Of a stretch of DNA of 47,508 nucleotides, positions 1 through 47,508 are shown one piece after another (the stretch's first letter is position 1; each line of letters begins with the position of its first letter). The notes under the pieces are model-generated. The model was not told where the DNA came from and did no database searches. It was given only the letters and a program-made list of their open reading frames with translations. This stretch comes from a virus. Made by a program: the position numbers and the translations under genes. The stretch is from the IMG/VR virus record IMGVR_UViG_3300025326_000064, positions 1-47,508 of that record. One strand, written 5' to 3'.

Positions 1-65
1 CAAACGGCTTACCACCACGCGCTTCGGTGTACCTGTAACGAAGATCTGTGGTGGTAAGCCGTTTG
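1..65. other. Fold-back inverted repeat at contig end, probable artefact
   Basis: Bases 1-17 are the exact reverse complement of bases 49-65. The copy of this region at the other end of the window (from 47383) is preceded by different bases that continue the large terminase gene. Bases 1-15 therefore do not belong in the circular genome and are best explained as a fold-back chimera or an assembly-graph artefact. If removed, the terminase frame reads through the join without interruption. Confidence 0.8.
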
Positions 66-141
66 GGCGCTCTATACGTGTGGCGAGTTGCGCGTTCGTC
101 CAGGCATCCATGCCGTACCGCATCTCTGCCGGCTCGTCAAT
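16..141. repeat. Left copy of terminal direct repeat (contig overlap)
   Basis: This 126-base stretch is identical to 47383-47508. It lies within the large terminase coding sequence, and joining the copies gives one continuous reading frame, so it is the overlap of a circular assembly (a circularly permuted or circularised genome) rather than a biological duplication. True physical ends (cos, pac or terminal repeats) cannot be told from it. Confidence 0.93.
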
Positions 142-552
142 CCAGCAACCCATGAGGTTCGGGCCCCTGACCTTACCCTGCTCCCTTGCATGGTAGAGGC
201 GTAGCCTTGATCCGTTCGCGAAGTCCACCTGGTTCACCGATCCGCGCCAGTGACGAAACTCGGGGGGAATCATGGTGTACAGATTCTCCTCTAAGCACTC
301 CGTGACCCCATGATCCACTGTAGGAGTGAGCAAGCCATACGAGCCGGGCTCCGTACAGATCCGATGCGCGAGCCACTCCCCACCCCCCTTTGACTTACCA
401 CTAGCCCGACCACCTATGTAGAGGCTAGTTTGCTTGGATTCGTGGGGGAGCTGCGCTGGGCGAGCTGCTACCTGGCTCCACATGTCCCAGCGTTCCTGGC
501 CAGCTATACGCATGGCCTCAACGCGGCTAGGGTCAGGAGTCTCGTCGCTCAT
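16..552 (-). CDS. terL: Terminase large subunit, N-terminal part (continues at 47508)
   Basis: This is the ATPase half of the packaging motor that cuts concatemeric DNA and pumps it into the prohead. Reading the minus strand from the ATG at 550-552 gives an ATPase domain with a Walker A motif (GGRASGKSKG, about 372-402) and a Walker B motif (GCWIDEPAEM, about 121-150). The frame stays open to base 16 and continues at 47382 after the repeated 126 bases are merged. The complete protein is 443 residues. The start overlaps the end of the small terminase gene by 20 bases, the usual terS-terL coupling. The split is only an effect of where the circle was opened. The family assignment is firm from the two ATPase motifs and the nuclease motifs in the other part. 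Confidence 0.93.
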
Positions 553-997
553 TCTTCTGCTGCAAAGCCTTGTCCCGCATTTCCCGGATTGAGTCTCGCC
601 ACGCTTCCATAGCTGGGCCAATCGCTCCAAGAGACACGTTCACATCGATCTCTTCCCGGTAAAGACTGGGCTCGTGGGTCTTCAACCAGTGAGCGGCCTG
701 TGCAGCGTCACCATCCTTAACTGCCTTGAGCCAGGTGGCTTCGCAGAGGATGATGGCTTGTGCGCGGGCGCGGGCGAAGGCGTCGGCAAATTCTAGGTAG
801 ATGGTGCGGTCTTTGGGGACGTGTTCGTTGGGTCGTGGTTCTAGGTTTGGGTCTCCCCACCTGAGCCATTGGAAGAATTGTTGACGGTTGATTCCGATTG
901 ATTCGGCTACGACTCGTTTGGGTACGCCTGCTGCTGCGAGGCGGATGGCTTCGGCTTGTACTTCGGGTGTGAGGTGTGTGGGTCGACCTGCTGGCAT
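533..997 (-). CDS. terS: Terminase small subunit
   Basis: A protein of 154 residues directly upstream of, and overlapping, the large terminase. The N-terminal 45 residues form a helix-turn-helix (residues about 10-42, around VVAESIGINRQQFFQWL) of the kind small terminases use to bind the packaging site. The central part is helical (FADAFARARAQAIILCEATWL), as in the oligomerisation core of the family, and the C-terminal tail is charged. Length and position fit a typical terS. Its likely role is to recognise the viral packaging site and deliver DNA to TerL. The 131-base gap before it, unusual in this packed genome, holds a strong stem-loop that could be part of its binding site or a regulatory RNA. 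Confidence 0.88.
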   Translation of the reverse strand: MPAGRPTHLTPEVQAEAIRLAAAGVPKRVVAESIGINRQQFFQWLRWGDPNLEPRPNEHVPKDRTIYLEFADAFARARAQAIILCEATWLKAVKDGDAAQAAHWLKTHEPSLYREEIDVNVSLGAIGPAMEAWRDSIREMRDKALQQKNERRDS

Positions 998-1043
998 ACG
1001 TTGATTCTATTCTGCCGGGTCGGCTACGGGGTGGGGGAGTGGT

Positions 1044-1123
1044 TTGTGGTTCGTGTGTTTCATGAGGGGACAACTTCGAAACCCTGTTGCAAGTTCTCCT
1101 TGCACACCATGCACGAACCACAA
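1044..1123. other. Long stem-loop upstream of terS
   Basis: A perfect 12-bp inverted repeat pairs 1044-1055 (TTGTGGTTCGTG) with 1112-1123. Inside the loop lies a second 6-bp hairpin (TGCAAG pairing with CTTGCA, about 1088-1104). The element fills most of the only sizeable gap between the gene ending at 1129 and terS. It could be a terminator or processing signal in the late transcript, or a packaging-site element. The sequence alone does not decide. Confidence 0.6.
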
Positions 1124-1128
1124 GGTGG

Positions 1129-1506
1129 TTAGGCTCCTACGCCGAGGATCCAGAGGAATAGTCGTGTGGTTGCTGCTGCGATGAGTGCGAGGATTGCGAA
1201 GGCTATGGCTCCGGCTAGGATGGCTGCTGGGATGGTGAGGTCGATGACGCGCTTCGAGTCGTGTGTTTCGTCGGGTGTTTTGTTGACCCAGTTGCAGTTG
1301 TCGTGGTTGACGGGGTGCCATGGTTGGTGGAGTTCTCCGCTGCCGCTGCAGTTGCGGCATCTTCCCAGGTAGCCTTCGTCGTCTCCTGTTCCGGAGCCGA
1401 GGCATGGTGGGCATGGGTGGGGGAGTCCGTACTGGCCGCCGTCTGCTGTGAGGGTGATTTGGTGTCCGTTGATTGGGGTTGGTTTTCCGAGTTCTGTCAT
1501 GGTCAT
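1129..1506 (-). CDS. Zinc-ribbon protein with C-terminal membrane segments
   Basis: 125 residues from the ATG at 1506, which overlaps the upstream stop as ATGA and has GGAG seven bases before it; an in-frame ATG at 1518 is less likely. Residues about 32-52 carry DnaJ-type CxxCxG units (CPPCLGSG, then CRNCSGSG), which should bind zinc. After a polar linker, residues about 88-123 are strongly hydrophobic (IPAAILAGAIAFAILALIAAA), enough for one or two membrane spans. The combination suggests a membrane-anchored small zinc protein. It sits in a row of small overlapping genes between the lysin and terminase. The function is unknown; a role in lysis or host takeover is only a guess. Confidence 0.7.
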   Translation of the reverse strand: MTMTELGKPTPINGHQITLTADGGQYGLPHPCPPCLGSGTGDDEGYLGRCRNCSGSGELHQPWHPVNHDNCNWVNKTPDETHDSKRVIDLTIPAAILAGAIAFAILALIAAATTRLFLWILGVGA

Positions 1507-1697
1507 GTGATTCTCCATCTTGTGCCGATGATGATTGCTGCTGCGAGGCTGGGGGTTCCGTGCTCGACTAGGGCTTGGTACTCGTTGTGTATTACTTTCA
1601 TGATGTGTGATGCGTTGGCGGCGTGTTGGTCTATGTCTGTGATGAGTTGGAGGAGTGGATCTGGGGGTGGGAGCCGTGGGTCATCGTCGCTACTCAT
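1503..1697 (-). CDS. Small hypothetical protein
   Basis: 64 residues. The start at 1697 overlaps the end of the upstream tiny gene by 8 bases and lies ten bases after AGGAG; its stop overlaps the next start (1506) as ATGA. The proline- and aspartate-rich N-terminus is followed by a predicted helix (LLQLITDIDQHAANASHIMKVI) and a short alanine/isoleucine stretch. No family is recognised. The overlaps at both ends support real translation. Confidence 0.6.
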   Translation of the reverse strand: MSSDDDPRLPPPDPLLQLITDIDQHAANASHIMKVIHNEYQALVEHGTPSLAAAIIIGTRWRIT

Positions 1698-1857
1698 CGC
1701 TTTGCAGCTCCTGTTTGATTGCTTCCATTGCGGTGAGTAGTGAGGGTATGGGGTGACGTGTTTCTACGGGGTATTCATTGTAGTGCAGTCGTTGTTTGAT
1801 GGCGACGTCGACTTGTGCCCATTCTTCGCTGGTGAGTGTGATGCTATGCGTTCTCAT
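1690..1857 (-). CDS. Tiny hypothetical protein (55 aa)
   Basis: Minus-strand frame of 55 residues beginning MRTHSITLTSEEW and ending MEAIKQELQSDE. Its start overlaps the end of the upstream gene (stop at 1844) and its stop overlaps the downstream start at 1697, the same tight packing as its neighbours. The sequence is amphipathic and charged without membrane or Cys motifs. The function is unknown. Confidence 0.55.
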   Translation of the reverse strand: MRTHSITLTSEEWAQVDVAIKQRLHYNEYPVETRHPIPSLLTAMEAIKQELQSDE

Positions 1858-2017
1858 CGATGATTACTCCTGTGGCTAACTCGGTTTGTTGGTGGTGCCA
1901 TGCGGCTCGGAGGTTTGTTAGCCAGTTGAGGCGGAAGGCGTACTGGTCTTGGGTTTTGCTGGTTCTCATGGCGTTTTCGACCCATGCGATGGTTCGTAGG
2001 CTGATGTCTTTTTGCAT
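1844..2017 (-). CDS. Tiny hypothetical protein (57 aa)
   Basis: 57 residues beginning MQKDISLRTIAWVENAMRT. The frame is rich in helix-forming and basic residues with several tryptophans. It starts seven bases after the stop of the membrane protein at 2025-2192, and its end overlaps the next tiny gene. No recognised family. Confidence 0.5.
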   Translation of the reverse strand: MQKDISLRTIAWVENAMRTSKTQDQYAFRLNWLTNLRAAWHHQQTELATGVIIDENA

Positions 2018-2024
2018 GGTGTTC

Positions 2025-2192
2025 CTATCCTGGGTGGTTGGCGTGGTAGGTGAGGAGAATCGCTGTTGCTAGGGGAAGAAGAGTTATGGCGATGATGGTC
2101 GGGTGGTCTTCGTCGAGGTCTGGTGTTGCGACTAGCCATATGGCGATGATGAAGAATAGTGCGGCGAGTGTAGCGTCTATCGCGGTGATCAT
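2025..2192 (-). CDS. Small two-helix membrane protein, holin candidate
   Basis: 55 residues. Residues about 4-23 (AIDATLAALFFIIAIWLVA) and about 33-50 (IIAITLLPLATAILLTY) are hydrophobic and separated by an acidic loop (DLDEDHP). This two-segment hairpin fits small class II-type holins. The ATG at 2192 overlaps the stop of the upstream 113-residue gene as ATGA, and the secreted lysin lies two genes upstream. A holin is therefore a reasonable inference from size, topology and neighbourhood, but many small phage membrane proteins look alike. A competing candidate is the small membrane protein at 40457-40624. Confidence 0.55.
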   Translation of the reverse strand: MITAIDATLAALFFIIAIWLVATPDLDEDHPTIIAITLLPLATAILLTYHANHPG

Positions 2193-2530
2193 CGCGTGGC
2201 TCTTTCTGCGACGTAGTCTCGAACCATTCCGCAGGTTTCTATGAGTTCGTCGATTGCGTCAGCAGTGTCGTCGTAGTGCTCGTATATTGGTACGAGTTCT
2301 GATGCGGCTTCGATTACGAGTGTGGCTAGTTCCAGAAACATCACTGCCTGATTCGATGGTGGTACTTGCTCGAGTGCTTTTGATATTGCGGTGATGAGGC
2401 TTGTTTTGCCTTTTTCGTTGCCGTTAAGTATGACGGTTATGAGGGGGATTCCGTTGGTGTGTTCTGAGAGTATCGCGAGGATTTCCTGTTCGGTGGCTTG
2501 GTCGCCGATGTGGATTGGTTTGAGGCTCAA
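2189..2530 (-). CDS. Hypothetical protein (113 aa)
   Basis: 113 residues, acidic and mainly helical. The segment NGNEKGKTSLITAIS resembles a P-loop but has one residue too few between the glycine and GKT, and no Walker B follows, so ATP binding is not claimed. A hydrophobic helix (AVMFLELATLVIEAASELV) is probably a core helix rather than a membrane span. It lies just downstream of the lysin and overlaps the next gene's start. Confidence 0.6.
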   Translation of the reverse strand: MSLKPIHIGDQATEQEILAILSEHTNGIPLITVILNGNEKGKTSLITAISKALEQVPPSNQAVMFLELATLVIEAASELVPIYEHYDDTADAIDELIETCGMVRDYVAERATR

Positions 2531-2596
2531 GACGGGTTCCTCCCGGTGGTGTGGCGTTGTCTTTGGGAACCTACCCAGGTGGTCGGACGCTGCTAC

Positions 2597-3184
2597 CTAG
2601 CGGTGGTGAGGTAGGGGGTGGCATTGGCGCCACGCCTTGACTGTCCAATAGGTGTGGCGGGCTTCTGTGACCCACTGCTGGTAGGCGGTGGGGTAGGCGC
2701 TGCGTTCTACGGCCTGAGCGAGGCTCGCTGGGTCGATACGGGGGTTGTAGCGGTAGATCTTTAGGGCGCCCCGGATGAACCATCCGGCGCTGTTCTCTGG
2801 GACGAGGCGCCACGCTATGGTGCCGTGTAGGTCGATGAGTTGGAAGAGGCCGACGCTGCTGCCGTGCCCGTAGGGGAGGTTCCTGGCGCTGGCTTCTTGG
2901 GTGGTGGCTGCGATCGCTGCTATATGGATGACTCTGGGTGCGTGGTGGTGTCGTGCTGCTCGGAGTATTCGGAGGATCATTCTACGTTGGTGCAGGGTGG
3001 CTCGTCGGTGTTTTACGGTGATACTGCGGAGTGTGGGGGGGTGGGTTTTGCAGAATCGTGGGAGCTGGTGAGCTGGTGAGTTTGTGGACTTTGTGGTGGT
3101 TGCCGGTGTGGCTGCTGGGAATGCTAGACAGAGGAGTGTGAGGGTGAACGCCAAGCGGCGAAGATATTTTGGGGGGGTGGGCAT
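2597..3184 (-). CDS. Secreted lysozyme/transglycosylase-like cell-wall hydrolase
   Basis: 195 residues with a classic signal peptide at 1-29 (KYLRR, a hydrophobic core LAFTLTLLCLAF, then AATPA). Residues about 85-175 match the lysozyme-like/SLT fold found in actinobacterial peptidoglycan hydrolases: a helix followed by TTQEASARNLPYG with probable catalytic Glu97, then SSVGLFQ, and the late helix with QAVERSAYPTAYQQW. Such enzymes cleave the glycan strand between MurNAc and GlcNAc. The signal peptide implies export by the host Sec pathway, so this may be a secreted endolysin. It heads the lysis-side block, preceded by a gap with a candidate promoter. Its start has no clear ribosome binding site, so another start is possible. 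Confidence 0.78.
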   Translation of the reverse strand: MPTPPKYLRRLAFTLTLLCLAFPAATPATTTKSTNSPAHQLPRFCKTHPPTLRSITVKHRRATLHQRRMILRILRAARHHHAPRVIHIAAIAATTQEASARNLPYGHGSSVGLFQLIDLHGTIAWRLVPENSAGWFIRGALKIYRYNPRIDPASLAQAVERSAYPTAYQQWVTEARHTYWTVKAWRQCHPLPHHR

Positions 3185-3242
3185 TTTCGAAGACTAGCAC
3201 ACACCCCTGGACGCTCCACACATGCTGCTAGTTTTGCGGCTG

Positions 3243-3248
3243 GTTATA
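3243..3248 (-). promoter_or_regulatory. Candidate -10 box for the lysin block
   Basis: On the minus strand the hexamer TATAAC lies about 58 bases upstream of the lysin start, inside a 366-base stretch (3185-3550) that holds no convincing gene. A matching -35 box is poor, so this is a weak call. Apart from the hairpin at 3486-3528, nothing else was recognised in the stretch. Confidence 0.3.
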
Positions 3249-3485
3249 CGCCTCTCCATGCGGAAAAACCACCAATGGGCACTTCGGCCAGAAAACGCAT
3301 CGGTACAAAATCGTCCGACCGTTCTCTCCAACGAAGACGAATCGGCCACCACAGCGTGGGCAAGGACTTCTGGTAATGCTCCTGCTCATCGTGGGGTGTC
3401 CGGGGGGTATGTCACGATACGACTTCGTCTTGGTGCTTCAATCCGAAGCCGCTGGTTTCGTTGATTGGCTCCGAGTACCAAGGCT

Positions 3486-3528
3486 GGGAGCGACCCCGCG
3501 GGTTGTGGCGACTAGGCGGGGCGCTCCC
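3486..3528 (-). terminator. Stem-loop downstream of the replication operon
   Basis: GGGAGCG-A-CCCCGC (3486-3499) pairs with GCGGGGCGCTCCC (3516-3528): 13 base pairs with one bulged A and a 16-base loop. It lies just after the minus-strand gene ending at 3551 and before the lysin block, where a terminator for the initiator/helicase-loader operon is expected. No T-tract follows, which is common for terminators of high-G+C phages. Confidence 0.55.
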
Positions 3529-3550
3529 CACCAACCAACTACCGCAGTGT

Positions 3551-3802
3551 TCAGTGCACATAGTTCTCGTCTCCCAGCATCGAATTCAACGCGATCTGCA
3601 CGAGCTTCAAGGCCCCGTCTCGGCGTCGATGCTGCACCCACCCCACGATCCCACCCTGATCCCATGACCACTTGTAGTCCCTGAGATCACAGTCATCGTC
3701 GCGGCAGTGCCCTCCGGGGTGCCCACGATTCGTGACCATGAAGCAATCCACACGGTCTAAGCCCCCGAAGCCAGTTACTGAAACATCTACGAATAGGCTC
3801 AT
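3551..3802 (-). CDS. Small hypothetical protein (83 aa)
   Basis: 83 residues, last gene of the minus-strand replication block. Its start overlaps the stop of the helicase-loader gene (ATGA at 3799-3802). The middle (HPGGHCRDDDCDLRDYKWSWDQGG) has two cysteines and acidic residues, and the C-terminal third is helical. No family is recognised. The coupling suggests co-translation with the helicase loader. Confidence 0.6.
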   Translation of the reverse strand: MSLFVDVSVTGFGGLDRVDCFMVTNRGHPGGHCRDDDCDLRDYKWSWDQGGIVGWVQHRRRDGALKLVQIALNSMLGDENYVH

Positions 3803-4455
3803 AGCCCCTCCAGTCTCCGGTCGGGCATCCCCTCAAACGAGAACTGCGTACAGACCTGCGCCAGCCTACTAGCAATCTGGGGAGACCCCAGCCTCTCCGA
3901 CAACGCTCCGAGGTCGAGGTTCGAGGTAACGATCATCGGGAGACGCTTGTTTAATCGGTACTCAACTAGAGCGTACAGTCGCATCCTCACCCAATCCTTC
4001 GGTGTCTCGATACCTATGTCATCCAGGATCAGGAGAGAAGCTGACTCCATGCGATCCCAGATAGAGGAAGCATCCTGACCACTGGAAAACGCGGCTAGGG
4101 TATCGAGGATCGTCATCGGAACATTCGCCCAAGCGACACGAAAACCGAAGTCAACCCGGTGCCGCACATACCAACGCTTCGCCAGAGCAGCTGCCGAATG
4201 GCTCTTCCCTGCGCCAACCGATCCGTACAGATACAGCCCGCCGTGGTCTTCACCCGTCCAATCAGACAAACCAGCCGGCAAGTCACGGGGGTGTGAACCA
4301 TGGAGATGTTCAGGGATGATTCCCCGAAGATCCCTATCAACACGGTACTCGTCGTACTCCTTCTGATGCTGCTCACAGAGCGTGTTGTGGGACATACACT
4401 CATCGATCCGCCAGTTATCTCGGCAGACGTCACACGACTGATTTGGGGCGGACAT
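3799..4455 (-). CDS. DnaC-like helicase loader ATPase with N-terminal Cys cluster
   Basis: 218 residues. The N-terminal 30 residues contain C8, C11, C20 and C27, a probable zinc site. Then comes an AAA+ core: Walker A GSVGAGKS at 78-85, Walker B LLILDDIG from 141, and a sensor-like segment MIVTSNLDL near residue 185. This is the DnaC/IstB arrangement. Phage DnaC homologues load the host replicative helicase at the viral origin. It overlaps the replication initiator gene by 26 bases and is followed by a coupled small gene. The ATPase class is clear; the helicase-loader role rests on the family and on the adjacent initiator. Confidence 0.85.
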   Translation of the reverse strand: MSAPNQSCDVCRDNWRIDECMSHNTLCEQHQKEYDEYRVDRDLRGIIPEHLHGSHPRDLPAGLSDWTGEDHGGLYLYGSVGAGKSHSAAALAKRWYVRHRVDFGFRVAWANVPMTILDTLAAFSSGQDASSIWDRMESASLLILDDIGIETPKDWVRMRLYALVEYRLNKRLPMIVTSNLDLGALSERLGSPQIASRLAQVCTQFSFEGMPDRRLEGL

Positions 4456-5272
4456 ACTTCGACACCTCCTCGCGGCGCTGCGATGACCGGCCGGCTATAG
4501 CGATGCCAGCGTCGACCTTACTGGCCCTTCTGAAGATCGTGGTGATGTCCAGGTACACGGTTTTCTGGTCGTTCTTTCCTCGGTGGAAGTCGTCTGCGGC
4601 GAATCCGTCTATGGCTTGTGTGAGTTCGGCGGGGGTGTATCCCTCTTTCAGTCGGGAGTAGATGACGCGTCGCCGGTCGTTTGTTAGTCGGCGTCTTTTG
4701 GCGTGTCCGTTGGGGTTGACGATCGGTGCGGCGATGGCGAGCCAGTGCTCCCAGACGATCTGTGCTTGTTCGTTCATTGGGTCGTCTGCTGTTTCTGTTT
4801 TTGGGGCGTCAGACGTTTCGTCTGACAAGAGTACTTCAGTACTCTCTATGTCTTGATCTTTTCTCTTGTTCTCTAGTTCTCTAGGGGGGCCAACCGGGGT
4901 CACGTCGGGGGCCCCTGGTTGTTTTGGTGACCTTTGGGGGCCTCGTTTGGAAAGCGATCGCTGGGGTTGGTGGTCGTCGAAGTCCACTATCCATGCCCAA
5001 TTTCCGCGGTCGGTGACGTGTCCAGTGGTGATGAGATTGACGCGTTCTAGGTCGGTGAGTGCGGAGCTGATTCTCTGGTCGTCATCCCACCCAGGGACGC
5101 TTGGGAAACACTGCTGGGCGATGTCTCGTAGTTCGATTGCTCCATACGAGTCGGATGCTAGGTGTAAGGCGATGTAGAGGATGCGTCCGTCGTCGTTTGT
5201 GCGCCTCCATTTCTTACTGGTTAGCAGGGCTTTGTGTATTGGTCTCCATGCGCTGGACGTACGGGGGTTCAT
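4430..5272 (-). CDS. Replication initiation / DnaD-like protein
   Basis: 280 residues. The N-terminal 110 residues look like a winged-helix replication initiator domain (WRPIHKALLTSKKW, LASDSYGAIELRDIAQQCF, then ALTDLERVNLI). A disordered, proline- and charge-rich linker (about 110-165) leads to a C-terminal DnaD-like helical domain (WEHWLA, RRVIYSRLKEGYTPAELTQA, YLDITTIFR). This two-domain plan is typical of phage initiators that open the origin and recruit a DnaC-type loader, which is encoded by the next, overlapping gene. GGAG lies about eight bases before the ATG. It is divergent from the plus-strand early operon across a short regulatory region. Confidence 0.78.
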   Translation of the reverse strand: MNPRTSSAWRPIHKALLTSKKWRRTNDDGRILYIALHLASDSYGAIELRDIAQQCFPSVPGWDDDQRISSALTDLERVNLITTGHVTDRGNWAWIVDFDDHQPQRSLSKRGPQRSPKQPGAPDVTPVGPPRELENKRKDQDIESTEVLLSDETSDAPKTETADDPMNEQAQIVWEHWLAIAAPIVNPNGHAKRRRLTNDRRRVIYSRLKEGYTPAELTQAIDGFAADDFHRGKNDQKTVYLDITTIFRRASKVDAGIAIAGRSSQRREEVSKYVRPKSVV

Positions 5273-5443
5273 CTGGGGTCTCCTACGGGGTCGCGTTGGG
5301 GGTCGCTTGTGGCGTCTCTTAATGGCATGAACCTATGGAACGCATCGGATGCAGCGGGGTCACGACGGGGGCGCACAGTTCCGCCCAGAGCTGTGTCCGA
5401 CGCGACTCGTAGTGTCCTCGCATCGCCACCCAAGGAGCCCCAA
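5273..5443. promoter_or_regulatory. Divergent early regulatory region
   Basis: This 171-base gap separates the minus-strand replication operon from the long plus-strand early operon, so promoters for both should lie here. A near-direct repeat of GGGGTCGC (about 5287-5311) lies close to the minus-strand start and could be an operator. No -10/-35 pair was convincing. The replication origin might lie here or within the initiator gene, but no iterons were seen. Confidence 0.45.
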
Positions 5444-5542
5444 GTGAGCAGCAGCCGACACCAGGAAGACAGTGACGATGAGGCGCCTGATACACGACCG
5501 AGTGATCTGGTTGATTGGGCTTTGAGGGTGTCACGGAGGTAG
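5444..5542 (+). CDS. Tiny leader-like protein (32 aa)
   Basis: A GTG-initiated frame of 32 residues (starting VSSSRHQEDSDDEAPD) with a near-ideal ribosome binding site AAGGAG seven bases upstream. The N-terminal half is acidic and the end is basic. It precedes the SSB-like gene by 23 bases and is the first translated unit of the plus-strand operon. The function is unknown. Confidence 0.5.
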   Translation: MSSSRHQEDSDDEAPDTRPSDLVDWALRVSRR

Positions 5543-5565
5543 CAATCAGACGAGAGGAGACTACG

Positions 5566-6381
5566 TTGAGCACAGACCTAGAGACCAGCACAGAATCTAC
5601 GAAGTACGAGTTGGCGGTAACGGGAACTGGGGGAAACCTTGGGGAGATCTGGAGCGAGGAGATGAGTGGCTTCGACTTGTCGTTTGACCGTGTGAAGGTG
5701 CCTGCTGGTGGTGGGTTGTCGTGGGAGGTTCCTGGAGATGACCCGAATCGTCCTGGTCAACTCGCTGAGTTAGTGGGTGTGATCGTTGATCACCACCCGA
5801 TAAGTAGCCTGTGGTTGAACCCGTTCACTGGCGATAACCAGCCTCCGGATGCGTATAGCTTGGATGGCAAAGTGCAGGTGTTGACTGATGCCGCTCGAGA
5901 GGCTGGCGCATTGGAAGACCTCGCGTCGTGCCCGTTCAATCAGTGGGGTAGCGCACACCTGGTGGGTGGAGCAGGTGGTGGTAAGGCCACGAAGAACATG
6001 CATCGTATCTACCTGCTGGGTAGTGGTGAGGCGTTCCCGTGGCAGGTTACTCTGCCTCCCACGAGCGTGAAGGCGTTCGGGGACTTCCTTGGGAAGCGCA
6101 TCGTGGCCAAGAGTCGCCGAAGCACAGACGTAGTTGTGAGTATCGGCCTCGTCAGGGATGTCAGTAAGGGCGGCATCACCTACTCCAAGGCTACATTCCA
6201 GGTACTCGTAGACCTCGATCCAGTGCAGGTAGCTGCAGTGCGGGAGTACGCAGCTTCGATCCGCACTCACTCGCGGAGTGTGGCGGTAGCTGATGACGAG
6301 TACGGAGTCACAGCGCCGAACCCAGCCACTGCCACTGCGGTGACCAGCAGCGTGGCCGACGACGATGACATACCGTTCTAG
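5566..6381 (+). CDS. Putative single-stranded DNA-binding protein
   Basis: 271 residues from a TTG start at 5566, chosen because GAGAGGAG lies a few bases upstream; an in-frame TTG at 5515 has no such site. The C-terminus is acidic and ends in DDDDIPF, the hallmark tail of bacterial SSB and phage ssDNA-binding proteins that recruits replication partners. The body (LSWEVPGDDP, VGVIVDHHPI, QVTLPPTSV) is beta-rich and resembles widespread phage proteins of this type rather than the classic OB-fold SSB. The neighbouring Cas4/RecB-like nuclease supports a replication or recombination role. The tail is clear; the rest of the assignment is inference. Confidence 0.7.
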   Translation: MSTDLETSTESTKYELAVTGTGGNLGEIWSEEMSGFDLSFDRVKVPAGGGLSWEVPGDDPNRPGQLAELVGVIVDHHPISSLWLNPFTGDNQPPDAYSLDGKVQVLTDAAREAGALEDLASCPFNQWGSAHLVGGAGGGKATKNMHRIYLLGSGEAFPWQVTLPPTSVKAFGDFLGKRIVAKSRRSTDVVVSIGLVRDVSKGGITYSKATFQVLVDLDPVQVAAVREYAASIRTHSRSVAVADDEYGVTAPNPATATAVTSSVADDDDIPF

Positions 6382-6401
6382 TGTTGGGCTCTCCGATGAA
6401 T

Positions 6402-6443
6402 GTAGGGGGGGTGTGGGCTCCCGAACAGCCACGCCCCCCCTAC
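6402..6443 (+). terminator. G/C-rich stem-loop between SSB and nuclease genes
   Basis: GTAGGGGGGGTGTGGGCT (from 6402) pairs with AGCCACGCCCCCCCTAC (6427-6443) around a short loop, giving about 15 base pairs. It lies 21 bases after the SSB-like stop and seven bases before the ATG at 6450. It could attenuate transcription into the downstream operon or limit translation of the nuclease. Confidence 0.6.
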
Positions 6444-6449
6444 CAGGGG

Positions 6450-7265
6450 ATGCACGTGTCGACTATGTGTCCTGTGCAGATGGTTTTGGCTAGTGTGTAT
6501 CCGGAGAGGTACCCGAATTTTGTGAGTGCGGGGGTGGAGAAGCTCGGTAACCTATGCCGCGACTTGTTCGTTCATGACGTGCTGAACTCGATGTATTCGA
6601 ATAGTTTGACGGAGGTTCCTATCCCGTGGGGGGGGAATCGTAATCGGGGGCATATTGACATCGTGTCGGATAGGACTGCTCCGTTGGCGAATCCGTTGTT
6701 TGGTGTGGGCCGGGTTGGTTTCGAGGTGAAATCCACCACCACGCTGAAGAAGCCAGCAGGTGATCACGTGGAGCAGAGCCTACGATATATGCACATCGCC
6801 GAGGTGTACGGTGTGCCGTTCGACTATTTCTGGATCATCCTTGTGGACAAAGCTGACATCGCGCGGAGTACGGCTTGGCCAGTGACACTCACACGAGAGG
6901 ATTCTACGAGGATCGGTGAACTGCTCGCATGGGCCGACACAACCAAGCAACTCATCGTCGAAGGACACGAGCCAGAGGAGTCTGAGCTACTCACTAGATG
7001 CGTCTGCGCGCGGTGCTTCAAGGAAGCACCAAAGACGAATGACGAAGTGTTCGACCGTATGGCGTCGGCGCTACTCTTAGACGGTCAGTTAGATGCGGAG
7101 GCGAAGAATCAGATACGTATCTACGCGGCGGGCGTACTCGAGTCGGGTCAGTCACTCAGATCTGACACTGGGTGGACAGTCAGTAAAGGCCGAACAGGAA
7201 TGGTGACCATACGATACCGAGAACCAAGCGAGACGGTACTCGGCGCAGAACACGAGTCAGCGTAG
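6450..7265 (+). CDS. Cas4/RecB-family PD-(D/E)XK nuclease
   Basis: 271 residues from the ATG at 6450; frames from GTG 6381 or ATG 6396 would place the stem-loop at 6402-6443 inside the gene and lack ribosome binding sites, but cannot be excluded. Nuclease motifs are visible in order: an early Cys (MCPVQ), GHIDIVSD supplying the metal-binding Asp, GFEVKST with the Glu-x-Lys pair, and QSLRYM, the QxxxY motif of the RecB branch. A CVCARC cluster near the C-terminus recalls the Fe-S or zinc site of Cas4-type exonucleases. It probably resects DNA ends for phage recombination with the adjacent SSB-like protein. Confidence 0.8.
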   Translation: MHVSTMCPVQMVLASVYPERYPNFVSAGVEKLGNLCRDLFVHDVLNSMYSNSLTEVPIPWGGNRNRGHIDIVSDRTAPLANPLFGVGRVGFEVKSTTTLKKPAGDHVEQSLRYMHIAEVYGVPFDYFWIILVDKADIARSTAWPVTLTREDSTRIGELLAWADTTKQLIVEGHEPEESELLTRCVCARCFKEAPKTNDEVFDRMASALLLDGQLDAEAKNQIRIYAAGVLESGQSLRSDTGWTVSKGRTGMVTIRYREPSETVLGAEHESA

Positions 7266-7300
7266 AATCAACCAAGTAAACCCGAAGAGAAGGAGTATCA

Positions 7301-7552
7301 GTGAGTGTTATCGAATATGTAGCCAAGCCACAACAGAAGCCGAAGCCACCAGCGAACGGTAACCCAGGCGTGGTTCCTCCCTGGTTCCAGAATGTTGTGC
7401 GTGATGGTGGGTGCTCTGGTGGCGGGGGGATTGTTCCTCCTGATCTTTTGCCGCCGTACTTCACTATTCTTCCGACACCCTGGCCACCAGACCGGGATGA
7501 CTCCGAGGATGGGTTTGTGACGTTCAGGTGTGACGAGGCCCCGATCACATGA
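7301..7552 (+). CDS. Proline/glycine-rich small protein
   Basis: 83 residues from a GTG start preceded by AGAAGGAG. Rich in proline and glycine (PKPPANGNPGVVPPW; CSGGGGIVPPDLLPPYF) with no predicted helix of note and an acidic C-terminus. Its stop overlaps the start of the HNH endonuclease gene (ATGA). The function is unknown. Confidence 0.6.
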   Translation: MSVIEYVAKPQQKPKPPANGNPGVVPPWFQNVVRDGGCSGGGGIVPPDLLPPYFTILPTPWPPDRDDSEDGFVTFRCDEAPIT

Positions 7553-7986
7553 GTGTGGACTCTAAGGTGTCTGTGACTACGATACTCCTGGAACGCGTGC
7601 TCAGTAAATGCAGTATCGCGGAGTCTGGGTGCTGGGAGTGGACAGCAGCAAGGAACGATGCGGGATACGGATACGTCTGGGTCGATAGTTCCCTACAACG
7701 AGCACACCGTGTCGTGTACAGGATGCTCGTTGGGGAGATCCCAGAAGGATTACAACTCGACCACCTGTGTCGTAACCGTGCGTGTGTCAACCCGGAACAT
7801 TTAGAGGCGGTTACACCGAGGACTAATTCTCTCCGTGGAGAACATGCAACCAAGACACATTGCCCGAGAGGGCACATTCTCGATGGAGTGAGGCAAGGAT
7901 CGAGAATGAATGGGTACCCACGAAGGTACTGCCTGACGTGTAACAAGTACCAATGCAAAGCGTACAGGGCGGCTAGGCGTGCCTGA
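7549..7986 (+). CDS. HNH endonuclease
   Basis: 145 residues. The N-terminal GCWEWTAARNDAGYG is the usual lead-in of the phage HNH_3-type family, followed by RAHRVVY and the core LDHLCRNRACVNPEHLE with H72, N81 and H84 as metal-binding/catalytic residues. A C-terminal zinc knuckle (THCPRGH, then RYCLTC) completes the family pattern. Such enzymes nick or cut DNA and often act as free-standing homing endonucleases. A second, more A+T-rich member lies at 17986-18480. Confidence 0.9.
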   Translation: MSVDSKVSVTTILLERVLSKCSIAESGCWEWTAARNDAGYGYVWVDSSLQRAHRVVYRMLVGEIPEGLQLDHLCRNRACVNPEHLEAVTPRTNSLRGEHATKTHCPRGHILDGVRQGSRMNGYPRRYCLTCNKYQCKAYRAARRA

Positions 7987-8155
7987 ATACCTATATACCT
8001 GCATGGAATGTAACCACGTGTCTGAGCAATCAGAGCAGCGGGGCGAGCGCTGGATGCTGTACTGCGTCGCGGAGAAGAAACCCAGGTTGCATGCACGCGT
8101 GTACGAGGCTCCCAGTATCGGCCTTGGGGAGCTTGGGAAGACCCCTCCGAGGTGA
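7979..8155 (+). CDS. Small zinc-ribbon protein (58 aa)
   Basis: 58 residues from a GTG that overlaps the end of the HNH gene by 8 bases. It begins VPEYLYTCMECNH with a CxxC knuckle, and a third cysteine (LYC) follows at residue 29. No family is certain. It belongs to a run of very small Cys-motif genes in the early operon. Confidence 0.55.
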   Translation: MPEYLYTCMECNHVSEQSEQRGERWMLYCVAEKKPRLHARVYEAPSIGLGELGKTPPR

Positions 8156-8214
8156 TGATACAACCCGCCGAATGTAACGTAGTCAACCCGGAGAATGTAA
8201 ACGATGCGCCATGA
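8155..8214 (+). CDS. Possible 19-residue peptide
   Basis: An ATG overlapping the previous stop (TGATG) opens a 19-codon frame (MIQPAECNVVNPENVNDAP) whose stop overlaps the next start at 8211. It is too short to recognise. The unbroken chain of start-stop overlaps is the only support, and it may merely couple translation between its neighbours. Confidence 0.25.
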   Translation: MIQPAECNVVNPENVNDAP

Positions 8215-8426
8215 ATAGTTACGACTCTGATAGGTACCAGTGCTCGACGTGTGGCGAGCGTGCATTACTGATGGCGATGCCGGGGGTTGGACTCTTGGAT
8301 CGCGTGGTTGGCGGGGTCACTACGTGGCGTTTCATGCAGCACGGCTCGGGGTGTACCGGCCAGGTATGGGACAGGATCTCTTCACTCCCATACGACGCCG
8401 ACAAGGCCACTAGGATGATCATATGA
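8211..8426 (+). CDS. Small Cys-containing protein (71 aa)
   Basis: 71 residues beginning with YQCSTCGERALLM, a CxxC knuckle; a later cysteine in HGSGCTGQ could complete a metal site. It overlaps the following start as ATGA. No recognised function. Confidence 0.6.
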   Translation: MNSYDSDRYQCSTCGERALLMAMPGVGLLDRVVGGVTTWRFMQHGSGCTGQVWDRISSLPYDADKATRMII

Positions 8427-8677
8427 CCATAGGAATCACAAGCGAAACCACGAAGATCACGCAGCCAAACACACCCAGTTTCACACCCCGTTTCACACCC
8501 CGCGAGTTAGCTTCGTACCACGCAGCGATGATCCTCAGCGAAGCGGTACTCGAATCCATAGCGATATTGAAGGACATTCCACAGGGACAACTAGTACGCG
8601 TTGACCAAGCTCGAGACTTGTTGGAGACCGCTCTTCATGTATCACAGTCAGCGATCGACGTGGCGAGCACTCGGTAA
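8423..8677 (+). CDS. Small hypothetical protein (84 aa)
   Basis: 84 residues: a threonine-rich N-terminus, then two predicted helices (ELASYHAAMILSEAVLESIAI; RVDQARDLLETALHVSQSAID). The start overlaps the upstream stop. It lies three bases before the methyltransferase gene. No recognised family. Confidence 0.6.
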   Translation: MTIGITSETTKITQPNTPSFTPRFTPRELASYHAAMILSEAVLESIAILKDIPQGQLVRVDQARDLLETALHVSQSAIDVASTR

Positions 8678-8680
8678 GCA

Positions 8681-9892
8681 GTGGCCAGGATCGCAGAACA
8701 ATCTTACGAAGTTGTCGGTGTCGATACTCTCACCACGCATCCTCAGAATGCGCAGCAGGGAGACATCGGCGCGATACACACCAGCATCGAAACCAACGAC
8801 TTCTACGGAACGATCGTGGTACAAAAATCTACGAAATGGGTCATCGCCGGGAACCACAGACTGATAGCAGCTCGCCAAGCAGGCCTATCACAAGTACCCG
8901 TGGTGTTCGTGGATGTCGACGATGAGCGCGCACTGAAGATGATGGTCGCAGATAACCGAACCACCGAACTCGCCACTCGTGATGAGCAAGCACTCGCAGA
9001 CATCCTGACCAGTTTGAACAACACGCCCGAAGGGTTAGTGGGTTCCGGGTATGACGGTGATGACCTAGAGAACCTCCTCTTCGACCTCGGAAACGGATTC
9101 GACCCAAACGGTTCTGGGTCGGCGTCTGACCCGGAGCCAACCCTCGCTGACGAAGCACAAGCGAAGTGGCTAGTAGAAATCGGAGACACATTCAGCGGCC
9201 AAGGAATCACACTCACATGTGGAGATGCCAGAGACGAGTCTTCGTATAGTCGCATGGACAGTGACGCGAGTGTTCTGTGGACAGACCCACCCTACGGCGT
9301 CGACTATGCCGGGAAGACAAAGGATGCTTTGAAGATCAAGGGTGATGCGTGTACGGAAGACGAGTTGCGTAGTCTCTTGGTTGCTGCTTTCGACGCGGCG
9401 TTTACTCGCCTTTCTGCCGGGGGGGGGTGGTATGTAGCGGCCCCGCCTGGGCCGCTACACCTCGTGTTCCTCGAATCGTTGTTCACGCGGGGTTTGCGTC
9501 AGACGCTGATCTGGCAGAAGCAGCAATTCGTCATGGGTCGGAGTGACTACCACTACAAGCACGAACCTATCCTGTACGGTTGGAAACCAGGAGCTGCGCA
9601 TACATGGACGGGTGGTCGTAAGCAGACCACGTTGCTGGAGCACGACAGGCCACGCGCATCGAAGGAGCATCCGACGATGAAGCCAGTGAGTCTGGTACGG
9701 CAGTGCCTCGCGAATCACGCAACAAAGGAATCGTTTGTGCTCGACCCGTTCTGTGGTAGTGGGACGACTCTTCTAGCTGCTAACCAGCTTGGATTGCGCG
9801 CGCATGGCATCGAGTTGGATCCGAAGTTCGCTGCCGTCACACTGCAACGACTCGAAGACGCAGGAATCAGCATGGAACGCGACCCGTTCTAA
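8681..9892 (+). CDS. ParB-domain DNA adenine/cytosine-N4 methyltransferase
   Basis: 403 residues from a GTG start. Residues about 8-100 form a ParB/Sulfiredoxin-type domain (THPQNAQQGD; WVIAGNHRLIAARQAG; VADNRTTELA). A methyltransferase domain follows with DPPYGVDYAG at 202-211 and, near the C-terminus, the SAM-binding motif DPFCGSGTT (from 355) and HGIELDPKF. DPPY before FxGxG is the beta-class order used by N6-adenine or N4-cytosine enzymes. No partner restriction gene is nearby, so it is an orphan methyltransferase that probably protects phage DNA or marks it. ParB-methyltransferase fusions are common in phages. A strong hairpin (9434-9458) lies inside the gene. Confidence 0.92.
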   Translation: MARIAEQSYEVVGVDTLTTHPQNAQQGDIGAIHTSIETNDFYGTIVVQKSTKWVIAGNHRLIAARQAGLSQVPVVFVDVDDERALKMMVADNRTTELATRDEQALADILTSLNNTPEGLVGSGYDGDDLENLLFDLGNGFDPNGSGSASDPEPTLADEAQAKWLVEIGDTFSGQGITLTCGDARDESSYSRMDSDASVLWTDPPYGVDYAGKTKDALKIKGDACTEDELRSLLVAAFDAAFTRLSAGGGWYVAAPPGPLHLVFLESLFTRGLRQTLIWQKQQFVMGRSDYHYKHEPILYGWKPGAAHTWTGGRKQTTLLEHDRPRASKEHPTMKPVSLVRQCLANHATKESFVLDPFCGSGTTLLAANQLGLRAHGIELDPKFAAVTLQRLEDAGISMERDPF

Positions 9893-10266
9893 TGACTAGT
9901 GGCCCCTGGACATTGACCGTGGATGGTTCCCCTCCACCCAGGCCCGGAAGGGTTCATTGGTCTGTGATCCAGCGGGAGAAGACCCGTTGGACTGAGTACC
10001 TTGGTTTCCTAGCGATCCAGAAGAAGATCCCCCTATGTGAGCCGGGAGAACGTCGTAGCGTACGGGTTACGTTCTACCGTCCCGGCCCAGCGAGTGATGC
10101 TGATAATGCCCATGCTGCTTGCAAGGTGTGTCTCGATGCCATGAAGCGCGCTGGGTTGATAGAGGATGATTCCCCGAAGCACATCACCTTAGCGGTAAGC
10201 ACGGTTCCATCGTCGAAGAGTCGAACGGTTATCGAGCTGGACAAGATCCCGGTAAGCGGTTCGTAA
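9892..10266 (+). CDS. rusA: RusA-like Holliday junction resolvase
   Basis: 124 residues whose start overlaps the methyltransferase stop (TAATG). RusA hallmarks: an N-terminal strand with PPRPGRVHW, then VRVTFYRPGP with ASDADNAHAACKVCLDAMK carrying the acidic residues, and the signature AGLIEDDS. RusA dimers cut four-way DNA junctions, which resolves branched replication or recombination intermediates before packaging. This fits with the nuclease and SSB-like gene earlier in the operon. Confidence 0.88.
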   Translation: MTSGPWTLTVDGSPPPRPGRVHWSVIQREKTRWTEYLGFLAIQKKIPLCEPGERRSVRVTFYRPGPASDADNAHAACKVCLDAMKRAGLIEDDSPKHITLAVSTVPSSKSRTVIELDKIPVSGS

Positions 10267-10323
10267 CGCGTTCAGCCGGCGAATTTTAAGGATTCGGTAG
10301 GTTCCACTCAAGTAATCATCCTG

Positions 10324-10334
10324 TTCTGCCGATA
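10324..10334 (+). promoter_or_regulatory. TTCTGCCGATA element before the 10343 gene
   Basis: This 11-base sequence lies eight bases before the ATG at 10343, in a 76-base gap that breaks the otherwise overlapping early operon. The same 11 bases at the same distance from an ATGAAC start occur at 21185-21195. GATA could serve as a -10 box for a nearly leaderless transcript, but no -35 was found. Confidence 0.4.
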
Positions 10335-10342
10335 GTAGAAGC

Positions 10343-10531
10343 ATGAACGATAACCAGGCAGGAGACGGAACGATGAGCACGAAGACAGAGACACCCGCAG
10401 AACTCGAAGCAACCCAGAGCGTGTTCCCGCGGTGGATGCGGGAAGCGTGTGAAGGAGCTTCCATGGTGAAGGTAACCAGGAAGCACACCCCCTGGGGAAC
10501 CGTAGTCGTCTCGGTCGAAGTAGTAGCATGA
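10343..10531 (+). CDS. Small hypothetical protein (62 aa)
   Basis: 62 residues from ATG 10343; an in-frame ATG at 10373 (MSTKTETP) is also plausible. The C-terminal half, MVKVTRKHTPWGTVVVSVEVVA, is beta-rich. It is the first gene after the break at 10267-10342 and overlaps the next start as ATGA. The function is unknown. Confidence 0.55.
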   Translation: MNDNQAGDGTMSTKTETPAELEATQSVFPRWMREACEGASMVKVTRKHTPWGTVVVSVEVVA

Positions 10532-10698
10532 TTGTCGACCACGATACCCCCACCCCAGAGCGGTCGATTCGGAAGCGCATAGAGAACCGCGTAGAGAACG
10601 CCGCGCTATGGTTCTGCGTGGTCTACACCATGGGAGACTTCGTGTGGCGCGCTACTGATGGTCACTCGATGATGCCGCAGTGGGGGCCACTACTGTAG
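10528..10698 (+). CDS. Tiny hypothetical protein (56 aa)
   Basis: 56 residues beginning MIVDHDTPTPERSIRKRIE. The start overlaps the upstream stop. A charged N-terminal helix is followed by an aromatic segment (ALWFCVVYTMGDFVW). No recognised family. Confidence 0.5.
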   Translation: MIVDHDTPTPERSIRKRIENRVENAALWFCVVYTMGDFVWRATDGHSMMPQWGPLL

Positions 10699-10785
10699 TC
10701 CCCACGCATCGACACTCCAGTGGGGGTGTAGCGTGACCCGCCGGAATGTTGTACCCTACCCCTAGCCACGACCCAGGAGCCACCC

Positions 10786-11052
10786 ATGAGCCACCAGATC
10801 ATTGCACCCGCGCGCCAAGGAACAATCATTCCCGACACCGACCCGAACTGGCCCGACCGAGCCGCCAGAGGCAGAGCCGACGAGCACCTCGACTCCATCC
10901 TCATACTCATCAAGCACGCGACGCAGCGCATCCAATCACTAGGAGACCTCCCTACCGATATCCGCGAGGCAATCATCCAGAACCTGGGGTACGCGAAGGA
11001 CTCCGTTGGCGACGCCGAGATGCACCTACGACGAGTATCGGAGAACCAATGA
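10786..11052 (+). CDS. Helical hypothetical protein (88 aa)
   Basis: 88 residues with an AGGAG eight bases before the ATG. A predicted long helix (ADEHLDSILILIKHATQRIQ) and a second helix (IREAIIQNLGYAKDSVGDAE) dominate. It follows an 87-base gap (10699-10785) with no clear promoter. Its stop overlaps the next start as ATGA. The function is unknown. Confidence 0.6.
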   Translation: MSHQIIAPARQGTIIPDTDPNWPDRAARGRADEHLDSILILIKHATQRIQSLGDLPTDIREAIIQNLGYAKDSVGDAEMHLRRVSENQ

Positions 11053-11267
11053 GCACAGAATTGGACACGTTGAAGTTCGCGATCATCAACAGCGACGGCG
11101 ACGAGTTGTACTGGGGCGAACTATCGTTCTTCGCTGGGCACAACCCCACCCTGGGTGAGATCAGGGAAGCAGCCGTGGAGGAGTACACGGAGTACATGAA
11201 CAACGGGTACGACGAGTACGACGAGGCGTACGATGTGCGGTTGATACGCGGATCGGACAAACCATGA
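11049..11267 (+). CDS. Acidic hypothetical protein (72 aa)
   Basis: 72 residues from the ATG overlapping the previous stop. Strongly acidic, with a Tyr/Asp/Glu-rich stretch (VEEYTEYMNNGYDEYDEAYD). Small acidic phage proteins sometimes mimic DNA, but nothing here proves that. Its stop overlaps the next start. Confidence 0.6.
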   Translation: MSTELDTLKFAIINSDGDELYWGELSFFAGHNPTLGEIREAAVEEYTEYMNNGYDEYDEAYDVRLIRGSDKP

Positions 11268-11983
11268 GCAGCCCTAAGGGTGAACTGACGGTGTTCGTGT
11301 GGGGGCACAAGAATGGCCTACGAGTCATACACAAGAAGAAGTACGCCTCGGAATGGGGTGCACGACGCTACGCATCCGCAGTCACCAGTAAGCGTGGTAT
11401 TGCGTACGCCACCATCTACCAGGGTGACGAGGAGCGCATTGCCGAGTACAAGCTGGGCGTAGAAAAAACTGATCATAAGTGGTTACAGATGACCATCGAC
11501 AACGAAGCAGGAGCAGGCGTCATGACCCCAAGCAGAAAAACATCGAAGAAACCCAGGAAGAAGTTGAGTGGCGTGGAGCGTTACGAAGCGAACGTCCGCA
11601 AAGCAGAACGAGGCAAAGTAGCCCGGCCCCAGCACCACTCCAAGTACGACATCACAAAGGAAAAGGCCGAGGAGATTCGACAGCGCGTGCGCGCAGAATC
11701 CAGCAAAGCTACCAAGACGACCAAGCCAAACAAGAACGCTAGGCAGCCTCGTCGCCGCGTAGCAATGGCCAGCGCCACCGTGGAGCGGAGCATAACAATC
11801 CCCGTCGCGGCCAACCCGGAACCATTCGTTGGTATCACCATTGACGAGGCCCACGCACCCATCATCACAGCCGCACTAAAACTCCTCGCTGACAGGCAAC
11901 AAAACCATCTGGATGCGCTCCTCGCGACCTCGAAACAGACGCAACTATTGCTCGTGCAATTCGACGACGCGGTATCGTCATGA
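11264..11983 (+). CDS. Hypothetical protein with basic linker (239 aa)
   Basis: 239 residues in three parts. Residues 1-80 form a compact alpha/beta-looking domain (ELTVFVWGHKNGLRVIHKKK; GIAYATIYQG). About 90-165 is a very basic low-complexity linker (SRKTSKKPRKKL; KATKTTKPNKNARQPRRR). The C-terminal 60 residues are helical (APIITAALKLLADRQQNHL). The basic middle suggests nucleic-acid contact. No family is recognised. Overlaps with both neighbours support expression. Confidence 0.65.
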   Translation: MSSPKGELTVFVWGHKNGLRVIHKKKYASEWGARRYASAVTSKRGIAYATIYQGDEERIAEYKLGVEKTDHKWLQMTIDNEAGAGVMTPSRKTSKKPRKKLSGVERYEANVRKAERGKVARPQHHSKYDITKEKAEEIRQRVRAESSKATKTTKPNKNARQPRRRVAMASATVERSITIPVAANPEPFVGITIDEAHAPIITAALKLLADRQQNHLDALLATSKQTQLLLVQFDDAVSS

Positions 11984-12195
11984 CCGGGCGGTGCTGCGCG
12001 AAAACCAGGGATGGCGGGCAATGCTCCAAACGAGCCAAGGACACCGTAGCTATAGGACGAACACTCATCCAAGTGTGCCTGAGCCACGGTAGCTTGTATC
12101 GTGAACTCGCATTCTTCGAAAGTGGCAGAGTCGCAGAGCAACGCATCACGCGCGGAATAGACCTGAACAAGAAGGAGACACTGATTCATGGTTGA
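11980..12195 (+). CDS. Zinc-finger protein of the C-x6-7-C...C-x2-H type
   Basis: 71 residues. The N-terminal CCAKTRDGGQCSKRAKD, followed by VCLSH, matches a small zinc motif common in phage proteins (like the DUF5763-type pattern RC-x-GxxCxxxA...CxxH). The C-terminal half is a charged helix. Overlapped at both ends by neighbours. The exact role is unknown. Confidence 0.65.
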   Translation: MTGRCCAKTRDGGQCSKRAKDTVAIGRTLIQVCLSHGSLYRELAFFESGRVAEQRITRGIDLNKKETLIHG

Positions 12196-12508
12196 CGACT
12201 GCTACCCCGACGGCGTCTACGCAGGCAGCTACGATGCACCATGGAACGACGAGTATCGTCCAGGACAACGAGCCAGAGACGAAGCCAGGTGGTCACACTT
12301 CAATACCAAGCACAAGCAAGAGAAAGCAAGTGATGAGTATTGGGAGCGTCGAGACCGCGAGCGTGGAATACTCGGACGAATCTCCGTCGTTGAACTCCCC
12401 AAGCCACCACTACGTCATCTCGCGAGTCTCGATGATTGCCTCAGAGACATCGAAGCGAGCTTCAAAATACCAGCAGTGCCACGTCGAAGAATAGGGGAAG
12501 CACCATGA
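12188..12508 (+). CDS. Hypothetical protein (106 aa)
   Basis: 106 residues, start chosen for AAGGAG 11 bases upstream and the overlap with the previous stop. Charged and aromatic N-terminus (YAGSYDAPWNDEYRPGQ), a very charged helix (DEYWERRDRERGILGR), and a proline-rich end. No recognised family. Its stop overlaps the excisionase-like gene. Confidence 0.6.
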   Translation: MVDDCYPDGVYAGSYDAPWNDEYRPGQRARDEARWSHFNTKHKQEKASDEYWERRDRERGILGRISVVELPKPPLRHLASLDDCLRDIEASFKIPAVPRRRIGEAP

Positions 12509-12717
12509 ACCCACCCCATGAAACCCAATCCTCGCCCGTCAACCGGGCAACTCAGACCGTCGACCAAACTGCTCGTGAACTCGGCATCTCGCGTGCAAGT
12601 GCGTACCGGGCGGCGCATTCGAGCGAGATACCCACGATTCGCATCGGCCGACGGCTGTTAGTGTCGGACGCGGCTATACGGCGACATCGACTGGATTGGG
12701 TGTCCCGACGTGTCTGA
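12505..12717 (+). CDS. Excisionase-like HTH DNA-binding protein
   Basis: 70 residues from the ATG overlapping the previous stop. TVDQTARELGISRASAYRA, then IPTIRIGRRLLV, is the MerR-type winged helix of the HTH_17/excisionase family. Phage members act as excisionases or small transcription regulators. No integrase was found in the genome, so a regulatory or replication role is more likely. It marks the left edge of the compositionally different cassette. Confidence 0.75.
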   Translation: MNPPHETQSSPVNRATQTVDQTARELGISRASAYRAAHSSEIPTIRIGRRLLVSDAAIRRHRLDWVSRRV

Positions 12718-13027
12718 TATCCCAGAAGCAATGTTGCAATCCAAAGAGCCATTCTCCATCGATATCGGCGACGGCTTGCGCGGGTTCGTCACGGGCGGCA
12801 AATACGAATCGGTGCGGCAGGCGGTCTACACCCGCCAGCAGGAACTGGAATCCGTTGCTGTGCCGCCACCGGCCGCTGTATTCGAGCGCGAGAAAAGTCT
12901 GACCCTGACCATTCAAGTGGTCTGCACCGGCCCAGACGGCCCAGCATCGTTTCAGGCGCTCACAGATTCACTGCTCAACCAACAGGCACCCATCGAATGG
13001 TGCCAGCGACTAGAGGGAATGCGATGA
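12710..13027 (+). CDS. Hypothetical protein (105 aa)
   Basis: 105 residues overlapping both neighbours. The N-terminal half resembles a small ribbon-helix-helix or antitoxin-like region (FVTGGKYESVRQAVYTRQQELE), and the second half is beta-rich. From here to about 15.7 kb codon use shifts by eye toward more G/C at third positions. The regulator resemblance is weak. Confidence 0.55.
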   Translation: MSDIPEAMLQSKEPFSIDIGDGLRGFVTGGKYESVRQAVYTRQQELESVAVPPPAAVFEREKSLTLTIQVVCTGPDGPASFQALTDSLLNQQAPIEWCQRLEGMR

Positions 13028-13551
13028 CGGTCAAATACGCCATTGCCAAGATAGACGGCCCGCTGGGGAAAATGGGGACGCCGTTCCATCCCGGCTGTAT
13101 CTGGCCGGAGTACGGGCACCGAACTGGCTGGTTTCGTCGCCACTTCAGTTTCGGGGACATCGACCCGGCAGACCTTGCCGGCCAGCATTGCGGATACTGC
13201 AATGACGACTGGCAGCCCGGCCCGAAGCGGTTGCCGCCGTTCCCCGGCGCGATATCCCGGCATTGCCTGAATTGCCCGCCGAAGCCGAACACACTGCCGA
13301 TGGATGCCGTGGTGTCGGTCGGGTTCGGCATGGCCGACGTGAGCTGCGACGGCGAAACCGTGCTGGACGGCGAGCAGGCATACCAGCAGGGCAAGCCCGA
13401 CGTAACCGTGGCAGACGCCGAAGTGCTGGCAGTAGCCGACCCTGACCACGATTGGCGCGTCCGAAAGCATGGCCCGATGGGCGGGCAGGAATGGCAGCGG
13501 CACGGCGTAGGCGAGTGGGTCTACGTCAAACGTATTCCGGGGTTCGCATGA
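13024..13551 (+). CDS. Hypothetical Cys-containing protein (175 aa)
   Basis: 175 residues from ATG 13024, overlapping the upstream stop as ATGA. Cysteines at HPGCIWP, HCGYCNDDW and HCLNCPPKP suggest one or two zinc sites in the first half. The C-terminal half is acidic then aromatic (DHDWRVRKHGPMGG; VGEWVYVKRIPG). No family is recognised. Confidence 0.6.
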   Translation: MTVKYAIAKIDGPLGKMGTPFHPGCIWPEYGHRTGWFRRHFSFGDIDPADLAGQHCGYCNDDWQPGPKRLPPFPGAISRHCLNCPPKPNTLPMDAVVSVGFGMADVSCDGETVLDGEQAYQQGKPDVTVADAEVLAVADPDHDWRVRKHGPMGGQEWQRHGVGEWVYVKRIPGFA

Positions 13552-13928
13552 TTTTCAAGCCCGTGCTGATAGCCAAGATTCTGGACGGCGAAAAGACCGT
13601 GACCCGTCGCCCCGCGAAGTTCGACGCGCCGTGCAGGTACGAAGCGGGGAAGACGTACAGCATTCAGCCCGGCATGGCCCGACCATCGGTTGCCCGAATC
13701 AAGGTGCTGTCTGTCGAGCGCCAGCCGATCCACCGGATACACGAAATGGGCGAAGGCCAGCGCGAGGGATTCAAGGACTCCGGCGCGTTCGTTGATTACT
13801 GGATCGGCCTATATGGCGCATACACCGACACGCTGCCGGTGTGGCGCATTGAGTTCGGCCTAGTCGAGCAGGTGGCTTCGGTGTGCCATTGCTGCGAGGG
13901 CAAAGGGGTGCTGCCGTATGTCGGATGA
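13548..13928 (+). CDS. ASCH-domain protein
   Basis: 126 residues from ATG 13548, overlapping the previous stop. The pattern MIFKPVLIAKILDGEKTVTRRP, then a basic stretch, YSIQPGMARPSVARIKVLSV, EGFKDSGAFVDYWIGLYG and VWRIEFGLV, fits the ASCH domain, a beta-barrel related to PUA that binds RNA or modified nucleotides. Phage ASCH proteins occur in small gene clusters; RNA or nucleotide binding is the family inference. A C-terminal CHCCEGKG adds a Cys cluster. Confidence 0.72.
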   Translation: MIFKPVLIAKILDGEKTVTRRPAKFDAPCRYEAGKTYSIQPGMARPSVARIKVLSVERQPIHRIHEMGEGQREGFKDSGAFVDYWIGLYGAYTDTLPVWRIEFGLVEQVASVCHCCEGKGVLPYVG

Positions 13929-14109
13929 ACAGGGCAAAGGACTGCAGTACGGCATTTTGCCTAACAAACAGAACCTTGCGACGGGTAGCGTCGTGTTCCC
14001 GCCGATCAAACGAACGTGCATCGTGTGCGGGCGACTGCTCGCCCCGTACTACAGCAAGCCGCTAGACGAACGCGGACGCTGCGAAAACAGGAAGTGCCAA
14101 GATGTCTGA
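13918..14109 (+). CDS. Small zinc-ribbon protein (63 aa)
   Basis: 63 residues with CIVCGRLLAP and, about 20 residues later, CENRKCQDV: a CxxC...CxxxxC zinc ribbon resembling small phage and bacterial zinc-finger domains. Overlaps neighbours at both ends. Confidence 0.62.
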   Translation: MSDEQGKGLQYGILPNKQNLATGSVVFPPIKRTCIVCGRLLAPYYSKPLDERGRCENRKCQDV

Positions 14110-14356
14110 CACCGAAACAGCGCCTGTCTATGTTCGCAAACCAGCTGGCAGCATGGGAGAACTGTGTGCCGAAGTTGGTTGCCGCAGAGCCGCCGATATA
14201 AAGCCGGACACGTTCGCACCGTGGCTATGCACAGACCACTACATAGGGTGGCTGGAAACCGAGTTGGCAGCGAAACGAACCGAGTTGTTTGACATGTGCC
14301 GACACGTTGACCGGCTAGAAAAATATAAGGCGATGAACCCAGGACTACGGGTATGA
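14102..14356 (+). CDS. Small zinc-binding protein with C-terminal helix
   Basis: 84 residues. LCAEVGCRRAAD, then WLCTDHY, gives a C-x4-C...C-x2-H set as in the zinc protein at 11980, followed by a long helix (IGWLETELAAKRTELFDMC). It is probably a second member of the same small zinc family. Function unknown. Confidence 0.6.
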   Translation: MSDTETAPVYVRKPAGSMGELCAEVGCRRAADIKPDTFAPWLCTDHYIGWLETELAAKRTELFDMCRHVDRLEKYKAMNPGLRV

Positions 14357-14592
14357 CCAGGCCAGATCCAACAGTTCCGCCTAATGAACGCGAGTACGCA
14401 CTCGAATGCGCTATGTGTGGAACCGGAAACCGGAAAGGTAACGCTTCCCTGTTCACTTTCGCGTGCGGGTCTGCACACTGGCCCTACGCCGCCACGAAGT
14501 GGAAACACACAGAGGCCTGTCGGATCATCGCTGGCCTGAAGAAACAGGTCGAACGAATGGAAGAGCTAGGTGGCGTGGATGTCCCGTTCTAA
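14353..14592 (+). CDS. Small CxxC protein (79 aa)
   Basis: 79 residues with ECAMCGTG and two further cysteines, plus an aromatic middle (SAHWPYAATKW) and a helical end (IIAGLKKQVERMEEL). The final residues VDVPF recall acidic-hydrophobic tails but are too short to interpret. Its end overlaps the next small gene. Confidence 0.55.
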   Translation: MTRPDPTVPPNEREYALECAMCGTGNRKGNASLFTFACGSAHWPYAATKWKHTEACRIIAGLKKQVERMEELGGVDVPF

Positions 14593-14704
14593 CAAGGATC
14601 ATGTTATCGCTGCGACACCGAGTAATGACATACATGTTTCAGATGTTGACGACGAAAACAAGTTTCCCATAACCAATGCGGAGAATCCAGGGGTGCGAGT
14701 ATGA
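14579..14704 (+). CDS. Tiny hypothetical protein (41 aa)
   Basis: 41 residues beginning MSRSNKDHVIAATP. Start and stop both overlap neighbouring genes. Polar, no motifs. Confidence 0.4.
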   Translation: MSRSNKDHVIAATPSNDIHVSDVDDENKFPITNAENPGVRV

Positions 14705-14907
14705 CTAGCCCAGATCGAACATTGCCGGACAAATGGGCCGCACCGTTCGACCCCGGCGAGCTTGACCTACTGGAACGATTCCAAGACAACCCCGCCACAC
14801 ACAGCTACACATGCCCTGATGGGCACGGCGATCTACAGCCGAACAGGGTCGGCCTTGTGTGCTGGTGTGGATACCTACAGACCTGGAGCCACGCGCATGG
14901 AAACTGA
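14701..14907 (+). CDS. Small Cys/His protein (68 aa)
   Basis: 68 residues. TCPDGHGDLQPNR and CWCGYLQTW contain a C...CxC set with nearby histidines, a plausible zinc site. The start overlaps the previous stop as ATGA. No recognised family. Confidence 0.5.
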   Translation: MTSPDRTLPDKWAAPFDPGELDLLERFQDNPATHSYTCPDGHGDLQPNRVGLVCWCGYLQTWSHAHGN

Positions 14908-15664
14908 TCCACATATGAGCAAGAAATACGAGTTGACCAGCGAGACAATGACCAAGTTCGGCGTGACATTCCGACGCGTGAAAGCACTGCGCGACATCCC
15001 TCGTTTCGGTGTGAAGAAGGGCGACAAGGGCGGATGGGTCGACGCAGAGAAGCGGCTCGATCAAGCCGGCGATGCGTGGGTGTACGGCGATGCGCGGGTG
15101 TACGGCGATGCGCGGGTGTACGGCGATGCGCGGGTGTACGGCAATGCGCGGGTGTCCGGCAATGCGCGGGTGTACGGCGATGCGCTGGTGTACGGCAATG
15201 CGCTGGTGTACGGCAATGCGTGGGTGTACGGCAATGCGTGGGTGTACGGCAATGCGTGGGTGTCCGGCAATGCGTGGGTGTACGGCAATGCGTGGGTGTC
15301 CGGCAATGCGCGGGTGTACGGCGATGCGCGGGTGTACGGCGATGCGCGGGTGTACGGCAATGCGCGGGTGTCCGGCAATGCGCGGGTGTTGGTCGTCACA
15401 AACATAGACGGTATTTCCGTGACGGTTTGGCGAGAAGCGGACGGACACGGAGCGAACTGGAACGGCCGGCGCTCGGTCGACGACGCGGAGCTATGGCTGC
15501 CGGAATCGCACAAGTCGCTCGCGCCGTATCTCAAGGCGCGGGTTGCGGAGTGGACGGTGGACGAACCGGATACAGACGACGGTGATGATCATGCGGAGTT
15601 GATTGAGCGTTTGGCGAAGGCTGAGGCGGAAGTTGCTGCGGTTCGGGAGGCTCTTGCTGTATGA
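14897..15664 (+). CDS. Hexapeptide-repeat (left-handed beta-helix) protein
   Basis: 255 residues from ATG 14897 (GGAG nine bases upstream); the family usually starts at the in-frame MSKKYE at 14915. The N-terminal domain (KKYELTSETMTKFGVTFRRV, DKGGWVDAEK) matches a widespread phage/bacterial family. Then come 18 hexapeptide units of pattern [DN]A[RLW]V[YS]G, the sequence of a left-handed parallel beta-helix. The C-terminal part (VTVWREADGHGANWNG, RVAEWTVDEP) is followed by an acidic and then helical tail. Such proteins are probably trimeric; the cellular role is unknown. The repeat DNA is nearly perfect, so copy number may vary between isolates. Confidence 0.82.
   Translation: METDPHMSKKYELTSETMTKFGVTFRRVKALRDIPRFGVKKGDKGGWVDAEKRLDQAGDAWVYGDARVYGDARVYGDARVYGNARVSGNARVYGDALVYGNALVYGNAWVYGNAWVYGNAWVSGNAWVYGNAWVSGNARVYGDARVYGDARVYGNARVSGNARVLVVTNIDGISVTVWREADGHGANWNGRRSVDDAELWLPESHKSLAPYLKARVAEWTVDEPDTDDGDDHAELIERLAKAEAEVAAVREALAV
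15071..15394 (+). repeat. Tandem array of 18 x 18-bp units
   Basis: Eighteen consecutive 18-base units with consensus GATGCGCGGGTGTACGGC (variants AAT, TGG/CTG, TCC) encode the hexapeptides of the beta-helix protein. Because the period is a multiple of three and lacks stops, long open frames also appear on both strands; these are not genes. Confidence 0.95.
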
Positions 15665-15924
15665 CCGATGTCCCACAACTACGGTTGAAGGACATCGTTC
15701 GCCCCGAGTACGTGACCACGAAGGAAGCCGCCGTAATCGCAGGGATAGCAACGCAGACATTCGTCAATCAGAAACACATTGGCGTCAACCCACCTGTGCC
15801 GGAACCTGCATATCAACTGGCGCTTGGTACCAGCAAACTCAACTTCTTTCGACGCGACGAGATCGAGCAGTGGTCTGCCGCGCGCTCCTGCCGTCCATTG
15901 ACCCGAAAGAAGGTTCGCGCGTGA
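15661..15924 (+). CDS. AlpA/excisionase-like HTH protein
   Basis: 87 residues, start overlapping the previous stop (TATGA). The region YVTTKEAAVIAGIATQTFVNQ, then RRDEIEQWSAA, fits a MerR/AlpA-type winged helix. It is a second such protein besides 12505-12717. Likely a DNA-binding regulator. Confidence 0.6.
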   Translation: MTDVPQLRLKDIVRPEYVTTKEAAVIAGIATQTFVNQKHIGVNPPVPEPAYQLALGTSKLNFFRRDEIEQWSAARSCRPLTRKKVRA

Positions 15925-16271
15925 CCCGAGGACGAGAAGACGACGTGCCGGCCAAGCGACGGAGTAGGCTATTCGGCCCCTACGGTGGAGGGAAACGCGA
16001 CATCGACAAGATACCCAAACCCACCCAGAGAGAACAACACCCCGAGCTACGCCAGCTTCTAACCGACAACCCCGCAGGGTGCTGCCGGCACGCACGGAAA
16101 GACGAACGCGCACTAGAACGCGCAGCCGTCATCGCATGGCTGCGAAGGGAAGCGAACGGGCGATGCATAAATAGTGGTTCGACACTTCGATTCGCAGCCG
16201 AAGGTATCGAACGCGGCGAACACTTCCCGTCAAAAACAAACGAAATAATCGCCAAGGGAGCGCTGGCATGA
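15921..16271 (+). CDS. Hypothetical basic protein (116 aa)
   Basis: 116 residues from a GTG overlapping the previous stop (GTGA). Basic N-terminus (AKRRSRLFGPYGGGKRD), then helical (ALERAAVIAWLRREANG) and a region typical of small phage proteins of unknown role (FAAEGIERGEHF). No family is recognised. Confidence 0.55.
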   Translation: MTRGREDDVPAKRRSRLFGPYGGGKRDIDKIPKPTQREQHPELRQLLTDNPAGCCRHARKDERALERAAVIAWLRREANGRCINSGSTLRFAAEGIERGEHFPSKTNEIIAKGALA

Positions 16272-16717
16272 GTGAGCAGCCCTACACGGATGACGAGGGC
16301 GACGATCTAGCCAAGATCATTACCGAGACACACCATCTGACCTGTATTCGATGCGGCGAGGTAGAAGACGCGAGACCCACGTCGGTCGCTGCCATCGAAC
16401 GATCCTGCCCCCGAGGGGGGGTCTGCCAGTACTGCGCCTGCCTAAAGTGCTGGCCGGACGGTATTGGCTACGAGCGAATCGAGTGCTGCCATGAGAATCC
16501 GACCGAGACACCGCGAATACCCGCAGCAGACATCACCGAAGTCCTGCGCCTGCTCCACGAGTTCTGGAAGTGGTGCGCTCAGGACGAGTACTGCGAGTAC
16601 GGGCATAAGGGCGTCACCACTGGAGTTCATTGCTTGATGACCGACTGCGCATGGTGCCGAATGAGCGAACGAGTCACACAGGTTCTTGAGGATGCGGGGT
16701 TATTCGGTGATGACTGA
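16268..16717 (+). CDS. Cys-rich hypothetical protein (149 aa)
   Basis: 149 residues with many cysteines in pairs: CIRCGEVED, CQYCACLKC, ECCHEN, DCAWCRM. This suggests two or more structural zinc sites. An acidic N-terminus precedes them and the C-terminus is helical. The start overlaps the previous stop. Unknown function. Confidence 0.6.
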   Translation: MSEQPYTDDEGDDLAKIITETHHLTCIRCGEVEDARPTSVAAIERSCPRGGVCQYCACLKCWPDGIGYERIECCHENPTETPRIPAADITEVLRLLHEFWKWCAQDEYCEYGHKGVTTGVHCLMTDCAWCRMSERVTQVLEDAGLFGDD

Positions 16718-16790
16718 CGCGAATACCAGCGAAGTACCAGACGAGGAAGTAGGCAGTAAGGGATACCGTCTCAGGAGGTACTGGACATGA
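16710..16790 (+). CDS. Possible 26-residue peptide
   Basis: A 26-codon frame (MTDANTSEVPDEEV...) overlaps both the previous stop and the next start. It contains the strong AGGAGGT ribosome binding site for the next gene. It may just be spacer. Confidence 0.3.
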   Translation: MTDANTSEVPDEEVGSKGYRLRRYWT

Positions 16791-17203
16791 CAGGGCCCTG
16801 TGATTACAGCGCGTTGAGTGGTGGCCAAGCGTGTGTTCGCGAGCAAGGCCACGACGGATACTGCGTGCCGATAGATTCTCCTGGCGGGGTGGGGTCTGCC
16901 TGCATTGGCTCCCTTGGATCAAAAGGAGATAGGAGCACTCCACCACTCATTGACTTGCAGGGGGTGGTGGGTGCTCCCCCTACGGGGCATTGTTATGGGT
17001 GTAATCCAGAAGCGTGTGAGCAGATTCTGGGTTTGCAGCGCGAGTTGTATAAGCTTGGAAACCAGGTGGAGTGGATGATGGATGACAATATGCGTATGAC
17101 TGATGCGCTCGAACTGATAGCAGCGACCAAGAGACCAGATGGGTCTTGGAATCGTGACCGCGAAGCATGCCGGGAATTGGCTGAGAAGGCACTACGGCGA
17201 TGA
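16787..17203 (+). CDS. Hypothetical Cys-containing protein (138 aa)
   Basis: 138 residues with AGGAGGT seven bases before the ATG. The first half has four cysteines around CDYSALSGG, ACVREQGHDGYC and later HCYGC; the CxREQGH region is like small zinc motifs of the mycobacteriophage type. The second half is a long helix (CEQILGLQRELYKLGNQVEW). A 14-bp stem-loop (16932-16977) lies in the middle of the gene. Confidence 0.6.
   Translation: MTGPCDYSALSGGQACVREQGHDGYCVPIDSPGGVGSACIGSLGSKGDRSTPPLIDLQGVVGAPPTGHCYGCNPEACEQILGLQRELYKLGNQVEWMMDDNMRMTDALELIAATKRPDGSWNRDREACRELAEKALRR
16932..16977 (+). terminator. Terminator-like hairpin inside a gene
   Basis: GGAGCAC-T-CCACCAC (16932-16946) pairs with GTGGTGGGTGCTCC (16964-16977), 14 pairs with one bulged T and a 17-base loop. 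It resembles the terminators elsewhere in this genome but lies inside an open gene, so it could be an attenuator, or a remnant of a former gene boundary. Confidence 0.4.
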
Positions 17204-17373
17204 TCGATCACCGGTTGAGGTCCCTGAAGAGAGTTTCCGGTCCATGCGTGGATTGTGGAATCATTAAGGATTCTCGGAGCCAACGATGCGTTGAGTGCCG
17301 AAGAGATCATCGTAGGGAGCTGCACCTCCTGCGCAATCGAAGGTACGAAGCTAGAAAGAGACTCAGACGATGA
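17200..17373 (+). CDS. Small zinc-ribbon protein (57 aa)
   Basis: 57 very basic residues with CVDCGIIKDSRSQRCVEC, a CxxC...CxxC zinc ribbon, then an Arg-rich helix. This looks like the C-terminal zinc part of phage HNH proteins. Overlaps neighbours at both ends. Nucleic-acid binding is likely. Confidence 0.6.
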   Translation: MIDHRLRSLKRVSGPCVDCGIIKDSRSQRCVECRRDHRRELHLLRNRRYEARKRLRR

Positions 17374-17573
17374 CTGAAAATAGGAAGGGCGCGGAAATGT
17401 GCGATATCGAGGACTTGCACCATCAGATTCGTGAACTACGGGACGAGAAAACGTATCTTCGTATGGCTCTGAGTGATCTTCTTGACTTGGCGTTGTTCGC
17501 TGATCGTATGGATGGCGGTGGTTGGCAGCCAGATGCTGTGATTCGTGCTAGTAAGGCGCTTGGTCGGTCGTGA
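17370..17573 (+). CDS. Small helical protein (67 aa)
   Basis: 67 residues with a coiled-coil-like stretch (IEDLHHQIRELRDEKTYLRM) and a second helix. The start overlaps the upstream stop. Unknown function. Confidence 0.55.
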   Translation: MTENRKGAEMCDIEDLHHQIRELRDEKTYLRMALSDLLDLALFADRMDGGGWQPDAVIRASKALGRS

Positions 17574-17716
17574 CTAAGTATCCTCGCAAGGAGTATTGTG
17601 CGGACTGTAACAAGCCTATGCTGGTTGAGATGATGTGTCTGATCTTGGTTGGGGCGCATGGTGGGAAGCTTGTTTGCGAGCCTTGTATGATGCGTCTCCA
17701 GCCACCGACGTCCTAG
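17570..17716 (+). CDS. Small zinc-ribbon protein (48 aa)
   Basis: 48 residues from a GTG overlapping the previous stop (GTGA). YCADCNKPML and, later, VCEPCMMR give two CxxC knuckles about 20 residues apart, the classic minimal zinc ribbon. Confidence 0.55.
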   Translation: MTKYPRKEYCADCNKPMLVEMMCLILVGAHGGKLVCEPCMMRLQPPTS

Positions 17717-17749
17717 TCTGCGTCACCCCCACGGGCTAGGCTCCACGGT

Positions 17750-17989
17750 ATGAGCCTCAGAGCGCGCCTCTCATACGCCGTATACGACGAGCACGACCTA
17801 GAAAACGCGGCAAACAGACTCAGCCACACAGGGCACCTAGACGACCTCCTGGTGTACGCGTACGATCAGTGGAAGCGGGGCGAGATAGAAAGCGCCACCA
17901 TTAGCCTCTCCTACACAATGCTGGAGGTCTCGGTGATGGAATCAGTGTTCGAGGCGATGCGTCTTATAGAGGCCAGGAGTGGCGTTTGA
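17750..17989 (+). CDS. Small helical hypothetical protein (79 aa)
   Basis: 79 residues, helical and slightly acidic (HDLENAANRLSHTGHLDDLL; SVMESVFEAMRLIEARSG). It follows a 33-base gap. No family is recognised. Confidence 0.55.
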   Translation: MSLRARLSYAVYDEHDLENAANRLSHTGHLDDLLVYAYDQWKRGEIESATISLSYTMLEVSVMESVFEAMRLIEARSGV

Positions 17990-18480
17990 GTAATGTCCAG
18001 AGAATAGAAGGAATAATTGGGGAAAGATTCTGGTCAAAAGTAGACATGTCCTTCGGAAAAGATTCCTGTTGGAGATGGAAAGCATCAAAGTGTGCGCTTG
18101 GGTACGGAAGGTTCAGAATAGGTTCGCTCAAGGACGGAACGAGAAGGCTTGTTTTGGCACACAGACTCTCCTATGAAATGATTATCGGACCGATACCAGA
18201 TGGTTTACACATTGATCATTTATGCCGTAATCCTTTTTGCGTAAATCCACTACACCTAGAACCGGTGACGTGCCGAGAGAACATACTTCGGGGAATTAGT
18301 GCTTGTGCTCGTAATGCTGCTAAAACACACTGTCCACAAGGACACGAATACGATGGGGAAAATATAGGATTAAAAAAGTCCGGCAACAGATACTGTATCA
18401 AATGCAAGCGCAAGCAACAGAAAGAATACTACCACAGAGTGTTGTCAATATCAGCAAGAACATCACGCGGTAAAACATGA
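17986..18480 (+). CDS. HNH endonuclease, A+T-rich, probably recently acquired
   Basis: 164 residues from a TTG (17986) overlapping the previous stop. HNH_3-type features: SCWRWKASKCALGYGRF, LAHRLSYEM, and core IDHLCRNPFCVNPLHLEPV, then a zinc knuckle (THCPQGH; YCIKCKRKQ). It resembles the endonuclease at 7549-7986 but uses many more A/T-ending codons (AAA, ATA, AAT) than its neighbours. This suggests recent arrival as a mobile homing-type gene. Confidence 0.88.
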   Translation: MSNVQRIEGIIGERFWSKVDMSFGKDSCWRWKASKCALGYGRFRIGSLKDGTRRLVLAHRLSYEMIIGPIPDGLHIDHLCRNPFCVNPLHLEPVTCRENILRGISACARNAAKTHCPQGHEYDGENIGLKKSGNRYCIKCKRKQQKEYYHRVLSISARTSRGKT

Positions 18481-18707
18481 GTAAGCATTGGTACCGAAAC
18501 AGTGCCAGGGACTGGGATTGTATTCACAAGAAGCCACCAACTAGCCTAGTGAACGCGTTAGCGGATCACACGGGTAACACCAGGGAAGCAACCGTGCACA
18601 TCATTGACCGACTCACCCACCTAGCTACTTGCTTGGACGAACTCGAGTCGATAACACTGTTTAGGCTCCAGCAGGGAAAGAACCAGAAGCGGAGGATTTC
18701 AGAATGA
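18477..18707 (+). CDS. Small hypothetical protein (76 aa)
   Basis: 76 residues. Positively charged N-terminus (HWYRNSARDWDCIHKK), helical body (REATVHIIDRLTHLATCLDELE). Overlaps neighbours. No recognised family. Confidence 0.55.
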   Translation: MSKHWYRNSARDWDCIHKKPPTSLVNALADHTGNTREATVHIIDRLTHLATCLDELESITLFRLQQGKNQKRRISE

Positions 18708-18985
18708 TGACGTACGATCAGACAAAGCAGGAAGCTGTCTTCGATAAGTACGCTCGCGCAGCAGTCGACGAACTCGTATCAGGCTTATTGAACGACGCTG
18801 ATCTACTCATCAGGATCGGAAGGCAACGCGCATTCCAACTAGGACTAGAACAGTACGGAGACTCCACCTTCCACCTAGGGGAACTAGAGCTTGAGACTGA
18901 GATAGCACACGAATTGGGCGATGCGGTGTTCTACGCAGCTGTGCTACTGGCTAACAAAGCCGGGGACCTACGAAGACCAGACTAA
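18704..18985 (+). CDS. MazG-like/NTP-pyrophosphohydrolase-like protein
   Basis: 93 residues, all helical. The segment LELETEIAHELGDAVFYAAVL has the E...ELGD pattern that binds magnesium in the all-alpha NTP pyrophosphatases (MazG and dUTPase-like families). Such proteins cleave NTPs or alarmones and adjust host nucleotide pools. The earlier Glu motif is not clear, so the assignment is moderate. It is the last gene of the plus-strand early block, converging with the late block. Confidence 0.55.
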   Translation: MMTYDQTKQEAVFDKYARAAVDELVSGLLNDADLLIRIGRQRAFQLGLEQYGDSTFHLGELELETEIAHELGDAVFYAAVLLANKAGDLRRPD

Positions 18986-19025
18986 TCACCATTCGACCAG
19001 ATCCTAATCGCCATTCTGCCAGTAC

Positions 19026-19832
19026 CTAGCCGCTTAATGCCGGACACACGACGCGGCCACGACGGAGCAGCATATACCCGGATTGGTGTAGTGGGTGGTC
19101 GCTTGTCCACCTGTTTAGGTAGTCGGTCTTCAGACGATCGTGCATGCCGCCTAGCTCTGCGATCCTGTACCCACTGGGGCTGAAGCCGAGTGCGCAGTGG
19201 TGCCTGTGCCCAGCAGCTACATTCATACGATGCAGATCAGCTAGGGCAGCGACATATGCGAGTTGTGACTTCCTGTAGGTCTTTGTGTGGCAGACACGCC
19301 AGGGGCCCTCTTCGGTATCGATGATGAGGTGATCCCGCGGGGTGACGATGATCCTGCGCTGATCATCCTCGCCCAGTTCGTGCAGAATCATCTTGACAGT
19401 GGTTTCGAAGGTCGCTGCGTAGTCTAAGCGTCTTTGTAGGTTCACATCGTGGTTACCGAGTGTCACGTAGACCCGGTCGAAGGTCTGGAGTAGCTTCTTA
19501 ACGACTCGGTTCGCTACGCTGATCTCGGTTTCGAAGCGCGCACCTTGTTGTTTCTGCTCGAATCTGTTCAACCCGTCCTGGTGGAATAAGTCCCCAGCGA
19601 TCACCAGCCAAGAACCCATACTGCGCCGCTCGCAATCCTCAGTCATCTGGCGAGCTAACGAGAAGTTTGTGAGGGGGATATGCCAATCAGACGTGATGGG
19701 TCCGTCTCCGTCCAAGCGGATGATGGCGCCGAGGTCATCTTCGGATAATTCTCGGAGCTTCTCCTCGCCTGTGAGAGTCTCCCACTCACACTCTGAGTCG
19801 GAGTCATTGTCGACGGTTTCATCGCCTCCCAT
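19026..19832 (-). CDS. Calcineurin-like metallophosphoesterase
   Basis: 268 residues. Motifs in order: SDWHIP (D49, H51), AGDLFHQD (D81), LGNHDVN (126-130), and GHRHHCAL further on, the full metal-binding set of the superfamily. Homologues in phages hydrolyse phosphodiesters or phosphomonoesters; the substrate is unknown. An acidic N-terminal tail of about 35 residues precedes the domain. It is the last minus-strand gene of the tail operon, an unusual place for such an enzyme; it could serve DNA processing or a structural role at the tail tip. Confidence 0.88.
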   Translation of the reverse strand: MGGDETVDNDSDSECEWETLTGEEKLRELSEDDLGAIIRLDGDGPITSDWHIPLTNFSLARQMTEDCERRSMGSWLVIAGDLFHQDGLNRFEQKQQGARFETEISVANRVVKKLLQTFDRVYVTLGNHDVNLQRRLDYAATFETTVKMILHELGEDDQRRIIVTPRDHLIIDTEEGPWRVCHTKTYRKSQLAYVAALADLHRMNVAAGHRHHCALGFSPSGYRIAELGGMHDRLKTDYLNRWTSDHPLHQSGYMLLRRGRVVCPALSG

Positions 19833-19862
19833 ACACGCCCCTCGCCGTTTCGGTTATTGCGT

Positions 19863-20111
19863 TTACGATTCGCGGCTGATCTGACCGTCAATCTTCTTCT
19901 CAACCTTGGTAAGGCGCCGGTCGATACTGTAGAGCTTGTCACGCATCGAACCACCCCCATTCGGCAAGAGTTCGTTCACGATCGCTTCGTGCATCTCGTT
20001 GAACCTTCGAGCGCCACGGTACAAGGCCCTGAAACCGCGTCGTAGGAACTCCACCGCAGTACCAACAATCACAATCGAACCAGCAACAGCTGTCGGGTCG
20101 AGACTCTGCAC
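19863..20111 (-). CDS. Small membrane protein with coiled coil (DUF2746-like)
   Basis: 82 residues: one membrane helix near the N-terminus (VAGSIVIVGTAVEFL), a basic loop, a helical segment (NEMHEAIVNELLP) and a C-terminal coiled coil (DKLYSIDRRLTKVEKKID). This matches DUF2746-type proteins that often sit near tail or lysis genes of actinophages. The start abuts the stop of the fibre gene. Confidence 0.6.
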   Translation of the reverse strand: MQSLDPTAVAGSIVIVGTAVEFLRRGFRALYRGARRFNEMHEAIVNELLPNGGGSMRDKLYSIDRRLTKVEKKIDGQISRES

Positions 20112-21112
20112 TATGCCCGCCTTGCCTGCAAGCGCACGTTACACACGATCACAGAACCAGCATCCACCGCAGTATTCAGGTCAGTAGTGACGATGTAGTA
20201 GTCGGAGGCTGCGAGAACAAATGTTGCGCTGGCGTCCTCGTAGTTACCATTCGCTGTTGTCAGCGCGACACCACCATTCGCAACCGTCGTATGAACCACC
20301 GCCCCAGTAGCGGTGTTGAAGTCACTAAACGAAGCGACATCTCGGAGACGGAAAGTCAGGATAGATCCAGGATCATTCGATCCGTTCACGGCCGTGGTGA
20401 CGTACCTGAACTCTGACGATCCACCACCAGTGAAGTAGTCAGATGGTCGGATCAGCACTGCGCCCGCTACGTTGCGTACATCAGAGTTCAGCACGCCACC
20501 ATCAGTCTCGTACCCAGCAGTGACGTTCGGTAGGGCGATCATCACGACTTCTGCTGTGCCCTGCGTGTCTTCGATACGGCTTGTCCACTGCACCACGTCG
20601 TGCCACGTATCGTCGATTCCCACACCCGAAGCGGTCGTGACCAAGCCACCAGCTGGGTCGAGAATGACATCCGCAGTGATATCGAACCCAGTTAGTGTCA
20701 ATTCGACGCTATCTGTGTCTGATACCGTGGTTGATTCGAATCCGGCTCCCGCGCAGCAAGCAACGGACAAACCAGCCGGTCCACACGTAACGACAGCTGG
20801 ACTCGCTGGGTCGATAACCAGTTCGGCCGTTATGGTCGTGTCATCGATGGCAGTGAGGTTTATACAGTTACTATCCACCACGCTGATAGGGCAACAATCC
20901 ACCAGGAGACCAGCAGCGCTCGTGCTAACCGGAGCGGTACTCGCGGGGTCTATCAGGATCGCTACGCCGTTAGCGGTGTTCTGAAGGCCCCCCGTTGGGT
21001 CTGGAATTACGGTCGCTTGGTACGGACTTGCGAGGCTTCCGTCGCCCGTCCAGCTGACCGTCGCTGTGTCGTCGACACTGCAGTTACAGATTTCCGCGCA
21101 TCCACAAGGCAT
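20111..21112 (-). CDS. Tail fibre / minor tail protein
   Basis: 333 residues. The Cys-rich N-terminus (MPCGCAEICNCSVDD) is followed by repeats of the kind DPTGGLQNTANGVAI, DPASTAPVSTSAAGLLV and DPAGGLVTTASGVGI, about 35-45 residues apart. These GL...GV strands recall fibre-shaft repeats. The C-terminal 150 residues (from VVQWTSRIEDTQG) form a beta-rich globular domain, probably receptor-binding. Its position downstream of the tape measure and other minor tail genes fits a host-contact protein. Its repeats resemble the N-terminus of the gene at 22184. Confidence 0.68.
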   Translation of the reverse strand: MPCGCAEICNCSVDDTATVSWTGDGSLASPYQATVIPDPTGGLQNTANGVAILIDPASTAPVSTSAAGLLVDCCPISVVDSNCINLTAIDDTTITAELVIDPASPAVVTCGPAGLSVACCAGAGFESTTVSDTDSVELTLTGFDITADVILDPAGGLVTTASGVGIDDTWHDVVQWTSRIEDTQGTAEVVMIALPNVTAGYETDGGVLNSDVRNVAGAVLIRPSDYFTGGGSSEFRYVTTAVNGSNDPGSILTFRLRDVASFSDFNTATGAVVHTTVANGGVALTTANGNYEDASATFVLAASDYYIVTTDLNTAVDAGSVIVCNVRLQARRA

Positions 21113-21184
21113 AGATGCTTCTCCCTACTCGCTTACAGATAGCTTACCGCCCACTCGCACATTGCCCGTAAAGGTTTTGCCCTC

Positions 21185-21195
21185 TTCTGCCGATA
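21185..21195 (+). promoter_or_regulatory. TTCTGCCGATA element before the moron gene
   Basis: The same 11 bases as at 10324-10334, eight bases before an ATGAAC start. Here an isolated plus-strand gene needs its own promoter, which makes a regulatory function likely. The spacer AAGGAG is also a good ribosome binding site. Confidence 0.45.
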
Positions 21196-21203
21196 CAAGG
21201 AGT

Positions 21204-22178
21204 ATGAACAGACTCCTCCACATACTCTTCCTCGGATTCATCACCCTCGCCGCAGTAACAAGCACTGCACACTCGGAGACTCTAGCCGAGTACGATGGGG
21301 ACAACGGCGAACAACCATCGCAACCACCCACGACTAGTCCGCTCATTGAACTGGCACGACCAGGCATAACACTCTCTGATTCAAAGATAGGTGGAGCGTC
21401 GTATACGACCCTGGGCGATGAGTGGGTACAACGAGAATCAGGCGTAGCGACACGCGGACCATGGTCAGTAACGAGATACTTCTCACCACGAGGAGTCGAG
21501 ATCGTATCGAAGACCGATCCAAGCCCAAAACTCAGCTACACGCGAGTGTTCTACGGGCAACAGGTCTGGTCGATACGTCGACCAGTAACGGACGTGTCCA
21601 AGCTCCCTCCCGACTATTGCGCGCTCACCAGCGTCGACGAGGAGACGTGGAAGATACGACCAACCCAAGTATCGTGCGCCGATGCCACGAGTGTACTGAG
21701 GGGGTTCCTGCGAACAGAACGTAGCCCGAGTAGTGTATGGCGGTGCGTACAGTCCGAGGAGGCTGCGAAGTGCTGGAAACGATCGAAGCGAACACAGTAC
21801 GCACTAGCTGTTGAAACTGGTGAGATCGAGCTATCGCGGCAGCGAGACAATCGCAAGAATGAGGTAGCGCATTGCGGAATCGCACAAGCAATCGGGTACA
21901 TATCCACGGTCATAGCGAGGATCGGAGACCAATCATCCTGCGTAGCATTCGCAGCCGTAGCGCCACGAGTACTCGCACACAAAGCGATCTACGGCACAGC
22001 GCCAACCTCTGACAGTGGGTGGAACTGCGTAGGGGTCAAAACAGGACTACGATGCACTACGGGCGCGAAGTGCGTCATCCTCAGCGGCCCAGGCGTAAAC
22101 AACGCAGACATCAGGGTCGGGGTTGACCCGCGAGGTGGATTCTGGCACACGAACACGCGCAACCAATGCAGCGGATAA
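21204..22178 (+). CDS. Secreted ten-cysteine protein, moron candidate
   Basis: 324 residues from ATG 21204 (AAGGAG at -7). Residues 1-24 are a signal peptide (RLLHILFLGFITLAAVTSTA). The mature part has a Pro/Thr-rich linker (EQPSQPPTTSP), a beta-rich first domain (WSVTRYFSP, FYGQQVWSIR) and a second domain with ten cysteines in all, an even number that suggests five disulfides. The end has WNCVGVKTGLRC, TTGAKCVILSGPG and FWHTNTRNQC. It is the only plus-strand gene inside the minus-strand tail operon, between two fibre genes. That is the typical placement of a moron: a gene with its own promoter, inserted in an operon. It is probably exported and could alter the host surface, exclude other phages or act on other cells. 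No family is recognised. Confidence 0.75.
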   Translation: MNRLLHILFLGFITLAAVTSTAHSETLAEYDGDNGEQPSQPPTTSPLIELARPGITLSDSKIGGASYTTLGDEWVQRESGVATRGPWSVTRYFSPRGVEIVSKTDPSPKLSYTRVFYGQQVWSIRRPVTDVSKLPPDYCALTSVDEETWKIRPTQVSCADATSVLRGFLRTERSPSSVWRCVQSEEAAKCWKRSKRTQYALAVETGEIELSRQRDNRKNEVAHCGIAQAIGYISTVIARIGDQSSCVAFAAVAPRVLAHKAIYGTAPTSDSGWNCVGVKTGLRCTTGAKCVILSGPGVNNADIRVGVDPRGGFWHTNTRNQCSG

Positions 22179-22183
22179 TCAGA

Positions 22184-22789
22184 CTACAGTCTGCTAACGA
22201 ACGTCATGGCGGCCCACAAGCCGCGAGCAGTGTCCGGGTGTCCCACATGGTATGCGAGCGCCGCGGGGCCATCAGTACGATTCTGGAACCCCAGAACCTC
22301 AATGTAGTCCCCAGCCAGTAGATCCATAATCACGCTGATCGGCTGCGACGATAGGTCTCCAGCTATCAAGGTGGCAGCGTCACTCCTGTACAGAGCATTG
22401 GGAGATAGGTCAACTCCGTTCTTCCTGAGCGCCGTATACCTCTTACCGGTCGTGGTCGCAGCAGCATAACGAACATTCGCATCGATGCGATACAGTCCAT
22501 CGAACGGAGCCGTCAGCCTGGTTGGATTTGTTGTCGTGCTGTGCATGGGATTGGGAGCGTAGTCGTATACTTCAGCGTCCCAGCTAACAAGCTCAAACGC
22601 GTCGTTAGCTGCGTGACTATCAGCTGTCTCGCGATAGACCTTCACAGCAGGAACAGTGATCCCTACCCCAGCGGGGTCAACGCACGAAAGACCACCACCC
22701 TCATCGAAAATCACGTCCGCTTGAAGCTCTCCAGTTATAGCCGCGGATAGCGCGACACTACAGGTGTCTGTGAAACAGGGAGTTGGCAC
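22184..22789 (-). CDS. Tail fibre with C1q-like domain
   Basis: 201 residues. The first 50 have the GGGLSCVDPAGVGITV fibre-type strand also seen in the gene at 20111. From about residue 90 a C1q/TNF-like jelly roll is recognisable: TAPFDGLYRIDANVRY, RYTALRKNGVDL, VIMDLLAGDYIEVLGFQN. Such domains trimerise and bind surface sugars or proteins in phage fibres. Convergent with the moron gene, six bases apart. Confidence 0.68.
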   Translation of the reverse strand: MPTPCFTDTCSVALSAAITGELQADVIFDEGGGLSCVDPAGVGITVPAVKVYRETADSHAANDAFELVSWDAEVYDYAPNPMHSTTTNPTRLTAPFDGLYRIDANVRYAAATTTGKRYTALRKNGVDLSPNALYRSDAATLIAGDLSSQPISVIMDLLAGDYIEVLGFQNRTDGPAALAYHVGHPDTARGLWAAMTFVSRL

Positions 22790-23196
22790 TACGATCCTCC
22801 TTGAGCATTAACCACTTCTTCACGTGTTAGTACTTCAGCTCCGACACTCTTTGCGTAGCGCTCGGCCGCGGCTCGGACTTTGAATCCGTACCACTTATTC
22901 CTGCCGGTTTTCACGTAGAACGGAGCTGGGTCACTAGGAGAAGTTTTCCGACGGCTAGTTCCCTTGACCGCACCGCTTGGCTTATACCCCAGGACGATCT
23001 CGCCGCCCTCTACTGCTGATTCAACTCCGTCACCGGAAACGTACACGTACGTGTCGATGGGGGTGTGGGGTAGTCCTACGAGGAGTGTAGCTGGTTGCGC
23101 TGGGCGATTATCCTTGTTTCCGAACAGGATTGGGTTCTGGGGAGCGCCACCTGGCCGTAGACGCGCGGCGGCTTTCTTTCCACAAGACGAGCACAC
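22789..23196 (-). CDS. Hypothetical tail-region protein (135 aa)
   Basis: 135 residues with a CSSCGKKAAARLR zinc knuckle at the start, a beta-rich middle (VYVSGDGVESAVEGGEIVLGYK), and a basic C-terminal half. No recognised family. The start is just downstream of the AEPK-repeat gene, with a three-base gap. Confidence 0.55.
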   Translation of the reverse strand: MCSSCGKKAAARLRPGGAPQNPILFGNKDNRPAQPATLLVGLPHTPIDTYVYVSGDGVESAVEGGEIVLGYKPSGAVKGTSRRKTSPSDPAPFYVKTGRNKWYGFKVRAAAERYAKSVGAEVLTREEVVNAQGGS

Positions 23197-23199
23197 AGC

Positions 23200-23478
23200 C
23201 TACCCAGCCTTCGCCTTAGTATCTCGGGGCTTCTTGGCAGCTCGCGGCTTCTTAGGAGCTGATACAGGGGCCTCTGGCGCTGGTTCTGCTTTGGGTTCTG
23301 CTTTGGGTTCTGCTTTGGGTTCTGCTTTGGGTTCTGCTTCGATCTCTACCGCGACGATCGTCAAGAGCTTCGATGCCACGAGCGCGCGAACCTCAGCGTC
23401 CTCGGAAACGAGCAGCTCGTCTCCAGTTCGGTGCGCCCCAAAGTTCGTAGAAGCTTCCACTCTCAGTAGCCTTGCCAT
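23200..23478 (-). CDS. AEPK-repeat protein
   Basis: 92 residues starting MARLLRVEAS; an upstream M at 23496 is possible, but GGGAGG is well placed for 23478. The first 50 residues look like a small folded domain (SEDAEVRALVASKLLTIV). Then come AEPK repeats (KAEPKAEPKAEP) and a basic end with alanine, proline and lysine. The arrangement, a small domain with a charged flexible tail, recurs at 35132-35380. Probably a virion or assembly protein. Confidence 0.55.
   Translation of the reverse strand: MARLLRVEASTNFGAHRTGDELLVSEDAEVRALVASKLLTIVAVEIEAEPKAEPKAEPKAEPKAEPAPEAPVSAPKKPRAAKKPRDTKAKAG
23282..23341 (-). repeat. Five tandem 12-bp units (AEPK)
   Basis: Five contiguous units of GGTTCTGCTTTG (last one GGTTCTGCTTCG), encoding the AEPK repeats on the minus strand. 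Near-perfect and thus prone to slippage. Confidence 0.9.
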
Positions 23479-23530
23479 CCATGCCTCCCCAGACACGCAT
23501 TGCTTACACTTTGAATCCTACACGCCCACC

Positions 23531-23749
23531 CTACGGAGCCAGCTGGTACTCCACCCCATCATTAGAAGCGGTATCATCATCCACCACCATGTACAGGCGC
23601 CGCTCCCCACCCACTAAGCGAGATTCCAACCGGATTCCTTGAAGCCTGGTGTATTGGAACTTCTCTACGCGCCACTTCCTAACCTCTCGGATAGTTTCGA
23701 GAAGCATCTCCTCGGGGTTATTGATCTTCCACCCATCACGCTTCGCCAC
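23531..23749 (-). CDS. Small hypothetical protein (72 aa)
   Basis: 72 residues, charged helix (EEMLLETIREVRKWRVEKF) and an end that is beta-like (GERRLYMVVDDDTA). In the minor tail gene cluster; no family is recognised. Confidence 0.55.
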   Translation of the reverse strand: MAKRDGWKINNPEEMLLETIREVRKWRVEKFQYTRLQGIRLESRLVGGERRLYMVVDDDTASNDGVEYQLAP

Positions 23750-23758
23750 AGTAGCCTC

Positions 23759-24820
23759 CTACTCGTCGTCTCCTAGTGGCTCAAACGACACCCTGACCTG
23801 CTCCACACCAGCAGCAGCCTCCACATCCAACGCTGTAAGTCGGAATGCCTGCCCGATCTCAATACACAACGCTTGGCTATAGAACTGCACAAGATTACCC
23901 GGCACGAGCGCGTTGATATGAACAGGGGCACTCGGCCTGAGAGCACTCCCCTGGGGGATAGTGAGAAAGTACGGGTAGCTCGATGAGAGGCGTTCGAATA
24001 GTTCTTGCGCTCGGTTGTCGGCGCTGGATTGGTCGAGGATCTGCTCATCACTACTGACAAAATCAGCGGCATGGAAGCACACGGTGGGTGGAGCGGGTGG
24101 GTATACGGATCTGATTCCGTTACCGCCCCTCACGACTACCCTAGTGGCTCTCTGGTCACCATCGAGCTTAATCTCGGGGCTCCCATCTATGTCGGTGTCT
24201 CTGAGGTGTAGCGGGCCGCACGTGGCAGTATCGGGCCCCAGGATGATTGCGCCCGCAACTACCGTGATATCGATACCCGTGCTGTACAACTCCGACAACG
24301 CCTCAGACGCGAACTTATCCTCAGACGCCAACACAGTACGATCAGCGGTCACACCACTGAGCATCGACGATATCTCGAACGGCAAATCGCCAGCAGAATT
24401 GATATCAGCGAAATACGACAAAGCGATCGTGGTGAGGTCTACACCGACGTCTACGTGATTGGTTTTGAGAGTACGGCGCTCTGTCCAGGCCAGGATGTCG
24501 TGAGCGTTCACGATGATGGTATCCCGGCTGAATATCGCGTCGCGAATCAGCCACCCCTGCCACACCGCAATCCCATCCCGCTCAATGATGATCTCAGTCC
24601 TCAGAGCCTCGATGCGGTTCGCGCCCTCGCAACAAGCCCGCAGATCAGTGCCACGAACCGGTATCGTGACCGTTGCCGTTGAAGCCTCGTTGGGGCGGCG
24701 AGTCCAAACGATACTAGTCACCGCGCGAGCCTCAAGAATAGGCCTGCCATCATTCACAAGGCGGACAACATAATTCCCGCACCCTAGTGGCCCTTGGCTA
24801 GTTACAGCGATACTAGGCAT
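23759..24820 (-). CDS. Minor tail protein (Gp37-like, hub region)
   Basis: 353 residues. Beta-rich N-terminal domain (VRLVNDGRPILEARAV; TATVTIPVRGTD; EIIIERDGIAVWQGWLIRD) as in siphovirus baseplate hub proteins, also called Gp37-like. A helical insert (EALSELYSTGIDIT) and a C-terminal half (RATRVVVRGGNGIR; VHINALVPGNLVQFY) follow. It directly follows the Cys-rich distal tail gene and overlaps it by eight bases. This is the position of the tail-tip hub that docks fibres. Confidence 0.7.
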   Translation of the reverse strand: MPSIAVTSQGPLGCGNYVVRLVNDGRPILEARAVTSIVWTRRPNEASTATVTIPVRGTDLRACCEGANRIEALRTEIIIERDGIAVWQGWLIRDAIFSRDTIIVNAHDILAWTERRTLKTNHVDVGVDLTTIALSYFADINSAGDLPFEISSMLSGVTADRTVLASEDKFASEALSELYSTGIDITVVAGAIILGPDTATCGPLHLRDTDIDGSPEIKLDGDQRATRVVVRGGNGIRSVYPPAPPTVCFHAADFVSSDEQILDQSSADNRAQELFERLSSSYPYFLTIPQGSALRPSAPVHINALVPGNLVQFYSQALCIEIGQAFRLTALDVEAAAGVEQVRVSFEPLGDDE

Positions 24821-26186
24821 AGACGTGGTAACGCTCGATCCGCGCGTGCGACCTCACCGCTCCCAAGTTAAGGTCATCCACGAACTGCGTATTTTGTAGG
24901 CTCCACTCCACACAAATTATGATCCCATGACACGACGCCAAGAGCGGGAACGGATCAGATCCACCAACACCGAATACGTTTCCGGCGCCTGGAAAGCACT
25001 TATTGTCACACTCCACAGTTATCCGGTCGGTGCGACCGTCAATCACAACGCGCGATCCGGGCTTCAAATACGGTATCTCCAGGCTCGCACACAACTGGGA
25101 ATTACCCCACATGCCAGCACTAGCCTCGTCATCACTTGGACAGGGTAGCTTCGGATCAGCCGTGTAGAACTTCACCCGAGCGTTTCGTAGGCCACGCTGA
25201 GAGAACACTGCGTCGTTCGGGTTCTTCCCAGCGTCAATAATGATCCGATAAGTTTCGTCTCGATGAGCTGGCAAATCCTCCAAACAACAGCAGTCGATCG
25301 ACACTCCGAGAGGTTCACAGAAGCAATAGTTCACTCTCTGAGGTGGCGAGGGCAAAACACAAGCTCCGGGTGGGCACAGCGGGTCATCCGTGCAGTCACC
25401 TACTGCTTCGTCGCCGGTTGCGCACCCATTGACCCAATCAAAGCACCTCGTTGCGACGTTCTCTAGATCAGCGTCTTTGTCGAGACACACGACCGGGGTG
25501 ATGCTATAACCCTCTGGTGTCTCGGTCTGAATCGTGAATGTAACTGCGCGCATGCAGCACCGGCACAACGTAGAGTCCTCGTCAACCTCCGCGAGGCCGT
25601 CTATCAACCCTGCGTTCACCCATTGGCGTAGACCTGTGTCTTCGCCCTCGAAGTCTGGGCAACACGTCCGAGCTGTCATACACGTCAACCCGCACGTACC
25701 GAGGTCACCACACCCCGAGAGGCAGCTCCCGGCACCACACCCGCCCAGCTCGAGGGTTCGGCGTACGAATGCCTCGCCATAATCCATCCCACAACACGAC
25801 GTTGCTATGAGCAAGGCTTCTACAGCGAATACTCGACTCCCGACCTGGCCACGACCAAGAGTGACCCCTCGCCCGATATTCTCGGTAGCTGCGCGCTTGA
25901 ACGTGGAGTCATTGAGGCCCGTGACCTTCGTGACGTACATCCCAAGATAGTCCGCGCTCTCTGGTATCAACGCGTCTACCCAACAAGCCCCGTCAGTGAC
26001 CGGGTCTACAAAGTCACTCGGGTCTCCGTCTGCTGGGCACCAGCACTCGTTAGGCATCTCAACGCAGCATCGTTGACCCTGCCACGCTCCCTGACCAGCA
26101 GCCCACTCAACGTACTTAGACAGGCGTGCATGATTCGCCAGTTCCACACACCCGAAGCAGAAGTAGGAGAAAGGGATGTCGCTCAT
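24813..26186 (-). CDS. Cys-rich minor tail protein (distal-tail position)
   Basis: 457 residues, first gene after the tape measure, overlapping it by four bases. Position suggests the distal tail protein (Dit) or a minor tail protein attached to it. It has 36 cysteines by count, including CC, CGxC and CLSGC groups (GCGAGSCLSGCGDLGTCG; LCRCCMRAV; DCCCLED), far more than usual. The C-terminal 200 residues form a beta domain (RIIIDAGKNPND; GSRVVIDGRTDRITVE). The cysteines suggest metal or disulfide stabilisation. Confidence 0.68.
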   Translation of the reverse strand: MSDIPFSYFCFGCVELANHARLSKYVEWAAGQGAWQGQRCCVEMPNECWCPADGDPSDFVDPVTDGACWVDALIPESADYLGMYVTKVTGLNDSTFKRAATENIGRGVTLGRGQVGSRVFAVEALLIATSCCGMDYGEAFVRRTLELGGCGAGSCLSGCGDLGTCGLTCMTARTCCPDFEGEDTGLRQWVNAGLIDGLAEVDEDSTLCRCCMRAVTFTIQTETPEGYSITPVVCLDKDADLENVATRCFDWVNGCATGDEAVGDCTDDPLCPPGACVLPSPPQRVNYCFCEPLGVSIDCCCLEDLPAHRDETYRIIIDAGKNPNDAVFSQRGLRNARVKFYTADPKLPCPSDDEASAGMWGNSQLCASLEIPYLKPGSRVVIDGRTDRITVECDNKCFPGAGNVFGVGGSDPFPLLASCHGIIICVEWSLQNTQFVDDLNLGAVRSHARIERYHVYA

Positions 26187-29100
26187 GCCCGGCTAAACAC
26201 CGCCCCAAGATTCGCACTCATCTGGCGCCTCAGAGCGTGAGGATCCACCACATTCGAGTGCAAGTGCACCTGTGCCTGCCGATTATCCGTCCCCCCACCC
26301 TTCTGAGAAGCCAATCCCTTAATAGCGCCAATAAGCTCCTTGGTACGCCCAGCGTTCATGATGTACCCACTCTGGTGTGGCATGAACATCTCTGCGCCGC
26401 GCTCATTCCACCGGTAGCCACGGCCCTTCTCCACACGACCACCAGCTGCGCGTGGTTGCCACCCGAGGTGTACGTGATCCTGGTGACCACCAACGAAACT
26501 ATTGGTCGGAGCGCCACCACTCCACAACCTATCTAGCCAGATCACCTGCTTGAAAATACTCCCCACCAGGCGACTCGCGAACACCGCGAGCTTCGTCAAC
26601 GTAGCATGCGACGACCTGGAATCTCCGAAGTCAGCGGCCTGGCCCAGAACGTGCTGCGACACGCCAGGCCCAGGAACAGTGTCACCCATACGCAGCCCAC
26701 TGGTCATACCCACACCGAACAAGCGTTCGATCAAGTTCACCATTGAGAGCGTATCCGCCCACCCTGACGTTGGATGCAAGAAACCCAGAGGCCCAGTACC
26801 AACCACGCCACCAGGAACACCCAACCCCTTATTCAACACAGCATTCAGGCTCTTTACTCCCCCACCACCACCGAGAAGGATACTCGCTATCGCATCATTG
26901 AACTTGGATCCAGCGATGGCGCCCTTGAAGAACCCACCGATGTCCCTCACCCACGCCTGCACCGGGCTCCAACGCGTGCGCAGCCCCCTATCGAACCCAC
27001 TCATGATCGCCTGACCAGCTGGTTGTAGGAGTTTCTGGTCAGCACTGACCGGGCCCTTGTTCTTCTTAATCCACACCGCGATACCCCGGATGAACTCCTG
27101 CACCTCCACATACCCAGCTCTGAGGCCCGCAAGTAGCGTGTTCATGATTCGAACACCAGCCGAGAACAACGAAACCCGAGCGAGGAGATTAGCGACGCTG
27201 CTAACCGCCGAGCTGAACTGGAAGATGAACGAGAGTCGGAATGCGAACAATCGGAGAATCAGAATGCGAAGAACACTGTTGATACCACGAAACGCGGCCT
27301 GTACCTGACCAGCCAACCGTGCGATAGCCGGGAACAACGGAGCGGCCAATCTGAGGCTTTCAGCGACAAGCCGTAGATTCTGACTCATCCTACGGAATAC
27401 CGTACTGATAGCAACGATGCGCTCCCTAGCCTTCGTGATAGCCTCCCCAGCCAAGTTATTACGCAACCCAGCCCCCACAGCCCGCAAAGCCCTTCCACTA
27501 CTGACCGCCAATCCCTCAGCGCTATTACGCGCAGTTCTCAGCGTACCCCCAATCGCCTTCTCAGCCGCAGCAAGAGAACCACCCACGGTACGAGCGATAG
27601 CAGGGGTACGATCAAGAGTGGCGTTGGATTGAGCGATCCCCAAGCGCCAACGGTTGAACGCCTTAGCTCCCCTGTCCCCAGCGTCCTGTCCCTGCTTACC
27701 AGCACCCGACAACGCCCTACCAGCAGCACCAGCCGCTCTAGTTGGCCCAGCAAGCGCGGCAGTGGCCTTCGCGGAGAAATCAGTCAACCCAAAGAAGTTC
27801 GCGAGCGTCCCCTTCTCCAACTCACCAGTGACACTCTTCCGAGCATTGTCGAGGCGACGAACCAACTCTGCATCACCAGAAGCGAACGCAGCAGCCCGAG
27901 CCTTAGCTATGCGTTGCAATGCGGATATCTCGGACTTCTCCGCGCCCTTGGTTGCTTCCTCGGCCTCCTTCCGAGCCTGCCTAGCCTCCTGGATTGCGTC
28001 CTTGAGTTTGAAGCCTAACGCCACGATACCGGCACCCACGGCAGCGATCGCCACAGCGATACCAGCTGGCCCGATCAGTGCCAGCCTCGCAGATGCACGG
28101 AACCGTGCGAAAGCACCAGCCACACTCGCACCAACCGCCGTAGCACCAAGACGAGCCAACGCAGGAATTATCACTAGGTTCACGGTGTCAACTATCACTG
28201 CGCCGGCGAGTTTGAAAGCGAATCCCAGACCACTGATATTCAGCAGCAGAGTAGCGAATTTGATTCCATTTATCGCCAGACTCAACGCAGCGAACCCAGC
28301 AACGATCTTCAACAGGAACGGGTGCTCCTCGAACAGTCTATGGATCGCGTTCGCAACGTTGGTGATACCAGTCGCGAACTTAGCGATAACCGGGCCAGTG
28401 GCCTTCGCTAGATCACCCAGCAACGTCAGGACACTCGATATCAGTGGGATGACCTTCGGACCCAAGCTCGTGGTGACAATGTCAATGAAGCTCAAAACGG
28501 CCGGCAATAGCTTAGTCCTCACATCTTCTACGAACTTAGCGAATTCTGGTTGGGAACCAATCTTGAATATCGCCAAGAACAAGTCCTTCGCGAGGCGCCC
28601 CAACGCTAGTAGGCTCGGAGTGAGACTCGCGAAGAAGGCAGCGAGGCTCTTCTTCGTGGATGGCAGGTCAAGGAACTTCGACAACGAAGCGAGATTGTCG
28701 TTGATTAGCTTCAACAGGGAATTCCCCAGCGGTGTCGCCGAGTTGAACACCTGAAGCAACACCTTCCCGAGGCGTCCGATCAGCGTCACGAACAATCCCA
28801 GAGAGTCACCCGACCGGGTGAAGAAATCGTTCAACGCACCCGAACGCTCGGCGCCACCAATGAACGCACTGAACGAGTCAGCGAGTCGGTCAAACCCAGC
28901 GACGATCCTGAGAGTTAACGGCTGGCTTGCTCGAAGAATCTTCAGTAGTGGACTGAAAAACTTACCTATCACCCCACCACCAGACTCAATCAGGCGATTA
29001 TTGAACGACAGAATGTCGCTGATTGGGCCCCTGAAAGCATTCACACCCTCTGCTGCTTTCACCGCCAAGTTACCAAGCGCATCCGCAGTGCCCACCAGTG

Positions 29101-30007
29101 ACGGTAGGAAACTCTCAAACGCGGGTGTAGCTATCTTCACGGCCTGTGTGAGCTTCGGGAATAGCGTTTCCTGGACCGCGGCCCGAATATCTCGAAGGGG
29201 CTTACCCAGCCTCAGGAGCGTCTTCTCGAACGTCCTAGCAGCAGGAGTGAGACGATCAAACGCCTCCTTATTACCACCCAGTGCTTCCTTGAGATCGTCG
29301 AGTTGTAGGAGCTTCGATACGGCCACGACCTGCGCTACAGCTCCGAGTGCTGAAGCCCCAGAAGCTGCTGCTCCACTCATCTGCACGAATGATCCAGCCA
29401 GACCAGCAACCGCACCAGAAAGACCAGCAACACCTGGAGTCAGCGCGCCGATGCCCAGTACAACTCCTGCAGGTATCGCGAACCTTCGTTTGAATAGTTT
29501 CGAGAAGTTGAACCCACCGATTGACCTACTGAATCCTCCAGTGAATAGCGATCCTGTCCGCGACCCCTCCTTGGAGAAGAAACCCGCAAGTTTCCTTTGA
29601 ACAGGTTTCGTGTCAACGTCTGCCTCTATCTCGACTTTCGTTCCGTCAAGAGACTCGATCTTGGCTCTTGCTTTCTTGATGTCTGCGTCGACTTCTGCGG
29701 TTACGTCAAACGAGTCAAGCAAGCTAAGTTGCGCGGCAGCTTCTTTCGTGTCTGCCGTAACGTGTAGGGAAACCTCGCTACCATCCAGCAGGCTCATCTG
29801 CTGCTGGGCCTGCTTAGTGTCAGCACCTACCTTAACCGACACCTTCTCATCACCAAGGGCGACTATCTCTTCCTTAGCTTTCTTCGTATCAGCCTTGACG
29901 CCTACTTCTATGTCGCCCAGACGAGTGTTTTGGAGTTCTTCGAGGGCGCGCCTAAAGTCGAGTTTGACGGTGACGAATGCGGAGCCGATGTCTCCCAGAT
30001 CAGCCAC
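26183..30007 (-). CDS. Tape measure protein with C-terminal M15-like peptidase
   Basis: 1274 residues from a GTG at 30007 (GGAGG nine bases upstream; a frame from ATG 30049 is open but overlaps the chaperone gene). The N-terminus has about five repeats of 24-28 residues (VSVKVGADTKQAQQQM; VTADTKEAAAQLSLLD). Long hydrophobic and alpha-helical tracts follow. Near the C-terminus, SQHVLGQAADFGD and GGHQDHVHLG give the His/Asp and HxH zinc ligands of M15-type peptidases. The protein sets tail length and, on infection, can cut peptidoglycan to let DNA in. It is the largest gene of the genome. Confidence 0.93.
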   Translation of the reverse strand: MADLGDIGSAFVTVKLDFRRALEELQNTRLGDIEVGVKADTKKAKEEIVALGDEKVSVKVGADTKQAQQQMSLLDGSEVSLHVTADTKEAAAQLSLLDSFDVTAEVDADIKKARAKIESLDGTKVEIEADVDTKPVQRKLAGFFSKEGSRTGSLFTGGFSRSIGGFNFSKLFKRRFAIPAGVVLGIGALTPGVAGLSGAVAGLAGSFVQMSGAAASGASALGAVAQVVAVSKLLQLDDLKEALGGNKEAFDRLTPAARTFEKTLLRLGKPLRDIRAAVQETLFPKLTQAVKIATPAFESFLPSLVGTADALGNLAVKAAEGVNAFRGPISDILSFNNRLIESGGGVIGKFFSPLLKILRASQPLTLRIVAGFDRLADSFSAFIGGAERSGALNDFFTRSGDSLGLFVTLIGRLGKVLLQVFNSATPLGNSLLKLINDNLASLSKFLDLPSTKKSLAAFFASLTPSLLALGRLAKDLFLAIFKIGSQPEFAKFVEDVRTKLLPAVLSFIDIVTTSLGPKVIPLISSVLTLLGDLAKATGPVIAKFATGITNVANAIHRLFEEHPFLLKIVAGFAALSLAINGIKFATLLLNISGLGFAFKLAGAVIVDTVNLVIIPALARLGATAVGASVAGAFARFRASARLALIGPAGIAVAIAAVGAGIVALGFKLKDAIQEARQARKEAEEATKGAEKSEISALQRIAKARAAAFASGDAELVRRLDNARKSVTGELEKGTLANFFGLTDFSAKATAALAGPTRAAGAAGRALSGAGKQGQDAGDRGAKAFNRWRLGIAQSNATLDRTPAIARTVGGSLAAAEKAIGGTLRTARNSAEGLAVSSGRALRAVGAGLRNNLAGEAITKARERIVAISTVFRRMSQNLRLVAESLRLAAPLFPAIARLAGQVQAAFRGINSVLRILILRLFAFRLSFIFQFSSAVSSVANLLARVSLFSAGVRIMNTLLAGLRAGYVEVQEFIRGIAVWIKKNKGPVSADQKLLQPAGQAIMSGFDRGLRTRWSPVQAWVRDIGGFFKGAIAGSKFNDAIASILLGGGGGVKSLNAVLNKGLGVPGGVVGTGPLGFLHPTSGWADTLSMVNLIERLFGVGMTSGLRMGDTVPGPGVSQHVLGQAADFGDSRSSHATLTKLAVFASRLVGSIFKQVIWLDRLWSGGAPTNSFVGGHQDHVHLGWQPRAAGGRVEKGRGYRWNERGAEMFMPHQSGYIMNAGRTKELIGAIKGLASQKGGGTDNRQAQVHLHSNVVDPHALRRQMSANLGAVFSRA

Positions 30008-30008
30008 C

Positions 30009-30814
30009 CTATCGTCCTCCGCTCGTTCCTGCCGGTTGCCTATGAACACTCAGTAGGCTCTCACCGGGCTTATTCGTCTGATACCTGGACGGGTCTAGCA
30101 CGCGTTGTGCCGCCCCGGCCCCAGCGTTCGGTGCCCAATGCCAGTCTATCGCCGACCCTAGCTCCCGCTCTAACTCACCGTGCTTCTCAGGGTCACACGC
30201 AGTCCAAGCCCACGCCTCAACCAACGCACAGAAGCGGCTTAGAGACTCATTCAGTAGGCTCAGAGAGGGGTACGCGGCGCACACGGCGTCGTACTGCATG
30301 GTGTAGTAAGCGAAGAGTGTTACTACTCGTCCAAAGGGACGCCGCTATACAACTCGATGAGCGCTTCGAGGAAGTGCGCGAGGTAGTCCCCATTGATCCC
30401 ATCCTTATTGTCTAAGTCGAGTTCCAACACCTCGTCGTAGATGGGACGATCAGCAGCGAAGATTGCCTTACGGACAGCTTCGATAGCGACCTCGGGCCTA
30501 GACTGAGCAGCAGCGAGGTCTACCAACACACGAGCACTCATCTTCGAGTAGATACGAATCGTGCGGTGCCGACCAAACGGTACGGTAAGGGGCTCCGCGT
30601 CCCCGGTGTTTTCGCGTAGTTCTGCAGCGATCTTATGAAAGCCCCTAGTGGCCGCAGCATTGAGTTCCGCGTCTGCTACCGATCCGAGACTCGGCGGTGC
30701 GACACCATGACCCACCAGTGGAGTCCCAGATACTTGACCGGTTCCATTAGAGGCTACTGGTGTTGCTTCTGGTTGTGGTACGGCTACTGGGCCCGCCGTG
30801 GTGCTTCCGGTCAA
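30009..30814 (-). CDS. Tail assembly chaperone fusion by -1 frameshift
   Basis: Translation of the upstream chaperone (30323-30814) can slip -1 at CCCTTTG (30332-30338) and read on to 30009, giving a fusion of 268 residues: 161 from the first frame and 107 from the second. The second frame is open from the slip site to the ATG-bearing part (MQYDAVCAAYP). The lambda gpG/gpGT arrangement is conserved in siphoviruses, just upstream of the tape measure. The extension (CALVEAWAWTACDPEKHGE) is tryptophan-rich. Confidence 0.85.
30323..30814 (-). CDS. Tail assembly chaperone (gpG-like)
   Basis: 163 residues. A disordered Pro/Gly/Thr-rich N-terminus (about 45 residues) is followed by a helical domain (FHKIAAELRENTGDAEPL; RVLVDLAAAQSRPEVAIEAV; YLAHFLEALIELYSG). 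It lies between the gp10-like gene and the tape measure and ends with a classic slippery heptamer. The role is to bind the tape measure during tail assembly with the frameshifted longer form. Confidence 0.85.
   Translation of the reverse strand: MTGSTTAGPVAVPQPEATPVASNGTGQVSGTPLVGHGVAPPSLGSVADAELNAAATRGFHKIAAELRENTGDAEPLTVPFGRHRTIRIYSKMSARVLVDLAAAQSRPEVAIEAVRKAIFAADRPIYDEVLELDLDNKDGINGDYLAHFLEALIELYSGVPLDE
30332..30338 (-). promoter_or_regulatory. Programmed -1 frameshift heptamer CCCTTTG
   Basis: On the minus strand the zero-frame reads GTC CCT TTG GAC GAG TAG; slipping one base back on C CCT TTG leads into the second chaperone frame. The XXXYYYZ form with XXX=CCC and YYY=TTT is canonical. 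No downstream pseudoknot was modelled. Confidence 0.85.
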
Positions 30815-30827
30815 AACGACCCTCCTA

Positions 30828-31397
30828 TTAGAGGCTGAGCTGTTGTGGGCCTAGCTTACGACCAGCCTCGGACACCGCATCCCGCACAATATGCTTCGCA
30901 TCAATCCCCGACACCACATGACCCCTAGAGAAGACAGCAGAACCCTCACCGCCACCAGGCGAAGAGAAGAAACGAATCGCACCCGGACGACCAGGATTCG
31001 TAAACGACCTGCGACCCGGAGGCGCAGGAGCAACACGATGCGCTTCGGTACCTTCTTCGAGGTAGATCGCGTGCTTCGCCGTGTTACCAAACCGCAACTC
31101 GGGCGGACTTCCTGGCACTAGTTGCACCTTGAAACTCCGCTCATACACACCAGTACCACCATGGATACGCTCCTGCGTAATACCCTGCGCCTCCTTCAAA
31201 CAAACAGCGCCGAAGCGTGCAAGGAACTTAGTCATCTCGGGATGAGATTCCAGCTTCGCCATATCAATATCGAAGGTGATACTCACGGCGTTGCTGGCGT
31301 ACCGCGCCACGCGACACCGAAGATTCCCCGCTCCGATATCTGCAAGACAAGTTTCGGCATGTTTTGTCCTTATGGGGTGGCTTGTGCGCTTCGCCAA
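30828..31397 (-). CDS. gp10-like tail completion/connector protein
   Basis: 189 residues if started at ATG 31397; GTG 31286 (VSITFDID) gives a 152-residue protein that fits the family better. Family features: EMTKFLARFGAVCLKEAQG, YERSFKVQLVPGSPP, TAKHAIYLEEGTEAHRV, as in HK97 gp10-like proteins at the neck. They close the head-tail connection. Overlap with the propeller gene (27 bases if 31397 is used) is unusual. Located between the second major tail protein and the chaperones. Confidence 0.68.
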   Translation of the reverse strand: MAKRTSHPIRTKHAETCLADIGAGNLRCRVARYASNAVSITFDIDMAKLESHPEMTKFLARFGAVCLKEAQGITQERIHGGTGVYERSFKVQLVPGSPPELRFGNTAKHAIYLEEGTEAHRVAPAPPGRRSFTNPGRPGAIRFFSSPGGGEGSAVFSRGHVVSGIDAKHIVRDAVSEAGRKLGPQQLSL

Positions 31398-33109
31398 GCG
31401 ATCCCAAATACATTCCTGTCGATCCCGGTGTCCCCGCCAAGATCATGGGTAATTGGGGCGGTCGGGACAGCGACCGTTAGATCAGCAATGACAATGGAGT
31501 TGTTCCTTGTACCTGTTCCATTTTGATATAGGGATGCAGCCTTTGTTCCATCCGAACTATATGAAATACACAGACCGCTGTTCCCGGATAGGGCGAAATC
31601 TGTTGTTCGCTTTGTGGTGGTTAGAGGGTCTGTTACCGGGAAGGTGTAGAGAGCGGCAGTCGTTCCGCTTTCTGGTAAAAGCACCACGACGGTTGTTGCA
31701 TCTGGTGACAGATCCCAAGCATATGGAGTCTGTGGGAAGTTGACGAATCCTTGAACCCCAGTTGCAACATCCTGGGTATAAAAATTGTCGCTGGTGTCGA
31801 AAAAATATAGCGTAGTGGAATCTGGGCTCCACATGATGCGCCAAGACGTAGCGTCACTCGTCTCATACGGGGCATCAAGCAATACCGTTGATTCACTGAC
31901 AAATGCTCCCGCATCCGTGCGAACTCTAACCAGATAATCTCCGCCACTGTTGGTTTCGACGAAGTATGCGACCATCGTACCATCGGGAGACCACGCAACA
32001 GTACGATAATCCTCGTCGTCGCCAGCGTTGGATGGCTGAATAGTCGTATCTACATCGGCAAGGGTCGCCTTGTCGATAGACCCAGATCCTCCCGTGTTGT
32101 CATATCGGTATGCAACATTTAGGTTGTCAGGGCTGATTGCCGGATATGCAGCGAACTGCATTTGATCTCCGCCACCAGTTCCAGTGGCCACAAATACGCC
32201 TGAGTCGTCATATACAAACCACGCATCGCCGAACTGATCTCCCGTGAAGCTGGCTCCACCAGTCATGGCAAGGATTGCGAATATGGATTTGTCCTGGCTC
32301 CTTCCCAAAACGGTTGGAACAACTTCATTGGTTCCGATTTCGGGAAGGGTAGTCAAAATGACCGACGAGGAACCGTCTTCTTCAACTGCCCATACCGCCC
32401 TGGCGTCCAAATCTGGAAACTCTTGGCTCAGCACCAGGAATCCGGGTGGTTCGGGGCATGGTACTTCGATGGCTCCGCAAGCTACGGTTGGTACGGTGGT
32501 GTCCTCGAACCAGAAGTAGTCGCTCCTGGTACCAGCTGGTGCGGTGGTGGCGTACGCGGGTATGTCGTCGAATGGGCCGGTACCAACAGCTGAGAGCAAC
32601 CGATCCTTGCTCTTGCCCTCGATCTGCAGGATACGGAAGATTCCTTCTCGCTCGTTACCTGTCCACTTGAGTCTGACGGCTGGGAATATATGGCGGAAGT
32701 ACACGGGGAGACCGGTCTGACAATCATCGGTCTTCTCGAACAACTCGACGAACACGTAGGGAGAGCATCCCTGAGCTATGTGTTGCACGCCAACGCTGTT
32801 TCCGGCGTTGACTACGAGGTTGTCGCCACTGACGAGTGCGAGGAATTCTGGGTCAGGGTTCTTGATCTTGAAAGCGAGGTTCCACCGCTTTATCTGGTCA
32901 CAACGGTCATCACGGAGGCAAATGTTTCCACAGTTGTCTTTGACTATGGATTCTTCGCCTTCCTCGATCTCAGGCGACCATTCGGGTTCGATGATGCATC
33001 CCATGGCGTACCCTTTGAGGGGCCCGCAGATGGGGTCGAATGTGCACGAGTCAAGGAGTGCCACACGGATGGCTTCTATGCACTTAGCTGGACGACAAAC
33101 CTGTGTCAT
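31370..33109 (-). CDS. Major tail protein 2 with C-terminal beta-propeller
   Basis: 579 residues from ATG 33109, matching the start of its paralogue. The N-terminal 217 residues align without gaps to the major tail protein at 34430 (174 identical by count). The other copy stops two residues after IEVP; this one continues for about 362 residues of TolB/WD40-like repeats. Blade signatures: YPAISPDNLNVAYRY, VAWSPDGTMVAYFV, IMWSPDSTTLYFF, WDLSPDATTVVVLL, ISYSSDGTKAASLY, about seven blades. A propeller on a tail-tube subunit would project from the tail surface. It could bind host or environmental ligands, or cap a specific tube position. The region encoding it has a lower G+C feel than its neighbours, suggesting acquisition. 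Confidence 0.82.
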   Translation of the reverse strand: MTQVCRPAKCIEAIRVALLDSCTFDPICGPLKGYAMGCIIEPEWSPEIEEGEESIVKDNCGNICLRDDRCDQIKRWNLAFKIKNPDPEFLALVSGDNLVVNAGNSVGVQHIAQGCSPYVFVELFEKTDDCQTGLPVYFRHIFPAVRLKWTGNEREGIFRILQIEGKSKDRLLSAVGTGPFDDIPAYATTAPAGTRSDYFWFEDTTVPTVACGAIEVPCPEPPGFLVLSQEFPDLDARAVWAVEEDGSSSVILTTLPEIGTNEVVPTVLGRSQDKSIFAILAMTGGASFTGDQFGDAWFVYDDSGVFVATGTGGGDQMQFAAYPAISPDNLNVAYRYDNTGGSGSIDKATLADVDTTIQPSNAGDDEDYRTVAWSPDGTMVAYFVETNSGGDYLVRVRTDAGAFVSESTVLLDAPYETSDATSWRIMWSPDSTTLYFFDTSDNFYTQDVATGVQGFVNFPQTPYAWDLSPDATTVVVLLPESGTTAALYTFPVTDPLTTTKRTTDFALSGNSGLCISYSSDGTKAASLYQNGTGTRNNSIVIADLTVAVPTAPITHDLGGDTGIDRNVFGIAWRSAQATP

Positions 33110-33125
33110 AGGGTAAGCATACTTT

Positions 33126-33626
33126 CTACTCGACGCAGCACGTACTGAACACAACAGGAACCCTGATTATCGCGCTCCGACAACCACCAGAAGGACTCCC
33201 CCACAGAATCTCCGGAGAAGCAGTAGACGCGTCGCAACACGCGGTCACTCCTTGTATAGAACCAATGGTTCCACACGCTTCGCACGCGATGCAGTTATAG
33301 ATCAGCCACGCGTCTCTAAGGATGCACGCAGCAGCGGCTTCTACCTCTGCGGGGGATGGTGGTTCGTACCCACCGCCACTGTTGAGTTCCCCAACTGGTT
33401 CGCAGCACCTGATCAGTGTGATATCGAGGTTCGCGGAGAGTTGTACTCGGCCCACGCATGACCCGCTGTGCGCTCTGGCTTGTCCGATTACCACGGTGAG
33501 GCTACTGCAGTCCGCTACAGGTGGGCTGGTATCGACGTTTTGCCGCGAATAGTCCGTGCAGTTCTCGTCGAGGCATTCGAGGGCCAGTGCTAGGGCGGCT
33601 TGTGCTGCGTCCCAGAGAGGATTCAT
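33126..33626 (-). CDS. Head-tail connector-region protein, Cys-rich
   Basis: 166 residues from ATG 33626, overlapping the adaptor stop as ATGA. Helical N-terminus (LWDAAQAALALALECLDE) and C-terminal half with many cysteines (ILRDAWLIYNCIACEACG; VTACCDAS). Position suggests a tail terminator or head closure protein. No firm family. Confidence 0.55.
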   Translation of the reverse strand: MNPLWDAAQAALALALECLDENCTDYSRQNVDTSPPVADCSSLTVVIGQARAHSGSCVGRVQLSANLDITLIRCCEPVGELNSGGGYEPPSPAEVEAAAACILRDAWLIYNCIACEACGTIGSIQGVTACCDASTASPEILWGSPSGGCRSAIIRVPVVFSTCCVE

Positions 33627-34366
33627 GGCGTAGGGAACACCTGTCTTGGGCCTTGCAGGCTGGGGTGCCATACTCGAGCCCTAGCCCGACTACAGTTGTA
33701 CTGAGATACCGCACTGTCTACCATGGCGAGGCCGCTTACCCTGCCGGAAACTGCGCCTTCGAGTGCGGTGATGTCCATGCTGATCCCCTGCCTCGATACG
33801 TGCGTGACGTTGCGGGGGAGCCTACAATCAAATCCGTTACACGCCCGCTTCATCTCACAAGCCAACTCCGCAGCGGCCATCTGCAGCTCTATCGGCGGGA
33901 GCCTTCCAGCGGTGTACGAAACCTGGAACGTACGAGGCTCAGTGGCCTCCAGTATCAAATCGTTACACGCTGGCCAACACGCACCATCCGTCCTTACCAA
34001 CCGGTGATAATCATCCAAACGGTAAGAGCTTTCCGGTACAACCTCCCCGTCTATCAACACCTCGTCAATGCTGACAATGGGGTACTTCTCCTGCAGGTCA
34101 ATGTAGATGTACCTGCCACACCCACACTTCTTACGGTTACAACTGCAATACCCGCATGGCCTGACCGTTACTTCGCAGTGCCCGGGGTAGAGGCTGCAGG
34201 TCGCTCGGTACAGGATCCCTGTAGCGGCTTCGATGAGTTCTTCGTCTGTCCAAGCATACGAAGCAACTACGGGGTCGCCTGTTTCGCAGTCGACACTTAC
34301 GGCGTCGGGGCAGCAGAGCTTATCTGGGGTAGTCCAGGGCTCGCAGAACTCTACCGGGACACCCAT
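33623..34366 (-). CDS. Head-tail adaptor
   Basis: 247 residues. ASYAWTDEELIEAATGILYRAT is the helical N-terminal of gp6-type adaptors of actinophages; the middle has a dense Cys cluster (RPCGYCSCNRKKCGCG), then YIYIDLQEKYPIVSIDEVLIDGEVV and FQVSYTAGRLPPIELQMAAAELA. About 18 cysteines in all. Adaptor function (binding the portal ring below the head) is inferred from family features and the neighbourhood. Confidence 0.65.
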   Translation of the reverse strand: MGVPVEFCEPWTTPDKLCCPDAVSVDCETGDPVVASYAWTDEELIEAATGILYRATCSLYPGHCEVTVRPCGYCSCNRKKCGCGRYIYIDLQEKYPIVSIDEVLIDGEVVPESSYRLDDYHRLVRTDGACWPACNDLILEATEPRTFQVSYTAGRLPPIELQMAAAELACEMKRACNGFDCRLPRNVTHVSRQGISMDITALEGAVSGRVSGLAMVDSAVSQYNCSRARARVWHPSLQGPRQVFPTP

Positions 34367-34429
34367 CTAACTCTGCCTTCCTTTACTAACCCGCCTCCAA
34401 AGTAACGCTTCAACCAGAAACCTTACTTA

Positions 34430-35089
34430 TCACTGCTCTGGAACCTCGATCGCTCCACATGCCACTGTCGGAACAGTCGTATCCTCGAACCAGAAGTAGT
34501 CCGACCTAGAACCAGCAGGAGCAGTAGTAGCATAACCAGGGATGTCGTTATACGGCCCATCATCCACATCAGCAAGAAGAACGCTAGTGGTCTTACCCTC
34601 GATGGTCAACGTGCGGAAGATCCCCTCGCGCTCATTACCGGTGTGCTTGAGCCTAATGGCGGGGAACACGTGCCTGAAGTACACGGGCAGACCTGTCTGG
34701 CAGTCATCGGTCTTCTCGAACAACTCCAGGAACACGTATGGAGAGCAGACCTGCGCGAGGTGCTGCACACCCACACTAGTACCGTCATTCACGATGAGGT
34801 TCTCCCCACCGGTCAGCTGGATGAATTCTGGGTCCGGCTGCTTGATCTTGAACGATACATTCCACCGCTTGATCAGGTCACACCGGACGTCTTCGAGGCA
34901 GATATTCCCACAGTTATCTTTCACCGTGGATTCTTCTCCCTCTTCTATCTCTGGGCTCCACTCGGGTTCGATGATGCACCCCATAGCGTACCCGTTCACC
35001 AGTCCTTCGACGGGTTGGTACGTGCACTGATCTAGCAGTGCTACTCGAATCGCTTCGATGCACTTAGCTGGTCGACAAACCTGTGTCAT
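34430..35089 (-). CDS. Major tail protein 1
   Basis: 219 residues from ATG 35089, with GGGAGG upstream. It begins MTQVCRPAKCIEAIRVALLD; then SPEIEEGEE, DNCGNICLED, VGVQHLAQVCSPYVFLELFE, features of actinophage tube subunits. It is nearly a truncated copy of the protein at 31370-33109. Position upstream of the adaptor, rather than between the neck genes and chaperones, is unusual and suggests a duplication. The tube polymer of the tail is probably built mainly from this short form. Confidence 0.82.
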   Translation of the reverse strand: MTQVCRPAKCIEAIRVALLDQCTYQPVEGLVNGYAMGCIIEPEWSPEIEEGEESTVKDNCGNICLEDVRCDLIKRWNVSFKIKQPDPEFIQLTGGENLIVNDGTSVGVQHLAQVCSPYVFLELFEKTDDCQTGLPVYFRHVFPAIRLKHTGNEREGIFRTLTIEGKTTSVLLADVDDGPYNDIPGYATTAPAGSRSDYFWFEDTTVPTVACGAIEVPEQ

Positions 35090-35131
35090 AACAACCCCTC
35101 CCCAGGGCAATGCTTACTATGTGACAGCTTA

Positions 35132-35380
35132 CTACGAACTCTTCTTCTTCCCCAGGCGACGCTTCTTCGGAGCCCTCTTCACAGACTTCTCAGAGCCCTC
35201 TGTTGCATCTTCTGACGCTTCAGATTCGACCGAACTCACGAATTCCGTGTAATCGGCCAATTCCTCGGCGACTTCCACGCTACCAGTTGGAACGAAGACC
35301 TCCACGACACTCATAGTCGCAGCGTCGAAGCGCTTCACAACCTGGTACACCTCGGCACTACCACGAGACTTCTTAACCAT
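35132..35380 (-). CDS. Small protein with acidic then basic tail
   Basis: 82 residues: MVKKSRGSAEVYQVVKRFDA (small beta domain), acidic segment (SSVESEASEDATEGSEK), basic end (KRAPKKRRLGKKKSS). Similar plan to the AEPK-repeat protein (23200). Overlaps the upstream gene. Unknown function, likely virion assembly. Confidence 0.55.
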   Translation of the reverse strand: MVKKSRGSAEVYQVVKRFDAATMSVVEVFVPTGSVEVAEELADYTEFVSSVESEASEDATEGSEKSVKRAPKKRRLGKKKSS

Positions 35381-35570
35381 CGTTCACTCCCAAATCAGAG
35401 CTTGCATCGTGCGCTACATCAGCTTCTTTCTTCGACGAATACAGATCTCCATCGATAGACCAAGACTCGTTTGAGTAGTCCACGCCGGGTTCCCGGTCTT
35501 CGTAAAAGGTGTATTCCCAATCATCTTTTGGGTCTTCTTCTTCCAAGATGGTGCCGGGGTTGTCTACCAT
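35373..35570 (-). CDS. Small acidic protein (65 aa)
   Basis: 65 residues, very acidic (ILEEEDPKDDWEYTFYEDREP) with aromatic residues. Start overlaps the previous stop by one base. Unknown. Confidence 0.55.
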   Translation of the reverse strand: MVDNPGTILEEEDPKDDWEYTFYEDREPGVDYSNESWSIDGDLYSSKKEADVAHDASSDLGVNDG

Positions 35571-36241
35571 TATTTTCCAACCCCCAGAATAGGCAACAGC
35601 TTAGTGCCATCGCCGGTCTCTGGAGCGAGGGCGAATAATTGCCCCACCTCGTTACCATCCAAGGTGTTCACGGCATCCCTTGTTCCGGTAGCTCCCGGAC
35701 CAACAAACGCTTCGTGCGTTCCCTCAATAGCCCTAGTTTTTGTCGCGAGCAGAATATCCACGTCTTCTGTCATACCGGCAGGTGGTGTAAACGTGGATTC
35801 CGAAACAACCCCGAATGCCCCGACCAACATCGTATTTGCAACGGTTGTGGTTATCGAGGGCGCTGTTACGGGAGCGGTGGAACCTGTTCCTTGGCCGCCA
35901 TGAATATCAATCGGGGATGAGTTTTTCACTCCAATGAATGCGCTGATGAAGCTGAGGTTCCGGTTGACGTTCACATCTGTTGTGAAGTTGTAGCTGGCGG
36001 GCTCTGATCCTCCGGCGACCTTGTAATACGCTCTCTGCGTGTAGCCTGATCCCCTATCGTCTTGGCGAATGAACACCCACCCAGTGGGAGCGGTAACAAC
36101 GAGAGGCGTGGATGTAGGGGACAACTGCAAAACCGCAATCATCACGTCCAGGTTGCTAACCCCGGCGGGGGCGGGGATATTGAAAGACGAGTTGGTTGTT
36201 CCGTCAGAGTAGGTAGATGAGCTTCTGTACGAGATAGGCAA
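35570..36241 (-). CDS. Beta-rich structural (decoration-type) protein
   Basis: 223 residues with jelly-roll-like strands: SSFNIPAPAGVSNLDVMIAVL, APTGWVFIRQDD, RAYYKVAGGSEPASYNF, TMLVGAFGVVSESTFTPP. This pattern occurs in many phage surface proteins of unknown role. It lies downstream of the repeat protein and is composed of more A+T-rich codons than the capsid gene. Probably on the virion surface. Confidence 0.58.
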   Translation of the reverse strand: MPISYRSSSTYSDGTTNSSFNIPAPAGVSNLDVMIAVLQLSPTSTPLVVTAPTGWVFIRQDDRGSGYTQRAYYKVAGGSEPASYNFTTDVNVNRNLSFISAFIGVKNSSPIDIHGGQGTGSTAPVTAPSITTTVANTMLVGAFGVVSESTFTPPAGMTEDVDILLATKTRAIEGTHEAFVGPGATGTRDAVNTLDGNEVGQLFALAPETGDGTKLLPILGVGK

Positions 36242-36251
36242 GCTTCACCCC

Positions 36252-37898
36252 CTACTTGTACAACAGATTCAGGACAACATCATTCGCTCCGGGCGTACCA
36301 GTACTTGTATCAAGAACCCCAGTCACAGCACCCACACCGATGCCCAATGAAAATGCAATACCATTAGAAAACTCTACATTCGCAGCAGACGATGCCGGAA
36401 TACCGATTGTCATTACAGGAGTGTCAGTGCCGACAGTGGGCGCAGACGCCTTATTGTAGAGCTTCAAATACCTGGTAGATGTGGCATTGTTGTACACGTA
36501 GTATCCGTATACCTGCCCGGCGGAAGCCTTGACGTTCACTCCAGTTTCGTCCACATCAAGATTCTTGTAGACGCTGCTGCCGCCTGAAGTTTGTGGAGCC
36601 AGACTAACCTGCCCGATCAGGTTAGTTCCTGCTGGCAATGCCACATCAGTAGCAAGTACAACCCTCTGTGTCAACGCCGTAACTACGCCACTTGCGCCCT
36701 GGACTCCTGCCTGACCAGCAATAGGATTGACCTTCGCACGATCAGATTCGTCCCAATCATCGATTACAGACAACGATGCTGCGGACGCTGTAATATCGGC
36801 ATTGTCGACGGTTAACGAACCGCCGTTATCGTCGACGCTGAGGCTACCCCCCAAATCTGTAACGCCCAGCCGCCCCGCAGAGTCCGTAGACAACTGCGAA
36901 TAGTCCCCATCGGTTGACGTTGTGGCAGCTGCAGCGTCGTTACGCACTGCGAGCGATAGCGTTCCCCGATCACCACCTACAAACGCATCGTCTTCCAAAT
37001 GCGTTGGATCATTCGTAACGCCCAGTGTCCCGTCGACAGTGATAGAACCACCACCGTCGTCGATACTCAGCGTCGCACCGCCATCATCGACGCTGAGGCT
37101 ACCACCGTTGTCGTCAACGCTCAGTGAACCACCAAGATCAGAGACACCAACCCGGCCAGACGAGTCGGTCGAAATCTGACTATAGTCACCATCGGTTGAA
37201 GTCGTGACGGCAGCGGCGTCGTTGCGAACACCCAGCGCGTACGCGCCCCGATCACCACTTACAGCAGGAGCGTCCTCGAGCTTCGTTGGATCGTTTGTGA
37301 TTGAAACCGTGCCATCCACAGTGACTGGGCCAGCGCCATCGGAGATCAGTACGGGAAGTGGATTCGCGGCGCTAACGGTTGCTAGGGTATCGCCCGTGTC
37401 TTCCCATAGGATCGCCTGCCCCGTGATCGAAGCGTCAACGTCGCCTTCCGTGTACTCAGTGTTTGTTGCCGACCCACTAACAACATTCACGTCGAGAGGA
37501 GTACCCCCGTCGTCCACTGAGAGCGACCCACCAAGATCAGCGACACCAACCCGACCAGCGGAGTCTGTGCTGATCTGCGAATAATCCCCATCCGTTGAAG
37601 TCGTCACAGCAGCTGTATCGTTGCGGACTCCCAGCGCGAAACTACCCCTGTCCCCTGATGCTGCTGGGTCGTCTTCGAGGTGTGTTGAGGCTTCGAGGGT
37701 ATTGGCGCTATCGTTGATCGTTGTGAGTAGCGCGTTCGTTTCTGCGCAGCAATCCTCCAGGTCGTCCGTGTCGACCTCAACGTCGCCCGTGAATGTGACG
37801 GGGACGGGGTTCCCGGCATCATTCTTGATCTCTACCTCACCAAGAATCGTTACATCGGTGATTGTGACATCGGAGCAGTTTGGAGCTACTGGGCTCAT
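36252..37898 (-). CDS. Three-repeat virion surface protein
   Basis: 548 residues. Three repeats of about 60 residues at about 73-130, 207-264 and 300-360 (LEDD/LEDA...GDRG..ALGVRND, TSTDGDYSQISTDSAGRVGV, DLGGSLSVDD), joined by SVDDGG-type strands. The C-terminal 150 residues (VLATDVALPAGTNLIGQ; GQVYGYYVYNNATSTRYLKL; VEFSNGIAFSLGIG) are a common phage module. Probably elongated and on the virion surface. DNA of the repeats is conserved, so recombination between copies is possible. The host ligand is unknown. Confidence 0.65.
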   Translation of the reverse strand: MSPVAPNCSDVTITDVTILGEVEIKNDAGNPVPVTFTGDVEVDTDDLEDCCAETNALLTTINDSANTLEASTHLEDDPAASGDRGSFALGVRNDTAAVTTSTDGDYSQISTDSAGRVGVADLGGSLSVDDGGTPLDVNVVSGSATNTEYTEGDVDASITGQAILWEDTGDTLATVSAANPLPVLISDGAGPVTVDGTVSITNDPTKLEDAPAVSGDRGAYALGVRNDAAAVTTSTDGDYSQISTDSSGRVGVSDLGGSLSVDDNGGSLSVDDGGATLSIDDGGGSITVDGTLGVTNDPTHLEDDAFVGGDRGTLSLAVRNDAAAATTSTDGDYSQLSTDSAGRLGVTDLGGSLSVDDNGGSLTVDNADITASAASLSVIDDWDESDRAKVNPIAGQAGVQGASGVVTALTQRVVLATDVALPAGTNLIGQVSLAPQTSGGSSVYKNLDVDETGVNVKASAGQVYGYYVYNNATSTRYLKLYNKASAPTVGTDTPVMTIGIPASSAANVEFSNGIAFSLGIGVGAVTGVLDTSTGTPGANDVVLNLLYK

Positions 37899-37899
37899 A

Positions 37900-38721
37900 T
37901 CAGCACACCTTCGCTAGTGCCGCATAGATGCAACAAGGGTCGAATCGGTAGATAGCGAGTTGCGCGGCAATGACATTCGCGCGATTCAACCTGGGGGAAA
38001 CTCCCTTGGTGGTGTCTTCGAGGATCTGTATCGAACCAGTCTGATACTCCACCGGGCCGCTTACGTAGATCCAAGCCTCCCCAGTGCCAGCCGGAACTCC
38101 ACCGGTAGGCTCCTCATTGGCATAGCCCTGGTCGAGCACCACTGTGTGCGGGCCGAGCTTAAACACCAATCCCACCTGAGTTAACAACGTGGATGCAAGC
38201 CAGTGAGGGAGCGTCCAAGCAGGAGCGTGAATGAATAATTCTCCAGTAGCGCCACAGGCGTACGCTTCCTGTATAAGGCCACTGACGGTATTCAGGATAC
38301 TCGCGGGGCCCCCACCAGGAGTTACGTCCGTCGCGGTCGTAGGGAGCGAAGGTGAGTCGTTTGGTTGCCCATCAGGCGCGCTACTGGACAAAGCGAAGTC
38401 GATAGCGTTACCAGCGCGAACGGCCAGGCCACGCTTCGCACGATCAGCGTACTGCTGCCAATCCCCAGGAATACCCGCACACGATTGCGCGTTGTACTCA
38501 ACCAAGAAAGGCTTGAACTCGACCGCGTCAACACCAGGATTCAGGGGCTTCTCACCAACAGTACACGCCTGCCAAACCCACGGGAAACCACAATTCTCCG
38601 GCACATAACTTACGCCGAATGCTTCCCAATCAGCGTTCTCAGGAAGCAAGCGCGCAGCTGCAGTGAGGCTACCCAACAGGTTCGGCGCTCCTCCTGTGAC
38701 TGCTACGTCCAAACTACCCAT
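37900..38721 (-). CDS. Virion structural protein downstream of capsid
   Basis: 273 residues, first gene after the major capsid gene. Features: VPENADWEAFGVSYVPENCGF, EYNAQSCAGIPGDWQQYADRAKRGL, ELFIHAPAWTLPHWLAST, HTVVLDQGYANEE, WIYVSGPVEYQTG. This is like actinophage capsid-adjacent proteins of unknown role; a head decoration or vertex role is likely. Confidence 0.6.
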   Translation of the reverse strand: MGSLDVAVTGGAPNLLGSLTAAARLLPENADWEAFGVSYVPENCGFPWVWQACTVGEKPLNPGVDAVEFKPFLVEYNAQSCAGIPGDWQQYADRAKRGLAVRAGNAIDFALSSSAPDGQPNDSPSLPTTATDVTPGGGPASILNTVSGLIQEAYACGATGELFIHAPAWTLPHWLASTLLTQVGLVFKLGPHTVVLDQGYANEEPTGGVPAGTGEAWIYVSGPVEYQTGSIQILEDTTKGVSPRLNRANVIAAQLAIYRFDPCCIYAALAKVC

Positions 38722-38743
38722 CCGCTTGCCTCTCTATGTAGTT

Positions 38744-38778
38744 GCGCCCGACCCGCGCTACATGCGAGAGCCGGGCGC
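38744..38778 (-). terminator. Stem-loop after the capsid gene
   Basis: GCGCCCG (38744-38750) pairs with CGGGCGC (38772-38778). It lies 33 bases after the capsid stop, in the 89-base gap before the next gene. A partial terminator here would raise capsid expression over downstream genes. No T-tract. Confidence 0.5.
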
Positions 38779-38810
38779 GTAACCCTTATGTCACCCCACG
38801 GGGCGCCTTA

Positions 38811-40391
38811 CTATGCTGTGCAGTCCTCGCCAGTACCAAGCGCCGGGCGAACACCCGATGCGCAGAACGGAGCCTGGATAGTTGCCGCTGGAGCACAGCC
38901 GGGCTTCTCAACGAACTCGAAGGACTCAACGGACCACTGCAGCTTATTCTGACGAGCCAACTCGGGACTACGAGTGACACCCAGGTCGATCTCGGGAGCG
39001 ACACCAAGCAGGAAGTCCTCCGGCCGGTACAACGCGATCTCCTGCACCACCGGATGCGGATCACCCACAGCGATGGGGCCACCAGGAGCAACGAACGCCG
39101 TATGAGCGAGTGGTAGCGGAACTCCGGTGATCTCGTCAACCAACTCGACCACTCGGGTAACTCCGAGTTCTCGGAGCCGTTCAAGGATCCTTCCCCATGT
39201 CTCATCAGGGCTACGGGCACCGGTCAGGAACCCGTCAGTGATGATTCGCTCCTTGAGACCAGCAGGAATGGTGAGCGTGTACTGAGGATTAGCTTCTCGG
39301 AGGTTCGCCCTGACCTTCTCCATGAACCAGCCAACAACCACTAGGAGCTGAGCGCCAGCACCATAAGCGGTCAGTGCGTAGCCGAAGGAGTACTGCGAGG
39401 ACAGTGCCTTGAGGCGGTTGTATACGAGGAGTTCAGCGGTCTTACTGTACGCCACTCGCATGACGTGCTCGAGGTTCGCTACGAGCTGTGGGTTACCAAT
39501 GAGCTGCTGTGTAGTGAAGCTGGCACACGCTGCGACTGCGTACAGGGCGCTGGTGATCTCGGGCTCGCACTCCAACTCGAAACACGGCTTCCAAGTGCTG
39601 ATGACCTCGGGGTCAACATTGTCCTGGTCTGCACAAGTCCACTCCGTAACACCGGTGAGTGCGTCAGCGAGGTCAATCTGGCGAACATACTTCACGTCTC
39701 CACTGGCGGTGAGTGTTGGGAGTGTGTCGGACAGTGGCCGGATTGTCTCGCCGCATTCCTTGATAGCGGTGATTGCGTCGTCTGGGCCGCAGAAACACCC
39801 AGCAGCGGTCTTATCCGAACCATCGAGACGGCTGAGGATCGCTGCTTGTATAGCGTCGTTGGCGTTCTGGCCCTCGCGTACGATGTGGTTGGTTTCGCGG
39901 CGCATCGTACTGAAGCTGTGGCGCTCTTCGCGGCTGACGTTACCGGTGATCATGTTCCTGACGAACTTCCGCATACTGCCACTGGCCTTGTCGGCCTCAT
40001 CGCGAGTGACTCGTATGCTTGGCGCGCGGCCACCACCCATCGCCGCTGAAGCTACTGCGTCGTCGACAGCTGCATCAGCATCTCCGACCTCAGCCGTCTC
40101 GGCATCCTCACCATCTGCGTCAGAGTCCTCGGCTGCATCGTCGCCCTCGGCGGCTTCTGCTGCTTCGTCGCCTTCAGGCTGGGTGTCCTCGGCGGCTGCT
40201 TCCTCAGCTGCGAGTGCCGCTTCGATCGCGGCATTCAACCGGTCACGATCATTCAGAAGGGATTCCAGGGAAGCAACGCGAGCAGCGTCGTCCAAGTCTC
40301 CGGTCTTCACCGAGTCATACTCCAGGCGATTCGCGACTGCGAATCCCTTGAGCTGCTCGACACTGAATCCGGCAAGATCGTTCGGAACCAT
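38811..40391 (-). CDS. Major capsid protein (HK97 fold) with N-terminal scaffold region
   Basis: 526 residues from ATG 40391 (GGGAGGT upstream). The first 135 residues are helical and acidic (AEEAAAEDTQPEGDEAAEAA), a likely scaffold or delta domain removed by the protease. The rest has typical capsid segments: RPLSDTLPTLTASGDVKYVRQ, TTQQLIGNPQLVANLEHVMR, VGWFMEKVRANLREANPQY, TWGRILERLRELGVTRVV. Homologous to HK97-type capsids of actinophages. Confidence 0.88.
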   Translation of the reverse strand: MVPNDLAGFSVEQLKGFAVANRLEYDSVKTGDLDDAARVASLESLLNDRDRLNAAIEAALAAEEAAAEDTQPEGDEAAEAAEGDDAAEDSDADGEDAETAEVGDADAAVDDAVASAAMGGGRAPSIRVTRDEADKASGSMRKFVRNMITGNVSREERHSFSTMRRETNHIVREGQNANDAIQAAILSRLDGSDKTAAGCFCGPDDAITAIKECGETIRPLSDTLPTLTASGDVKYVRQIDLADALTGVTEWTCADQDNVDPEVISTWKPCFELECEPEITSALYAVAACASFTTQQLIGNPQLVANLEHVMRVAYSKTAELLVYNRLKALSSQYSFGYALTAYGAGAQLLVVVGWFMEKVRANLREANPQYTLTIPAGLKERIITDGFLTGARSPDETWGRILERLRELGVTRVVELVDEITGVPLPLAHTAFVAPGGPIAVGDPHPVVQEIALYRPEDFLLGVAPEIDLGVTRSPELARQNKLQWSVESFEFVEKPGCAPAATIQAPFCASGVRPALGTGEDCTA

Positions 40392-40456
40392 TGTGACCTC
40401 CCAGTCACCCACTCGTTGCTTCTACGCGAAGCATTACACACACTCCACGCTTGGCG

Positions 40457-40624
40457 CTAACTCTTCTTACTTCTACGCTTCTGAACAGCGTGCCCAAACG
40501 CGTACCCAACACCCGCAGTAGCGATAGCGAGGTATGGCTCTGGGTCTCCACCATTGACCTCTACGATGGCCGCAGCTATCACTGCAGCGACGATCACTAC
40601 GCCCGCTTCTACCTTGTCAATCAC
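40457..40624 (-). CDS. Small membrane protein with basic tail, holin candidate
   Basis: 55 residues from a GTG overlapping the protease stop (GTGA). Residues about 8-22 (GVVIVAAVIAAAIVEV) and about 31-46 (YLAIATAGVGYAFGHAV) are hydrophobic, with a short acidic turn between and a basic end (KRRSKKS). Holin-like topology, but located between capsid protease and capsid genes. Could be a holin, a membrane anchor for assembly, or unrelated. Confidence 0.5.
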   Translation of the reverse strand: MIDKVEAGVVIVAAVIAAAIVEVNGGDPEPYLAIATAGVGYAFGHAVQKRRSKKS

Positions 40625-42483
40625 GCTGGCCGGTTCTCACGCTCGCGCTGCCGAATCGCATTCAACCGCGCGTTGAGCTGTGTCGCTTCGAGGAGTTCCC
40701 GGATCTGCGTAGTGGCCTCGAGGAGCGCGTCGATCTTATCTCCGAGAGCTACGAGCTGATCGGTACTAGCGTCTGAAGCGTTTGCATCACCGGTGGGGGT
40801 CTCATCTGTGGTGGTCTGCCCTTCGGATGCTTCCGCGGCTCCCGCTGTTTCCTTACTCATCTGCTCTCCCCCACCACTATCCTCGTCGGTACTAGCACCG
40901 ATTGTAACAGTAGCGTCGTGAATTGCCGGCATGGGAGTAAGCGTAGCGCCAGCAATAACGATCTTCGTCATAACCCAGAGTTCGTCCTGGTTCACGTACG
41001 AGTCTTCCGGGCCACCTATGCCATCAATACTTACGCCCTTCAGCTCACCGTTCGCGATAGCGTCCAGGACGCGTTGCCCGTATTCTGACGCGGCTTCTGG
41101 CCGGATGGTGCCCTTGTACTTGACGCGCTTCTCATCGTCGACGCTGCGATAGATCTCGTCGATGGTTCCTACGAGTTGAGCTTCGTTATGCCCATCCGTG
41201 TTCTCGAGCTTCGCATACAGGGGTAGTGGGGTTTCTCGCCACTTGGTAGCACCAGCTTCGATGAGGCGCCCGTCCTCAGTGGGCTGATCCTCTACCACTA
41301 GCGTCCCACTCACAGCGATACCGGTACCCGTGGTGTTTGTGTCGAGTTGGATTGTGCCACTGGCGGTTACTGACTGCATCTCATCACTCCAAGGCGGAAC
41401 GATAGTGTCGTCATCGAAGGCTTCAGCGATCTTCTCGTAGTACTTGGCGACATTGGCCTTGATGGAGTCCAGGTCAGAGTCGGAGATTCCTTCTACGCCG
41501 CCCCTAGCGCCCTGCAATACTGCGGCTACTGCGAACACTCCTCGTGGTATCGCTCGGAGTTCCCCGTCGACCACGTCTGCGTATCCGAGTTTGTAGGAAC
41601 CAAAATCTTCGGGCGAGTCACTATCGAACCAGAAGAACGCCTTCGCGTACTTCGCGTTTGGTTCCTCTGATGCTTCGGCCCACTCCCTAACCCGACTCTC
41701 TGCCGCGTCCCCATCCCACTCGTACTGTCGGTCATCAAGTACCGGTAAGTCCGCGTAAGCGGTAGTGCCGAGACGTATTCCGAGTGTGGATACTGCCATG
41801 ACGTACTCTCCGATCCTTCGTACCAGTTCTTCTACGTTGATACCATCCAGCTGCACGATTGGCTCTCGGAGCATTGGCATCATCGTAATCACGCCACTAG
41901 CAGCCTTATCTGCCCGAGCGTACTTCAGGCCGGGTACGTTGACGAGGCAAGCTCCGACCAGTTCGTAGCCTGCTCTGCCACTATGAATATCACGCCAATC
42001 ACCGATAGCCGCCCAATGCCCACTTCTAGCACTGGCACGGAGCTTCGCGATGTCGAGGTCAGTGACCGTGGGCCAACAGGCCCCAGCGAACCACACACCA
42101 TTCTCATCCTCGCCATACGCGACCCTGGCGAGTTGCGTGCTGGTGTCCTCGTAGAACGATTGAAGATTCTCCAACCGGTCAGGGTCATCCATGTCGACGT
42201 TAGCGTGCCCAGCGTCCCCACCGAGATTCGCGGTTTTCACGGTAGAACCATCAGAGCACACCGTGTCGCCTGTATGAGCATACGCATACTTGGTTTTTGA
42301 CCGTGGTGGCTTCCACTGATCAGACCTGCCGTTCATTAGGACGCTTCCCCAATGGCACAGGTACCCGTATATCCGCCCGTTTTGTTCAACGATGCAACCC
42401 GTGTCACTGGGCATATCGTGGGGTGGCGTGAACCACTCTCGTGGTGGTGCGAGGGGGATACTCGGATTCTGCATCGTGGTCAT
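40621..42483 (-). CDS. Capsid maturation protease with C-terminal scaffold
   Basis: 620 residues from ATG 42483 (MTTMQNPSIP); a frame from 42543 is open but without a ribosome binding site. The N-terminal half contains a serine-protease-like section (GRIYGYLCHWGSVLMNG, TGDTVCSDG, HSGRAGYELVGACLV), a middle module (YAKAFFWFDSDSPEDFGSYKLGY, PRGVFAVAAVLQGARGG), then GELKGVSIDGIGG and TPMPAIHDATV. The last 110 residues are a scaffold-like helical and acidic region. It should process the capsid protein. The exact catalytic triad is not assigned. Confidence 0.72.
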   Translation of the reverse strand: MTTMQNPSIPLAPPREWFTPPHDMPSDTGCIVEQNGRIYGYLCHWGSVLMNGRSDQWKPPRSKTKYAYAHTGDTVCSDGSTVKTANLGGDAGHANVDMDDPDRLENLQSFYEDTSTQLARVAYGEDENGVWFAGACWPTVTDLDIAKLRASARSGHWAAIGDWRDIHSGRAGYELVGACLVNVPGLKYARADKAASGVITMMPMLREPIVQLDGINVEELVRRIGEYVMAVSTLGIRLGTTAYADLPVLDDRQYEWDGDAAESRVREWAEASEEPNAKYAKAFFWFDSDSPEDFGSYKLGYADVVDGELRAIPRGVFAVAAVLQGARGGVEGISDSDLDSIKANVAKYYEKIAEAFDDDTIVPPWSDEMQSVTASGTIQLDTNTTGTGIAVSGTLVVEDQPTEDGRLIEAGATKWRETPLPLYAKLENTDGHNEAQLVGTIDEIYRSVDDEKRVKYKGTIRPEAASEYGQRVLDAIANGELKGVSIDGIGGPEDSYVNQDELWVMTKIVIAGATLTPMPAIHDATVTIGASTDEDSGGGEQMSKETAGAAEASEGQTTTDETPTGDANASDASTDQLVALGDKIDALLEATTQIRELLEATQLNARLNAIRQRERENRPA

Positions 42484-42499
42484 AAGCAGAGTGTAACGC

Positions 42500-42709
42500 T
42501 TACACGCTTCTACTCGCCCGCTTACACGTACAGAGCTTCCCACAACCAGTAGGCTCTCCTGAGCCGGGGTTGAGTCTCACCATCACAGATTCTGGAGTCT
42601 CACCAGAGTCCAGGAGCGCACCGACCCGCCTGAGGATAGTGTGCGTATCGTAGTGACCAATACGACTGGTAAGCGAGTCTAGTGTGATCGTTACGGTATT
42701 CCTGGGCAT
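42500..42709 (-). CDS. Small hypothetical protein (69 aa)
   Basis: 69 residues, start four bases after the peptidase stop. N-terminal beta-like strand (NTVTITLDSLTSRIG), helix (ILRRVGALLDSGETPESV), then a Cys cluster (TGCGKLCTCKRAS). No family is recognised. Confidence 0.5.
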   Translation of the reverse strand: MPRNTVTITLDSLTSRIGHYDTHTILRRVGALLDSGETPESVMVRLNPGSGEPTGCGKLCTCKRASRSV

Positions 42710-42713
42710 GACG

Positions 42714-43241
42714 CTACGCTACCGGCTTGGACCTGGCCAAGTGTAGGTGGTCCCCATGGTTCGGGAAGTACCCCTGGTATACGACGCCATTCTTGATATA
42801 CCACGGGAAGGGTCCGAATACCTCCGCCCATTGTTCCTTGTGGCTTCGTGCGTGCTCCCCCGCTTTTACCAGGGTACTTCGTGTATTCGATGCGTCACCA
42901 TAGTCGTATGCTTCGACACCACCCCAGGGCGCGGGGCGGTAGTGGTAACTATTCTTCGAGTGAACCCCAACCGCTTCATGATCGCCACTAGACCGGTTCA
43001 GACTGAACTTCTTCTCGATGATGTGGAAGGGGTTCTGATCGACCTGGCCCACGCGGATCCTGAACCCGCGCTTCCGAGCCCAATTCCTGGCATACGTCAC
43101 TTGGTTGCTAGTGAGTCTTGATCTGAGGCCTGGCTGGTTCTTTTGGAGCGTGAATCCCTTGTTCTTCGTGATGTAGACGAGGTGCCACTTCTTCCCAAGC
43201 CGGGTTACTGTCACGACGTACTTACGAGTGGTACCAGCCAT
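42714..43241 (-). CDS. M15-like peptidase/endolysin-type protein
   Basis: 175 residues starting right after the portal stop. The N-terminal 70 residues are basic and look like a cell-wall or substrate-binding region. The C-terminal half has SYHYRPAPWGGVEAYDYGD (H100, D113), a conserved Glu (E140), and GDHLHLAR (H165, H167), the zinc ligands of M15-type DD- or LD-carboxypeptidases/endopeptidases. It could be an endolysin (peptide-bond cutter), complementing the lysozyme-like protein at 2597, or a virion hydrolase. Its position in the head operon is odd for an endolysin. Confidence 0.7.
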   Translation of the reverse strand: MAGTTRKYVVTVTRLGKKWHLVYITKNKGFTLQKNQPGLRSRLTSNQVTYARNWARKRGFRIRVGQVDQNPFHIIEKKFSLNRSSGDHEAVGVHSKNSYHYRPAPWGGVEAYDYGDASNTRSTLVKAGEHARSHKEQWAEVFGPFPWYIKNGVVYQGYFPNHGDHLHLARSKPVA

Positions 43242-45401
43242 CTACTGCTTCTCCTGGGTTGCTTGGTCTAGTTCAACGAAATCGATCTCGTACTCGCAGA
43301 GGCACCCATCGTGGTCACCAGGAAAATACACGTTACCCTGGGGAAACGTGTCTCCCGAGTGGTCGAGTGCGTCGAATTCTTGCCACGAGAACCACGATCG
43401 GCCATGAAGTGCTTCGTGTGGTGGGTAGGGCCTAGCGGGCTCGTCGTGGATCCACGTGTACTGAGTAGCGAACGCGCCAACCTCGTCTCTGAGGGTACTT
43501 TGTAGCGCTGGGTCTGCAGCTGCGTGTGTTGGACGCTTCGTATTACCCGCCGCTCCGTTGCTCTCTGTGGATCCGCCGTTCGCGGTGCTGGTCATTGTTC
43601 GGATCGTGGCCTCGGTAACTCGAGCTGGCTTTCCTGATTTGTAGCTGGCGCGCTCAATCTTCAACGCGGCTTGCTCGGCTGTCTTAGCTACAGCCTGGGC
43701 CCTCGATGCGAACTCAACACTCCACAGGCTCCTCAGCGCCGGGTAGTCGATATTCGTCAGGGTAGCGATACGCCTCAGCATCGTGAAGAGTTGGTCAATC
43801 GTTCCTGCTTGCAGGATGTCACGATACTTAGCGAAGTACGATCCCGCGTCGTAACCCTCGAATACGACCGGGTCAGACGCGGCGGTCTTGTCAGCCTTAT
43901 CACGCTTCCGCTTCGCAGCCGCACCAGCCTTAGCTGCGTCACCCGCGACCTTCCCAAGAACACTACGGTACAAAGCGTCCAGTTGGCGCTGCTGCTGATT
44001 CGCTATCTTCGACGCGCCCCGCAAGATAGTAGCCGGACGCCTCACCGGAGCTGACGCTGCCGCTGTTCGGTCAGGAGCACCAGCATTCTGACTCTTCGCC
44101 TGCTGATCAAACCACGCGAGCAGCGTCTCCTCAGCGTCAACCCTCATATCGCCAGCGTCGAATCCAGTAGCCTCAATCAACGCTTCGGGCTTCAACGCAC
44201 CGGTCTTGTATACGTCGATCGCTGTACCAGACTGGTCTTGCTGCGCTACAGCCTTCGAAGGATTCGGTACAAGCCGGTACTCGTCGGGGTCGAGGCCGAT
44301 ATTCGCGATGATCCGCGCTACGAGCCCAGCGTACAGGGCGTCTGCTATACGCTGCGCTCGGGGTTCTAGGTGGTAAGCCCACGTGTTCTCGTCGACCTTC
44401 CAATCGGTCCAATGATTCGTATCGCCCAGTCCCAGGATGATCTGAGCGGGTAAGTCAATATCCCTGGCGTACCTCGTGATGTACGAGTCCATACGCTTCG
44501 TTGACTCTGTGGCGGATTCCCTTGTCAGGGTAACGTGCCGGATCTTCTCAATATGCTCCGCTGCCGCGAAGAGCGTTATTGGTACCACGCCGTCAGGGCT
44601 ATGTGGGTCACTGATGGGAGCGGTCATGGCTTCTTCGAGTCGCCGCTCGAAGTGTGACCTAGAACCCGGAGCCTCAGACGCCTCCAAATCCTCAGACAAT
44701 TCCGGTAGAATCTCCTCGGGAATCACGAACACGCCGTTACCAGCAAGCACGCTCGTAGCGTCGCGGTGATCGCTGAGAAGCTCCAGGGCCATGACCTCAA
44801 GGAGACCAGTCAGGGACTTGTGTGGCCCGCCAGCCAGGTGCCTATCAGCGGGGTCTGGGGTGTAGACCCTGATGATTGTGACGTCGTCTGGGATTACTTC
44901 CCACGCTTCTTTCGATCCGTCTATCAGGATGCGCTTCTCGTTGTGACGATTCTTGTATCGCAGCTCTGTCGCAGCGAGAGTCTCGAAACGAAGAGCGTGC
45001 GAAGTGGTACGGGTGACCAGTACGAACACTTCCTCAATGAGGTGCAGGAGTGCGGCTGCGCGTCCGGCCCTGAATCCGTGGTTGAACCGACGCTCGATAC
45101 CTTGGATCTCCGGGGACTCGTCTGCTTTCCACTCGTTCGATGCACGGTCGAATCGTTCGATCTCGAAGGAAACGCGGTCGAGGACGTTATGCACGAAGGA
45201 GTATCCGGTCATGACTTCGGGGACTATACCGGCGTACGTCAGGATCTTTTCTTGCCACTGGTCTAGCTGGGTGTGCATGTGCCGAGCTTCGACGGGGTGT
45301 GTGTGGGCGTGTGTGACTTGGTGCGCGGCTATACGATCACTGAAACGATGCGCGGCTTTAGGGCGCCTGCGGAGGGGGTTGAGGCTTCTACGCTGCGTCA
45401 T
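43242..45401 (-). CDS. Portal protein fused to MuF-like domain
   Basis: 719 residues. The portal part (residues about 1-430) has MHTQLDQWQEKILTYAG, VLDRVSFEIERF, DVTIIRVYTPDPADRHLAG, and stem-helix-like IILGLGDTNHWTDWKVDEN. The C-terminal 280 residues include a helical linker and the MuF module (FATQYTWIHDEPARPYPPHEALHG; GNVYFPGDHDGCLCEYEID). The portal is the ring through which DNA passes; MuF domains sit inside the capsid. A fused single chain is less common than separate genes. Confidence 0.88.
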   Translation of the reverse strand: MTQRRSLNPLRRRPKAAHRFSDRIAAHQVTHAHTHPVEARHMHTQLDQWQEKILTYAGIVPEVMTGYSFVHNVLDRVSFEIERFDRASNEWKADESPEIQGIERRFNHGFRAGRAAALLHLIEEVFVLVTRTTSHALRFETLAATELRYKNRHNEKRILIDGSKEAWEVIPDDVTIIRVYTPDPADRHLAGGPHKSLTGLLEVMALELLSDHRDATSVLAGNGVFVIPEEILPELSEDLEASEAPGSRSHFERRLEEAMTAPISDPHSPDGVVPITLFAAAEHIEKIRHVTLTRESATESTKRMDSYITRYARDIDLPAQIILGLGDTNHWTDWKVDENTWAYHLEPRAQRIADALYAGLVARIIANIGLDPDEYRLVPNPSKAVAQQDQSGTAIDVYKTGALKPEALIEATGFDAGDMRVDAEETLLAWFDQQAKSQNAGAPDRTAAASAPVRRPATILRGASKIANQQQRQLDALYRSVLGKVAGDAAKAGAAAKRKRDKADKTAASDPVVFEGYDAGSYFAKYRDILQAGTIDQLFTMLRRIATLTNIDYPALRSLWSVEFASRAQAVAKTAEQAALKIERASYKSGKPARVTEATIRTMTSTANGGSTESNGAAGNTKRPTHAAADPALQSTLRDEVGAFATQYTWIHDEPARPYPPHEALHGRSWFSWQEFDALDHSGDTFPQGNVYFPGDHDGCLCEYEIDFVELDQATQEKQ

Positions 45402-45561
45402 GAACTAAAACCTCGGTAGTTGGAACATCGACAGCGATTAGTGCAAGGATCTCACCAGCTTCGTTTCGTAGTTCTAGGTTGACCCTGACGTGAGATATAC
45501 CTTCGATGACGACGAATCGAGTTTCGATGATCTCTGTGCTGATGCTTACTTCATGAGCCAT
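45388..45561 (-). CDS. Small beta-rich hypothetical protein (57 aa)
   Basis: 57 residues (MAHEVSISTEIIETRFVVIE). Beta-rich with alternating hydrophobic residues. Overlaps the portal start by 14 bases and the upstream gene by 11 bases. Unknown function. Confidence 0.55.
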   Translation of the reverse strand: MAHEVSISTEIIETRFVVIEGISHVRVNLELRNEAGEILALIAVDVPTTEVLVHDAA

Positions 45562-45946
45562 ATTGTCGCCTCGAGGCCGCGATGATGATTTCACTGAGTT
45601 GTGCTAACGCCGCTACCGTCAACACGACTATGGCTTGGGACTCGGCGAGTTGCAGGGCAGCATACGCTGCGATTGTGACCCATACTCCTACGCAGTGGTA
45701 GCACGCCAGTAAACTACCGATGAAGCCGGGATCGTGGTACACGAAGGGCTCCCCATACTCACTCTTGCCACGCACGGGGTACTCGTACTGGTAGAAGTGT
45801 CCCCGATTATCATCGTCGGGTGGGGGGCTCCACTTGAACACTCGATGCCGCAGGGGCTCGAGTAGGTCATCGAACACTAAGAGGCTGGTGATCCTCGCTA
45901 CACCGAGCGCTGCGGTTACCAGAAGCAATGGGTCTAGTGTGGGCAT
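45551..45946 (-). CDS. DUF1360-like membrane protein
   Basis: 131 residues. N-terminal helix (DPLLLVTAALGVARITSLLVFDD), cytoplasmic loop, LLACYHCVGVWVTIAAYAALQLA (CxxC before a membrane helix), and a third hydrophobic helix (QAIVVLTVAALAQLSEIIIAA). The CYHCVGVW motif is that of DUF1360, found in phages and bacteria; the role is unknown. Confidence 0.68.
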   Translation of the reverse strand: MPTLDPLLLVTAALGVARITSLLVFDDLLEPLRHRVFKWSPPPDDDNRGHFYQYEYPVRGKSEYGEPFVYHDPGFIGSLLACYHCVGVWVTIAAYAALQLAESQAIVVLTVAALAQLSEIIIAASRRQYGS

Positions 45947-45955
45947 AATCGTAGT

Positions 45956-46138
45956 CTAACGGTGGTGCTTACTGCGAGTGGTAGCCACGTGCCACTTGCC
46001 ACACTCCTCGCAGTGATACGCGTGGGTGGGGTTCTTGCATATTACGGTTTGCCACTCCGCTACGAATTCTGCGGCTCTGGGTGTCGCCCATTGTTTCTTA
46101 GGGAGTCCGCTTCGACTGTTACATGCGCGGTTCTGCAT
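45956..46138 (-). CDS. Small zinc protein with C..CGKWH motif
   Basis: 60 residues from ATG 46138; the frame is open further to 46330 but the terminator hairpin (46170-46202) lies in that part. The end AYHCEECGKWHVATTR is a well-known small phage zinc motif (Y-x-C-x-x-CG-x-W-H-x-T). Basic N-terminus (KKQWATPRAAEFVAEW). Function unknown. Confidence 0.65.
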   Translation of the reverse strand: MQNRACNSRSGLPKKQWATPRAAEFVAEWQTVICKNPTHAYHCEECGKWHVATTRSKHHR

Positions 46139-46169
46139 GCCCTGGATTCTACGAGGGGGGGTGGATGTG

Positions 46170-46202
46170 GAGGAGCCCCAGCACGGGGGTGTGGGGCTCC
46201 TC
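46170..46202 (-). terminator. Strong stem-loop downstream of the terminase block
   Basis: GAGGAGCCCCA (46170-46180) pairs perfectly with TGGGGCTCCTC (46192-46202): 11 pairs, 11-base loop. It lies between the gene ending at 46343 and the start at 46138. No T-tract. Probably a (partial) terminator separating the packaging genes from the head operon. The rest of the 46203-46342 stretch has no recognised feature. Confidence 0.65.
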
Positions 46203-46342
46203 GGGGCACTCCTGCCACCCTCCCCAGGGTTGGCAATGGTGCCGGGTGTGTGACTCTCGGATGATGAGTCCGAAGGATTTGCGGGCCACACTATGACGAT
46301 TCTAGGACTGCTAGGTACCAGAATACGCACGAGGGATGCTAC

Positions 46343-46552
46343 CTACGGCTTCGGATGCTTCGACTCACTAGTTTTCTTACGACGCATCCTGATCCTGACA
46401 CTTTCGGGTAGGGGCTCAGGGACACGCTCATACGATACTGGTTCCCACCCCTTCTTCTTGTACCTGCCCAGTACCATCTCGCAGTCACCGACGCGTTCTA
46501 GTACGAGGATGGTTTTCTCCTCGTACTCCTTCTCCTTATCGGGTTTAGTCAT
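46343..46552 (-). CDS. Small charged hypothetical protein (69 aa)
   Basis: 69 residues, very charged (MTKPDKEKEYEEKTILVLERVG; YKKKGWEPVSYERVPEP; a basic end RIRMRRKKTSE). Follows terL. Unknown. Confidence 0.55.
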   Translation of the reverse strand: MTKPDKEKEYEEKTILVLERVGDCEMVLGRYKKKGWEPVSYERVPEPLPESVRIRMRRKKTSESKHPKP

Positions 46553-46587
46553 GCGTGTTCCCTGACTCGGATCCCTCTAAAGAGAGG

Positions 46588-47508
46588 CTACCCGATGGAC
46601 GGTATACGCCTGGTTGGCGCGCTTCCTAGTTTTCCTGCTGTGGTGTTCTTGATGAGAAGGAACCTTCCTAGCTGCGCCCAAGCATCGAGCCTGTTTGGGC
46701 TTCGCACCCCGGAGTCTGGTACCCACGTGGTGAGTTCCGCTTCGAGTTTTCCGTAGGTGCCGACCATTCGGTACCGGCCTTTCTGTGCGAGGGCCGCGAC
46801 TGGTTCAGCTCTAGTCCACTTGCTTGAGCGGCTGACCACGGATTCGAGGCGGGGTATCTTGATGCCGCGACGCTTGAACGCTTCCGCGAGGGTTTCTTTC
46901 AGGAATTGTCCCACTAGGTTCGATTCCCACACGATCACGTCTATCTGGTGCTCTACGACCTTATCCACGACGCGGTCTCCCCATACTCCTGGTGTGCCGC
47001 GGGTACTGCAGTCATCGATGACTTCCCCTATAGCTTTGTTTCCGGTTCCGATTCGTTGCCCGATGATCATTCCTACTTCGTCCGCTGTGGGACTATTCGA
47101 GAATCCTGGGTCGATGCTCATAACTCGCATAGCTGGCGACACGCTTGGCTGGTCAACACGATACGCCTGGATATCAGCATGGGTGAGTAGGGCTCCTTCG
47201 ACGTCTTCGACCATGATCCCGTCGAGTTCTTGCATACCGAGGTTCGTGCCCTCATACATACTGGTTAGTTCCTCGACGACGGCTGCGCTGAGGTTCGCGA
47301 TGTTCTCCCGCATGGTGCCGTGTGTGAGGTGGTGAGTATCTGGGTGGTCTTGCGCTTGGGATAGGAGGTGCTGCATTAAGGGCACGCGCTTCGGTGTACC
47401 TGTAACGAAGATCTGTGGTGGTAAGCCGTTTGGGCGCTCTATACGTGTGGCGAGTTGCGCGTTCGTCCAGGCATCCATGCCGTACCGCATCTCTGCCGGC
47501 TCGTCAAT
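46588..47508 (-). CDS. terL: Terminase large subunit, C-terminal part
   Basis: Continuation of the gene whose N-terminal 137 residues are encoded at 142-552. These 306 residues include the rest of the ATPase domain (GLPPQIFVTGTPKRV, with an ATPase coupling-like TGT) and the RNase H-like nuclease (VMSIDPGFSN with the first metal Asp, then VIDDCSTRG and IDVIVWESNLVGQF). The nuclease cleaves the DNA at packaging start and end. The stop is at 46588. Confidence 0.92.
   Translation of the reverse strand: MDEPAEMRYGMDAWTNAQLATRIERPNGLPPQIFVTGTPKRVPLMQHLLSQAQDHPDTHHLTHGTMRENIANLSAAVVEELTSMYEGTNLGMQELDGIMVEDVEGALLTHADIQAYRVDQPSVSPAMRVMSIDPGFSNSPTADEVGMIIGQRIGTGNKAIGEVIDDCSTRGTPGVWGDRVVDKVVEHQIDVIVWESNLVGQFLKETLAEAFKRRGIKIPRLESVVSRSSKWTRAEPVAALAQKGRYRMVGTYGKLEAELTTWVPDSGVRSPNRLDAWAQLGRFLLIKNTTAGKLGSAPTRRIPSIG
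47383..47508. repeat. Right copy of terminal direct repeat
   Basis: Identical to 16-141. See the left copy. Base 47382 is the last unique base; the circle continues at 142 after 47508. Confidence 0.93.

Follow-up and report, generated by a model that had tools for sequence, protein, structure and literature searches.

A Second Major Tail Protein Gene with a Predicted C-Terminal Beta-Propeller Points to a Probable Two-Gene Decorated Tail Tube

Introduction

Why would a phage carry two genes for the protein that forms its tail tube, and join a whole beta-propeller to one of them? The question is raised by the IMG/VR virus record IMGVR_UViG_3300025326_000064, which was analysed over a stretch of 47,508 nucleotides (the window). 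The C-terminal domains of siphophage tail proteins project outside the tube (PMC9022992), and the reviews consulted describe only Ig-like or related small domains as tail-tube decorations (PMC8718954, PMC9022992). In SPP1, a plain and an FN3-extended tail protein are produced in a 3:1 ratio by frameshift (PMC8718954), and the tail extensions of the lactococcal 936 phages bind host cells (PMC6669499). Searches of an open-access library did not find a propeller-bearing tail-tube protein.

Results

The original prediction, made from the sequence of the window, proposed a duplicated major tail protein with one propeller-bearing copy. Both open reading frames were found at the coordinates it gave, and the features are as follows:

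34430-35089, minus strand: short copy, undecorated major tail protein of 219 amino acids (phrog_792, E 7.6e-13; gene order of related phages)
31370-33109, minus strand: long copy of 579 amino acids, tube domain plus propeller
32459-33109, minus strand: tail-tube (major tail protein) domain of the long copy, residues 1-217 (phrog_792, E 1e-11; 174 of 217 residues identical to the short copy)
32441-32458, minus strand: linker CPEPPG at the fusion point of the long copy (alignment of both long copies, see below)
31370-32440, minus strand: PD40/TolB-like beta-propeller module, seven motif repeats, through the stop codon (PD40, TIGR02800, AlphaFold2, Foldseek, low GC3)

The identity of 174 residues without gaps, as originally counted, was confirmed over residues 1-217. 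Chance similarity of the two copies is excluded by their tblastn score (E 1.6e-124), by their shared matches to phrog_792 ('major tail protein') and by a dN of about 0.15 against a dS of about 2. Since identity is 86-88% at codon positions 1 and 2 and only 48% at position 3, with a dN/dS of about 0.07, the copies are old enough for their silent sites to be saturated, and they are under strong constraint. The long copy is a separate complete gene, and a programmed-frameshift origin of the long form was rejected on this ground.

The short copy terminates as ...CGAIEVPEQ, while the long copy reads ...CGAIEVPCPEPPGFL... at the same point; in other words, beyond IEVP the short copy stops as IEVPEQ and the long copy runs into IEVPCPEPPGFL. 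The extra domain thus stands after an intact tube domain, with the join following IEVP. The proposed exact coincidence of the fusion point with the end of the tube domain is supported by a distant tail protein encoded on an Acidimicrobiia contig, which likewise ends with CGxIxVP and a few more residues. A usable model of the tube was not obtained with AlphaFold2 run on the full long protein together with 11 tail-protein sequences (mean pLDDT of 41).

The Pfam PD40 profile, the NCBIfam TolB profile, AlphaFold2 and Foldseek agree in assigning the C-terminal part, originally described as about 362 residues of TolB/PD40-like propeller, to that fold. The part following the join scored 27.0 bits against Pfam PD40 (PF07676), above the curated cut-off of 20.9, and matched NCBIfam propeller_TolB (TIGR02800) with an E value of 3.5e-5. 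We rejected the possibility that it is TolB itself, as its 22.9 bits compare with an equivalog cut-off of 343.15 for TIGR02800; it is TolB-like in fold only. The predicted number of about seven blades is matched by seven SPDG-type motifs, at residues 271, 326, 374, 428, 468, 518 and about 574, which span about 359 residues. When the module was modelled separately with AlphaFold2, together with 14 PD40 proteins of loci retrieved by pattern, it came out as a propeller with a pTM of 0.68 and a pLDDT of 65; module residues 210-290 reached a pLDDT near 90, the first 100 residues were low and the first two blades were poor. The best Foldseek matches of this model in the PDB were beta-propellers, with TolB first (E 1.2e-9); the TM-scores were only about 0.45 because the start of the model is poor. 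When viral models were searched, Foldseek matched propellers and WD40 proteins encoded by phages and giant viruses; no tail-tube protein was named among the 50 matches listed. The suspected A+T richness of the propeller DNA was also verified: its GC3 is 0.49, against a mean of 0.61 (standard deviation 0.04) in the other structural genes, and is lower than in all 730 sliding windows examined. A close relative of the propeller was found neither in the searched genomes nor in the viral contigs, and the propeller itself had no PHROG match.

The two copies are embedded in a head-to-tail gene cluster comprising the following features:

33623-34366, minus strand: head-tail adaptor between the two tail-protein genes (phrog_783, E 1.9e-42)
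33126-33671, minus strand: phrog_810-like connector-region gene directly before the long copy (E 0.0021; same position in related phages)
30828-31397, minus strand: HK97 gp10-like tail completion/neck protein directly after the long copy (phrog_5, E 6.6e-6)
26183-30049, minus strand: tape measure protein of 1288 amino acids (length; location between chaperone-like genes and minor tail proteins)

Related actinophages arrange their genes as capsid hexamer, capsid pentamer, major tail protein, adaptor, the gene at the phrog_810 position, the gene at the gp10 position, chaperones and tape measure, and have a single annotated tail protein, upstream of the adaptor. The short copy occupies this standard place, between the capsid genes and the adaptor and upstream of the tape measure. 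The long copy is an extra gene located three genes past the short copy, between the phrog_810-like and the gp10-like genes. A 548-residue protein (36252-37898), encoded between the capsid genes and the short copy, contains long internal repeats (RNDxAAVTTSTDGDYSQISTDSxGRVGVxDLGGSLSVDD); no family was found for it. Elsewhere in the window, a ParB-type N-terminal domain is fused to an N6/N4 DNA methylase (8681-9892), and a protein with seven YdcK beta-solenoid repeats is encoded at 14762-15664.

The regions preceding the two tail-protein genes differ in their predicted pairing with the anti-Shine-Dalgarno sequence:

35090-35111, minus strand: strong Shine-Dalgarno region of the short copy, ggggagggg (predicted duplex, -13.4 kcal/mol)
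33110-33131, minus strand: upstream region of the long copy, with almost no Shine-Dalgarno (-0.4 kcal/mol)

Judging from this difference, production of the long subunit is probably lower than that of the short one, bearing in mind that Shine-Dalgarno strength is a rough predictor and not a measure of expression, and that translational coupling could compensate for a weak site.

IMG/VR was searched with tube-domain, adaptor, propeller and phrog_838 queries, and a single close relative emerged, IMGVR_UViG_3300031949_000064 (47,631 bases), the orthologs of which are about 67-72% identical to those of the window. The architecture with a short and an extended long copy was seen in these two genomes only. 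The tail-protein genes of the relative are:

L003:6350-7021: short copy, before the adaptor
L003:10001-12193: long copy of 730 amino acids, before the gp10-like gene; outer module at residues 221-730

The corresponding predicted Shine-Dalgarno pairings are -10.8 kcal/mol (short) and -7.0 kcal/mol (long). Both long copies contain IEVPCPEP at the join, the linker then reading CPEPPG in the window and CPEPEG in the relative. In the latter, IEVPCPEP is followed by about 110 unassigned residues and then by a delta-60-repeat region with seven repeat ends spaced by 47-61 residues (TIGR02608, E 3.8e-9; 36.3 bits, under the cut-off of 76.5). The join of the relative's long copy thus probably leads into a propeller of another class, and it seems that the outer module was exchanged while the joining point stayed the same in both phages. 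In both long copies the GC3 of the outer module is below that of its own tube domain; the values for the relative are 0.62 and 0.74, respectively. Two other genes of the relative have extra features, both with a GC3 under that of most neighbours. One encodes the phrog_810-like protein (L003:8252-9307), which has about 115 extra C-terminal residues after CCPPPAEPG, a linker resembling that of the long tail protein. The other is an extra TIG-like gene (L003:9368-9982) located after it.

To trace the history of the copies, we compared four tube domains, i.e. the short and long ones of the window and of the relative. Amino-acid sites with a two-by-two pattern group 21 times by genome, three times by copy type and once otherwise. 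Trees forcing a long-long or a short-short clade were rejected by the AU test (p = 4.4e-7 and 3.4e-5, respectively), and the short and long copies of the relative formed a clade with full support, while the pairing of the window copies is permitted, not proven. Such grouping by genome would also result if the long copies arose by two independent, more recent duplications instead of descending from one ancestral long gene, and duplications do recur elsewhere, as propeller-free duplicates exist in two distant contigs (L156 and L160). This scenario, however, requires the insertion position, the CPEP(P/E)G linker and the kind of outer module each to have arisen twice, and we regard it as unlikely. 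Because both phages share the insertion position and the linker, we favour gene conversion or co-evolution as what keeps the two copies of a genome similar, over separate duplications; within-genome similarity of the tube domains is expected if the two copies co-assemble and evolve together. Independent duplications would change the history, not the function, and can be reconciled with a decorated tube. In the two distant contigs just mentioned, each with two major tail protein genes devoid of propellers (L156:6290-8691 and L160:1745-3981), the a copies cluster apart from the b copies, unlike the copies of the window.

The genomes scanned for the tail protein, 397 from a single actinobacterial phylum and 395 from an Acidimicrobiia-centred class, yielded one distant tail protein only, and no relative of the portal was found in the genome that encodes it. 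One contig from the Acidimicrobiia search (L207:5443-6132) has genes for a capsid protein, a pentamer-like protein and a distant tail-tube protein, which gives a hint of the lineage's host group. In contig L157 (8603-10459), the head-tail adaptor has 618 amino acids instead of about 277 and contains an in-frame intein-like insert (CFPAGTMVTTIGG...VHNC). An HNH-endonuclease-like reading frame lies between a tail protein gene and the adaptor in L156 (8766-9302), and similar ones follow the tail protein in L157 and L160.

Discussion

From these findings, we think it rather likely that the locus specifies a two-gene decorated tail tube, in which the long subunit is the less abundant one and presents an adhesion propeller that can be exchanged. 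The tube would be built from two paralogous subunits encoded by separate genes, the short one being the bulk subunit. The long subunit would contribute the same ring-forming domain, followed by a short Cys/Pro/Glu linker and a seven-bladed PD40/TolB-like propeller that, by analogy with other siphophage tails, we infer to project outward from the tube. It would take a minority of the tube positions, so that the large decorations fit without clash. The propeller would most likely provide the tail with additional low-affinity adhesion to the host envelope or to the surroundings, and the outer module would be exchangeable at the same join. A propeller is about 5 nm across. Carried by every subunit, in rings about 4 nm apart, propellers would be crowded, and mixing in plain subunits would avoid this crowding. 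The co-assembly, the lower dose and the adhesive role of the long subunit are likewise what we infer. The outward position of known C-terminal domains, the mixing of two forms in SPP1, the crowding argument and the cell-binding extensions of the 936 phages together lead us to favour an outward adhesion module on a minority of subunits. We give about even chances to the proposal that the long gene is specialised for display: gene conversion or co-evolution would keep its tube domain in step with the bulk subunit, unrelated propellers would be swapped at a fixed join, and a weak ribosome-binding site, not a frameshift, would set the dose.

The strongest rival concerns the position of the long subunit, which might form one special ring at an end of the tube, most likely the head-proximal one, so that its propellers make up a neck collar instead of being dotted along the tail. 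In both genomes the long gene lies between the phrog_810-like connector and the gp10-like tail-completion genes, its weak ribosome-binding site would suit a low copy number, and the lactococcal 936 phages have carbohydrate-binding neck collars (PMC6669499). Gene order is nevertheless a weak guide to position, and the within-genome similarity extends across the whole tube domain, suggesting that both copies make the same ring and inter-ring contacts; we consider a collar possible but not probable. It is more doubtful still that the propeller is an enzyme, e.g. a lyase or a glycosidase degrading surface polymers, rather than a plain adhesin. Some propellers are indeed enzymes, and an oligogalacturonate lyase was among the matches of the first model, but the top structural matches are non-enzymatic TolB and WD40 proteins, no catalytic family exceeded its cut-off in the profile searches, and the relative probably has another class of propeller in the same slot. 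We give the least credit to the idea that the long gene is a fusion without function or expression, or a chimera of the assembly. Its very weak ribosome-binding site would be consistent with this, but its 579 codons are open, its tube domain evolves with the low dN/dS reported above, and a counterpart gene exists in an independent assembly. The chimera in particular was rejected as very unlikely, the same architecture occurring in two separate assemblies. The duplicated major tail protein with one propeller-bearing copy, as originally put forward, is backed by family profiles, gene order, structure prediction and the architecture of the relative.

The decorated tube that we propose has partial counterparts in known systems. 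Like SPP1 gp17.1/gp17.1*, it comprises two forms of one tube subunit, one with a domain after the tube domain (PMC8718954); however, gp17.1* is produced from one gene by ribosomal frameshift and adds one FN3 domain, whereas here the extended form has a separate paralogous gene and a whole propeller. TpeX of the 936 phages likewise extends the C-terminus of some tail subunits by a large part that can be exchanged (PMC6669499), but it is made by frameshift and carries a BppA-like carbohydrate-binding module, in place of a second gene and a propeller. Lambda gpV, T5 pb6, YSD1 and Bxb1 also possess a C-terminal domain, located outside the tube in those systems (PMC8718954, PMC9022992, PMC8704799); in these cases there is one gene, all subunits are decorated, and the domains are Ig-like or of about 90 residues. 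The phrog_792 tail proteins of the actinophages A3Wally, Jeon, Forza and DSL-LC01 share the tube-domain family and the gene order with the window, but they are single-copy, and their extensions are absent or at most about 150 residues long, with no propeller. Finally, free-standing WD40/PD40-type propellers are encoded by phages, and some of them match virion structural protein families, yet none was found fused to a tail-tube subunit.

Most known decorations of tail tubes are Ig-like or carbohydrate-binding domains, which either sit on all subunits or are appended by frameshift. A tube gene of its own for a propeller of roughly 40 kDa, replaced by another kind in a relative, would represent a different route to mixing decorated and plain subunits. 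The fusion point would also mark a natural site at which the tail tube accepts large folded domains, and the system would offer a direct test of what tail-side decorations do.
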